Shown here: in pieces, positions 1 through 36,676 of the stretch
Layout: the number at the start of each line of letters is the position of its first letter
Numbering within the stretch: position 1 is the first letter of the stretch
From: a virus
Length of the DNA stretch: 36,676 bases
Reading direction: 5' to 3' (one strand)
Virus record (IMG/VR): IMGVR_UViG_3300043568_000021
Span: 1-36,676 of that record
Notes under the pieces: model-generated
The model's database searches: none
Seen by the model: the letters and a program-made list of their open reading frames with translations, nothing else
Told to the model about the DNA's origin: nothing
Position numbers and translations under genes: made by a program

Positions 1-2052
1 CTGTTTATCAAGAGCCTACTGGAGTAATAGCTGATTTAAACAGACAATTTGAAGAAGCAAAAGCCAATTTATCAAGAGAGCCAGCACCAACAGTTGCGGT
101 TGGCGGTGCGCCTGGTACTGCGCCAATTACACCAAAAGCGGTTGAGGTTCTTGATCCAGCCACAGGAAAGCCAGTAGTAATGGCCCAAGAAGCCCCTGCG
201 CTCAATCCTGCATTAGCTCAAAAAGTATCACAAGTAGAGCAAGCTGGCGGTACTGTAAATCCTGATGCGGTTGCAAGACAAAATAAAGCTTTGTCGGTAG
301 ATCCACGCCTACAGCTTACTGAAGGCCAAGCCTTGCAAGATGCAAACCTTATTTCAATGGAAAGAAATGATAGGGGCATTAAGGAACAACTTGTATCTAA
401 ATTTAATGAACAAAATCAAATACTTAAAGAGCGTGCAGAAATTTACAAAAATGAGTTTACGCCTGATGTAAAAGGTCTTTCTTATGTTGAAAACGCAACT
501 AACGCTATTAATGCTGTTGATGATTTAATTAAAAAAAATGAAAATGCCGCAAAAGCTAAGTATGAGGATTTGAAAAAACTTGGTGGCGGCAAATTAGAGT
601 TAGACGGCAAATCTTTTGGCACAACGGCTAGACAGGCCCTTGGCGCAGAAGATATACAAGATTTTGTTCCAAGCCAAATTATGAAGCGTATTGATGATTA
701 TGCTGATGGCAAAAAACAAATGAATCTTAACCTTTTTGAAGGTTTAAGAACTCAAATTGCTAGAGAGTCAAGAAAAGCTGAAAGGGCTGGTGATGGCAAC
801 ACAGTTTATGCTCTTAAAGTTGTACGAAATGAATTAGAGCAAATGCCTTTGGCAAATGAAGCTGGGGCTATTAAATCTGTTGCGGATGAAGCTAGAGCAT
901 TATTTAAATCAAATAGAGATTTAGAAGCTAATAATGCGTTCTATGGTCAAGCCAGTCGTGGTGGCCTAGATAGTAAAGACTTTGTTCCAAAAGTGGCATT
1001 TAGGTCTAAAAACGATTATTTTGGTCAAGCAATGGAAGTTCTTAATAGAGATCCTGTTGCAAAGCAAAACTTTGCTCAAGGCACTATGGACTATATGATT
1101 CGTGAATCTACAGATGGTAGCGGCAATCTAAACCCAATGAAAATGGCTAATTTTATTGAAGATTTGCAGTTAAATGGTAGGCTAGAGCCGTTATTTGGCA
1201 AAGAAAATTCTGCAAAATTATTAAATTACGCTGAAGTATCCAGGTTCACAAAATCTACGCCTGAAGGCTCATTTGTAAACTTCTCCAATACTGCACCAGC
1301 GGCGGCAAATCTTATTAGTAGATATGGTTCAGCGGCGGCTGAAGTTGCTGGAGCAAGCCTTAACATACCTTTTGTTGGTGAGGCGGTAAGAACTGGCTCA
1401 CAGTTTATGGAAAAACGCAGAACTAGGAAACAAGCTGAAAAAGCTACAGAGTTTGGTGCTGGCGTAGAGCAAAACAAAAAAGGCAATAAAATTTCAGACA
1501 TATTGAAGGAATAAAATAATGACAGTCTTACTATCGCCTATTGGCAACTCTATGACACCTTTTGTGGGTTTGGACACTTTGCCTTTGGCTGGTGGACTGT
1601 TATATACCTATCAAGCTGGTTCTACCACTCCATTAACTAGCTATACAAGTTCTGCTGGAGATATACCCTGTGCCAATCCTATTGTTTTAGGCGTAAACGG
1701 CATTGCGCCTACAGCCATTTGGCTTACAAGCGGAGTATCTTATAAGTTTGTATTGGCTACTGCTGATAATGTTACTTTATTAACATACGACAATATTGCT
1801 GGAATTCCATCTTCTGCCGACATATTAAATGTGCCTAGTGGCGCAATTTTGGTATGGTCAGGCTCAATTGCTACTGTACCAAGTGGCTATTTATTGTGTA
1901 ATGGACAAAACGGAACGCCTAATTTACAAGACAGTTTTGTAGTTGGTGCTGGAAATACATTCTCCGTAAACGCTACAGGCGGCTTTGCTTCTTCAGGCGT
2001 AATGACAAGCATAGGAACTAATACGCCTCTGTATTATTCTTTGGCTTTCATA
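1..2052. repeat. Terminal overlap of the circular contig, copy 1
   Basis: This stretch matches 34625-36676 at a constant offset of 34,624, so the contig ends overlap and the genome is circular or circularly permuted. I found three substitutions: 65 C versus 34689 A, 1933 A versus 36557 G, and 1962 C versus 36586 T. The first and third are silent. The second changes Ser to Gly in the tail fibre. A true terminal repeat copied at each replication would normally be identical, so the differences point to strain variation within the sampled population. Confidence 0.95.
3..1514 (+). CDS. C-terminal part of putative ejection/internal virion protein (second copy)
   Basis: This open frame enters from the left edge and is the C-terminal 503 residues of the gene at 33973-36138, present twice only because the contig ends overlap. 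It should not be counted as a separate gene. The ATG at 180 lies inside the frame and matches an internal methionine of the full protein. The region is largely helical and charged with no membrane segment, and ends in a lysine-rich tail. No enzymatic motif such as a lytic transglycosylase was recognised. See the full-length entry for the role. Confidence 0.9.
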   Translation, partial: VYQEPTGVIADLNRQFEEAKANLSREPAPTVAVGGAPGTAPITPKAVEVLDPATGKPVVMAQEAPALNPALAQKVSQVEQAGGTVNPDAVARQNKALSVDPRLQLTEGQALQDANLISMERNDRGIKEQLVSKFNEQNQILKERAEIYKNEFTPDVKGLSYVENATNAINAVDDLIKKNENAAKAKYEDLKKLGGGKLELDGKSFGTTARQALGAEDIQDFVPSQIMKRIDDYADGKKQMNLNLFEGLRTQIARESRKAERAGDGNTVYALKVVRNELEQMPLANEAGAIKSVADEARALFKSNRDLEANNAFYGQASRGGLDSKDFVPKVAFRSKNDYFGQAMEVLNRDPVAKQNFAQGTMDYMIRESTDGSGNLNPMKMANFIEDLQLNGRLEPLFGKENSAKLLNYAEVSRFTKSTPEGSFVNFSNTAPAAANLISRYGSAAAEVAGASLNIPFVGEAVRTGSQFMEKRRTRKQAEKATEFGAGVEQNKKGNKISDILKE

Positions 2053-2064
2053 ATGAAAACCTAA
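1519..2064 (+). CDS. Tail fibre protein with collar-type C-terminal domain
   Basis: This 181-residue protein has two parts. The N-terminal ~95 residues carry the pattern PIGN...PLAGGLLYTY.AGSTTP...NPIVL...G, which is recurrent at the start of phage tail fibres. The C-terminal ~80 residues look like a phage tail-collar domain: GAILVWSGS, then PSGYLLCNG, then TPNLQDSFVVGAG, ending in YYSLAFIMKT. It probably sits at the tail tip and contacts the host surface. The start follows AAGGAATAAAATA five bases after the stop of the preceding gene, and the stop abuts the lysis genes. The copy at the right edge differs at residue 139 (Ser here, Gly there), inside the collar domain. Confidence 0.8.
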   Translation: MTVLLSPIGNSMTPFVGLDTLPLAGGLLYTYQAGSTTPLTSYTSSAGDIPCANPIVLGVNGIAPTAIWLTSGVSYKFVLATADNVTLLTYDNIAGIPSSADILNVPSGAILVWSGSIATVPSGYLLCNGQNGTPNLQDSFVVGAGNTFSVNATGGFASSGVMTSIGTNTPLYYSLAFIMKT

Positions 2065-2075
2065 TGGAGCTTGCT

Positions 2076-2306
2076 ATGGCTTTTGAGCTTGATCCTGTTA
2101 AATATGGTGTTCTTTGGAATACTGTAGAAAATAACGAAAAAAAGTTGGAAGAAATGAATAAAAAGATGGACAAGATGGAAGCTCAACTTGACCAACTTGT
2201 GGCCCAATCGAATAAACAAGCTGGTATAGCCTGGCTAGGAATTGCTATGCTAAGTGTTTTATCTACGCTTGGTGGATGGTCATTAAAATGGTTTACAGAC
2301 AAATGA
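2076..2306 (+). CDS. XhlA-like small coiled-coil membrane protein, holin-associated
   Basis: This 76-residue protein has a charged coiled-coil (about residues 18-45) followed by one hydrophobic segment (about 49-68) and a short basic end. That is the layout of haemolysin XhlA-type phage proteins, which cooperate with holins in the cytoplasmic membrane. An ATG at 2064 is in frame, but GGAG at 2066-2069 is well spaced for the ATG at 2076, so I chose the latter. The stop overlaps the next start (ATGA), the first link in a chain of coupled lysis genes. The role is inferred from topology and position. Confidence 0.6.
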   Translation: MAFELDPVKYGVLWNTVENNEKKLEEMNKKMDKMEAQLDQLVAQSNKQAGIAWLGIAMLSVLSTLGGWSLKWFTDK

Positions 2307-2659
2307 ACGATCAAATTGAATCCGCAAAAGAAGTTGCTGGCAAATCTATTGGTAAACAAGGTCTTTTCTATATCACCTTTATTGTCGTGATTGGCGTAGG
2401 TGCTTCAATCGTGCTAGAAGAAAGCAAAATGGCGGCTGTTATGGGCCTTTTAGGTGCTTCTTTGACTGCTCTTATATCAATGCTTAATGGTGTAGCTGGT
2501 GCTAGTCCAAAGCAAGAAAAGCCTGAGTTTGAGATTATGAAAGAACTTATTGTCCGCTTAGATGGTATGGCTGATCGTGACCCAATGTCAGTCCAAGTAG
2601 AAGGCGATAAGGTTACTGTCAAAAAAGGCACTAACGAAACTACAGTTGGCAGAAAATGA
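2303..2659 (+). CDS. Putative holin, two membrane segments
   Basis: This 118-residue protein has two hydrophobic stretches (about 21-38 and 43-63) and a soluble charged tail of about 50 residues. It lies between two other small membrane proteins, upstream of a spanin-like protein and an endolysin. Holins open the inner membrane so that the endolysin reaches the peptidoglycan. I recognise no specific family. The ATG at 2303 overlaps the preceding stop. In-frame upstream starts at 2276 and 2288 would overlap the previous gene further and lack support. Whether this gene or the next encodes the main holin cannot be decided from sequence. Confidence 0.5.
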   Translation: MNDQIESAKEVAGKSIGKQGLFYITFIVVIGVGASIVLEESKMAAVMGLLGASLTALISMLNGVAGASPKQEKPEFEIMKELIVRLDGMADRDPMSVQVEGDKVTVKKGTNETTVGRK

Positions 2660-2916
2660 CAGGGCAAGAAAACTGGCTAAATACTAAATGGCGGCCTTCA
2701 ATGGGCTGGATGTATATGCTTGTTTGTATATTTGACTTTGTTATTGCCCCTATTATTTGGAGTATGTTTCAAATTGCTGGTGATGGAAAAGTAGAAACAC
2801 AATGGAAGCCATTAACCCTTGAAGGTGCTGGCTTATTTCACATGGCTATGGGTGCTATTTTAGGCATTGCGGTCTATGGCAGAACTCAAGAAAAAATGGC
2901 AGAGAAAACACAATGA
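2656..2916 (+). CDS. Holin of the 3TM gene-transfer-agent type (putative)
   Basis: This 86-residue protein has the pattern KWRPSMGW near the start, hydrophobic segments at about 16-39 and 57-74, and YGRTQEK near the end. A WRP motif after the first residues and an RT.EK motif after the last membrane helix are typical of the 'holin of 3TMs' family found in gene transfer agents and many phages. It overlaps the preceding and following genes by four bases, so it is probably co-translated with them. It is the best family-level holin candidate in the window. Two clear hydrophobic segments are visible rather than three. Confidence 0.65.
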   Translation: MTGQENWLNTKWRPSMGWMYMLVCIFDFVIAPIIWSMFQIAGDGKVETQWKPLTLEGAGLFHMAMGAILGIAVYGRTQEKMAEKTQ

Positions 2917-3458
2917 ACTACATCTTATATCCGCTATATGTAGTAATTAACTTAATTGGAACTATTCTTACATTCCCATTAGCTTTTATTTTGGTTATCT
3001 TTAAAGAAGATCGAGAAGGCTGGAACTATAACGGAAGTGCATGGGGCGTTGGTCCACGCTTATTTAAGATATTGTCATGGTTTCAAACGCCTGATAACAG
3101 CTTAAATGGCGATCATCCTTGGGAAGATAAGCACAGCCATTCGTGGTGGTCTAGGGTTCAATGGCTATGGCGTAACCCTTTCTATGGCTTTGCAGTCAAA
3201 TACCTACATGGCACAGACGGCATAAGTTACTTAGGTGATCTAAAGGTTAGCGAAACTAACCCAGGCTATATTTATGTATATGGCAAAGGTCTATGGCAGT
3301 TTGTCCTGTTTAAGCCTTTGTTTGGCAAAATGCTCTACCTAAACTTTGGTTGGAATATTAAAGCCCTAACAGACCCTGCATTTATAAATGATCCTGTAAA
3401 CGCACCATTTATTGCAGATTACCCAGCTACTTTTGCGTTTAGCCCAAGGCTGGTCTAA
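2913..3458 (+). CDS. Conserved phage membrane-anchored protein, unknown function
   Basis: This 181-residue protein has one hydrophobic N-terminal segment (about 3-29) and a tryptophan- and aromatic-rich soluble part. The motifs WFQTPDNSLNGD and WLWRNPFYGF recur in proteins placed beside lysis genes in many podoviruses and siphoviruses; I recall these as a DUF family (DUF7338-like), but the number is from memory. It overlaps both neighbours. The single anchor and its place between holin-like and spanin-like genes suggest a role at the envelope, but no activity can be assigned. Confidence 0.6.
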   Translation: MNYILYPLYVVINLIGTILTFPLAFILVIFKEDREGWNYNGSAWGVGPRLFKILSWFQTPDNSLNGDHPWEDKHSHSWWSRVQWLWRNPFYGFAVKYLHGTDGISYLGDLKVSETNPGYIYVYGKGLWQFVLFKPLFGKMLYLNFGWNIKALTDPAFINDPVNAPFIADYPATFAFSPRLV

Positions 3459-3850
3459 TGTTTGGAATCAATATCTATGCCATTATTGCTGTGGTTGCTG
3501 TGGCCCTATTTTGCGGTGGGTTTGTTAATGGTTGTTCCTATCAGCAAAGCAAAGCCGAAAAAACCATCCGAGATAAAGAGCATCAATACCAAGCCGATGC
3601 AGACAAAATAAGGAAAGCCAAGGATGAAAAAATCAACGATATTAATACTGAGCTTGTCAATGCTATTGGTGAGTTGCGTAAGCGTACCAATCGTACCGCA
3701 GAAGCCAGCAATGGACAAACTGCCAGCGGATGTAACGGAAGCCAGCTTTACACAGAAGATGCGGAATTTCTTATCAGGGAATCTGCAAGAGCCGAAAAAG
3801 TAAGGGTAAGCCTTTTATCTTGCTATGAACAATACGATTCAATTAAATAA
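3458..3850 (+). CDS. Rz-like inner-membrane spanin (putative)
   Basis: This 130-residue protein has an N-terminal anchor (about 5-25), then a long charged helical region with AIGELRKRTNRT, and a C-terminal cysteine-containing part ending LLSCYEQYDSIK. Rz-type i-spanins have this layout, and their phage homologues often end with a similar Cys...Tyr motif. They span the periplasm and fuse inner and outer membranes in the last step of lysis, which implies a Gram-negative host. No embedded Rz1-like lipoprotein was found in the other frames. FVNGC at 22-26 resembles a lipobox only weakly. The start overlaps the preceding stop as TAATG. Confidence 0.65.
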   Translation: MFGINIYAIIAVVAVALFCGGFVNGCSYQQSKAEKTIRDKEHQYQADADKIRKAKDEKINDINTELVNAIGELRKRTNRTAEASNGQTASGCNGSQLYTEDAEFLIRESARAEKVRVSLLSCYEQYDSIK

Positions 3851-3855
3851 AAACT

Positions 3856-4452
3856 ATGATAGAAGCCCAATTATTAGCATTAGGCATTGATGGCAAATGG
3901 CTAGAGCCACTTAATGAAACCTTTGAAAAGTACCAAATAAACACTCCTACAAGACAGGCGGCCTTTATTGGGCAATGCAGTCATGAGTCCAATAATTTTA
4001 AAGTGCTTCAAGAGAACTTGAATTACAGCGCAAAAGGGTTGATGGCTACATGGCCCAGTCGCTTTTCTACTTTGGAAGAAGCAATTAAATATGAACGAAA
4101 CCCTGAAAAGATAGCCAACAAGGTTTATGGTGGCAGGGCTGATCTAGGCAATACAGAAGATGGCGATGGCTGGAAGTTCTCAGGAAAAGGCGTTATACAG
4201 CTTACAGGGCGTTCTAATGTGACTGTATGTGGCGATGCCTTAGGACAACCATTTGCAGAGCATCCTGAGCTTCTTTTAGAGCCTAAATGGGCGGCTATGA
4301 GTGCTGGGTGGTTTTGGAACAAAAAAGGGCTAAATGCCCTGGCTGACAATGAAGATTGGACTACATTGACCAAGCGAATCAATGGTGGAACAATCGGTCT
4401 TGATGATCGAATTAACAAAATCCATAAAGCTATGGATATTTTAGGGGCTTAA
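3856..4452 (+). CDS. GH19 family endolysin (chitinase class I-like)
   Basis: This 198-residue single-domain enzyme is expected to cleave the glycan strands of peptidoglycan. GH19 hallmarks are visible in order: SHES (42-45, with the likely catalytic Glu44), ENLNYSA (53-59), NKVYGGR (88-94), GNTEDGDGW (98-106), GKGVIQLTGR (110-119) and INGG (175-178) near the end. Length and order match phage GH19 lysozymes. No signal peptide or SAR segment is seen, so release depends on a holin, fitting the membrane protein genes immediately upstream. Confidence 0.92.
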   Translation: MIEAQLLALGIDGKWLEPLNETFEKYQINTPTRQAAFIGQCSHESNNFKVLQENLNYSAKGLMATWPSRFSTLEEAIKYERNPEKIANKVYGGRADLGNTEDGDGWKFSGKGVIQLTGRSNVTVCGDALGQPFAEHPELLLEPKWAAMSAGWFWNKKGLNALADNEDWTTLTKRINGGTIGLDDRINKIHKAMDILGA

Positions 4453-4454
4453 AA

Positions 4455-4604
4455 ATGGCAGATAAATTTTACAAAGAAACAAAAGCAGAGCAAAAGCGTG
4501 AAAATAAAGAAATGATTACTTTGCGTAACGGCATTTATGAAGTTAAAAGAGAACTACGCAAGCATGAGAAAGAGCCTATGGATAAGGCTCATCCTAAAAA
4601 GTAA
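4455..4604 (+). CDS. Small charged protein, last gene of the lysis cluster
   Basis: This 49-residue protein is rich in Lys and Glu (about 24 of 49 residues charged) and ends KAHPKK. It starts two bases after the endolysin stop (GCTTAAAAATGGC) and keeps an open frame with the codon use of its neighbours. I do not recognise it. Its stop codon lies inside the left arm of the 9-bp inverted repeat at 4601-4696, where this rightward unit meets the leftward operon. Confidence 0.6.
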   Translation: MADKFYKETKAEQKRENKEMITLRNGIYEVKRELRKHEKEPMDKAHPKK

Positions 4605-4696
4605 CGGCATCAATTTGGCAACTGCTGGCTGTAAAGTGGAAAGCCGAAAAAAACCTTACTTGTTGCATCCTTGATTGTCGGCTTAACTGCCGTTAC
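4601..4696. other. Structured convergent intergenic region with inverted repeats
   Basis: A perfect 9-bp inverted repeat, GTAACGGCA at 4601-4609 and TGCCGTTAC at 4688-4696, encloses the gap between two converging genes. Each arm contains the TAA stop of the gene running into it. Shorter complementary pieces nest inside: TCAA 4610-4613 with TTGA 4671-4674, GCAAC 4618-4622 with GTTGC 4662-4666, and GTAA 4631-4634 with TTAC 4656-4659. An alternative inner pairing is AAGCCGA 4641-4647 with TCGGCTT 4678-4684. It may terminate transcription from both sides or be a small structured RNA; no good U-tract is present. Confidence 0.5.
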
Positions 4697-4881
4697 ATAA
4701 GCTGAATTCTAGGAGTATCTTCCCTAACCCAGTCAAGGGCCGCTTGCCAGGATTGTGTCCAAAGGACTAAAGCAGTAGATCCTTCATAAAAAAAGTCAGG
4801 ATACATGGCAAAGAAAGCCTCCTCGCAAGGATCTGAGGGGACTTTCATATTGCCAGCAAAAGGTATATTTTCTTCTGTCAT
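4693..4881 (-). CDS. Hypothetical small protein
   Basis: This 62-residue acidic protein is rich in aromatic residues (FFAMYPDFFY and WTQSWQAALDW). It is the last gene of the leftward operon, and its start overlaps the stop of the gene before it (ATGA), which suggests translational coupling. I do not recognise a family or motif. Its stop lies in the right arm of the convergent inverted repeat. The open frame and coupled start support it being real. Confidence 0.6.
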   Translation of the reverse strand: MTEENIPFAGNMKVPSDPCEEAFFAMYPDFFYEGSTALVLWTQSWQAALDWVREDTPRIQLM

Positions 4882-5090
4882 TTGATTCTAACCACCTTTG
4901 CTTTTCTTAAAACTTGCTCATATTGCTCTTTAGCGGAATCATCCAGTTGGCGCAAAGGTAAATTTTGATAGTATCTCCATTTATCTCTGTAGCCCTGAAC
5001 TTCCGATGGCGGTATCCAGCCAGCCATTTTCCAGCGTATTGTAATATCTGTGCCTGGAGCAGTCCAAATATGGTCATTGATTGTAGACAT
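4878..5090 (-). CDS. Hypothetical small protein
   Basis: This 70-residue protein has an N-terminal beta-rich part (TDITIRWKMAGWIPPSE) and a basic helical tail ending RKAKVVRIK. The start has a good GGAGAG site six bases upstream, and the gene overlaps the upstream gene by 17 bases. The pattern 'RWK..GW.PPSE...Y..KW.YYQ.LP' resembles small proteins seen beside recombination genes in other phages, but I cannot name a function. The basic tail would suit nucleic-acid contact; that is inference. Confidence 0.65.
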   Translation of the reverse strand: MSTINDHIWTAPGTDITIRWKMAGWIPPSEVQGYRDKWRYYQNLPLRQLDDSAKEQYEQVLRKAKVVRIK

Positions 5091-5244
5091 TAGTAATCTC
5101 TCCTTCTTTTATGAATAGATCAGCTATACGATAGGCCCTTTCAACTGCTTGGGTGTCCCAATCCTTCTCAGATACATCAAACTTCCAATCATGGGAAATC
5201 ATTAGCTTCAATAGCTGAAAAGCTAGTTGTTCTCTAGTCAGCAT
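5074..5244 (-). CDS. Hypothetical 56-residue protein
   Basis: Reading the minus strand from 5244 gives an open frame of 56 residues, beginning MLTREQLAFQ and ending KEGEITNVYNQ, with amphipathic helical character. Its ATG comes one base after the TAA of the cysteine-rich gene (TAAGATG), and its end overlaps the next gene by 17 bases. The tight packing on both sides supports a real gene expressed by translational reinitiation. No family recognised. Confidence 0.6.
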   Translation of the reverse strand: MLTREQLAFQLLKLMISHDWKFDVSEKDWDTQAVERAYRIADLFIKEGEITNVYNQ

Positions 5245-5245
5245 C

Positions 5246-5395
5246 TTAGAAACAAGTCGTGTTGCAGTTGCCGTTATAGCAACAAGTGGTGCAAGTTACA
5301 AATTTGCCGCCGTAACTTACTGTGCTGGTGGTGCAGTTTGCATATACCAAGCCAGCAACCATTGAAAAACAAACACCTACGATTAATTTTTTCAT
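5246..5395 (-). CDS. Exported cysteine-rich microprotein
   Basis: This 49-residue protein begins with a classical signal peptide: MKKL, a hydrophobic core, and a predicted signal peptidase I site after VYA (residue 19). The ~30-residue mature part carries six cysteines (21, 35, 38, 39, 44, 48) and many Thr/Asn, consistent with a disulfide-stabilised peptide in the periplasm or outside the cell. AAGGAGC lies ten bases before the ATG. YANC is not a lipobox, so a lipoprotein is unlikely. The gene sits in the recombination operon directly after the SSB-like gene. I recognise no family; a role in host-envelope alteration or superinfection exclusion is only a guess. Confidence 0.65.
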   Translation of the reverse strand: MKKLIVGVCFSMVAGLVYANCTTSTVSYGGKFVTCTTCCYNGNCNTTCF

Positions 5396-5407
5396 GTTTA
5401 TTGCTCC

Positions 5408-5665
5408 TTAAAATGGAATATCTTCATCAATATGGTCAAGACTAGGGCTGGACTGCTTACCTTCAGGCTTATCTTCAGGAACATTTAAATAAAACCATAA
5501 TGTGCCATCTTTTAATCCAAGCAAAGGTATCATTTCTAACTTCATCATTAAGTCGCCTTTTTTGGTTTCGGTGACGATACCGATGGTGTTATAGCGTTTC
5601 TTAGATTGACCAGCTTGGTCTGTATATTCCGAAATTGCCGCTTTTACATAGTATTTAATTGCCAT
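5408..5665 (-). CDS. Small SSB-like protein with acidic DEDIPF tail
   Basis: This 85-residue protein has a beta-rich body (IKYYVKAAIS, RYNTIGIVTET, GTLWFYLNVPED), consistent with one OB-fold, followed by a short disordered linker and the C-terminal tip HIDEDIPF. Bacterial SSB proteins end in a nearly identical acidic tip (DDDIPF in E. coli) that recruits RecQ, PriA, exonuclease I and others. It is half the usual SSB length. It overlaps the upstream exonuclease gene by 11 bases and follows GAAAGGC. With an annealing protein and exonuclease next door, a single-strand DNA binding role is likely; the OB fold itself is inferred. Confidence 0.7.
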   Translation of the reverse strand: MAIKYYVKAAISEYTDQAGQSKKRYNTIGIVTETKKGDLMMKLEMIPLLGLKDGTLWFYLNVPEDKPEGKQSSPSLDHIDEDIPF

Positions 5666-6317
5666 TTGTATTGCCTTTCATAAGATTTACTTCTACTTCC
5701 ACTTCATCCAAAAACAACTGCACATCGTTTTCCATATCAGAAATAAATTGATTACTTCTGCTTATACGCTTAATAAATAACTTACTTCTTTCAGGCATAC
5801 GAGGATCAAAAGAAACAAAATCACACCATTGACGACCTGTGCAAGCCATTTGAGCTTGCATTTGTATGTAATATTTCATAGGCGGCTCACCAGCTTTTAT
5901 ATACGACCAATGTGTTGCACTATTTGGGCACTTAATTTCAACTAAGCCGTCAGAATTTACTAATCCGTCAGGGCTGGCACCAAACCATTTAATCATTGAG
6001 TGATCTACAAAAGCCACTTGGTCTACAAAATTGCCTGACCTAACTTCGTAAGCAACTCTAGCCTGCGCCTCGTTGTCTATGCCCCATTGCATTGCATCGT
6101 TGGTAAAACCATCTTCAATAGTGCCAGTAACTCGTTGTAAAGCTAATTTAATAAGATAATTGCCTCTAGAAGCTGAAACACCGCTTTTAGTCTTAGCTAA
6201 AACATCAGCAACGCCACTAGCGGTGACTTTGCCAAGTCGGATATGTAACCATTCATCCGAGCCTTGCTCAACGCCCTTATACGCATTTAAGCGATCTTCG
6301 GTGGTAAATGTAGTCAT
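5655..6317 (-). CDS. YqaJ/lambda-exonuclease-type viral recombinase
   Basis: This 220-residue nuclease of the PD-(D/E)XK fold probably resects dsDNA ends 5' to 3' to give the annealing protein a substrate. Visible motifs are EWLHIRLGKVTAS (22-34), GIDNEAQAR (79-87), ASPDGLV (114-120, catalytic Asp117), LVEIKCP (125-131, Glu127 and Lys129) and YYIQMQAQM (149-157). All are in the order expected for the YqaJ family, at typical length. The start overlaps the annealing gene's stop (ATGA), so the two are coupled in the manner of a lambda Exo/Beta pair. Confidence 0.9.
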   Translation of the reverse strand: MTTFTTEDRLNAYKGVEQGSDEWLHIRLGKVTASGVADVLAKTKSGVSASRGNYLIKLALQRVTGTIEDGFTNDAMQWGIDNEAQARVAYEVRSGNFVDQVAFVDHSMIKWFGASPDGLVNSDGLVEIKCPNSATHWSYIKAGEPPMKYYIQMQAQMACTGRQWCDFVSFDPRMPERSKLFIKRISRSNQFISDMENDVQLFLDEVEVEVNLMKGNTNGN

Positions 6318-6850
6318 ACCAATTCAGCTTTTCTAGCATCTTTAGCTTTGGCAATAAATTCCACAGCAACTTTATCCTTTTTTACATCATTCCAAGCTTT
6401 TGTATATACATCTTTAAGTTCATCTAAAGATTGTGCGGATTGGATGGTTAAAGCCCACTCATTAGCTAAATCAGTTAAATCAACCATTTCTTCTTCAGGC
6501 AAGTCCTCGCCAGCGTAGATGTATAGACCAATACCAAATAAACTGATAGTCTTAACTAGACAGCGCATCATGGCTGTATTTACATCCATAGCATTTGGAT
6601 TAGGTATAGCTTTGTTCATATTATTAAGAACTGGCATTTGACAAGTCATAGACTTACCCATAGCCGTTACGGTGCAAAACACCATAATTGACTCGTTAAA
6701 GTACACAGGATCACCAAAAGTCCAAGAAGCTGATGGATCATTTTGCAATAAAGTGTCTACAGCCCAAGTCCAAGATAGGTAAGTAAATTTGCCTTTTTTT
6801 TCGGTATGCTCATTTACATTAATAAGGCGTAATTCGTTAAAAGTTTTCAT
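6314..6850 (-). CDS. Single-strand annealing protein, DUF1071/Sak3 type
   Basis: This 178-residue protein carries the DUF1071 pattern: YLSWTWAVD (24-32), MPVLNNMNKAI (72-82), then NTAMMRCLVKTISLFGIG (91-108) and YIYAGEDLP (110-118). Members of this family (Sak3-like) are predicted or shown to anneal complementary single strands in phage recombination. It is followed by its exonuclease partner and an SSB-like protein. The start follows AAGGAATACTA. The C-terminal 60 residues are helical and less conserved. Confidence 0.85.
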   Translation of the reverse strand: MKTFNELRLINVNEHTEKKGKFTYLSWTWAVDTLLQNDPSASWTFGDPVYFNESIMVFCTVTAMGKSMTCQMPVLNNMNKAIPNPNAMDVNTAMMRCLVKTISLFGIGLYIYAGEDLPEEEMVDLTDLANEWALTIQSAQSLDELKDVYTKAWNDVKKDKVAVEFIAKAKDARKAELV

Positions 6851-6859
6851 TAGTATTCC

Positions 6860-7153
6860 TTAATCGTTAATTTCGGACTCTGCCGCATCTTTGGCAAATT
6901 TTTCCATGTAATCTAAAGCCAGCATCATTACCTTGCGCCCAATTTTTTCATAGTCATTGGTGTCAATCATGGCTTGCAAAGCATTGGCTTTTTCCAAATC
7001 CAAATCGCCTATAGCTTCTGAAACAGCTTGGATGGTTCTGTAGTCATATTCCTGACCAACCTGCATTAGTTCCCAAGACCGTTCGTTAATTTCATCCGTA
7101 CGGTCGTCATAATCGTCAGGCTCGTAATAAGCATCGTGTCTAGACATACCCAT
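6860..7153 (-). CDS. Hypothetical acidic protein
   Basis: This 97-residue protein has a very acidic, Tyr-rich N-terminus (YYEPDDYDDRTDE) followed by predicted helices. I recognise no family. A strong AGGAGG lies nine bases before the ATG at 7153, inside the end of the 30-residue gene upstream; a second in-frame ATG at 7147 is possible. It immediately precedes the annealing protein gene, so it is expressed with the recombination module. The acidic, helical character would suit a DNA-mimic or partner protein, but nothing in the sequence proves this. Confidence 0.7.
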   Translation of the reverse strand: MGMSRHDAYYEPDDYDDRTDEINERSWELMQVGQEYDYRTIQAVSEAIGDLDLEKANALQAMIDTNDYEKIGRKVMMLALDYMEKFAKDAAESEIND

Positions 7154-7155
7154 AA

Positions 7156-7248
7156 TTAAAATCCTCCTAAAAGTCCGTAGGCAAACATTGCGCCAAATAA
7201 AACACCAAAAAAAACCATTACTGATAGTTCTGCAATAATATTTTTCAT
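7156..7248 (-). CDS. 30-residue single-span membrane protein
   Basis: The minus strand encodes MKNIIAELSVM followed by a hydrophobic, Gly/Phe-rich stretch to the end (30 residues in all), most of which could span a membrane. Its ATG overlaps the stop of the upstream gene (GCATGA), and its last codons contain the AGGAGG ribosome site of the next gene. It may be a functional microprotein or mainly a leader that couples translation of its neighbours. The perfect start/stop overlap argues for translation. Confidence 0.5.
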   Translation of the reverse strand: MKNIIAELSVMVFFGVLFGAMFAYGLLGGF

Positions 7249-7439
7249 GCTGTTACACCTTTAAAAATGGTGATAGCGGCATCAATGGCTTGGTTACGAG
7301 TTGGAGCAAAGTCCAAAATTGCACCTTTTTGGGCTACAGCCCATGTGCCAGTTTTGCGTTTTTGAATGTAGTAAGTCTGACCCTCGGCAGAACCAAGAAT
7401 TACCTTATAGGTAGAGGAGTTGAGTTTGGTAACAGTCAT
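7245..7439 (-). CDS. Hypothetical small protein, first gene of recombination operon
   Basis: This 64-residue protein starts MTVTKLNSST and contains TYYIQKRKTGTWAV, reading as short beta strands followed by a helix. The chosen ATG (7439) is preceded by AAAGGAATT; an ATG directly upstream (7442) and a GTG/ATG pair at 7457/7454 are also in frame but lie at or before the ribosome site. I recognise no family; small DUF-type proteins with a 'W.V....G..L..APTR..A' pattern occur in other phages. It is the first gene after an A+T-rich spacer that probably holds the operon promoter. Confidence 0.6.
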   Translation of the reverse strand: MTVTKLNSSTYKVILGSAEGQTYYIQKRKTGTWAVAQKGAILDFAPTRNQAIDAAITIFKGVTA

Positions 7440-7512
7440 CATAATTCCTTTCATCACTTGTTAAAAAAGACCACATAAGCATAATATCCTAAAAAAGCCG
7501 TGTTTGTTCACT

Positions 7513-7530
7513 TTATTTTAAATATTTTTA
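7513..7530. repeat. 18-bp A+T element, copy 1
   Basis: The 18-mer TTATTTTAAATATTTTTA occurs here and again at 8604-8621, in the same orientation. The two copies lie in the intergenic regions on either side of the DUF932 gene, and the second overlaps the candidate promoter of the Cro-like gene. It could be a binding site (for example for a host nucleoid protein) or an UP-element-like promoter part. In such A+T-rich spacers some chance similarity is expected. Confidence 0.45.
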
Positions 7531-7540
7531 ATTATTTTAC

Positions 7541-7569
7541 ATAGTGAAAAGAAAAGGGGCAAAGCCCCT
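7541..7569 (-). terminator. Rho-independent terminator after DUF932 gene
   Basis: On the minus strand the stem AGGGGC/GCCCCT (7564-7569 with 7555-7560) has a TTT loop and is followed by TTTCTTTTC. It begins a few bases past the DUF932 stop codon. The G+C-rich stem and pyrimidine-rich tail fit an intrinsic terminator, separating DUF932 from the recombination operon downstream. Confidence 0.75.
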
Positions 7570-7574
7570 AATCC

Positions 7575-8522
7575 TTACGCTAACAGCAATTCCTTTGCTT
7601 TGTTTTTAAGTCTTTCACCATTACCAAACCAAGCATTGTTAAGTCGATTGTCTTGGGTATGACCAGCAAAATGATCTACATACTCAGTAACCGCATTAAG
7701 CATTCCCCATTTGGTATGACCTACTAACTGATTGCCTTTGGATTCGGTTTCAAATAATGACAAAATCTTATTAAAGTTTCTGCCAGCATAGACCAATTCA
7801 TTGGGTTGGCTATCCTGCCGTAGCAAATTAAGCAGGAATTCATTAGATGCGTGGACATTCATTTGTTGTTTTTGTAGGTATTTACCCATATCAATAAATG
7901 CACCAAATGCACCTACGGCATTACCAAGTTTTGCTTTAACCTTTTCGTGGTCAAACTTTTGTATGTGGCTAAATGACACAGTATTGGCATTATCGCCAAC
8001 AGCCATTGTTAAAGTATTGTTGCAAACCACACGAATGGATGTAAATCTAGCGGTTGTGGCTAAAGTTCTGTCACAGCTTGTTGATAAAAGTAAATATCCA
8101 CCAACTTTGTCGTCAGCCGTAACTTCACCAAAATTGCCTGTTTCAGCCAATGCCCACATTCTGCGACCACCTTTTAAAGTTCCAGCAGTATGTAATTTAA
8201 AGCCATTTTCATCTACCAATGATTTAAAAAAGTGCAAAACCTCGACAGGCTGAACAGGTTTATATCTATTGGTGACTACGGACAAAGGTTCTTTATTGTC
8301 TGAGCGATACAAGACATTTTGACCTTTAAAAACATTGTAGCTATCAGGAGCCACAAACTGAACTGGTGATGTTTGGATTGACCAGTCCATGCCAGCCGCT
8401 TTTTGCCATTCGTCGAAGGATGCGCCCTGTTGTAATTCTTGACCAAGACCATGCCAAGGCGTTTCGCCAATAAAAGCCATTTCGTATTTGCCATCAAGGC
8501 GTTTTGTAAGTTCATGTGACAT
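7575..8522 (-). CDS. DUF932 phage/plasmid-like protein
   Basis: This 315-residue protein matches the DUF932 family (phage/plasmid-like protein) along its length: the start MSHELTK with TPWHGLGQ (21-28), then NRYKPVQP, RMWALAE, and the conserved RVVCNNTL motif before a helical C-terminal half. The family is common on phages and plasmids, often near replication or recombination genes, and has no established activity. It is a separate leftward unit with its own candidate promoter and terminator. The ATG follows GAAGGGAATTAAAA. Predicted to be soluble. Confidence 0.85.
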   Translation of the reverse strand: MSHELTKRLDGKYEMAFIGETPWHGLGQELQQGASFDEWQKAAGMDWSIQTSPVQFVAPDSYNVFKGQNVLYRSDNKEPLSVVTNRYKPVQPVEVLHFFKSLVDENGFKLHTAGTLKGGRRMWALAETGNFGEVTADDKVGGYLLLSTSCDRTLATTARFTSIRVVCNNTLTMAVGDNANTVSFSHIQKFDHEKVKAKLGNAVGAFGAFIDMGKYLQKQQMNVHASNEFLLNLLRQDSQPNELVYAGRNFNKILSLFETESKGNQLVGHTKWGMLNAVTEYVDHFAGHTQDNRLNNAWFGNGERLKNKAKELLLA

Positions 8523-8564
8523 TTTTAATTCCCTTCATCAATAAGTTGTATAAAAAATCAGACT

Positions 8565-8600
8565 ACCTAAGCAATATAAACCAAATTAAGCAAAAGTAAA
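8565..8600 (-). promoter_or_regulatory. Candidate leftward promoter for DUF932 gene with TTAGGT half-site
   Basis: On the minus strand TTTACT (8600-8595) and TATATT (8578-8573) are separated by 16 bp, an acceptable sigma70-like pair. A TTAGGT half-site (8570-8565) lies two bases downstream of the -10, near the expected start point. The same half-site forms the inverted repeat at the divergent promoter, suggesting that one regulator acts on both. Pattern-based only. Confidence 0.4.
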
Positions 8601-8603
8601 CAA

Positions 8604-8621
8604 TTATTTTAAATATTTTTA
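8604..8621. repeat. 18-bp A+T element, copy 2
   Basis: Exact second copy of the 18-mer at 7513-7530. Here it covers the region just upstream of and including the candidate -35 box of the rightward promoter, where A+T tracts can act as UP elements. Confidence 0.45.
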
Positions 8622-8655
8622 CTTTTTTTTGGTTTTAGGTTATAGTTTCACCTAA
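8618..8655 (+). promoter_or_regulatory. Candidate rightward promoter with palindromic operator
   Basis: TTTACT (8618-8623) and TATAGT (8641-8646) are 17 bp apart. A perfect inverted repeat, TTAGGT 8635-8640 and ACCTAA 8650-8655, brackets the -10 box, and its right arm touches the AAGGAGG ribosome site (8654-8660). A protein bound there would block polymerase, so this is a plausible autoregulatory operator for the Cro-like protein encoded ten bases downstream. The mRNA leader would be very short. The upper part overlaps the second copy of the 18-bp A+T element (8604-8621). Confidence 0.55.
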
Positions 8656-8664
8656 GGAGGGTTT

Positions 8665-8868
8665 ATGAACCTATTTTTAAACGAACTAAAAACGGAATAT
8701 GGCGGTGCCGTAAAGGCCGCAAACCTACTAGGCGTACAGCCGGCCACCTTTTATCGATGGGAAAGAGATAAAGGTATACCTATCAAGTACCTAAAAAGGC
8801 TGGAACAAGCAACTCAGGGCAAATTTGACCGATATATGGCTAGACCTGATTTGTTTAAAAAGGACTGA
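8665..8868 (+). CDS. Cro/YdaS-like HTH regulator
   Basis: This 67-residue DNA-binding protein has a helix-turn-helix at about residues 15-35 (AVKAANLLGVQPATFYRWER), then GIPIKYLKRLEQATQGKF and the terminal ARPDLF. The order 'HTH, W, (G/V)IP, LE.AT.GK, RPDLF' is that of YdaS/Cro-type regulators of lambdoid phages, in which the RPD motif closes the domain. It begins the rightward transcription unit behind AAGGAGG. It probably represses the divergent promoters at 8565-8655 to time early transcription. No CI-type partner is encoded, so it is not evidence of lysogeny by itself. Confidence 0.8.
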   Translation: MNLFLNELKTEYGGAVKAANLLGVQPATFYRWERDKGIPIKYLKRLEQATQGKFDRYMARPDLFKKD

Positions 8869-8869
8869 A

Positions 8870-9646
8870 ATGCACTATTACCAACATAACATAGCGGATT
8901 ATCGGAAAGATACTTCCCATCTGAGTTTGTTAGAACATGGTATTTATCGGCAACTATTGGATAGCTACTATTTGGACGAAAAACCATTACCTAGTGACAT
9001 TTCCAAGGTTATGCGCTCGCATAGCATTCGCAATGCGGATGAAGAACTTGCGCTTAAAAACGTACTGACTGACTTCTTTGAATTAACCAAAAAAGGGTAT
9101 ATTCATAAGCGATGCGATGAAACGATTGCTCAGTACCATGGCAAATCCGACAAAGCTAGAGCTAGTGCGTTAGCCCGTTGGGGCAATAAGGATAAGGGTG
9201 CTGATGCGTTCGCATTAAAACCGCATACCGAACGCAATGCTAACCATAAACCAATAACCAATAACCATAAACCAATAATAAAGACTACTACTCCTGACGG
9301 AGTTTTGGATTCTGTTTTTCAAGACTATAAAAAGTTAAGAGAAAAGAAAAAAGCACCCATTACAGAAACCGTTTTAAAGGGCTTAGAGCGTGAAGCTAAG
9401 AAAGCCAATATGTCACTTCAATCTGTAATGGAACTCTGTTGTGAGCGTGGTTGGAGTGGGTTTAAAGCCGATTGGATTATTACTGAAGTCGAAAAGACTA
9501 AAGAACTACCTTTAGGTAACGATCAACAGATAGAAGCCGCATATAGGGCTGAATGCGGTGATCCTGCTAAATCAAGGTTTAATAATTACTGGGAAATGAA
9601 AAATTTTGTGATTGCACAGCGTGAAAAAAGACGATTGGCTATATAG
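8870..9646 (+). CDS. DUF1376 (YdaU-like) replication protein
   Basis: This 258-residue protein has an N-terminal DUF1376 domain (HYYQHNIADYRKDTSHLSL, LEHGIYRQLLD.YY, P.P.D), then a helical part to about residue 105, a polar linker (about 108-142), and a C-terminal domain with GLEREAKKANMSL and CCERGWSGFKADW. DUF1376 proteins occupy the lambda O position in many phages and are thought to start replication. The ATG at 8870 follows the regulator stop with one base between; an upstream in-frame ATG at 8825 lies inside the regulator and lacks the family N-terminus. The linker DNA holds a tandem heptamer array (9244-9278), as lambda O holds the lambda origin. Confidence 0.8.
   Translation: MHYYQHNIADYRKDTSHLSLLEHGIYRQLLDSYYLDEKPLPSDISKVMRSHSIRNADEELALKNVLTDFFELTKKGYIHKRCDETIAQYHGKSDKARASALARWGNKDKGADAFALKPHTERNANHKPITNNHKPIIKTTTPDGVLDSVFQDYKKLREKKKAPITETVLKGLEREAKKANMSLQSVMELCCERGWSGFKADWIITEVEKTKELPLGNDQQIEAAYRAECGDPAKSRFNNYWEMKNFVIAQREKRRLAI
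9244..9278 (+). repeat. Five tandem CCAWWAA heptamers, candidate replication origin
   Basis: Five 7-bp units lie head to tail: CCATAAA, CCAATAA, CCAATAA, CCATAAA, CCAATAA. They form two identical 17-mers (9241-9257 and 9262-9278). An A+T-rich stretch (AATAATAAAG) and a small hairpin, ACTCC 9290-9294 with GGAGT 9299-9303, follow. The array encodes the linker NHKPITNNHKPI of the DUF1376 protein. Iterons inside the initiator gene next to A+T-rich DNA are how the lambda origin is built, so this is a candidate origin. Confidence 0.5.
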
Positions 9647-9833
9647 CGAGGAATATAGGCATCAATGTGATGTTAGATGGTGCCTGAAAGTACGGCAAGA
9701 GCAAGGTTTAAAAAATTTTAGAGAGTTTGTAGCAAAAAGTGGCCTTTACAAAAGATGGCACAAAATCGAAAAAGATTTTAACGACCAATGGCGTAAAGGT
9801 AATCGGGGAAGTTTAAATGACTGGAGGAAGTGA
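9621..9833 (+). CDS. Small conserved phage protein with GNRG...DWR ending
   Basis: This 70-residue protein reads from a GTG at 9621, overlapping the end of the replication gene by 26 bases; a TTG at 9612 is an alternative. It shows RHQCDVRWCLKVR and ends WRKGNRGSLNDWRK. Small phage proteins with an 'RH.CEVRW...(x)n...GNRG..GDWR' pattern are common next to replication genes (I recall a DUF7696-like family, uncertain). Basic and aromatic-rich, possibly nucleic-acid binding. No strong ribosome site, so translation may be coupled. Confidence 0.6.
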   Translation: MKKDDWLYSEEYRHQCDVRWCLKVRQEQGLKNFREFVAKSGLYKRWHKIEKDFNDQWRKGNRGSLNDWRK

Positions 9834-10165
9834 TGAATTTAGAACAATTAACTGAAAATCGTGTTGAAGAAGCATTAATTAAGCTAGCTAGTACCGATGA
9901 AAGCCATGCGGCATGGGCTGGACAGGTTAAATACCTTGAGGAAGGCTTAAAACAAGCTAAGAGCCACGCTTTCCTATTGGCAGAGGGAACCGTAGCAGAA
10001 AGAGAAGCCACGGCTCTTGCAAGCGATAAATACGCTCAAGCGGTATTGGCTTGGACTGATGCCCTAAAGAATTTTAAGAAGGTAGACAATGAGCGCAATC
10101 ACGAAATGCGGATTATTGATATTTGGAGAACTTTATCTAGCAACCGTAGACAAGGAAACATGTAA
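9833..10165 (+). CDS. Hypothetical helical protein
   Basis: This 110-residue protein is predicted almost entirely helical (NLEQLTENRVEEALIKLA, KYLEEGLKQAKSHAF, KYAQAVLAWTDALKNFKKV), suggesting a coiled-coil bundle. GGAGG lies five bases before the ATG at 9833; a GTG three bases earlier is less likely. The previous stop overlaps this start. I recognise similar short helical proteins in phage replication regions but no function. Confidence 0.65.
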   Translation: MNLEQLTENRVEEALIKLASTDESHAAWAGQVKYLEEGLKQAKSHAFLLAEGTVAEREATALASDKYAQAVLAWTDALKNFKKVDNERNHEMRIIDIWRTLSSNRRQGNM

Positions 10166-10324
10166 ATGAAAGACTTTAGCCAAGAATTTTTAAATGTAAA
10201 AAACTTATTGCAAGCTTATTACAACGCTATGATTGCTCAAGACAAAGAAAATGCAATCAAATTTGCAAACGCTTTAGTAGAAAATGCTCTTAAGTTGGAA
10301 GATATAGCTCATGACCATAATTAG
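10166..10324 (+). CDS. Hypothetical 52-residue helical protein
   Basis: The frame opens directly after the preceding stop (TAAATG) and encodes 52 residues, MKDFSQEFLN to DIAHDHN, with two predicted amphipathic helices. Its end overlaps the next gene by 14 bases. The absence of gaps on either side supports its being translated. Not recognised. Confidence 0.6.
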   Translation: MKDFSQEFLNVKNLLQAYYNAMIAQDKENAIKFANALVENALKLEDIAHDHN

Positions 10325-10796
10325 CCTAAGTCCAGCTGAAATACAAATGGCATCGCTTATTGGATGTCAAAGAGCCATAGAAAATATTAAAAACAAGGAC
10401 TTATGGAGCAGATCGGGTGAGCCACAGCATGATTTGTTTGGCAGAATGGTTAAAGGTGCTTTGGCTGAAGCGGCTTTAGCTAAGCATTTAAATAAATTTT
10501 GGTCAAAAGGCGTTAAAGGCGGTGCGGATGTGGATGATGTGGATGTAAGATGCACACATTACGAGGATGGTGATCTTGAAATGCACACTTGGGACAAAGA
10601 TGATCGTAAATATTATCTTTTAACTGGAATGCTTGGAACCTATACAATTCGTGGCTGGATATTAGGAAAAGATGCAAAAAAGCAGGAATTTTGGAAAATT
10701 AAGCAAACTGGGCGTGATCCGCAATACTGGGTGCCACAATCAGCTTTAAATGACAATACGCTACAGGCAAAAGAAAAACATTGGCTAGATGACTAA
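10311..10796 (+). CDS. Nuclease-like protein (possible PD-(D/E)XK fold)
   Basis: This 161-residue protein has GALAEAALAKHL (49-60), then GADVDDVDVRCTHY (71-84), GDLEMHTWDKDDRKYYLL (87-104), RGWILGKDAKK (114-124) and WVPQSAL (140-146). A conserved Glu in a helix followed by a D-V-R strand, a second strand and RGWI..GDAK recurs in small phage proteins annotated as nuclease-like, and would suit a diverged restriction-endonuclease fold with Glu53 and Asp78 as candidate metal ligands. Two further nuclease-type genes follow immediately and overlap it. Activity is inferred. Confidence 0.55.
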   Translation: MTIISLSPAEIQMASLIGCQRAIENIKNKDLWSRSGEPQHDLFGRMVKGALAEAALAKHLNKFWSKGVKGGADVDDVDVRCTHYEDGDLEMHTWDKDDRKYYLLTGMLGTYTIRGWILGKDAKKQEFWKIKQTGRDPQYWVPQSALNDNTLQAKEKHWLDD

Positions 10797-11082
10797 ATCC
10801 GAGCGAGAGCATTATGCTAAATTGGCACGATATGGCTGTATTTTATGCAAACAACAAGAGGTACGAAACCTTGACGACAGTCCAACCGAAATGCACCACA
10901 TCCGCAGATACGGTGGAAAAAGAGCCAATGCGCCAGTCATACCCTTGTGTGCTTACCACCACCGTCTTGGCGATTCCAGTATTCACGCACTTGGACATAA
11001 AGGGTTTGAAAAGTATTGGGGCTTCACCGAAGAAGATTTGCTAGAAAAATTAAATGACACATTACAAAAAGCGAGTCGATGA
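10789..11082 (+). CDS. HNH endonuclease, Ref-like
   Basis: This 97-residue protein has CILC (Cys17, Cys20), EMHHIRR (His36, His37), IPLCAYHHRL (Cys54, His57, His58) and SSIHALG (His66). The set matches small zinc-containing HNH proteins of the Ref type, named for the RecA-dependent nuclease Ref of phage P1, in which the HH pair and HH..IH are central. It may cleave recombination intermediates or process concatemers. It overlaps the preceding gene by eight bases and the following gene by 29. Confidence 0.8.
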   Translation: MTKSEREHYAKLARYGCILCKQQEVRNLDDSPTEMHHIRRYGGKRANAPVIPLCAYHHRLGDSSIHALGHKGFEKYWGFTEEDLLEKLNDTLQKASR

Positions 11083-11341
11083 GAACCAAAGAACCATCGT
11101 ACATACATTTATTGCTTTGGGCGCTAGCGTACTTAATCTTTCAACTGTTGGGCGTGGTTGTCCTGATTTGTTGGTTGGCTATCGAGGTAATTCAGTTCTA
11201 GTTGAAGTAAAAAAAGACCAAAAAGCCACTTTTACAGAGCCACAGGTTAAATTTATGCAAGAATGGCGAGGTGGTCCAGTTAGTAGGATTGATTCTGTGG
11301 ATGCGGCTATTCGCTTGATAAAAATGCTTGACTTAGATTAA
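11054..11341 (+). CDS. VRR-NUC domain nuclease
   Basis: This 95-residue protein is a minimal VRR-NUC domain of the PD-(D/E)XK superfamily: GRGCPDLLVGYRG (33-45, Asp38), VLVEVKKD (48-55, Glu51 and Lys53), and TEPQVKFMQEWRGGP (61-75, Gln64). Stand-alone phage VRR-NUC proteins cleave branched DNA such as Holliday junctions, which could serve concatemer resolution before packaging. All catalytic positions are present. The ATG at 11054 gives a 29-base overlap with the HNH gene; no better start is seen. Confidence 0.85.
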   Translation: MTHYKKRVDENQRTIVHTFIALGASVLNLSTVGRGCPDLLVGYRGNSVLVEVKKDQKATFTEPQVKFMQEWRGGPVSRIDSVDAAIRLIKMLDLD

Positions 11342-11357
11342 GATTGCCATAAAATTA

Positions 11358-11382
11358 AAAAACTGCATTTTGCAGACTTTTT
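11358..11382 (+). terminator. Weak terminator-like hairpin
   Basis: A stem CTGCA/TGCAG (11363-11367 and 11371-11375) with TTT loop is flanked by A6 on the left and ACTTTTTAG on the right. The short stem makes it a weak intrinsic terminator or attenuator after the VRR-NUC gene. Confidence 0.4.
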
Positions 11383-11399
11383 AGCTAAAAGGAAATAAT

Positions 11400-11600
11400 A
11401 TGAAATACGGTACACAAAGCGCAAAAATTCCAGCCGCAACATCTTCTGATAAATCAGGTGAGCGCATGGAAAAAACTAAAGATGGCGTAGCAATGGGCAA
11501 GATGGATGCTACTGGCTCTGACAAATTATTTAACACAGGCCGCACAGCTGGCGTATGCTACACGCATGACCGCAAGTGCTATTCTGACGACAAGTGCTAA
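11400..11600 (+). CDS. Small hypothetical protein with cysteine-containing tail
   Basis: This 66-residue protein has a Lys/Asp/Ser-rich, probably disordered body and ends with three cysteines (53, 60, 66: GVCYTHDRKCYSDDKC). There is no signal peptide. AAAAGGAAATAAT before the ATG is an excellent ribosome site, so expression may be strong. It stands alone between two hairpins (11358-11382 and 11612-11645). Not recognised. Confidence 0.65.
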   Translation: MKYGTQSAKIPAATSSDKSGERMEKTKDGVAMGKMDATGSDKLFNTGRTAGVCYTHDRKCYSDDKC

Positions 11601-11611
11601 AGCAATAAAGC

Positions 11612-11645
11612 GAAAACCCTATAAGTGAAGGCTTACAGGGTTTTC
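11612..11645 (+). terminator. Long stem-loop between small genes
   Basis: A 14-bp stem with one A-C mismatch is formed by GAAAACCCTATAAG (11612-11625) and CTTACAGGGTTTTC (11632-11645), loop TGAAGG. It starts 12 bases after a stop codon. There is no U-tract beyond the stem, though its 3' arm ends in TTTTC, so it may terminate, attenuate or stabilise the upstream mRNA end. Confidence 0.55.
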
Positions 11646-11671
11646 TAACCAAATAGTAATCGGAGAACTAA

Positions 11672-11905
11672 ATGGCTGATGTAAACGATAAAGAAGCTTG
11701 TAATTCTTGTCGATTTTTTTCTTTAGGCGATAGGGGCATGGGAATGTGCCAAAGATATCCTGCCGCAATAAACGCATCTAGCAATGGCTGGTGCGGTGAA
11801 TTTTCAATTTCTAGTCCTGCATTTCAAGCTTTAGTACAGTCTATGTCTGAGCCAATGGTTATTCCTGAAGTTAAAAAATCAAGAGGAAGGCCAAAAAAAG
11901 CATGA
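11672..11905 (+). CDS. Cys4 (zinc-ribbon-like) protein with C-terminal AT-hook
   Basis: This 77-residue protein has cysteines at 10, 13, 26 and 41 (CNSC, MC, WCGEF), spaced as in a small zinc site, and ends KKSRGRPKKA, a textbook AT-hook (RGRP core) for A+T minor-groove binding. The N-terminal pattern 'C.SCRFF....G.C.RYPA...WCGEF' is frequent in small phage and bacterial proteins. A DNA-binding or regulatory role on this A+T-rich genome is plausible. GGAG lies eight bases before the ATG; the stop overlaps the GroES start. Confidence 0.65.
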   Translation: MADVNDKEACNSCRFFSLGDRGMGMCQRYPAAINASSNGWCGEFSISSPAFQALVQSMSEPMVIPEVKKSRGRPKKA

Positions 11906-12213
11906 AATTAACGCCAATGAACGACAAAATTGTTGTAAAGCCTGATGTTAGAAAGCTTTCCAGCGTAATTATTGTTAATAACAAAGAAGTAGAAAACATG
12001 GGCACAGTTATAGCTGTAGGTCCTGGCAAAAAGCTACCAAATGGGCGCAGAGAAGATATGCCTGTTGAAGTGGGTGCAAGAATTCGCTTTGGCACTATGA
12101 ATGACGACCATGGCGAAGAATATCTAAAATACTTTAAATACGAAGAAAATGGCACAAAATACCTAGTCATGAGCTGGCAAGACGTTTGTTTTGTGGAAGA
12201 ACAAAATGTTTAA
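11902..12213 (+). CDS. Phage GroES-like co-chaperonin
   Basis: This 103-residue protein aligns with GroES through its length: TPMNDKIVVKPD (4-15, cf. RPLHDRVIVK), a mobile-loop region with hydrophobic SVIIV (21-25), MGTVIAVGPGKKLPNG (33-48), MPVEVGARIRFG (53-64) and KYLVMSWQDVCFV (86-98). GroES caps GroEL and closes its folding chamber. A phage version may help fold the coat protein, as T4 gp31 and RB49 CocO do. The mobile loop lacks the usual GG before the hydrophobic triplet. It overlaps both neighbours. Confidence 0.85.
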   Translation: MKLTPMNDKIVVKPDVRKLSSVIIVNNKEVENMGTVIAVGPGKKLPNGRREDMPVEVGARIRFGTMNDDHGEEYLKYFKYEENGTKYLVMSWQDVCFVEEQNV

Positions 12214-12544
12214 AAAATGGCTTGATGATTTTTTATGTTGGATTGGTTATTACCCACCAACAGTAGTACAAGCTAGAAAAAAAGTATTAGAAAGTGACAA
12301 AATTTATAAAGCCGCCATTAAAAAGGCAAAACCAGCAGTTAAACCAGCCGTTAAAGCGGCTACTACAAGGAGTAAGACTATGGCAACTAAACCTGGCTTA
12401 TATGCCAATATTCATGCAAAACGAGAGCGCATTGAAAAACAAAAAGCAGCTGGCAAGCCTGTAGAAACCATGCGTAAAGCTGGCAGTAAAGGCGCACCTA
12501 CTGCCAAAAACTTTAAAGAAGCCGCTAAGACTGCGAAAAAATAA
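12206..12544 (+). CDS. Basic protein carrying a conserved small phage domain (long form)
   Basis: From the ATG at 12206 (GGAAG seven bases upstream, eight-base overlap with GroES) the frame encodes 112 residues. The first ~58 contain a hydrophobic/aromatic start (FKKWLDDFLCWIGYYPP) and a Lys/Ala/Pro-rich stretch. The last 54 (from residue 59) are the conserved 'GLYANIHAKRERI...MRKAGSKGAPTA..F..AAKTAKK' protein, usually a stand-alone small phage protein. A strong internal ribosome site precedes residue 59. Function unknown; the basic composition suggests DNA or RNA binding. Confidence 0.65.
   Translation: MFKKWLDDFLCWIGYYPPTVVQARKKVLESDKIYKAAIKKAKPAVKPAVKAATTRSKTMATKPGLYANIHAKRERIEKQKAAGKPVETMRKAGSKGAPTAKNFKEAAKTAKK
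12380..12544 (+). CDS. Nested short form of the conserved small basic protein
   Basis: AAGGAG at 12367-12372 lies seven bases before an in-frame ATG (12380), which would give a 54-residue protein with the usual start of its family (MATKPGLYANIHAKRERI). Because the upstream reading frame has no stop, both a long and a short protein could be made from the same DNA. The short form is probably the ancestral one. Confidence 0.6.
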   Translation: MATKPGLYANIHAKRERIEKQKAAGKPVETMRKAGSKGAPTAKNFKEAAKTAKK

Positions 12545-12545
12545 C

Positions 12546-12824
12546 ATGGCTACCAAAAAACAAGACAAACCTATTGCAAGAACAACTACCGGCAAGGGTA
12601 AAAATTACAATCCTACTGAAAAAGGTGCTGGAATGACCGCTAAGGGTAGGGCTGAATACAACGCCAAAAACAATGCAAACCTAAAGCCGCCAGCACCAAA
12701 TCCTAAGACCAAGGCAGATGAAGGCCGTAAAAAGTCGTTTTGTGCTCGGATGGAAGGCGTGGTCAAAAACGCTAAAGGCCCTGCGGAAAGAGCCAAAGCA
12801 TCACTTAAAAATTGGAATTGTTAA
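12546..12824 (+). CDS. Conserved small basic phage protein (DUF6321-like)
   Basis: This 92-residue protein contains GAGMTAKGRAEYN (28-40), LKPPAPNPKTKADEGRKKS, and FCARMEGVVKNAKGP..RAKASLKNWNC at the end. The 'KGLTAKGRA.Y...LK...........RRKSFCARM.GV....A..R...SL.KWNC' pattern is found in many aquatic phages (I recall DUF6321). Highly basic, with no known activity. It starts two bases after the stop of the previous basic protein, and the two are often neighbours. Confidence 0.7.
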   Translation: MATKKQDKPIARTTTGKGKNYNPTEKGAGMTAKGRAEYNAKNNANLKPPAPNPKTKADEGRKKSFCARMEGVVKNAKGPAERAKASLKNWNC

Positions 12825-12826
12825 AA

Positions 12827-12988
12827 ATGATTAAATTAGAGTTAACCATTGAGGAAATTAACTACATTCTTATGTCTGTAGGCAAAAATCCTTATGCTGA
12901 ATGCGCACCTTTGGTAAACAAAATCCACGCACAAGCACAGCCACAGGTACAAACTAAGGCAGAGGCATCTGATGAAAGCCAAGGTTAA
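12827..12988 (+). CDS. Conserved 53-residue phage protein
   Basis: The frame encodes MIKLELTIEEINYILMSVGK...PLVNKIHAQAQPQVQ and a polar tail. Small phage proteins starting 'MKLELTVEEVN.IL..LG..P......L..KI..QAQPQ' are widespread beside terminase-proximal genes. It has one amphipathic helix pair and no known function. It starts two bases after the previous stop and overlaps the ParB-like gene by 17 bases. Confidence 0.7.
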   Translation: MIKLELTIEEINYILMSVGKNPYAECAPLVNKIHAQAQPQVQTKAEASDESQG

Positions 12989-13625
12989 TGCTTCTCAGAT
13001 AGTTAAAATTGATACATTAAAGAACCACGATAGGAATTATCGTGAGCACCATGACGACCAAATAGCTCATTTAATGCAAAGTATTAAGCAAAATGGGTTT
13101 TATAAGAACATTGTGGTTGCCCAAGACAATACTATTTTGGCTGGACACGGCATTATTAAAGCCGCTCGTAAGCTAGGTATGACCGAAATAAGTATTATCA
13201 AGCTGGACATTGATCCTGAAAGTCCACAAGCTTTAAAGATATTAGCTGGTGATAACGAAGTAGGTCGATTAGCTGAAATAGATGATAGATCATTATCAGA
13301 AATTCTTAAAAAGGTTAAAGACGACGATATAGATGGTCTTTTGGGTACTGGTTACGATGAAATGATGTTGGCTAACTTGGTTATGGTTACTCGACATGGC
13401 AAAGAAATAGCTAATATTAACGAAGCGGCTGAATGGGTAGGTATGCCTGACTACCAAGCCAAGGAAGATCCTATAAAAATTGCTATTCAGTTTAGGTCTG
13501 AAGAAGATAGGGAGCAATTTGCTACATTAACCAAAATGAAAATGGGTAAAGAAGGCGGCACGACTTGGTCTTGCTGGTGGCCACCTAGGGAAAACGAGGA
13601 CATTTCATCCGTAAAGTATGAATAA
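12972..13625 (+). CDS. ParB/Srx-fold nuclease-like protein
   Basis: This 217-residue protein carries a ParB N-terminal-type domain at about 8-100: QIVKIDTLKNHDRNYREH, IAHLMQSIKQNGFYKNIVV, NTILAGHGIIKAARKLGM and KLDID, then a helical part and a C-terminal region with WSCWWPP. Members of this superfamily are CTPases, nucleases or sulfiredoxin-like; stand-alone phage copies often lie beside terminase and DNA-modification genes. No HTH or ParA partner is seen, so plasmid-like partition is unlikely. GAGG is six bases before the ATG. It overlaps the glycosyltransferase gene by eight bases. Confidence 0.75.
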   Translation: MKAKVNASQIVKIDTLKNHDRNYREHHDDQIAHLMQSIKQNGFYKNIVVAQDNTILAGHGIIKAARKLGMTEISIIKLDIDPESPQALKILAGDNEVGRLAEIDDRSLSEILKKVKDDDIDGLLGTGYDEMMLANLVMVTRHGKEIANINEAAEWVGMPDYQAKEDPIKIAIQFRSEEDREQFATLTKMKMGKEGGTTWSCWWPPRENEDISSVKYE

Positions 13626-14496
13626 GCCTGAGTATCCTATTTATGTCATATCTAAAGGTAGGCACGACTGTTGCTTAACGGCTAAATTCTTTGTAGAAGA
13701 TGGCGTGGATTTTAAAATAGTTGTAGAACCACAAGAAAAACAGCTTTATGCTGACATTTATGGTGTAGATAAGATATTAGTCCTGCCTTTTCAAAATTTA
13801 GGACTTGGCAGTATTCCAGCTAGGAATTGGTGCTGGGAACATTCTAAGGAAGCTGGACACGCTAGGCATTGGATATTTGACGATAACATTGCTATGGTGC
13901 GTAGGCTACATAAAGGCAAACGCATACGCTGTAACACCAATATAGCTTTAAAAGCGGCAGAAGACTTTATTAATCGTTATGAAAATATAGCCATTGGTGG
14001 GTTAAATTACACATTCTTTGCGGTAGGCAAAAAGCCACCATTTAACCTTAATGTCCATGTTTACAGTTGTCTATGTATAAAGAACGATCTAGACTATCGT
14101 TGGAGAGGTAGATATAACGAGGACACCGATTTATGCCTACAAGTACTAAGTGGCGGTTGGTGTACCGTGTTATTCAATGCTTTCCTAATAGATAAAATGG
14201 CTACCATGACTATGAAAGGTGGTAATGCCGATGTTCTTTATAAAGGTGATGGCAGATTAAAGATGGCTAGGTCGCTGGAAAGACTATGGCCGGGTGTAGT
14301 TACAGTTAATCGTAGGTTTGATAGACCACAACACATTATTAAAGATGCTTGGGGAAAGTTTGACACAGAGCTAATACGCCGTAAGGATATAGACTGGGAA
14401 GAAGTAGCTAAAAAAAGTTATGAAATTAAACTAAAGCAAGTTAAAGCTGAAGTAAAAAGCGAAGAATTAAAGGAAATGCTAAAAAATGCAACTTGA
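13618..14496 (+). CDS. TET-associated-type glycosyltransferase (TAGT-like, GT-A fold)
   Basis: This 292-residue protein starts PIYVISKGRHD (7-17), then VVEPQEK (35-41), IPARNWCWEHS (66-76), HWIFDDNIAMVRR (84-96, Asp88-Asp89 as the probable metal motif), and GRYNEDTDLCLQVLSGG (164-180). This order fits GT-A glycosyltransferases of the TAGT group, predicted to glycosylate oxidised methyl-pyrimidines in phage DNA. A ParB-like gene precedes it and the terminase pair follows, an arrangement I recall for TAGT loci. No TET/JBP oxygenase or DNA methylase is seen here, so the substrate is open. It could also modify a different base or a protein. Confidence 0.7.
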   Translation: MNKPEYPIYVISKGRHDCCLTAKFFVEDGVDFKIVVEPQEKQLYADIYGVDKILVLPFQNLGLGSIPARNWCWEHSKEAGHARHWIFDDNIAMVRRLHKGKRIRCNTNIALKAAEDFINRYENIAIGGLNYTFFAVGKKPPFNLNVHVYSCLCIKNDLDYRWRGRYNEDTDLCLQVLSGGWCTVLFNAFLIDKMATMTMKGGNADVLYKGDGRLKMARSLERLWPGVVTVNRRFDRPQHIIKDAWGKFDTELIRRKDIDWEEVAKKSYEIKLKQVKAEVKSEELKEMLKNAT

Positions 14497-14893
14497 AAAA
14501 GATACGCTTAAAAAGGAATGGGGCGGTTCTCGTGAAAATTCGGGTAGAGAAGCCTTTATTCCGACTGAAGATGAAAAAGCCCAAGTAGAGCTATTAAGTG
14601 GTTATGGGCTACCTTTCGACCAAATTTGCTCGGTAATTCGTAATGGTATTAGCTTGGCTACATTAAGGCGGCATTTCCCTGATGAGTTGGTAAAGGGTAA
14701 AGCTAAAGCCAATGCCCAAGTAGGTCGTGGATTGTTCCAAAAAGCCATGGCTGGTGATACAACGGCTATGATTTGGTGGACTAAAAGCCAAATGAAGTGG
14801 TCTGAAACAGTAAAACAAGAACTTACTGGGGCTGAAGGCAAAGAATTAACTGGTATTCAGGTTACTTTTGTAAAGCCAAATGAATCAGCCTAG
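14486..14893 (+). CDS. Putative small terminase subunit
   Basis: This 135-residue protein has an HTH-like region at about 35-65 (GLPFDQICSVIRNGISLATLRRHF) and a helical part with AKANAQVGRGLFQKAMAGDT and TKSQMKWSE. The 'G(L)FQKA..GDT.A.I.W.K...KWSE' stretch recurs in small phage proteins directly before large terminase genes. It probably recognises the packaging site and hands DNA to TerL. It overlaps the upstream gene by 11 bases and TerL by 14. Confidence 0.7.
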   Translation: MQLEKDTLKKEWGGSRENSGREAFIPTEDEKAQVELLSGYGLPFDQICSVIRNGISLATLRRHFPDELVKGKAKANAQVGRGLFQKAMAGDTTAMIWWTKSQMKWSETVKQELTGAEGKELTGIQVTFVKPNESA

Positions 14894-16166
14894 TAATAAA
14901 CTTAAGGAACTCGTCTCTAAAGTTGAGTTTCCTGAAAAGCTCTCCATCCTTTTTGATCCTGCTCGTTACAAAGTTCTTTATGGCGGTCGTGGTGGGGCTA
15001 AGTCTTGGGGCATTGCTAGGGCTTTGCTTATTACTGCTGCTATGCAACCTACTCGTATCCTTTGTGCTCGAGAGTTTCAAACTTCTATTAAAGATTCGGT
15101 TCATAAGCTATTAAGCGACCAAATCTACGCAATGGAGCTAGATGCTCATTTTGAGATTACTCAAAACTCTATTCGTGGCAAAAATGGCTCAGAATTTGCT
15201 TTTGTAGGATTAAAAAACAATATTGCCAATGTTAAGTCCTATGAGGGTGTGGATATATGCTGGGTAGAAGAAGCCAATACCACCAGTAAATTAAGCTGGT
15301 CGGTGCTTATTCCTACCATTCGTAAGGAAAAGTCCGAGATATGGATATCTTTTAACCCTGAATTAGAAACTGATGAGACTTATCAACGCTTTGTAGCCAA
15401 TCCACCTAGTGATTGCTTGATTGTTAAGGTAAATTGGCAAGACAATCCGTGGTTTCCTGAGACTTTAAGGCTTGAAAAGGATGCTTTATTCGTTAGAGAT
15501 AGAGAATCCTACAACACAGTTTGGGAAGGAATGTGCCGTCAGACCGTGGATGGCGCTATTTTTGCCAAAGAAATGCAACAAGCTGAATTTGATGGCAGGA
15601 TCACAAGAGTACCTTACGATGCCACAAAGCCAGTTTTAGCCATTTTTGACATTGGCTGGTCGGATGCAACAGCTGTATGGTTTTTACAATTTGTTGGCAT
15701 GGAAACACGCTTAATACGATATTACGAAACAAATCAAACTACCATGAGTGACATATTAGCCAAAATGCAAACATTTGGTTATGTTTACGACACGCTTTAT
15801 TTGCCACATGATGCTCAAAATAAGACTTTAGCCGCCAATGGCAGAAGCATTGAGGATATTGTTAGGGCGGCAGGCTTTAATGTACGGATTATTGACCGAG
15901 TGCCTATTGCGGACTCTATTAATGCGGCAAGGACAATCTTTAGCAAATGCTATTTTGATAGAGAAAATTGTTACGAAGGTCTACAATGTTTAAGGCATTA
16001 TCGGTATGATACTGATCCTGAAACAGGAGCTTTTAGTCGTAAACCATTACATGACAACTTTTCACATGGTGCTGATGCTTTTAGATACATTGGTTTAATG
16101 ATTAATGAGCCAAAAAAGAAAATAATTAAGAAAATAAATTACCAAGTTTCAGGCTGGATGTCTTAA
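14880..16166 (+). CDS. terL: Terminase large subunit (PBSX/Terminase_3 type)
   Basis: This 428-residue packaging motor has an ATPase domain with Walker A GGRGGAKS (35-42), Walker B VDICWVEEA (124-132) and coupling motif SFNP (157-160), and an RNase H-like nuclease domain with FDIGWSDATAV (256-266, Asp257), LPHDAQNKT (308-316, Asp311) and HGADAFRY (396-403, Asp399). Length and motifs match the XtmB/PBSX family. It pumps DNA into the prohead through the portal encoded next door. The gene overlaps the small subunit and ends 31 bases before portal. Confidence 0.95.
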   Translation: MNQPSNKLKELVSKVEFPEKLSILFDPARYKVLYGGRGGAKSWGIARALLITAAMQPTRILCAREFQTSIKDSVHKLLSDQIYAMELDAHFEITQNSIRGKNGSEFAFVGLKNNIANVKSYEGVDICWVEEANTTSKLSWSVLIPTIRKEKSEIWISFNPELETDETYQRFVANPPSDCLIVKVNWQDNPWFPETLRLEKDALFVRDRESYNTVWEGMCRQTVDGAIFAKEMQQAEFDGRITRVPYDATKPVLAIFDIGWSDATAVWFLQFVGMETRLIRYYETNQTTMSDILAKMQTFGYVYDTLYLPHDAQNKTLAANGRSIEDIVRAAGFNVRIIDRVPIADSINAARTIFSKCYFDRENCYEGLQCLRHYRYDTDPETGAFSRKPLHDNFSHGADAFRYIGLMINEPKKKIIKKINYQVSGWMS

Positions 16167-16197
16167 ACTATTGACAAATATGAAATAAGGACTCTGT

Positions 16198-18279
16198 ATG
16201 GGTATCTACGATTCAGACATAGAAGATGATAGCGAAGAAGGCATTATTAATGAAGCCAAGGAATTCCTGCGCTTTTGCTCTGATAATGACTCAAATAACC
16301 GAGTCGAAGCACTAGAAGATTTAAAGTTTGCTGGTGGCGATCAATGGCCTGTCGAGATACAAAACAGCCGCTTGCTTGAATCTAGGCCTTATTTAACCAT
16401 CAACAAGATTGATGCTTATTGCCGTCAAATTGCCAATAGCCAAAGACAACAAAGACCTAGGATTAAATGTTTTGGTGTAAATAGCCAAAGTGATTCAAAA
16501 ATGGCGCAAATTATTACTGGCATTTGCCGCCATGTAGAGGAGCAATCTGATGCTGATGCCGCTTATGACAATGCTTTTGATTTTGCTGTTCGTATGGGTT
16601 GGGGCTATTGGCGTGTTACTACTGATTATGTGCGACCCGACTCATTCGACCAAGAAATCTACATTAAGCGCATCGAAAATCCTTTTATGGTGTATTTCGA
16701 TCCTAATAGTAATGAGCCTGATGGATCTGATGCTGAAAAGTGTTTGATTACTGAAGTTATAAGTAAAGATGCTTTCCGCAAGATGTACCCTGATGCAGAA
16801 ACCGATGCAGGGTTTACACCTAGAGGAACAGGCGATAGCCAGTCTGAATGGATTACCAAGGAAGATATTCGCATTGCTGAATACTTCTATACCGAATATA
16901 CGCATACAAAACTGGTGCTTTTAAGCGATGGCACTACAGTTTATGAAGATGAAATGCCAAAGCAGGATGCCATGCTGGAAGCTGGTATTTATGAGGTTAG
17001 CCGCAGGATTACAGTCAAAAAGCAAATTAAATGGGTAAAGCTGACTGGTATGCAAATCCTAGAAAAGCGTGATTGGGCTGGTAAATACATTCCAGTCGTG
17101 CCTGTTTATGGTCAGCAACTTATTGTAGATAGCAAAAAGAAGAAGTTTGGCCTTACTCGTATGGCTAAAGATCCACAGCGGATGTATAACTTTTGGTCTA
17201 CTGCGCTGACTGAGTCGGTAGCCCTAGCACCTAAAGCCAAATGGCTGTTGGCAGAAGGCCAAGATGAAGGTCATGAAGAAGAATGGGCGCAAGCCAACAT
17301 TAAATCCATGCCTGTATTGCGTTACAAGCAAACAGACAGCGAAGGCAGAGAAGCCCCTTTGCCACAACGACTACAGCCTGAAGCTCCTCCAATGGGCATC
17401 GTTACGGCATTAGAAGGGCTAAACCAAGATTTAATGGCTGTAGTTGGTATTTACGATCCATCGATGCTTCCGCAGGGCAATCAGTCAGGCAAAGCAATCC
17501 AAGGCCAACAACAGCAAGCCGATATGACCAATTATCATTATTACGATAATTTGACTCGTTCTATCAAGCAAACTGGGCGCATTATTCTTGACCTTATTCC
17601 AACTGTTTACGACAGGGAAAGGGTTTTACGCATTATTGGCGATGATGGCAAAGGCGAAATTGTTAATGTCAATGAGCGTACAGTCAATGAAATAGGCGTG
17701 GAAACCATTCTTAACGATGTGACTGTTGGCGAATACGATGTAACAATGGAAACAGGCCCTGGCTACAACTCTAAACGCCAAGAAGCCGTAGATTCCATGA
17801 TTAGCATGATGGGCGTAGACCCTGATTTAATGAAGCAAGCTGGTGATTTAGTGTTCCGTAACATGGATTTCCCAGGCGCAGACATCATTGCAGACCGATT
17901 GGCGGCGGCTAATCCATTGGCGCAAATTGACGAAAAATCGGATATTCCACCACAAGTTCAAATGCAATTGGCACAAAGTCAGCAAACCATACAAGACTTA
18001 CAACAACAATTACAAGCTATGCAAATGGATATGACCTATCGTGCTTCTATTGAAGAACAAAAACAAGCCGCTGAAACTCAACGCACGCAAATGCAGGTGG
18101 ATGCTCGTATGGCAGATAGCCAATTACGGACAGAGGTTCAGGCTAACGATACGGTTATTGATAACGAAACAAGGCTTGAAATTGAGCGTATGAAAGCTGA
18201 ATTAGCCTATATTTTGGCTACAATAAGCACCAGTTCCGAAAAATCAACCGATGCAGAAGCTATTGAAAGGGCAATTTAA
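16198..18279 (+). CDS. P22-type portal protein
   Basis: This 693-residue protein resembles the P22 gp1 family: N-terminal RPYLTINKIDAYCRQI.N and QRPRIK, then DNAFDFAVRMGWGYWRV, NPFMVYFDPNSNEPDGSDA and YIPVVPVYGQQ, and the C-terminal GIYDPSMLPQGNQSGKAIQG...MTNYHYYDNL. The last ~110 residues are Gln-rich and coiled-coil forming, like the barrel end of podoviral portals (P22 gp1 is 725 residues). A dodecamer would form the packaging channel and tail attachment site. AAGGA lies seven bases before the ATG. Confidence 0.92.
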   Translation: MGIYDSDIEDDSEEGIINEAKEFLRFCSDNDSNNRVEALEDLKFAGGDQWPVEIQNSRLLESRPYLTINKIDAYCRQIANSQRQQRPRIKCFGVNSQSDSKMAQIITGICRHVEEQSDADAAYDNAFDFAVRMGWGYWRVTTDYVRPDSFDQEIYIKRIENPFMVYFDPNSNEPDGSDAEKCLITEVISKDAFRKMYPDAETDAGFTPRGTGDSQSEWITKEDIRIAEYFYTEYTHTKLVLLSDGTTVYEDEMPKQDAMLEAGIYEVSRRITVKKQIKWVKLTGMQILEKRDWAGKYIPVVPVYGQQLIVDSKKKKFGLTRMAKDPQRMYNFWSTALTESVALAPKAKWLLAEGQDEGHEEEWAQANIKSMPVLRYKQTDSEGREAPLPQRLQPEAPPMGIVTALEGLNQDLMAVVGIYDPSMLPQGNQSGKAIQGQQQQADMTNYHYYDNLTRSIKQTGRIILDLIPTVYDRERVLRIIGDDGKGEIVNVNERTVNEIGVETILNDVTVGEYDVTMETGPGYNSKRQEAVDSMISMMGVDPDLMKQAGDLVFRNMDFPGADIIADRLAAANPLAQIDEKSDIPPQVQMQLAQSQQTIQDLQQQLQAMQMDMTYRASIEEQKQAAETQRTQMQVDARMADSQLRTEVQANDTVIDNETRLEIERMKAELAYILATISTSSEKSTDAEAIERAI

Positions 18280-18280
18280 T

Positions 18281-18691
18281 ATGAGCAAGGCTGAAGAAAG
18301 TTACAAATACGCTTTAAATAAAGAAAAATACGATTCTGATGTTGTAAAAGCTGTTGATAAAAAGATTTTAAAAAAGAAAGATGCCAACACGGTTAATAAG
18401 ATTCAGGACATGATGCGCAAGGAAAGAGAAGAACAACGCAACAAAAAAAGCCGTCAGGTAGTAACTTCTGAAAATCGTGAAGATTTTATGGCTAAAAAGC
18501 TAGGTTTATCTAAAGAACAAAAGCCTGTAATGAAGGAAGAAAAGCGTAAAGAAGATAAACCACACGCTATTTTTAATAAAGAAACAGGTATTATACATTC
18601 ACGATATCCAAATTTTGCAAAAGCTAGAATGACCTTTGAAGATATGGGTAAACGAGCAGAAGAACATGAAATTAAAGAATTGGACAAATAA
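18281..18691 (+). CDS. Head-region hypothetical protein sharing a motif with scaffold
   Basis: This 136-residue, highly charged, helical protein starts one base after the portal stop behind AAAGG. Residues 60-76 read VVTSENREDFMAKKLGL, which closely matches residues 10-26 of the scaffold (VVTSGNAAEFYAERLGL) and resembles residues 3-12 of the small protein between them. The rest is Lys/Glu-rich, with IFNKETGIIHSRYP near the end. Its position between portal and scaffold and the shared motif suggest an assembly role, perhaps a minor scaffold or portal adaptor. Confidence 0.65.
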   Translation: MSKAEESYKYALNKEKYDSDVVKAVDKKILKKKDANTVNKIQDMMRKEREEQRNKKSRQVVTSENREDFMAKKLGLSKEQKPVMKEEKRKEDKPHAIFNKETGIIHSRYPNFAKARMTFEDMGKRAEEHEIKELDK

Positions 18692-18864
18692 TGGCTACAG
18701 TAATCGGGTCAAATAGAGAAGATTTTATTTTGCGTGAAATGGCACGCAGGGCTGGTCGTAAATATGAGCCTGATAATCAGCCAAAAAGCATATATGAAGG
18801 TATGTCTGCTGAGGAGCTTAAAAAGCACCAAGATGAAATTAAGTCATTATTAAAAGATAATTGA
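18691..18864 (+). CDS. Small head-region protein with SNREDF motif
   Basis: The frame encodes 57 residues starting MATVIGSNREDFILREMARRAG and ending LKDN. Its ATG overlaps the previous stop (TAATG). The SNREDF stretch repeats the motif found at residues 60-76 of the upstream protein and near the scaffold N-terminus. The rest is a charged helix. Its stop overlaps the candidate promoter for scaffold and coat. Confidence 0.65.
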   Translation: MATVIGSNREDFILREMARRAGRKYEPDNQPKSIYEGMSAEELKKHQDEIKSLLKDN

Positions 18865-18889
18865 CAAATAAATAATTTAGTATTTTAAT
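18861..18889 (+). promoter_or_regulatory. Near-consensus sigma70 promoter before scaffold/coat
   Basis: A perfect -35 TTGACA (18861-18866) is followed after exactly 17 bp by TTTAAT (18884-18889), five of six for the -10. It lies in the 55-base gap before the scaffold gene, where extra transcription for the abundant scaffold and coat would be useful. It is the best promoter match I found in the window. Confidence 0.6.
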
Positions 18890-18919
18890 CGGTGGTAATA
18901 ACTAGGAGCTTGAGAAATC

Positions 18920-19837
18920 ATGGCCGAAGTCAAAGAAGCAAGCAATGTAGTAACAAGTGGTAATGCGGCAGAATTTTATGCAGAAAGATTAGGTTTAGCG
19001 GATTCTCCTGAAGAAACTGCGGCTGAAACAGTTGATGTTCCTGTAGAGGACAGTCCTGATTCAGAGCCAGCGACTGAGGAATCTTCGAGTGAACCGAAGG
19101 CAGAGGATGAAGCTGAGGAAGCAGAAAAGCCAAAAGACAAGTTAGAAAAGCGTTTTTCTAAGATTACTAGGCAAAGAGATGAAGCAAATACTCGTGCCGA
19201 ACAACTGGAAAGCCGTTTAAGAGAGTTAGAAGCAAAGGCAAATCCTCAACCAATAGCCCAAACAGCTAATGTTGATGATAAGCCCCAGGCAAGCCAGTTT
19301 AATGATGCTTTTGAATATGCAGAAGCATTAGCGGAATGGAGTGCTGAAAAGGCATTAAGAGATAGAGATATTGTTGAAGCACAGCGTAAAGCTGATGAAG
19401 AACGCAATAAAGTTATTCAGAATTGGAATCAAAAAGTAGCAAAGGCAAAGAGTTCTATGCCTGATTTTGATGAGATCGTAGCTAGTAGCACCACAGTAGT
19501 AAGTGATGCAGTTAGAGATGCAATCATTGAATCGGATGTTGGGGCGCAAATCCTTTACCACTTAGCTTCTGATGATGAATATGCTGAATCTTTGTCAAAA
19601 ATGCCAGCTATTAAGGCTCTTAAAGAAATTGGTCGTTTGGAAGCTCGATTTGAGGCTGAAGATGAAAAGCCTGAAGTCAAAGCGAGAACTGTTACTCAAA
19701 GTAAAGCACCAGCACCTATTAGCCCATTAAAGGGCGGTAAATCCGCTGGAGCAGATGTTCTTGTAGACACCAATGGTGAATTCTACGGATCGTATGCCCA
19801 ATGGAAGGCCGCACGAAAAGCTAATCGGATACGCTGA
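18920..19837 (+). CDS. Putative scaffolding protein
   Basis: This 305-residue protein lies directly before coat, as P22 gene 8 does. It has an acidic, disordered section (about 30-95), a coiled-coil (about 95-115, DKLEKRFSKITRQRDEANTRAE), a long helical middle, and a basic end QWKAARKANRIR. Scaffolds of the P22 group are elongated helical proteins whose basic C-terminal helix binds coat. It would guide procapsid assembly and then exit. Residues 10-26 contain the motif shared with the two upstream proteins. AGGAG lies eleven bases before the ATG. Confidence 0.75.
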   Translation: MAEVKEASNVVTSGNAAEFYAERLGLADSPEETAAETVDVPVEDSPDSEPATEESSSEPKAEDEAEEAEKPKDKLEKRFSKITRQRDEANTRAEQLESRLRELEAKANPQPIAQTANVDDKPQASQFNDAFEYAEALAEWSAEKALRDRDIVEAQRKADEERNKVIQNWNQKVAKAKSSMPDFDEIVASSTTVVSDAVRDAIIESDVGAQILYHLASDDEYAESLSKMPAIKALKEIGRLEARFEAEDEKPEVKARTVTQSKAPAPISPLKGGKSAGADVLVDTNGEFYGSYAQWKAARKANRIR

Positions 19838-19867
19838 TAAACCTAATTTTTTTGGAGAATTACAATC

Positions 19868-21142
19868 ATGGCAAATACGCTATTAACTATCTCGAAAATC
19901 ACCAACGAAGCGTTGATGGTTCTCGAAAACGAATTAACCTTTTCTTCTGAAGTAGACCGCAACTATGACGATCAATTTGCTGTAGTTGGCGCAAAGATTG
20001 GCGCAACAGTCAATGTACGCCGTCCTGGTCGTTTCATTGGTACTACTGGCCCTGCGTTGAATGTTGAGGACTTGAACGAAACTTCAGTTCCTGTAACTCT
20101 TTCTACCCAGTTCCATGTGGATACACAATTCACCACTCAAGACTTAGCTCTGTCTTTGGATATGTTCTCTGATCGTATTCTGAAGCCAGCCGTAGCCGCT
20201 ATTGCCAACAAAATTGACTTTGACGGCACGACTACCGCTAACCTGAACACAGCTAACATCGTTGGTACTGCTGGTACGCCTCCAACATCTTTGCTCACCT
20301 ATCTAAATGCCCAAGCTTTCTTGGACTCTGAAGGTGCGCCTAGAGATGGCCGCCGTAGCTGTATCGTTGAGCCATTCACATCAGCAACCATCGTAGACAG
20401 CTTGAAAGGTTTGTTTGTTCCAACAACTCAAATCTCTAGCCAGTACACCAAAGGTTTGATGGGTCGTGACTCAGGCGGTATGAACTGGAAGCTTGACCAA
20501 AACATCGTGTCACAAACTTTCGGTAACTTCACAACTGCTACTGTTACTGCTTCTGTAAACACTACAACTGCAACTGGTTTCTTGACATCAGGCTGGGCTT
20601 CTAGCTCTACCATCACTTTGACAGCCGCCAATACTGGTACTATCAATCTGAACGCTGGTGACACATTTACCATTGCTGGTGTGTTTGCAACTAACCCACA
20701 AAATCGTCAGCCATACGGCACAAACAAACTGCGTTCATTCGTAGTTAAGTCTGCTGTTTCCGTAGCTTCAGGCTCAAGCGTTTCTGTTACTGTATCTCCT
20801 GCTATTATCAGCGGTGGTCAGTTCCAAAATGTGTCGATTCCTACAACTTCTGCAACTGCGGCTGTTGCCTTCTTTGCAAGCCAGTACAACGCAAGCGGCA
20901 ATGGTGTAGTAAGCCCACAAAACATCGTAATGCACAAAAATGCGTTTACTTTGGCTATGGCTGACCTTGAGTTGCCTGAAGGCGTTCATTTTGCTGGTCG
21001 TGCAAGCGATAAGGAAATTGGTCTTTCGATGCGTGTTGTTCGCCAATACACCATTAACAACGACAGTATTCCTACTCGAGTTGATGTGCTGTACGGCTGG
21101 GCCCCACTTTATCAAGAACTTGCTTGCCGAGTTGCGGCTTAA
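19868..21142 (+). CDS. Major coat protein, P22 gp5 type
   Basis: This 424-residue protein (P22 coat is 430) begins ANTLLTISKITNEALMVLEN and contains DRNYDDQF..VGAKIGATVNVRRPGRF and TQFHVDTQFTTQDLALSLD, the typical P22_CoatProtein N-terminus. A Thr/Ser-rich beta section at about 218-320 probably corresponds to the inserted and surface domain and includes SPAIISGGQFQNVS. The C-terminus has RVVRQYTINNDSIPTRVDVLYGW, strongly family-typical. It forms the icosahedral shell. A terminator-like hairpin follows four bases after the stop. Confidence 0.93.
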   Translation: MANTLLTISKITNEALMVLENELTFSSEVDRNYDDQFAVVGAKIGATVNVRRPGRFIGTTGPALNVEDLNETSVPVTLSTQFHVDTQFTTQDLALSLDMFSDRILKPAVAAIANKIDFDGTTTANLNTANIVGTAGTPPTSLLTYLNAQAFLDSEGAPRDGRRSCIVEPFTSATIVDSLKGLFVPTTQISSQYTKGLMGRDSGGMNWKLDQNIVSQTFGNFTTATVTASVNTTTATGFLTSGWASSSTITLTAANTGTINLNAGDTFTIAGVFATNPQNRQPYGTNKLRSFVVKSAVSVASGSSVSVTVSPAIISGGQFQNVSIPTTSATAAVAFFASQYNASGNGVVSPQNIVMHKNAFTLAMADLELPEGVHFAGRASDKEIGLSMRVVRQYTINNDSIPTRVDVLYGWAPLYQELACRVAA

Positions 21143-21146
21143 TAAC

Positions 21147-21170
21147 GGAGGGGCGCAAGCCCTTCCTTTT
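21147..21170 (+). terminator. Terminator-like hairpin after coat gene
   Basis: GGAGGGGC (21147-21154) pairs with GCCCTTCC (21159-21166), one G-T pair, around a GCAA tetraloop of the stable GNRA type, followed by TTTT. It would end some transcripts just after coat or protect their 3' ends, setting coat apart from the genes downstream. Confidence 0.65.
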
Positions 21171-21193
21171 AAACTTATTTAAAGGAATCTATT

Positions 21194-21637
21194 ATGTCTA
21201 ATCCAGGACCAGCAGTAACCTCGTCAGCACATCCTTCAAATGTAACGACAAGCCAAACACTACGCTTGATCGCTACTATTAAGAATGTAAATGCTAACGC
21301 TATTGCAAGCTATAAAATGCCAGTAGTAAATAGCTCTGTATTTTTGCCACAAAGCTTAATTGTTACTAACCTAAACAACGCCGGTGCGGCTGTAACGCCT
21401 ACTGGTTTGGCTTTAGGCGTAGCAACCACTTCAGGCGGTTCAAGCCTGTATGGTGCTATTACTGCGGCTAACCTTGCTTCTGTTGTGGGCGTTTCTTTGG
21501 TTGCTCCTACTGCACAAACTACGGCAACTACTGTAGATGCCCTTTACCTAAATGTAACTGCTGGACTAACTACTGCGGTAGCTGGTGCAACATTTGATGT
21601 TTATGTATATGGTTATGACTTTAGCGTATCAAACTAA
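21194..21637 (+). CDS. Putative capsid decoration or head-associated protein
   Basis: This 147-residue Ala/Thr/Val-rich protein is predicted all beta. It lies between two hairpin terminators directly after coat. The text LRLIATIKNVNANAIASYKMPVV and the ending VYVYGYDFSVSN suggest a small beta-sandwich exposed on the virion. AAAGGAATCTATT precedes the ATG, and the 14-mer CTTATTTAAAGGAA in its leader (21174-21187) recurs before the next gene (21714-21727). No named family; the decoration role is from position and composition. Confidence 0.55.
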   Translation: MSNPGPAVTSSAHPSNVTTSQTLRLIATIKNVNANAIASYKMPVVNSSVFLPQSLIVTNLNNAGAAVTPTGLALGVATTSGGSSLYGAITAANLASVVGVSLVAPTAQTTATTVDALYLNVTAGLTTAVAGATFDVYVYGYDFSVSN

Positions 21638-21658
21638 TATCTTGAAGTAAATGGAAGA

Positions 21659-21690
21659 AAGCCATGCCCAAAAAGCGTGGCTTTTTTTCT
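21659..21690 (+). terminator. Strong rho-independent terminator
   Basis: AAGCCATGC (21659-21667) pairs with GCGTGGCTT (21675-21683), nine pairs with one G-T, loop CCAAAAA, and runs into seven T's. This is the clearest intrinsic terminator in the window. It should separate the capsid transcripts from the tail genes. Confidence 0.88.
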
Positions 21691-21699
21691 TAAACAACC

Positions 21700-21727
21700 T
21701 ATAATGATTTAACCTTATTTAAAGGAA
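21700..21727 (+). promoter_or_regulatory. Possible -10 box and repeated leader after the terminator
   Basis: A perfect TATAAT (21700-21705) lies ten bases past the terminator, but no convincing -35 is found at 16-18 bp. The 14-mer CTTATTTAAAGGAA (21714-21727) repeats the leader of the preceding gene (21174-21187) and contains the ribosome site. A promoter here would restart transcription of the tail genes; a phage activator may be needed. Confidence 0.35.
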
Positions 21728-21732
21728 AAAAT

Positions 21733-22314
21733 ATGAGCAATTCAATCGCAACTGGTGTAGCTTATGCCGATCCAGCCATTGTTGGTTACAGCATTGGAAC
21801 TTCAGGCAATTATCAGCAAGTTACCACTTCAAGCAATGTTAATTCTGAATATGTAGCTACTTCTGCTACAAATGGTGATACTCGCTTAACTTACAGTCGT
21901 CTTAAATTTACAGGCGCAGGATCAGGCGAAACTATTCGTGCTTACGCTTCTATTACTAAAGCTTCTTCTGCTGTTGCTGGAACAATCAACGGCGCACATA
22001 TCAGCGTTGGTGTAGATGGTGGTTCAGTTTCAGGTGCGGCTAATGCTATTCGTGCAACTTTGGGCGCAACTACAGCCGCACCAGGTGGTACTTTAGCGGC
22101 TATTCAAGTTGATACAGACTTTGCTTCAGGTGTTACATTGCCAGGTTCAGCTTCTTGGATTCGTTTTACCGAAAGCGGAACTGCCAAAATGACCAATTTG
22201 TTTAATATTCCTGCCGCAATGTTTGTTACAAGTACAGCTACTATTGCTAAAACAATCAAAGTGGTAGCAAGTGATGGCACTCCTTACTACATTATGTGCG
22301 CTTCTGCGGCATGA
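21733..22314 (+). CDS. Putative structural protein, beta-rich
   Basis: This 193-residue Ser/Thr/Ala/Gly-rich protein is predicted beta (TRLTYSRLKFTGAGSGETIRA, TIKVVASDGTPYYIM). No membrane segment or enzyme motif is seen. Its place between the capsid terminator and the fibre genes, and its composition, suggest a virion surface protein. It ends with an ATGA overlap with the next gene. Not recognised at family level. Confidence 0.55.
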   Translation: MSNSIATGVAYADPAIVGYSIGTSGNYQQVTTSSNVNSEYVATSATNGDTRLTYSRLKFTGAGSGETIRAYASITKASSAVAGTINGAHISVGVDGGSVSGAANAIRATLGATTAAPGGTLAAIQVDTDFASGVTLPGSASWIRFTESGTAKMTNLFNIPAAMFVTSTATIAKTIKVVASDGTPYYIMCASAA

Positions 22315-22460
22315 TAACTAAAGAGTTTTTAGAGGCTGAAATTACTGCCATGCAGACTGAACTAAACAAGGCGCAAGTCTTTTTGGTTCAAACTGAGGCG
22401 GTAGTTTCCGCTTATAAAATGCTATTAACAAAGTTTGACGAAGAAATAACGAAGGAATAA
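22311..22460 (+). CDS. Hypothetical 49-residue coiled-coil protein
   Basis: The frame reads MITKEFLEAEITAMQTELNK to FDEEITKE, a single long amphipathic helix likely to form a coiled coil. Its start overlaps the previous stop (ATGA) and its last codons contain the ribosome site of the next gene (AAGGAATAATT). Small helical proteins of the type 'MI(T)KEFLEAEI..M..EL..A...L.Q.EAV..AY..LL' occur in the same place in related phages. Function unknown. Confidence 0.65.
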   Translation: MITKEFLEAEITAMQTELNKAQVFLVQTEAVVSAYKMLLTKFDEEITKE

Positions 22461-22462
22461 TT

Positions 22463-22792
22463 ATGTATAACTCAGCATTTGCACCATTTGGCGCAACCTA
22501 TTTAGTTGGCACTTCACCAGTTCAAGTCATTACAAATAACAATATGTATCCTACTGGTTATCGTATTATGAATTTGACTGCTAATATTGTTCGTGTAGGT
22601 TGGGCTCCTCAAGAGCCTAATAATGCGACTGTAACGCCTGTTGCTACTACTCCTACTGCGGCTGGTATTGCTAATGTATTGTCTATTCCTGCAAGTGGCG
22701 TAGCTGTATTTAGCAGTATTCCTCCTAATGCTTGGTTTATTGCTAGTGCGGCTACAAGCCTTGAAATTACGCCAGGCGAAGGCATTAACTAA
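22463..22792 (+). CDS. Small structural protein, beta-rich
   Basis: This 109-residue protein is predicted beta throughout, Ala/Thr/Pro-rich, with YRIMNLTANIVRVGWAPQ and SGVAVFSSIPPNAWFIASA. The 'R..N......V.WG........(A)......V.P.....FS.PPNAWFIA' type is seen in small phage proteins upstream of tail fibres. Probably a virion component. Good ribosome site (AAGGAATAATT). Confidence 0.5.
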   Translation: MYNSAFAPFGATYLVGTSPVQVITNNNMYPTGYRIMNLTANIVRVGWAPQEPNNATVTPVATTPTAAGIANVLSIPASGVAVFSSIPPNAWFIASAATSLEITPGEGIN

Positions 22793-22804
22793 TTAAGGTT
22801 TAAC

Positions 22805-25531
22805 ATGGCTAATCCAGCAAATTCTACTGTGCAGAATTTATTGCCTGTTCAGGCTTATTTTAGCGTTGATGGAGAGTTTCAGACTTTTATTGGTCAAGGA
22901 GAACCATTTACTGCAATTATAAATCCTGACCAATCAGGTCTTAATATTACTAACAGCACTATTAATAGCACAACTATTGGAGCTACAACACCTTCTACTG
23001 CTGTTTTTAGTAGCGGTCAGGTATTAGCAACTCCAACAGGCAATACTGATCTTGCTAACAAGCTATATGTAGATTCTGTAGCAAGTGGTCTTAGTTGGAA
23101 ACAGCCATTTCAAGTAGCAACAACAACAAATCTTGCTAGTCGTTCAGGTTTTCCAATTATTGACACCTATCAAACTGTAGCTGGCGATAGAGTTTTGGTT
23201 AAAAACCAATCCAATGCCGCACAAAATGGTATTTACATAGCTTCTAGCGGTACATGGGCTTATGCGGCTGATGGCGATAACTGGGAAGAATATGTTTCAG
23301 CTATTGGTTTTGTAGAATACGGATCACAGCTTGGATCTGCTTGGCTTTGCTCTGCACAAAGTGGCGGCACTTTGGGCGTTACAGCAATGAATTGGTCTAA
23401 TTTTAGCGTTGCTGGTACTTACTTTGCTGGCACAGGATTATCCTTAGCCGCTTTTACATTTAGCATTACAAATACTGGTGTTACTGCGGCTACTTATGGC
23501 TCTGCAAGCTCTGTTCCTGTTGTTGCTGTAAACGCACAAGGGCAAATTACTTCTGCTACAAATACAACTATTGCTATTGCCAATACTCAAGTTTCAGGTC
23601 TTGGCACAATGTCTACGCAAAACTCTAATAGCGTAGCAATTACTGGTGGAACTATTGATGGAACGCCTGTTGGTGCTACATCAGCGGCGGCTGTAACTGG
23701 CACTACTATTACTGCTGGAACTCAATTTACTGGCCCAGGCACAGGATTAACTGGTACTGCTACAAGTTTAAGCGTAGGTGGAAATGCGGCTACTGCTACT
23801 ACATCCACTAACTTGGCTGGCGGTTCGGCTGGCTCATTGCCTTACCAATCTGCGGCTAGTACAACTGCGTTTTTGGCGGCTGGTACAAATGGTCAAGTTT
23901 TAACATTGGCTTCAGGAATTCCTTCTTGGACAACTCCTACAACTGGAACAGTAACTTCTGTAAGCGGTACTGGTACTGTTTCAGGTATATCTTTAAGTGG
24001 CACAGTTACTTCTTCAGGAAGCCTTACATTAGGCGGTACATTAGATTTATCTGCTCCTCCTGCAATCGGCGGCACAACTGCTAATACCATTCGTGGAACT
24101 ACGATTACAGCCACAACTGGCTTTGTAGGTACAAACTTTGATGCGGCAGGATCAGGTGGTGGTTCATTAAGAACTAGCGGTGGATCTGCTTGTTTGCAAT
24201 GGGGCGGTGGCGGTGGCGTAAATGTCACTATAGATGGCCCAATTAATATGAATGGTGCTAATTCAGCCATTCAAATAAATCCAACAGGCACAGGCACAGT
24301 ATCTATTGCCCCTGCTGGTGCATTAACTGTTAATCCAACAACAGCTTCCACAATGAATAATGTGGCTATTGGTGGAACAACGCCTTTAGCTGGCAGTTTT
24401 ACCGATTTAAGCGTAACTGGCACAACTAGCTTTGATGGCTCACAAGGAACAGCAGGACAAGTATTAACTTCTGCTGGTACAGGAGCTACGCCAACATGGA
24501 CAACTATTTCTGCTGGTTTAACTGTAACTGATGACACTACTACTAATGCTACTCGTTATTTAACATTTACAAGCGCAACTAGCGGAACTATTAGCGGTAT
24601 TAATACTGGCTCTACAGAATTAACCTGGAATCCTGGAACTGGTGTTTTAGCTTTAACTGGATCTACTGGGGCTCTTGCTGTTCCTTCAGGAACTACTGCT
24701 GAAAGACCTTCAAGTGCTGTGGCTGGAATGGTTAGATGGAATTCAACAGAATCTGTGGCTGAACTCTATACGGGCGTTACAAATGGTTGGGTAAAAATAA
24801 ATACTTCACCATTTTCATATACAGCCACTTATTTAGTTGCCGCTGGTGGCGGTGGCGGTGGCGGTGGTGTAGGTGGAGGATATAACTTAGCTGGTGGTGG
24901 AGGTGGAGCAGGTGGATTAGTCACAGGAACATTTACTGCTTCACCTACAGTAGTTTATACAGTCGTAATTGGCGGTGGTGGTGGAACACAAAGCTCAGGA
25001 ACAAACAGTAGCGTTACTGGAACTGGCGTTACCATTACTGGCCTTGGAGGCGGTGGCGGAGCTACGCCTTTAAATAATGGTATTAGTGGTGGTTCAGGTG
25101 GCGGTGGCCCTGCGGCTACTGGAAGATCTGCTGGTTCTGCAACTCAGCCTGGAAGCGCATCAGGTGGTTTAGGTAATGCTGGCGGTACAGGAGCATTCCC
25201 TAGTCCTTCAGGCGGTGGTGGTGGTGCAGGAGGTGCTGGTAGCGGAGGATCTGCTGGTGCAGGATCTGCTTCAAGCATTACTGGTGCTTCTGTAACTTAT
25301 GCTAGTGGTGGCGGTACTAGTGGTAGTGGTTCAGGTACAGCTAATACTGGAAATGGTGGTGCTGGTGCTAGTGCAGGAGTAGGAGGCGGTGGAACAGGCG
25401 GTTCAGGTGTAGTTATATTATCTGTACCCACTTCAGCTTATTCAGGAGTAACAACTGGATCTCCTGTTATTACTTTTTCAGGATCAAACACTATTATTAG
25501 TTTTAACTCAAGCGGTAGCTACACAGGATAA
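22805..25531 (+). CDS. Large tail fibre/adhesin with glycine-rich C-terminal domain
   Basis: This 908-residue protein has a structural N-terminal part, then a fibre segment at about 78-200 (DLANKLYVDSVASGLSWKQP, AGDRVLVKNQ, NGIYIAS, SAWLCSAQSGGTLG) that is frequent in tail fibres, then long Thr/Gly/Ser repeats, and from about residue 678 a glycine-rich domain (runs such as AAGGGGGGGG) ending SGVVILSVPTSAYSG...ISFNSSGSYTG. Glycine-rich sandwiches of polyglycine-II helices form phage adhesin tips (for example S16 gp38). The C-terminal ~230 residues are related to those of the 371-residue protein at 26301. It probably determines receptor choice. Confidence 0.78.
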   Translation: MANPANSTVQNLLPVQAYFSVDGEFQTFIGQGEPFTAIINPDQSGLNITNSTINSTTIGATTPSTAVFSSGQVLATPTGNTDLANKLYVDSVASGLSWKQPFQVATTTNLASRSGFPIIDTYQTVAGDRVLVKNQSNAAQNGIYIASSGTWAYAADGDNWEEYVSAIGFVEYGSQLGSAWLCSAQSGGTLGVTAMNWSNFSVAGTYFAGTGLSLAAFTFSITNTGVTAATYGSASSVPVVAVNAQGQITSATNTTIAIANTQVSGLGTMSTQNSNSVAITGGTIDGTPVGATSAAAVTGTTITAGTQFTGPGTGLTGTATSLSVGGNAATATTSTNLAGGSAGSLPYQSAASTTAFLAAGTNGQVLTLASGIPSWTTPTTGTVTSVSGTGTVSGISLSGTVTSSGSLTLGGTLDLSAPPAIGGTTANTIRGTTITATTGFVGTNFDAAGSGGGSLRTSGGSACLQWGGGGGVNVTIDGPINMNGANSAIQINPTGTGTVSIAPAGALTVNPTTASTMNNVAIGGTTPLAGSFTDLSVTGTTSFDGSQGTAGQVLTSAGTGATPTWTTISAGLTVTDDTTTNATRYLTFTSATSGTISGINTGSTELTWNPGTGVLALTGSTGALAVPSGTTAERPSSAVAGMVRWNSTESVAELYTGVTNGWVKINTSPFSYTATYLVAAGGGGGGGGVGGGYNLAGGGGGAGGLVTGTFTASPTVVYTVVIGGGGGTQSSGTNSSVTGTGVTITGLGGGGGATPLNNGISGGSGGGGPAATGRSAGSATQPGSASGGLGNAGGTGAFPSPSGGGGGAGGAGSGGSAGAGSASSITGASVTYASGGGTSGSGSGTANTGNGGAGASAGVGGGGTGGSGVVILSVPTSAYSGVTTGSPVITFSGSNTIISFNSSGSYTG

Positions 25532-25542
25532 AGGAATAAAAA

Positions 25543-25956
25543 ATGAGTCATTTTGCAAAAGTAGTAGACGGTAAAGTAACGCAAGTTATCGTAGCCGAAC
25601 AAGAGTTTTTTAATACATTTGTAGACAGCTCGCCTGGTCAATGGATTCAAACTTCCTACAATACTCGTGGTGGTGTTCATTACGAACCTAACAGCGATAC
25701 GCCAAGCGCAGATCAAACAAAGGCGTTGCGTAAAAACTACGCTGGTATCGGTTACCTGTATGATGCCCAACGTGATGCGTTTATTTCACCACAACCATTT
25801 AATTCATGGTTACTTGACGAGCAAACCTGTTTTTGGAATCCTCCAGTACCTTGCCCTGAAACTGGCGGCCCTTACAAATGGAATGAGCAAACCAAAACTT
25901 GGGTTTTAATGCCTATTCCATCAGATAATGCTATTCCGACAACTGTTGCTGAATAA
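25543..25956 (+). CDS. Conserved tail-region protein
   Basis: This 137-residue protein starts SHFAKVVDGKVTQVIVAEQEF and contains WIQTSYNTRGG, LRKNYAGIGYLYDAQRDAF, PQPFNSWLLDEQTCFWNPP and YKWNEQTKTWV. The pattern is very common in cyanophages and other aquatic phages next to fibre genes, and I recognise it as a conserved hypothetical protein. It is soluble, with no signal. It may be a fibre assembly or virion surface protein. It overlaps the cupin gene start (TAATG). Confidence 0.7.
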   Translation: MSHFAKVVDGKVTQVIVAEQEFFNTFVDSSPGQWIQTSYNTRGGVHYEPNSDTPSADQTKALRKNYAGIGYLYDAQRDAFISPQPFNSWLLDEQTCFWNPPVPCPETGGPYKWNEQTKTWVLMPIPSDNAIPTTVAE

Positions 25957-26276
25957 TGACAAGTCCATTAATAAAGCTTGGATGCGTTGCTAATGTTTAT
26001 AGCAGAATGATGCACTTTGAAAAAAATGGCGATATTGAAATTGGTCATAAACACCAATTTGACCATTTAACTTTATTAGCTTCAGGCTCTTTAAAAGTAA
26101 ATATTGAAGGTCAAGAATCTATTTTTAAAGCTCCTCACATGATTTATATTCATAAAGATAAGATTCATGAATTGACAGCATTAGAAGATAATACTGTTGC
26201 ATATTGTATTCATGCTTTAAGAGATCAATATACAGGCGAAATTCTTGATCCAAGCATGATTCCTAAAAGTGCATAA
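25956..26276 (+). CDS. Cupin-domain protein
   Basis: This 106-residue protein has a single cupin-like beta barrel: IGHKHQFDHLTLLASGSLKV (29-48) with His30, His32 and His36 as candidate metal ligands, and YIHKDKIHELTAL with further histidines. The usual cupin motif 1 glutamate is absent. The family holds metal-dependent enzymes and sugar-binding proteins; RmlC-like sugar epimerases share the fold. Such genes occur between fibre genes in related phages. Whether it alters a sugar, binds the fibre or is in the virion is unknown. Confidence 0.7.
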   Translation: MTSPLIKLGCVANVYSRMMHFEKNGDIEIGHKHQFDHLTLLASGSLKVNIEGQESIFKAPHMIYIHKDKIHELTALEDNTVAYCIHALRDQYTGEILDPSMIPKSA

Positions 26277-26300
26277 CTATAGATTTATTAAGGAAAAATC

Positions 26301-27416
26301 ATGTCTCAATTAGTATTTTTAGCTCCTTCAGGCGGCACAGTTACTTTAACTAATGCGGATACTGCAAGCACAATTAATCTAACAATTCCTGCTACTAATG
26401 GAACTTTGTTAATTGCAGATACAACAAACAATTTAACTGTTAATAATTTAACAGTTACAGGAACTGGCACTTTTAGTGGGACTGGTCAAGTTTATCTTCC
26501 TAAAGGCACGACTTTACAAAGAACTGGAAGCCCTGTAACTGGATTAATTCGCTATAACACAGATGGTGGTGGTTTTTATGAAGGTTATGTTGGGACAAAC
26601 TGGGTTCAATTTACAACAACAAATCAAGGCTCTTACACAGGCACATATTTAATAGTAGCTGGCGGCGGCGGTGGAAGCACAGGAAATGGCGGTGGCGGTG
26701 GTGCTGGTGGTTATCTATCTTCTGTATTTACCATTATTCCTGCTACTGTATTTACAGTAACAATTGGTGCTGGTGGTGCAGTTAATACTGCTGGAACTAA
26801 CTCTAGCATTACTGGAATTGGAACTTCTATAGGCGGTGGAATTGGGGCAGGAGGAACAAATGCTGGTGGTAGTGGCGGTTCAGGCGGTGGTGCTTCAGCA
26901 ACTGGCGGCGGTACTCCTCCAACTCAATTTGGTGGATCTGCTACAACTGGACAAGGTAATGCAGGTGGAAACGCTGGAAATGGCGTAGATTCATTGTATT
27001 CAGGCGGCGGTGGAGGCGGTGCTGGTGCTGTTGGTGCAAGTGGAGTGCCAGGTAATCCTGCTACTGGTGGTAATGGCGGTGTAGGACTGCAATCTTCAAT
27101 TACAGGTGTTGCAGTTTTTTATGCTGGCGGTGGTGGTGGATCAGGCTCAAGTGGTGCTACTAATAGTACAGGCGGTTCAGGTGGTAATGGCGGTGGCGGT
27201 ACAGGTGGACTAGGAAATACTGGCGGCGGTTCATCAGGAACTGCAAACAGAGGCGGTGGTGGTGGCGGTTATGGTGGATCAGGTGGATCAGGTGTGGTTA
27301 TTATTTCTGTGCCTACAGCAAACTACACAGGAACAATAACAGGATCACCTACAGTTACCACTAGCGGTTCTAATACCATTATGCAATTTAATGCATCAGG
27401 AACATACACAGGATGA
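26301..27416 (+). CDS. Second tail fibre/adhesin with glycine-rich C-terminal domain
   Basis: This 371-residue protein starts with a beta repeat part (SQLVFLAPSGGTVTLTN, LTVNNLTVTGTGTFSG), then GLIRYNTDGGGFYEGYVGTNWVQF (about 79-102) and a glycine-rich domain from about 118 (VAGGGGGSTGNGGGGGAGG) to the end SGVVIISVPTANYTG...MQFNASGTYTG. The glycine domain is related to that of the 908-residue protein, sharing 'TNSSITG', 'SGVVI(L/I)SVPT' and the last ~40 residues. Two adhesins of the same type with different tips could give two receptor specificities. The ribosome site is AAGGAAAAATC. Confidence 0.75.
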   Translation: MSQLVFLAPSGGTVTLTNADTASTINLTIPATNGTLLIADTTNNLTVNNLTVTGTGTFSGTGQVYLPKGTTLQRTGSPVTGLIRYNTDGGGFYEGYVGTNWVQFTTTNQGSYTGTYLIVAGGGGGSTGNGGGGGAGGYLSSVFTIIPATVFTVTIGAGGAVNTAGTNSSITGIGTSIGGGIGAGGTNAGGSGGSGGGASATGGGTPPTQFGGSATTGQGNAGGNAGNGVDSLYSGGGGGGAGAVGASGVPGNPATGGNGGVGLQSSITGVAVFYAGGGGGSGSSGATNSTGGSGGNGGGGTGGLGNTGGGSSGTANRGGGGGGYGGSGGSGVVIISVPTANYTGTITGSPTVTTSGSNTIMQFNASGTYTG

Positions 27417-27721
27417 TTTTTTCTTGGAAAGTTTTAGACATTATTCAAGAAGCTACAGAAATAACGCAAGTCAAATATAGCGTTAAAGCTTCTGATAATA
27501 ACAATTCAGTATTTACTGAAGGATTTTGGATTTTTAAAGATAAAACCCATTTTTTGCAAAAAGAAACTACCGAAAAGGATGTAATTGCTTGGATAAAAAG
27601 TGAATCAATAATTGATGAAAAGTGCATTATTGAGGATAATTTAGAAAAGCAATTACTAGCTATTAAGCCAGTTTCACTTAAAAAGCCTTGGGTTTTGCCT
27701 ACTTTTACAGTAAAAATTTAA
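27413..27721 (+). CDS. Conserved small phage protein (DUF7936-like)
   Basis: This 102-residue protein begins MIFSWKVLDI, has VKYSVKASDNNNSVFTEGFW, DVIAWIKS, and ends KKPWVLPTFTVKI. Small phage proteins with 'V.W...A.D......YG...', 'DV..W(V/I)' and a terminal 'PW' are placed after fibre genes in many aquatic phages (I recall DUF7936, uncertain). Its ATG overlaps the stop of the adhesin (ATGA). Role unknown, possibly tail assembly. Confidence 0.6.
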   Translation: MIFSWKVLDIIQEATEITQVKYSVKASDNNNSVFTEGFWIFKDKTHFLQKETTEKDVIAWIKSESIIDEKCIIEDNLEKQLLAIKPVSLKKPWVLPTFTVKI

Positions 27722-27730
27722 CGGAATACT

Positions 27731-28930
27731 ATGACTCAGCCAATTGACATTATTAGCAGGGCATTAAAAGACATTGGGGCATTAGAAGCTGGGGAAGTTC
27801 CAACTCCTGAAGCGGCTCAAGATGCTTTGGAAATGCTTAATGACCTTATAGATCAATGGTCAAATGAAAACATGATGGTCTACAATGTGACCGAAATTGT
27901 ATTTCCTGTTATTGCAGGGCAAATTCAATACACCATTGGCCCTGATCCTAGCACAGCAAATTACATTGGTGCGGCTTGCACAGGCACAATTTCAGGCAAA
28001 GTTTTAACTGTTACTGGCGTTACAAGCGGAGCAATAGCCCAAGGGCAAACCCTTAGTGCTATTGGCGTTATTGGCGTAAACACCAAAATTGTTGAATTTT
28101 TAACTGGCGGTGGTGGCAATATAAACGAAGCTGGTACTTACAGGCTTAATAATGATGCTACTACTCCTCCAGCCGTATTTACAGGCTCAATTTCAGGCAC
28201 AACATTAACTGTTACAGCTATATCTGCTGGCTATATTGGGGCTGGCGCAACTATTACTGGTTCAGGAGTAACGGCAGGAACGACTATAAGCTCCGTTATA
28301 AGCTCAAGCGGTGGCGTGGGTACATACATGGTCAGCGCAAGCCAAACAGTCGCTAGTACGGCTATGGGGGCTTCTGTAACGCCTATTCCTATTACCCTTT
28401 ACTATCAAAAGCCATTAGGCATTGATAGTGCTTTTGTCCGAATCAATACGACAAGCAATGGACAGCCTATTTATGGCGGTGGATTGGATTACCAAGTCAG
28501 TATTTTGGCATTAGATAACTACAACCAAATTGGCTTAAAGACTTTAAATGGCCCTTGGCCTAAAGCCCTTTATTTTAATCCAAACGCAGAATCAGGCAAT
28601 TTAACTGTATGGCCTAATCCTTCTCAGGGCGAAATGCACATATTTGCTCAAACCTTATTTAGCACTTATGACAATTTATATGAAAATTTAACATTCCCAC
28701 AAGGCTATTCTATGGCTTTGCGGTGGTGTTTGGCTGAACGGCTTATGCCTATGTATGGCAAGGTATCTACTACTCAAATAGGCATGATTAATGCTTATGC
28801 GGCTCAAGCAAAAGCTACTTTGAAACGCACAAATATGAAACCAGTAATAGTAGCAAGCTTTCCTGATGCAATGCTTTCAGGCAAAGCTAAAGATGCTGGC
28901 TGGATTCTTAGCGGTGGGTTTACAGGATAA
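27731..28930 (+). CDS. P22 gp4-like tail accessory factor with inserted beta modules
   Basis: This 399-residue protein carries the gp4-type start (IDIISRALKDIGALEAGE, EAAQDALEMLNDLIDQWSNENMMVYN, IQYTIG) and end (ALRWCLAERLMPMYGK). gp4 closes the portal at the head-tail junction; P22 gp4 has 166 residues. Here residues ~75-217 are an insertion of two related beta modules (TGTISGKVLTVTGV... and TGSISGTTLTVTAI...GGVGTYMVS), the same kind as in the next gene. The stop overlaps the next start (TAATG). Confidence 0.82.
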   Translation: MTQPIDIISRALKDIGALEAGEVPTPEAAQDALEMLNDLIDQWSNENMMVYNVTEIVFPVIAGQIQYTIGPDPSTANYIGAACTGTISGKVLTVTGVTSGAIAQGQTLSAIGVIGVNTKIVEFLTGGGGNINEAGTYRLNNDATTPPAVFTGSISGTTLTVTAISAGYIGAGATITGSGVTAGTTISSVISSSGGVGTYMVSASQTVASTAMGASVTPIPITLYYQKPLGIDSAFVRINTTSNGQPIYGGGLDYQVSILALDNYNQIGLKTLNGPWPKALYFNPNAESGNLTVWPNPSQGEMHIFAQTLFSTYDNLYENLTFPQGYSMALRWCLAERLMPMYGKVSTTQIGMINAYAAQAKATLKRTNMKPVIVASFPDAMLSGKAKDAGWILSGGFTG

Positions 28931-30915
28931 TGGCTGACTTTGGATTTGTAGGAGCTTCCTACACAGCCCCTTCTATTTATCAGAATGACCAAGAGTGTAT
29001 TAATTGGCGGCCTGAGATAGATCCTACAAAAGCCCAAGGCGAAAGAGGCGTGGTTGCTCTTTACCCTACGCCTGGACTTAAATACATAACCAATTTACAG
29101 CCAAATAGACCAGTTAGAGGTCTAAGAACTATATCTTCAGGCGGCTCACAGCTTATAGCCGTATGCGGTGAATATGTATATTCCGTAGCTTTTAATGGCG
29201 TTTCTACGATTATTGGGCAACTTTTAACTGCTACTGGCCCTGTAAGCATTACTGACAATGGCATTTATGTTTACATTGTAGATGGTAACAATAGGTATTC
29301 AAGACTTATTGATACGCCTGACACAGCAACATTTATAGGAAGTATTGCAGGAACAACATTAAATATTTCTAATTTAGTGACAGGTCAAATAAGCGTAGGA
29401 CAGCAAATATTTGGCTTTGGAGTTTTGCCAGGAACAATTATTACTAGCGGATCAGGCTTTAGCTGGACTGTTAATAATAATCAGCAAATTACATCGCAAA
29501 CATTGTATGCTGATGCGCCTTCTGCCATATTTACAGGCTCAATAGCAACTGCTGGTTCAATCGTAACGCTAACAGTTTCGGCTATAGCTAGTGGCACTAT
29601 TCAGGTTGGAACAACAGTTATTGGTGCAGGAATTCCAACTGGAACAATTATTACTGCTTTGGGAACAGGAACTGGCGGTGTAGGAACTTACATATTAAGT
29701 GGCGGTTCTTTAACGCTTACTTCTAGGACTATGTATGCTGAACAATTTAGCATTATGCCTACTACAGATGGTGCTTTTGAAGGTGGCGTAGTTGTTGATG
29801 TAAACGATAACTACTTTATTTATAACAGACCTAATAGCCAGCAATTTGCCGTTTCAGACATTCTTAGCCCTATTACCCAGCCATTGAGCTTTGGTAGCAA
29901 GTTTACTTCTCCTGATAACTTGGTTTCTTTGGTAGCTAGTAATGGACAGCTTTACTTGCTGGGCGAAAAATCATCAGAAGTATGGCAAGACCAAGGTACA
30001 TTCCCATTAGCCTATCAGCGTATTCCTGGAAGTGCTACGCAACAGGGCATTATTGCTCCATTTTCTGTAGCTAGGCTTGGAAATGCTTTTGCTTATGTAT
30101 CGCAAAATATTCGTGGGCAAAACCAAATTGTATTTATGAACGGCTATACGCCACAGCGTATTTCTACCCATGCTGTAGAAAATACCCTTTTAGATCAATT
30201 TACGGCAGATGCTATAGCTTATACTTACCAGCTTGAAGGCCATGAAGTTTATGTTGTGAACTTCCCAACTATAGACATTACTTGGGCCTATGACTTTACT
30301 ACTAGCCTATGGCATAAGTGGCTTTGGGTGGACTCAAACAATGTTTACCATCGGCATCGCAGTAATTGTGCGGCAGTTTTCCAAGATATTGTGGTGGTTG
30401 GAGATTGGGAAAACGGCAATTTATACCAGTTAGACCAGTCAGAATATACCGATAATGGTGATGAAATCCGCAGATTAAGGCGTGCGCCTCACTTGGTAGC
30501 AGACTTGCAAAGACAGTATTTTGACGAATTGCAGATTCAGTTTCAGCCTGGCGTGGGAACTGGCGGCTTCTCAAGAGATAGAAATATCTATTTGGGCGAT
30601 CCATATACCATTCCATTAAACGATCCTTTAATTATTGATGTGCAGGAAATAGCCGTTTTAGGCAATGCTAATCAGATTAATCCAAATGACACATTGCACA
30701 ATCCAAAAGCCATGCTCCGCTGGTCTAATGATGGCGGCTCTACATGGTCAAAAGAATACTGGCAGGATATTGGTCAGCAAGGCAAATACAAGCACAGAGC
30801 CATGTGGCGTAGGCTTGGAATGGCTAGAGATCGAGTATTTGAAGTAGTTGTTACTGACCCTGTAAAGGCAGTTATTATTTCTGCTAACCTAAAAGGTAGT
30901 CAAGGAGATAACTAA
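28930..30915 (+). CDS. P22 gp10-like packaged DNA stabilisation protein with inserted beta modules
   Basis: This 661-residue protein has the gp10-type start (FVGASYTAPSIYQNDQECINW, ALYPTPGLKYI) and later SPDNLVSLVASNGQLYLLGEKSSEVW, GIIAPFSVARLGNAFAYVSQ, HEVYVVNFP and PKAMLRWSNDGGSTWS. gp10 hexamers seal the tail channel below gp4; P22 gp10 has 472 residues. The extra length is mostly residues 133-270, two related beta modules (FIGSIAGTTLNIS..., FTGSIATAGSIVTLTVS...GGVGTYILS) like those in gp4. They may project from the tail hub. Confidence 0.88.
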   Translation: MADFGFVGASYTAPSIYQNDQECINWRPEIDPTKAQGERGVVALYPTPGLKYITNLQPNRPVRGLRTISSGGSQLIAVCGEYVYSVAFNGVSTIIGQLLTATGPVSITDNGIYVYIVDGNNRYSRLIDTPDTATFIGSIAGTTLNISNLVTGQISVGQQIFGFGVLPGTIITSGSGFSWTVNNNQQITSQTLYADAPSAIFTGSIATAGSIVTLTVSAIASGTIQVGTTVIGAGIPTGTIITALGTGTGGVGTYILSGGSLTLTSRTMYAEQFSIMPTTDGAFEGGVVVDVNDNYFIYNRPNSQQFAVSDILSPITQPLSFGSKFTSPDNLVSLVASNGQLYLLGEKSSEVWQDQGTFPLAYQRIPGSATQQGIIAPFSVARLGNAFAYVSQNIRGQNQIVFMNGYTPQRISTHAVENTLLDQFTADAIAYTYQLEGHEVYVVNFPTIDITWAYDFTTSLWHKWLWVDSNNVYHRHRSNCAAVFQDIVVVGDWENGNLYQLDQSEYTDNGDEIRRLRRAPHLVADLQRQYFDELQIQFQPGVGTGGFSRDRNIYLGDPYTIPLNDPLIIDVQEIAVLGNANQINPNDTLHNPKAMLRWSNDGGSTWSKEYWQDIGQQGKYKHRAMWRRLGMARDRVFEVVVTDPVKAVIISANLKGSQGDN

Positions 30916-31157
30916 TGGCTGTAAATCAAATCTTTGTTGGAAATACTGCAAATCCTTTGCCCCAAACTGATTTTTTGGAACAACAGCCTATTAATAGGCC
31001 CACTAGAGCTTGGATTCAGTTTTTCCTTAATATGATGAATAACACATCAGCCGCTACTGCTACGGCTGGATCAGCTACTTTGCCAGCCAATCCAGTAGGC
31101 TTTATGAATGTGACGATTGATGGTAAACCCTATAAAGTGCCTTATTACAATCCATGA
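30915..31157 (+). CDS. Small conserved protein in the ejection cluster
   Basis: This 80-residue protein contains PINRPTRAWIQFFLNMMN and ends ATAGSATLPANPVGFMNVTIDGKPYKVPYYNP. The terminal 'LP..P.GF....I.G...KVPYYN' is frequent in small proteins next to podoviral tail genes. It sits where P22 has the needle gene 26 but is far shorter and not coiled. It may be a minor tail component. AAGGAG is seven bases before the ATG, which overlaps the previous stop. Confidence 0.65.
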   Translation: MAVNQIFVGNTANPLPQTDFLEQQPINRPTRAWIQFFLNMMNNTSAATATAGSATLPANPVGFMNVTIDGKPYKVPYYNP

Positions 31158-31621
31158 TTACATATAAAGTTGATGATTGGATGGAAAATTTGCCTAAATT
31201 TAAGGCAATTATTGGGCATCATTATGAAGAAGTAGAAACATTAAAAGATTTTGGCTTAAATATTGATTACGATACTTACGAAACTCTTTATGACAATAAA
31301 AAGCTGGTATTCATATCAGCCAAAGATGGCGATGAATTAGTTGGATATATTGTGTTTTTTGTAATGCCTCATTTGCATTACAAGAATTGTTTAACGGCCC
31401 ATGAAGATTTGTATTTTCTTCAGCCTGAATACAGAAAAGGTTTTAACGGCATCAGAATGTTTAGGTTTGCACAAGAATATTTAAAAAGCATTGGAGTAGA
31501 TTTAATTATTTATGCCACTAAATTTGGCTTTGATAATTCTAGTATTTTTAAATATTTAGGTTGTGAGCCAATGGATAAAGTATTTACTAAATTGTTGCAA
31601 CAGCCGATAATTAGGCATTAG
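31154..31621 (+). CDS. GNAT-like acetyltransferase
   Basis: This 155-residue protein resembles the GNAT fold: beta strands KLVFISAKDGDELVGYIVFF (50-69), then EDLYFLQPEYRKGFNGIRMF (84-103) covering the acetyl-CoA loop (R94-K-G-F-N-G), a helix, and LIIYATKFGFDNSSIFKYLGC (117-137). Phage GNATs are found in the middle of virion gene clusters of aquatic podoviruses, and some are packaged. The target is unknown. It is coupled to its neighbour by an ATGA overlap. Confidence 0.7.
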   Translation: MITYKVDDWMENLPKFKAIIGHHYEEVETLKDFGLNIDYDTYETLYDNKKLVFISAKDGDELVGYIVFFVMPHLHYKNCLTAHEDLYFLQPEYRKGFNGIRMFRFAQEYLKSIGVDLIIYATKFGFDNSSIFKYLGCEPMDKVFTKLLQQPIIRH

Positions 31622-31630
31622 GAGAGATAA

Positions 31631-32449
31631 ATGGGCGCAATAGCATCCGTCATTGGAAATGTAGCTAATATAGCTGGTATTGACCAAGGCAATAGACAGC
31701 AACAGCAAGGCTTTGCTAATGCCAATGGCATTATTAATCAAAATTATGGTCAAGCTAGAGATGCTATTAATACTGGCTACACTAACGCACAGACCAATTT
31801 TAATAATCAATATACTGGTGCTGGTCAAGCATTAAGAGATGCTTACCCTATTGCTACTGGTACTTTGCAAAACTATGGCAATTTATCAAATACATCAAAT
31901 ACTGCTCTGAGCGATTTAATTAGTAGCGGTTATGGAACACGACAATTTTCTAATGCTGACCTTAATGCAAATTTAGCACCTAATTATGCTTTTCAATTAG
32001 ACCAAGGCCAACGAAATGCGGCGGCAATGGCTAATCAAAGTGGCGGTCAATTAAGCGGCAATGCTTTACAAGGGTTAAATACATTTACCCAAAACTTTGC
32101 TGGCAATGCTTATCAAAAAGCGTTTGAAAACTTTAACCAACAAAGAAACAATATATTTAGTAATTTAACTGGCGTTTCCCAAATGGCGGCGGCTCCAACT
32201 ACTTCCTTATCTAATCTACAAAGCGGTTATGGTTCTTCACAAGCTAATCTATTGGCAAGTCAAGGTCAAGGTTTGGCTAATATGAATGTTGGTCAAGGTC
32301 AAAGCATTGCTGGTTTATATACTGGACAAGGTAATTTGTTGGCTGGTAATGCTATTAATGCTGGACAAAGGGCGGCTGAAAATACAGTAGCGCAATACAA
32401 TCAAGGTGGCAGGGCGGCTGGTTCTATTGCAAACTTCCTTCTAACATAA
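31631..32449 (+). CDS. Putative DNA transfer/ejection protein (gp7 type)
   Basis: This 272-residue protein is Ala/Asn/Gln/Gly-rich and helical, with MGAIASVIGNVANIAG, repeated GQA.. helices, FQLDQGQRNAAAMANQSGGQLSGNALQ and NAYQKAFENFNQQRNNIFSNL. It resembles the 'DNA transfer protein' family next to gp10 in P22-like phages (P22 gp7 position). Such proteins are packaged and ejected with the DNA to build a conduit across the envelope. GGAG is nine bases before the ATG. Confidence 0.72.
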   Translation: MGAIASVIGNVANIAGIDQGNRQQQQGFANANGIINQNYGQARDAINTGYTNAQTNFNNQYTGAGQALRDAYPIATGTLQNYGNLSNTSNTALSDLISSGYGTRQFSNADLNANLAPNYAFQLDQGQRNAAAMANQSGGQLSGNALQGLNTFTQNFAGNAYQKAFENFNQQRNNIFSNLTGVSQMAAAPTTSLSNLQSGYGSSQANLLASQGQGLANMNVGQGQSIAGLYTGQGNLLAGNAINAGQRAAENTVAQYNQGGRAAGSIANFLLT

Positions 32450-32464
32450 AAGTAGGATAAAAAA

Positions 32465-33973
32465 ATGGCTTTCGAATTTTCACCTAGCACTAGCGTATCG
32501 GCACAATCATTAAATACGCCACAAGGCGGTCAATTAGGCGGTCAAAGTGGCAATCTTTTGTCTACTTTGAGCAATTTAACGACTATTGAAACTCAACAAC
32601 AAGCTTTAGACAAAGCAAGAGCTACTTTTGAAGCGGATGTTGCTAGAGCAAAAGCCGAATCTGAAACAGCGCAAATAGGAACAAAAAGGGCTGGCGTTCA
32701 ATTAGGTGGAGAGCAACTGGCTTTAAATCGTAAACAATTAGAATCTGCCGCACAGCAACAACAAAAATTATTTCAGAAGCCTAATTTAACTGCTGACGAT
32801 ATTATTCAATCAACTTTACAACACGCTAAAGACTTTAATTTAAGCCCTGAAGCTGTTAATCAAGCATTACAAGGATTGCCTGAAAAGGGAACTACAAAAG
32901 ACTACCAAGCTTATTTGGCAAGTAATTTGGCTTCTACATTGTCTGCACAGTCGCAATTGGATAAGCTATATCCAGCATCTACATTAACCAATGTAGGCGG
33001 TGCTATTGTTCCTACGGCAACAGGCAATCAAATAGTTACAGGTGTTGCGCCAGGCGCACAAACTGGACAAGCAATACCTACAACCATTTCACCACAAGTG
33101 TTTGCAAACCCAATTACAGGACAGCCACAAGTTATTGGTGCTGGCAGACCAGCAGGAAACCAGCCTCAAATGGGTGTGCCATTAAATACTATGGGAACTC
33201 CAGGCGCAAATGTTCAGCCACAAGTTCAGCCACAAGCACAACCACAAATCAATGCTCCACAAAGACCTGCAACTGCACCAGTTTCAGATCAATTAACACA
33301 AGGCGCAAACGAATCTCCTGCAAACTTTAATGCTAGGGTTGCACAAACTCAGCAGGCAGTAGCTAAAGCCCAAGATCAATTTAATAATATTAATAGTGAA
33401 TTTGGACACATTCCTACTGTTAAAACCATTAACAGCAATATTCTTAACTTGTTAAAAGATCCAACTGTTAATACTGGATCGGTACAAAGCTATATTGCTG
33501 GGAAAATTAGACAAGAAAACTTGAGCGCAAAAGAACAAGAATTGGCTAAATATTTAGCGCAAAGGGTTCAAAACTTAACTCCTAAATCCGATGCGGATGC
33601 CGATGCAAAGCGTAAAGCGTATGGCACTTTAGAGCTTAAAAAAGAAGCATTAGTAGATTTGATTAGGCAAGATAATGCTTGGGTTACTACTCAAGAATTA
33701 CAAGCCAAAGGCGTGTTAAATAATGGCGGTGATCCAGCAAATCCTAGTTTTGGTCGAGTTGCTCAATTTAACAATCAATTCGCTAAATTGGCGCAAAACC
33801 CAGCTTTAATGAAATACATTGGTATTGTTGGAGAAGGCCAAGGAAAAGTAAGTTTGGATGCTGAAGATCTAAAAGCATTGCAAAAAGAACTTGGATCTAT
33901 GTCACCACAAAAACGACAAGAACTTGAATTGCAAAGGCAGACTCTCCTAAAGCTGGTTAATGGAGGCAAATAA
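32465..33973 (+). CDS. Putative ejection protein, second of three
   Basis: This 502-residue protein has an N-terminal polar stretch, a coiled-coil (about 39-100, QQALDKARATFEADVARAKA), a Pro/Gln-rich middle (about 195-290, PQPQVQPQAQPQ) and a C-terminal helical half with KRVNLTPK-like and LEDLKALQKEL segments. It is predicted soluble. It lies in the position of P22 gp20/gp16 between the gp7-like gene and the last ejection gene, and probably serves with them. No sequence family recognised; role by synteny and composition. Confidence 0.6.
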   Translation: MAFEFSPSTSVSAQSLNTPQGGQLGGQSGNLLSTLSNLTTIETQQQALDKARATFEADVARAKAESETAQIGTKRAGVQLGGEQLALNRKQLESAAQQQQKLFQKPNLTADDIIQSTLQHAKDFNLSPEAVNQALQGLPEKGTTKDYQAYLASNLASTLSAQSQLDKLYPASTLTNVGGAIVPTATGNQIVTGVAPGAQTGQAIPTTISPQVFANPITGQPQVIGAGRPAGNQPQMGVPLNTMGTPGANVQPQVQPQAQPQINAPQRPATAPVSDQLTQGANESPANFNARVAQTQQAVAKAQDQFNNINSEFGHIPTVKTINSNILNLLKDPTVNTGSVQSYIAGKIRQENLSAKEQELAKYLAQRVQNLTPKSDADADAKRKAYGTLELKKEALVDLIRQDNAWVTTQELQAKGVLNNGGDPANPSFGRVAQFNNQFAKLAQNPALMKYIGIVGEGQGKVSLDAEDLKALQKELGSMSPQKRQELELQRQTLLKLVNGGK

Positions 33974-36138
33974 TGGCAACTCAAGAATATGATATTAATG
34001 ATTTATTAAAAAATATTAAATCACCAACAGCTACTGCTGGTAGTGCTAAAGAATATGACATTAATTCATTATTAACTGATTTACAGCCATATAAAGAGCA
34101 ATCTTTAACGGCTGGTGCTGGCCCTAGACCTTCAAATATATTAAAAGGTGCAGAGTTTTTTGCTAGAAATCCAATAGGATCACAAGTAGTTAATACTCCT
34201 TTTGTTAAGGATGTGGCTAAAGGCGTTGCTTCTGTGCTGGATACTACAGTTGGCTCTGTTATACCTGGCACAGTTGGCTATGTGACACAAGCCGTTGTTA
34301 GGCCATTTACAACTCCTGAAAGATCGGCTGAAATTGCACAAAATATATCAGGTGCTATAGATAAGCCATTTGGTAAGGTTTTTGGTATTACAGAAGATCC
34401 TGCTTACAAAAATGAAGCAACAAATCGTCTTATGCAATATATTGGCGAAAATATGGATAAAGGCGCAGATTGGCTTTCTAAGCAAACTGGTTTACCAAAA
34501 GAAGATGTGGCCAATATGATGAATAGTGTTGGTATTGTAGGTGGCTATCAAGTCGGAAAAGTTACCATACCAACATCAATAAAAAACACAGCAGAAAAAT
34601 TAATAACTGGTAAAGAAAAACCAACTGTTTATCAAGAGCCTACTGGAGTAATAGCTGATTTAAACAGACAATTTGAAGAAGCAAAAGCAAATTTATCAAG
34701 AGAGCCAGCACCAACAGTTGCGGTTGGCGGTGCGCCTGGTACTGCGCCAATTACACCAAAAGCGGTTGAGGTTCTTGATCCAGCCACAGGAAAGCCAGTA
34801 GTAATGGCCCAAGAAGCCCCTGCGCTCAATCCTGCATTAGCTCAAAAAGTATCACAAGTAGAGCAAGCTGGCGGTACTGTAAATCCTGATGCGGTTGCAA
34901 GACAAAATAAAGCTTTGTCGGTAGATCCACGCCTACAGCTTACTGAAGGCCAAGCCTTGCAAGATGCAAACCTTATTTCAATGGAAAGAAATGATAGGGG
35001 CATTAAGGAACAACTTGTATCTAAATTTAATGAACAAAATCAAATACTTAAAGAGCGTGCAGAAATTTACAAAAATGAGTTTACGCCTGATGTAAAAGGT
35101 CTTTCTTATGTTGAAAACGCAACTAACGCTATTAATGCTGTTGATGATTTAATTAAAAAAAATGAAAATGCCGCAAAAGCTAAGTATGAGGATTTGAAAA
35201 AACTTGGTGGCGGCAAATTAGAGTTAGACGGCAAATCTTTTGGCACAACGGCTAGACAGGCCCTTGGCGCAGAAGATATACAAGATTTTGTTCCAAGCCA
35301 AATTATGAAGCGTATTGATGATTATGCTGATGGCAAAAAACAAATGAATCTTAACCTTTTTGAAGGTTTAAGAACTCAAATTGCTAGAGAGTCAAGAAAA
35401 GCTGAAAGGGCTGGTGATGGCAACACAGTTTATGCTCTTAAAGTTGTACGAAATGAATTAGAGCAAATGCCTTTGGCAAATGAAGCTGGGGCTATTAAAT
35501 CTGTTGCGGATGAAGCTAGAGCATTATTTAAATCAAATAGAGATTTAGAAGCTAATAATGCGTTCTATGGTCAAGCCAGTCGTGGTGGCCTAGATAGTAA
35601 AGACTTTGTTCCAAAAGTGGCATTTAGGTCTAAAAACGATTATTTTGGTCAAGCAATGGAAGTTCTTAATAGAGATCCTGTTGCAAAGCAAAACTTTGCT
35701 CAAGGCACTATGGACTATATGATTCGTGAATCTACAGATGGTAGCGGCAATCTAAACCCAATGAAAATGGCTAATTTTATTGAAGATTTGCAGTTAAATG
35801 GTAGGCTAGAGCCGTTATTTGGCAAAGAAAATTCTGCAAAATTATTAAATTACGCTGAAGTATCCAGGTTCACAAAATCTACGCCTGAAGGCTCATTTGT
35901 AAACTTCTCCAATACTGCACCAGCGGCGGCAAATCTTATTAGTAGATATGGTTCAGCGGCGGCTGAAGTTGCTGGAGCAAGCCTTAACATACCTTTTGTT
36001 GGTGAGGCGGTAAGAACTGGCTCACAGTTTATGGAAAAACGCAGAACTAGGAAACAAGCTGAAAAAGCTACAGAGTTTGGTGCTGGCGTAGAGCAAAACA
36101 AAAAAGGCAATAAAATTTCAGACATATTGAAGGAATAA
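33973..36138 (+). CDS. Putative ejection/internal virion protein, third of three
   Basis: This 721-residue protein is predicted mostly helical. The N-terminus holds two copies of a short motif, EYDINDLLKNI (5-15) and EYDINSLLTDL (27-37), then a small hydrophobic region (about 68-100, KDVAKGVASVLDTTVGSVIPG) that could contact membrane, a linker with PAPTVAVGGAPGTAP, and a long charged helical C-terminal part. No peptidoglycan-hydrolase motif is seen. It is in the P22 gp16 position and is likely ejected with DNA. GGAGG precedes the start. The C-terminal part is repeated at 3-1514 because the contig ends overlap. Confidence 0.62.
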   Translation: MATQEYDINDLLKNIKSPTATAGSAKEYDINSLLTDLQPYKEQSLTAGAGPRPSNILKGAEFFARNPIGSQVVNTPFVKDVAKGVASVLDTTVGSVIPGTVGYVTQAVVRPFTTPERSAEIAQNISGAIDKPFGKVFGITEDPAYKNEATNRLMQYIGENMDKGADWLSKQTGLPKEDVANMMNSVGIVGGYQVGKVTIPTSIKNTAEKLITGKEKPTVYQEPTGVIADLNRQFEEAKANLSREPAPTVAVGGAPGTAPITPKAVEVLDPATGKPVVMAQEAPALNPALAQKVSQVEQAGGTVNPDAVARQNKALSVDPRLQLTEGQALQDANLISMERNDRGIKEQLVSKFNEQNQILKERAEIYKNEFTPDVKGLSYVENATNAINAVDDLIKKNENAAKAKYEDLKKLGGGKLELDGKSFGTTARQALGAEDIQDFVPSQIMKRIDDYADGKKQMNLNLFEGLRTQIARESRKAERAGDGNTVYALKVVRNELEQMPLANEAGAIKSVADEARALFKSNRDLEANNAFYGQASRGGLDSKDFVPKVAFRSKNDYFGQAMEVLNRDPVAKQNFAQGTMDYMIRESTDGSGNLNPMKMANFIEDLQLNGRLEPLFGKENSAKLLNYAEVSRFTKSTPEGSFVNFSNTAPAAANLISRYGSAAAEVAGASLNIPFVGEAVRTGSQFMEKRRTRKQAEKATEFGAGVEQNKKGNKISDILKE

Positions 36139-36676
36139 AATAATGACAGTCTTACTATCGCCTATTGGCAACTCTATGACACCTTTTGTGGGTTTGGACA
36201 CTTTGCCTTTGGCTGGTGGACTGTTATATACCTATCAAGCTGGTTCTACCACTCCATTAACTAGCTATACAAGTTCTGCTGGAGATATACCCTGTGCCAA
36301 TCCTATTGTTTTAGGCGTAAACGGCATTGCGCCTACAGCCATTTGGCTTACAAGCGGAGTATCTTATAAGTTTGTATTGGCTACTGCTGATAATGTTACT
36401 TTATTAACATACGACAATATTGCTGGAATTCCATCTTCTGCCGACATATTAAATGTGCCTAGTGGCGCAATTTTGGTATGGTCAGGCTCAATTGCTACTG
36501 TACCAAGTGGCTATTTATTGTGTAATGGACAAAACGGAACGCCTAATTTACAAGACGGTTTTGTAGTTGGTGCTGGAAATACATTTTCCGTAAACGCTAC
36601 AGGCGGCTTTGCTTCTTCAGGCGTAATGACAAGCATAGGAACTAATACGCCTCTGTATTATTCTTTGGCTTTCATA
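34625..36676. repeat. Terminal overlap of the circular contig, copy 2
   Basis: Second copy of 1-2052, covering the C-terminal part of the last ejection gene and the first 178 codons of the tail fibre gene. Differences from copy 1 are at 34689, 36557 and 36586. Confidence 0.95.
36143..36676 (+). CDS. Tail fibre protein, 3'-truncated second copy
   Basis: This is the same gene as 1519-2064, cut by the right edge four codons before its stop (stop included). At residue 139 it has Gly (GGT) where the other copy has Ser (AGT). It also has a silent T in the following TTT codon. Not a separate gene on the circular genome. Confidence 0.92.
   Translation, partial: MTVLLSPIGNSMTPFVGLDTLPLAGGLLYTYQAGSTTPLTSYTSSAGDIPCANPIVLGVNGIAPTAIWLTSGVSYKFVLATADNVTLLTYDNIAGIPSSADILNVPSGAILVWSGSIATVPSGYLLCNGQNGTPNLQDGFVVGAGNTFSVNATGGFASSGVMTSIGTNTPLYYSLAFI

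Follow-up and report, generated by a model that had tools for sequence, protein, structure and literature searches.

In phage lambda, the initiator protein O binds iterons located within its own gene, and the adjoining A+T-rich tract opens (PMC7466680). The locus described here shares several features with oriLambda in gene O and with the origins of Stx phages (PMC7466680), which likewise lie in the middle of the initiator gene, flanked by a DNA-binding N-terminal part and a C-terminal part, and in which palindromic iterons are followed by an A+T-rich tract. It differs in the N-terminal domain, which is of the O type in lambda and a DUF1376 domain here, and in iteron spacing, about 20-24 bp in oriLambda and 11 bp here. 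In addition, the A+T-rich tract here is a strict 7-bp array and is accompanied by a conserved hairpin, unlike that of oriLambda. Plasmids of the RepA_N type, for example pSK41, also carry their origin centrally within rep (PMC5703833, PMC7145576). The pSK41-type genes resemble the present one in having a winged-helix N-terminal domain, semi-palindromic in-gene iterons and a variable C-terminal domain. However, the structural match is middling, no sequence relation was shown, and our locus is a phage gene with other iterons and two arrays. The Rac prophage of Escherichia coli carries a known active origin, oriJ (PMC3945230). Its YdaU-YdaV pair consists of a DUF1376 protein followed by a DnaC-like ATPase, but ydaU lacks the 7-bp array found in our gene. 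Among openly available papers naming DUF1376, judged by titles, abstracts and searched passages, none concerned replication origins.

We analyzed the whole 36,676-nucleotide viral record IMGVR_UViG_3300043568_000021, hereafter the window. A direct repeat joins its two ends (positions 1-2052 and 34625-36676, identical at 2049 of 2052 bases), and the record therefore represents a circular or terminally redundant genome of ~34.6 kb.

A DUF1376 gene carries five heptamers between its two domains

The gene under study (Table 1) encodes a protein that passed the Pfam cut-off for PF07120 (DUF1376) with 99.5 bits against 30.1, and DUF1376 was the sole family reported by the Pfam search. Comparison of the N-terminal domain model by VIA-align gave middling scores among many winged helices, with Z values of 6.6 for the ORC2 winged helix, 5.4 for the plasmid initiator RepA (4pt7), 4.8 for a Rep-DNA structure (5kbj) and 4.5 for the DnaD N-terminal domain. 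Foldseek, run with the model of the whole protein, returned no match with E <= 0.001. Residues 124-206 resemble phrog_678, annotated as "replication initiation O-like", and residues 110-123 form a linker with AlphaFold pLDDT below 50. The repeats lie between two domains, where the sequence-only reading had placed them. Members of phrog_678 combine a lambda-O-type N-terminal part with the C-terminal part seen in the window protein, an architecture that would represent a natural domain exchange among initiators. Over the DNA-binding domain, neither BLASTP nor hhalign matched the DUF1376 protein to lambda O, and no direct homology between the two was found.

Table 1. Coordinates of the features of the DUF1376 gene in the window.
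Feature	Position	Strand	Remarks
DUF1376 replication-initiator gene, 258 aa, holding the putative origin	8870..9646	+	Pfam DUF1376, 1.5e-28; PHROG "primosomal protein", "replication initiation O-like"
DUF1376 domain, predicted winged helix, residues 2-87	8873..9130	+	AF2 pLDDT mostly >90
Three TGCGnnCGCA-like sites, 11-bp spacing	9012..9043	+	Within the domain-coding region
Codons of the last domain helix's basic tail, KSDKARASALARW	9143..9181	+	Predicted helix 80-105
11-bp array, degenerate: TGCGTTCGCA / TAAAACCGCA / ACCGAACGCA	9205..9236	+	Putative initiator-binding iterons; recognised mainly via relatives
7-bp array, 5x CCAWWAA	9244..9278	+	Putative unwinding / single-strand loading element
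Hairpin ACTC-C(TGAC)G-GAGT, ACTCCTGACGGAGT	9290..9303		Stem compensatory in relatives; loop C-T[AG]NN-G

The five heptamers reported from the sequence are exact and stand head to tail: CCATAAA at 9244, CCAATAA at 9251 and 9258, CCATAAA at 9265 and CCAATAA at 9272. So do the two identical 17-mers (TAACCATAAACCAATAA), which begin at 9241 and 9262, offset by 21 bp. The A+T-rich DNA said to lie next to the array holds loosely, the A+T-rich part being the array itself. On both strands of the window, this array was the sole run of more than three CCA with 7-bp spacing. The longest run of CCAWWAA was two in first-order Markov windows (n = 200), and a run of five units appeared in only one of 5,000 gene shuffles preserving protein and codon usage, which rules out a chance origin.

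The 7-bp period is selected at the DNA level in relatives

The first sample of relatives comprised 80 viral loci from a whole-protein search. As one of its search patterns fell in the linker, later samples were collected with the N-terminal domain as sole query (genomes and viruses), followed by two other subfamilies. Of 159 non-redundant genes, 135 carried three or more CCA spaced by exactly 7 bp after the domain, compared with none of 422 control ORFs taken from these loci. Even non-redundant genes share descent, and counts of this kind do not represent independent events. We then scored self-similarity by lag against codon shuffles made within each gene, with protein and codon usage held fixed. 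Applied to lambda O, this test recovered the iterons at codons 117-142 of 300. Lag 7 was significant in 130 of the 159 genes and in 91 of 125 held-out genes, compared with 2/159 for lag 9 and 9/159 for lag 12. In-frame duplication would favour multiples of three, unlike the unit lengths of 7 and 11.

Successive 7-bp units fall in each of the three reading frames, and a run of CCAATAA would bring TAA into frame once every three units. Among 244 units of the CCANTAA/TAG type, none occupied the stop-making phase and all fell in the two harmless ones, the stop-prone phase being filled mainly by CCATAAA (124) and CCAAGAA (51). Unit variants therefore track the reading frame so as to avoid stops, which indicates that the DNA is selected. 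Furthermore, all 15 genes encoding NHKPITNNHKP share an identical stretch of 33 nt, out of 24,576 possible. Codon shuffles, frame rule and the identical 33 nt agree with the earlier suggestion that the DNA rather than the protein is under selection, and they refute a protein-level repeat as the main cause.

As anticipated by the sequence-only reading, nucleotide comparison showed that linker repeats persist while unit and codon phase vary. Perfect runs of period 7 were made of CCAAGAA in Acinetobacter phage AbP2 and of ACCCAAT in Vibrio phage 1.052, and Polynucleobacter prophages use CACCAGA with the same period; a minority of relatives have a period of 6 or 8 bp. Linker peptides are diverse (NHKP, NTQYP, TQDT, NQEP) and the 7-bp DNA period is constant. 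Orientation is constant too, with CCA on the coding strand and no gene bearing TGG runs, and the GC content of the array was below that of its gene in 212 of 229 cases. The array is not universal across PF07120: it was absent from 22 of 27 genes (present in 5/27) of a broad genome sample and from the distant E. coli protein YdaU. It is a property of the MxYY..IGDY clade of DUF1376.

An 11-bp array upstream matches the tail of the domain helix

Immediately upstream of the 7-mers, many relatives carry 11-mers, an array that the sequence-only reading overlooked. These are mostly palindromic, with arms TGCG/CGCA (TGCGnnCGCA), AACG/CGTT (AACGnnCGTT) or TCGTGCACGA, and the window's own 11-mers are degenerate; other relatives show AACCCA at 11-bp steps. 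Lag 11 was significant against codon shuffles in 59 of 159 genes, and in 52 of 125 held-out genes. Sites of the matching class were also found within the domain-coding region, in 44 of 111 genes with an "RW" tail (15.6 expected) and 54 of 73 with an "AGKxSA" tail (18.8 expected).

The class of the 11-mer followed the class of the helix tail in all 210 genes in which both were called: "..RW" went with TGCGnnCGCA (101/101), "AG.xSA" with AACGnnCGTT (70/70) and "GGRP" with AACCCA (39/39). A further 53 genes of the three tail classes yielded no 11-mer call, about half of the GGRP-tail genes being without a clear one. For these pooled counts, the GKRGAxxRW subclass (8 genes, no call) was set aside, and the regexes had been broadened a little once the held-out result was known. 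When patterns fixed beforehand on the first sample were tried on held-out genes, matches were obtained for 59 of 61 AG[KR]xS[AV] genes (class B), 22 of 34 RW genes (no cross-matches) and 9 of 17 GGR[PK] genes, where the one cross-match occurred in a gene also bearing AGRASA. Limiting the calls to the DNA beyond the tail codons left them unchanged. In a tree built from the domain core (residues 1-80), tail class required at least 17 changes and 11-mer class 17, against ~90 for shuffled tails.

Two mismatches were allowed in the 11-mer patterns, and many codon-shuffled genes still scored (246/560 shuffles in class A, 141/380 in class B), an effect of the conservation of the encoded peptides. The 11-mer excess over shuffles is clear, but the class agreement cannot be credited to the DNA alone. 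Physical linkage could also partly explain the perfect match, since the tail codons adjoin the array.

A hairpin downstream shows paired changes

The small hairpin noticed next to the array is real, and comparison with relatives revealed paired changes in its stem that had escaped the sequence-only reading. At TPxGV/APxGV codons, the two free third bases complemented each other in every one of 23 cases (8.6 expected), forming T-A, G-C and A-T pairs. Hairpins with a C-T[AG]NN-G loop begin mostly 0-30 nt past the 7-mers in relatives. At least four of five further stem pairs were present in 77 genes, against 10.3 expected from codon shuffles, which makes a search artefact unlikely. Among the 94 genes having three or more further pairs, 58 distinct left arms occurred. 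Mismatches comprised 12 G-T and 16 A-C (4 and 12 in the best stems); a hairpin in the RNA of the coding strand is not favoured, as G-T pairs were not enriched over A-C. CTG and CTA are recognition triplets of bacterial primases, and loops of the type C-[GT]NNA-G, the opposite strand of this hairpin, are stable in DNA. We take both likenesses as leads only.

Replication genes adjoin the DUF1376 gene in relatives

In six records of relatives, a helicase or loader gene adjoins the DUF1376 gene. The next gene encodes a DnaB helicase in AbP2 and Seahorse, a DnaC/IstB-like loader in Vibrio 1.052, MR15 and Rac (YdaV), and a primase/helicase in a Pseudomonas aeruginosa plasmid record. In phiAC-1, P19250A and Mcat13 it matched no helicase or loader family, and of the window proteins scanned, none was recognised as a helicase or loader. 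Upstream of the DUF1376 gene of the window lies a Cro/YdaS-like gene. Further upstream, positions 8614-8648 carry minus-strand ACC repeats with a 72-77% inverted match to the array, possibly an operator or a chance resemblance. Elsewhere, the window encodes a Cpn10 co-chaperonin (11902-12213, Pfam 4e-11), and, at 12972-14496, a TET-associated glycosyltransferase (TAGT, 7.6e-49) preceded by a ParB_N-domain protein, which suggests that the DNA contains modified bases.

Cumulative GC skew had been put forward as a check of the origin. On the 34.6-kb circle, the detrended minimum fell at 9298, and at 9094 after masking the array. It is thus near the array, but confounded by a switch of transcription near 8.6 kb. 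In AbP2 the minimum fits the DUF1376 linker; in Seahorse and P19250A it does not. We give the skew little weight because of this switch and because two of the three other genomes disagree. It is unusable as proof of an origin, as G-free arrays draw the minimum to themselves and transcription direction confounds it.

A putative origin within the initiator gene

Computation showed that both arrays are selected at the DNA level; it also showed the order in which they stand, the match of tail and site, the paired changes in the hairpin and the replication neighbourhood. Taken together with the lambda-like architecture already proposed from the sequence and backed by the repeats in relatives, these features lead us to infer that the linker of the DUF1376 gene is probably the phage's lambda-like theta origin, with the 11-mers as initiator sites and the 7-mers as unwinding tract. 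In the proposed mechanism, the predicted winged-helix domain of the DUF1376 protein, together with the basic helix tail, would contact the 11-bp sites, which lie one helical turn apart on the same face of the DNA and whose class fits that of the tail. The complex would then open the adjoining G-poor, A+T-rich 7-bp array, whose regular repeat on one strand would probably provide a track for binding along one of the opened strands. The C-terminal part, common to O-like initiators, may recruit DnaB via a phage or host loader. Finally, the hairpin beyond the 7-mers could come into play where single-stranded DNA is exposed, perhaps by assisting priming or the placement of the helicase. The 7-mers suit an opening tract because they lie 3' of the 11-mers, are G-poor and low in GC, have a constant orientation and accompany all tail classes. 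Alternatively, they may be the principal double-stranded sites bound by the domain core.

The arrays might instead be operators that have no origin activity and through which DUF1376 or another phage repressor regulates the gene. Dimeric DNA-binding regulators typically have palindromic sites such as the 11-mers, and a Cro/YdaS-like gene lies upstream, but the sites lie 350-400 bp inside the coding region, distant from the promoter. A G-poor 7-mer array with a hairpin would also be unusual for operators, and helicase or loader genes adjoin the gene in relatives; we regard this reading as unlikely. Action of the arrays in mRNA, controlling translation or transcription, would account for the constant strand orientation and for a hairpin, yet G-T pairs do not exceed A-C in the stems, and palindromic sites at 11-bp spacing suit double-stranded DNA, which makes this explanation highly improbable.

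A third possibility is that the arrays are recombination joints, providing short homology for exchange of the N- and C-terminal halves by phage annealing recombinases. The two parts are indeed mosaic around the linker (L015/L022 versus the window; L006 versus the window) and the window phage encodes a Sak annealing protein. Homology alone, however, leaves unexplained an exact 7-bp period with variable units, as well as the frame-dependent variants, the tail/11-mer match and the hairpin, and we consider this very unlikely. Selection of a low-complexity protein linker (NHKPITN, NQEP) with the DNA repeat as a by-product is scarcely credible: the linker is predicted to be disordered and its peptides appear repetitive, but shuffling codons with the protein kept intact destroyed the signal in 130/159 genes, and the period stays while the peptides vary widely.

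Extending the origin reading to the whole MxYY..IGDY clade, we tentatively suggest, at somewhat less than even probability, that these DUF1376 proteins are distinct phage initiators with a three-part in-gene origin. It would consist of class-specific palindromic 11-mers read by the tail (a recognition code switched ~17 times), a directional and almost universal track of 7-mers at which the strands open, and a hairpin whose loop starts with CT[AG] (C-[GT]NNA-G on the other strand) and which marks the site of priming or helicase loading. An origin in the linker would assign a role to a widespread "domain of unknown function" and yield an origin map that can be tested, and the origins of hundreds of uncultured phages and prophages would become locatable by sequence. 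The tail/11-mer match would offer a natural set for studying joint specificity change of initiators and origins. One DNA stretch would thus code for protein and carry three DNA elements, a double duty visible in the frame-dependent repeat variants.

Two further observations concern other DUF1376 genes. On the NDM-1 plasmid pSWBY1 (L460:20629-22262), repM has as neighbours a YdaU-family gene and the gene of an ATP-binding protein, the latter two being a phage-type replication pair on a resistance plasmid; the idea of plasmids replicating by DUF1376 alone is unsupported, as pSWBY1 carries repM too. In the linker of Rac ydaU (L242:6120-6977), we noted by eye three TGTTYRAACA-like sequences ~30 bp apart.

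What the first reader, a model, noticed from the sequence alone, without database searches (positions are those of the whole stretch)
12972..14496. ParB-like plus TAGT-type glycosyltransferase without a TET/JBP oxygenase
TAGT-type glycosyltransferases were predicted to act on bases oxidised by TET/JBP enzymes, and ParB-like proteins are often neighbours. Here the pair lies directly before the terminase genes, but no oxygenase, hydroxymethylase or methylase is visible. Either a host-made or unknown base is modified, the enzyme acts on another substrate, or a diverged partner is among the unknown genes. This could be an uncharacterised DNA-protection system.
Basis: partly seen in the sequence, partly recalled or inferred. 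Interest (0 to 1): 0.7.

Follow-up and report, generated by a model that had tools for sequence, protein, structure and literature searches.

The report
Phage glycosyltransferase with unnamed partner domain
A small virus of bacteria carries a sugar-adding enzyme of a DNA-modifying family without the oxidising enzyme thought to prepare its target; instead, here and in about 140 other loci, the enzyme travels with a small unnamed protein domain, and the version joined to a ParB-like DNA-clamp domain almost always sits just ahead of the virus's DNA-packaging genes.

Summary
The pair is real. ORF 12972-13625 has a ParB N-domain; ORF 13618-14496 is a strong TAGT glycosyltransferase (PF20691, 7.6e-49). 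The genes overlap each other and the small terminase gene. No TET/JBP oxygenase, hydroxymethylase or DNA methylase was found in the window. This is typical of a large TAGT clade. Its constant partner is a ~70-aa domain ("D"), which no Pfam, NCBIfam or PHROG model matched; in the window it is the ParB protein's C-terminus. D also occurs alone beside TAGT, fused to TAGT, in one ParB-D-TAGT polypeptide, and in a D-TAGT-DNA-polymerase-A polypeptide. A D-only query found 41 loci, all with TAGT adjacent or fused. The ParB-D form has the large terminase gene within 4 kb downstream in 52 of 53 loci; without ParB the figure is 2 of 28, both truncated ParB loci. Conserved catalytic residues, a GT-A model and dN/dS of 0.02-0.07 indicate working genes. 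I infer a partner-guided glycosyltransferase acting on phage DNA, probably sparsely and near packaging. Bulk protection looks unlikely: the genome still avoids restriction palindromes as strongly as a sister genome lacking the cassette. Substrate and sugar are unproven. The 2026 literature already notes solitary TAGTs.

The parts
12972..13625 (+). ParB_N + domain D protein (217 aa): ParB/sulfiredoxin-like N-domain about aa 9-125, domain D aa 149-217
   Evidence: Pfam ParB_N 6.9e-6; model pLDDT 81, Foldseek to ParB/Noc/KorB; domain D profile 1e-23 at 149-217
13416..13622 (+). coding part of domain D (motif W-GMP ... W/F-x-W-[WYF]-P), which no Pfam, NCBIfam or PHROG model matched as a domain
   Evidence: alignments A1, A3; no family match for the D sequences tried
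13618..14496 (+). TAGT-family GT-A glycosyltransferase (292 aa); conserved DDN (aa 88-90) and NED (aa 167-169)
   Evidence: PF20691 7.6e-49; invariant D88 D89 D169 G201 G202 in 39 sequences; AF2 model pLDDT 87.9, GT-A neighbours
14486..14893 (+). terminase small subunit (overlaps TAGT by 11 bases)
   Evidence: phrog_309 2.7e-13
14880..16166 (+). terminase large subunit
   Evidence: Terminase_3 2.4e-39

Best explanation
ParB-D and TAGT form a two-gene glycosyltransferase module. TAGT is a GT-A enzyme that transfers a sugar from a nucleotide sugar. Domain D is its dedicated partner, most likely positioning the enzyme on its acceptor. In this phage D is carried by a ParB-type clamp-fold domain, which would load or recruit the enzyme onto phage DNA, and the module is made together with the terminase. 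The acceptor is most likely phage DNA, modified sparsely or near the packaging start or ends rather than genome-wide; it does not depend on a phage-encoded TET or hydroxymethylase. Shown: gene identities, D-TAGT partnership (adjacency and fusions), ParB-terminase linkage, purifying selection, conserved catalytic residues, absence of known acceptor-making enzymes, strong palindrome avoidance. Inferred: DNA as acceptor, recruitment by D and ParB, timing at packaging, sugar identity.
For: Partnership: a D-only query fetched 41 viral loci and all 41 carry TAGT next door or fused. Of 107 TAGT loci, 100 have D; the exceptions are 5 contigs cut off where D is expected and the TET-type Nonlabens phage (two loci). 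41 of 45 bacterial-genome loci, mostly prophage-like, also have D. Fusions: D-TAGT in Aeh1, phiAS5, 65, POP12, PTm1, Kuja and Vibrio phages; ParB_N-D-TAGT in one ORF of L146 followed by TerS and TerL; D-TAGT-DNA polymerase A in one ORF of L113 (DNA_pol_A 6.9e-50, TAGT 4e-42), which points to DNA. Relatives of this ParB domain are fused to DNA methyltransferases (phrog_498, 9.3e-27) and sit beside TET (HTVC112P). Terminase: TerL within 4 kb downstream in 57 of 91 loci, upstream in 4 of 97; ParB-D loci 52 of 53, D alone 2 of 19 (both cut-off ParB loci), D-TAGT fusions 0 of 9; clusters at 70% identity 25:1 against 1:21, Fisher 2e-11. Acceptor enzymes absent. Not bulk.
Against: No biochemical evidence for any acceptor or donor. 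No hydroxylated base source is known, so the chemistry on DNA is unexplained. Vibrio phage 1.076.O has D-TAGT inside its head operon between portal and head-morphogenesis genes, which also suits a protein acceptor. ParB-like domains may simply be common near terminases, so the linkage may reflect a cargo site. Tree support for repeated co-gain of ParB and terminase linkage is limited: 3 independent pairs on well-supported branches, sign test not significant. One locus (L171, Winogradskyella) has D-TAGT close to a TET gene. Domain D is poorly modelled (pLDDT about 55-82).
Confidence: 0.5

Rival explanations
1. The module glycosylates a protein of the virion or packaging machine (TerS, portal, coat, tail) or a host protein, not DNA.
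For: Position among late packaging and head genes in the window and in 1.076.O; GT-A fold close to protein and polymer glycosyltransferases such as COLGALT1, LARGE and TarP; no base-oxidising enzyme in any close relative but one; no sign of bulk DNA protection.
Against: ParB fold and its ties to DNA methyltransferases and TET; D-TAGT fused to DNA polymerase A in L113; T6 TAGT acts on glucosylated hmC in DNA (PMC13216743); in some T4-like phages the module sits among replication and nucleotide genes.
Confidence: 0.22
2. Genome-wide DNA hypermodification protecting against restriction, on a host-made or unknown base.
For: Family precedent: TET-linked and T-even TAGTs; sugar-nucleotide genes (epimerase, UDP-glucose dehydrogenase type) directly after D-TAGT in T4-like contigs L045 and L050.
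Against: Window, L003 and L004 genomes avoid palindromes about as strongly as the sister without the cassette (6-mer O/E 0.575-0.665 against 0.585), unlike T6 and RB69 (0.92, 0.90). Aeh1 and 65 lack genes 42 and 56 (PMC2993671).
Confidence: 0.15
3. Selfish or accessory cargo: ParB-D-TAGT sits in an insertion hot spot before TerS and acts on something unrelated to packaging, for example host exclusion of other phages.
For: The sister genome MW202674 has the same gene order but lacks the pair; the same site is used in phages with unrelated terminases.
Against: Strong purifying selection; near-perfect association of the ParB form, and only that form, with terminase.
Confidence: 0.13

Closest known systems
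TET/JBP-associated glycosyltransferases (TAGT, PF20691; Nonlabens phage P12024L type)
   Same: Same Pfam family and conserved catalytic core; phage-borne
   Different: Those sit beside TET and lack domain D; they form a separate clade on a long, supported branch. The window type has D and no TET.
T2/T6 beta-glucosyl-HMC-alpha-glucosyltransferase
   Same: Same PHROG (phrog_842) and PF20691 (weak, 3.7e-9)
   Different: T6 has a dCMP-hydroxymethylase-like gene and alpha-GT; no D; distant in sequence
Solitary TAGTs reported in 288 of 753 phage genomes (PMC13216743)
   Same: TAGT without alpha-GT or beta-GT; the window type is of this sort
   Different: In the passages found that paper does not describe domain D, the ParB fusions or the terminase link
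ParB/Noc CTPase-fold proteins; phage ParB-methyltransferase fusions (phrog_498)
   Same: ParB_N fold and sequence
   Different: No helix-turn-helix domain found, no ParA found; C-terminus is domain D, not a methyltransferase
RB69-type arabinosyl-cytosine pathway
   Same: Phage glycosylation of DNA; sugar-nucleotide genes also occur near some D-TAGTs
   Different: RB69 ORF003c, a candidate arabinosyltransferase by its position between rIIA and the topoisomerase gene (inference), has no PF20691 match

Membership tests
TAGT (PF20691) | profile match over curated cut-off | tested here: met
   166.9 bits against 27.5, positions 1-205 of 205
TAGT (PF20691) | GT-A fold with acidic metal motif and catalytic acid conserved | tested here: met
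   D88, D89, D169 invariant in 39 sequences; AF2 model pLDDT 87.9, Foldseek to GT-A enzymes with modest TM about 0.4
TAGT (PF20691) | genomic association with TET/JBP oxygenase | tested here: not met
   no PF12851 in the window or in 94 other records with this TAGT type or close kin
TAGT (PF20691) | glycosylates a modified DNA base | not testable with these tools
   needs biochemistry
T-even hmC glucosylation pathway | phage dCMP hydroxymethylase (thymidylate synthase superfamily) | tested here: not met
   none in Pfam scans of the window; PF00303 absent from 19 further D-TAGT contigs; large T4-like D-TAGT phages mostly have only ordinary td-like genes, though PTm1 (W08) has a second divergent hit, 1.5e-10
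ParB partition protein | ParB_N / sulfiredoxin-like fold | tested here: met
   PF02195 6.9e-6; Foldseek to ParB, Noc, KorB
ParB partition protein | central helix-turn-helix DNA-binding domain and ParA partner | tested here: not met
   no HTH in this protein and no ParA match in Pfam scans of the window; C-terminus is domain D
ParB partition protein | CTP binding and clamping | not tested
   motif reads GHGIIKAA rather than the canonical GERRxRA (my own knowledge of ParB); function unknown
D-TAGT module (defined here) | domain D adjacent to or fused with TAGT | tested here: met
   D at aa 149-217 of the window ParB, 1e-23; 100 of 107 TAGT loci, 41 of 41 D loci
Bulk anti-restriction DNA hypermodification | relaxed avoidance of restriction palindromes | tested here: not met
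   6-mer palindrome O/E 0.575 in the window against 0.92 and 0.90 in T6 and RB69; indirect test, few genomes

The most novel reading that the evidence does not exclude
Packaging-coupled DNA glycosylation: a ParB-type clamp carrying domain D loads a glycosyltransferase onto phage DNA at or near the terminase start or cut site and leaves a sparse, oxidation-independent sugar mark there. The mark would distinguish phage from host DNA for packaging or protect the packaged ends. D would be a new class of glycosyltransferase-targeting domain.
Probability: 0.15. Interest if true: 0.88.

Novelty: new variant of a known kind. Interest (0 to 1): 0.57.

Why it matters
TAGT has been read as the last step after base oxidation. 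Here a large clade, including cultured phages (Aeh1, phiAS5, 65, POP12, PTm1, Kuja, Vibrio 1.076.O) and prophage-like loci of type strains, shows no such step in its genomes but has a fixed partner domain absent from the databases searched. That turns 'unknown base, unknown enzyme' into a defined two-component system that can be expressed and assayed. The near-exclusive link of the ParB form to terminase genes raises a testable connection between DNA marking and packaging. The palindrome result warns against assuming that every phage DNA glycosyltransferase is an anti-restriction shield.

Tried and rejected
Hidden oxygenase: PF12851 six-frame search of the window empty at E 10. The only double-stranded-beta-helix candidate, a cupin at 25956-26276 (Cupin_2 5.8e-4, below cut-off), lies among tail genes and was not found in 12 related records, including near relatives that keep TAGT (no positive control in that search). 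C5-methylase partner: PF00145 in only 4 of 33 records. T6-type pathway: no gp42-like gene in the small phages; large ones mostly ordinary td only. Strict exclusivity of D and TET: mostly true but broken by L171. Several calls were lost to argument errors. Iyer et al. 2013 is not in the paper library, so I could not check whether it describes domain D.

Full report
WHAT IS THERE. The window is a 36,676-base IMG/VR virus record with P22-type portal and coat genes. At 12972-13625 lies a 217-aa protein with a ParB N-terminal domain, and at 13618-14496 a 292-aa glycosyltransferase that matches TAGT (PF20691) over the full model at 7.6e-49. The two genes overlap by 8 bases, TAGT overlaps the small terminase gene by 11 and TerS overlaps TerL by 14, the layout of a translationally coupled operon. 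dN/dS against four relatives is 0.015-0.065 for both genes. R15, E37, R69, W85, D88, D89, E115, D169, G201 and G202 are among the invariant residues of TAGT across 39 relatives. The AF2 model (pLDDT 87.9) is GT-A-like, with modest Foldseek matches to COLGALT1, TarP and LARGE. The enzyme therefore looks active and inside the family.

THE MISSING OXYGENASE. No TET/JBP profile match exists in six frames of the window even at E 10, and Pfam scans of nearly all ORFs show no hydroxymethylase or methylase. The absence is general for this kind of TAGT. Of 50 related records only the TET phage Nonlabens P12024L has PF12851; of a further 46 only HTVC112P, included as a TET control, does. Many of these records are fragments. 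Thymidylate-synthase-type genes, which would include dCMP and dUMP hydroxymethylases, are absent from 19 further D-TAGT contigs; among large T4-like relatives the hits look like ordinary td genes, except for a second divergent hit in PTm1, while T6 has its extra gp42-like copy next to TAGT. The literature agrees that Aeh1 and 65 lack genes 42 and 56 (PMC2993671), lists an Aeh1 glucosyl transferase as acting on an 'unknown base' (PMC8056088), and reports no TET/JBP in jumbo phages (PMC7824862).

THE REAL PARTNER: DOMAIN D. The C-terminal ~70 residues of the window ParB protein (149-217; motif W-GMP ... TKSIWYP in relatives, W-GMP ... TTWSCWWP here) form a domain with no Pfam, NCBIfam or PHROG match in the sequences tried. 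It occurs (a) at the end of one or two ParB_N domains, (b) as a stand-alone 75-120 aa protein, (c) fused in front of TAGT (Aeh1, 65, phiAS5, POP12, PTm1, Kuja, Vibrio 1.076.O and 1.124.O, L048, L052), (d) in a single ParB_N-D-TAGT ORF (L146) followed by TerS and TerL, and (e) in a D-TAGT-DNA polymerase A ORF (L113). A D-only query found 41 viral loci and every one has TAGT adjacent or fused. Of 107 TAGT loci, 100 have D; the seven others are five contigs cut off where D is expected and the TET-type Nonlabens phage (two loci). At 60% identity, 18 of 19 TAGT clusters carry D, usually overlapping TAGT by 4-29 bases. In a profile-guided scan of bacterial genomes 41 of 45 loci carry D. By contrast, of 22 loci reached through Nonlabens TET and its TAGT, about half carry TAGT and none carries D. 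The TET-linked TAGTs form their own supported, long-branched group on the tree. One exception, L171, has D-TAGT fused with TET and a ParB gene nearby.

LINK TO PACKAGING. A TerL gene starts within 4 kb downstream of TAGT in 57 of 91 testable loci and within 4 kb upstream in 4 of 97, with terminases of several unrelated sequences. The link is carried by the ParB form: ParB-D loci 52 of 53, stand-alone D 2 of 19 (L007 and L019, both ParB loci cut by the contig end), D-TAGT fusions 0 of 9. Collapsed to 70% clusters the table is 25:1 against 1:21 (Fisher 2e-11). On a TAGT tree of 80% representatives the states are 32 with both, 17 with neither, 2 with ParB only, 0 with terminase only. The traits change 9-10 times by parsimony, but only about 3 changes lie on well-supported branches, so phylogenetic independence is suggestive only. 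Terminase seeds were chosen by eye from the loci, so the absolute counts are approximate. I did not measure how often any ParB_N gene precedes a terminase. In the syntenic sister genome MW202674 the pair is absent from the same place, so it is accessory.

MECHANISM. The fusions make D the partner module of TAGT. The ParB fold (Foldseek to ParB, Noc and KorB), whose relatives are fused to DNA methyltransferases (phrog_498) and sit beside TET in HTVC112P, and the polymerase fusion in L113 point to DNA as the place of action. Epimerase and UDP-glucose-dehydrogenase-type genes directly behind D-TAGT in T4-like contigs suggest that the sugar differs between phages; the window phage has none and would use a host nucleotide sugar. 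These steps are inference; nothing here shows a glycosylated product.

A TEST AGAINST BULK PROTECTION. If the DNA were broadly protected, restriction palindromes should be tolerated. In the window CGCG occurs 0 times against 47 expected, ACGT 3 against 62 and CCGG 4 against 48; 6-base palindromes are at 0.575 of expectation. Close TAGT-bearing relatives give 0.588 and 0.665, the sister without the cassette 0.585, and the modified phages T6 and RB69 0.919 and 0.895. The TET+TAGT Nonlabens phage is intermediate (0.759, GGCC 0 against 35), so palindrome loss does not exclude sparse modification. This disfavours a general shield and leaves sparse or site-specific DNA marking, or a non-DNA acceptor.

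VERDICT. Solitary TAGTs are already noted in print (288 of 753 phage genomes, PMC13216743), so the kind is known; the D domain, its fusions and the ParB-terminase rule make this a new variant. I could not read Iyer et al. 2013, which may already describe part of the ParB neighbourhood.

Noticed in passing
window 1-36676: Extreme avoidance of CGCG (0 found, 47 expected), ACGT (3/62) and CCGG (4/48); near relatives differ in which site is lost (GATC 0/59 in the L004 contig, TCGA 0/43 in the L023 contig), hinting at different host restriction systems.
   Followed up: partly
window 25956-26276: Small cupin-like protein among tail genes; not found in 12 related records including near relatives.
   Followed up: yes
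window 11902-12213: Phage GroES-like co-chaperonin (Cpn10 4e-11) with no GroEL seen; also present in the sister genome MW202674.
   Followed up: no
window 31154-31621: GNAT acetyltransferase (1.9e-4) inside the tail or ejection-protein gene cluster.
   Followed up: no
window 12546-12824: Lysine-rich DUF6321 protein; relatives also lie near TAGT in the L011-type phages.
   Followed up: no
L109 5032-5985; L031 2075-3358: Radical SAM (SPASM) gene directly after TAGT in L109-L112, and a radical SAM protein (weak B12-binding match) upstream of ParB-D-TAGT in L031: possible unusual acceptor chemistry.
   Followed up: partly
L074 2882-4189: A DXD-motif glycosyltransferase domain fused in front of ParB_N-D, followed by TAGT and a UDP-xylose-synthase-like epimerase (the epimerase reading is from the sequence by eye).
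   Followed up: partly
L065 3903-4103, L066 3900-4100, L062 3852-4031: A second, degenerate D-like small ORF directly after the D-TAGT fusion in Aeromonas and Pectobacterium phages; D may work as a pair.
   Followed up: no
L137 4375-5909: Pelagibacter phage HTVC112P has ParB directly followed by TET (no D), so ParB may serve as a shared adaptor of several DNA-modification genes.
   Followed up: partly
L156 4190-6250: Erwinia prophage-like locus: three further genes (one glycosyltransferase-like and one methyltransferase-like by eye) directly upstream of ParB-D-TAGT and terminase.
   Followed up: no
L060 2500-5927: In Vibrio phage Kuja two D-TAGT genes directly follow the DNA end protector gene.
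   Followed up: no
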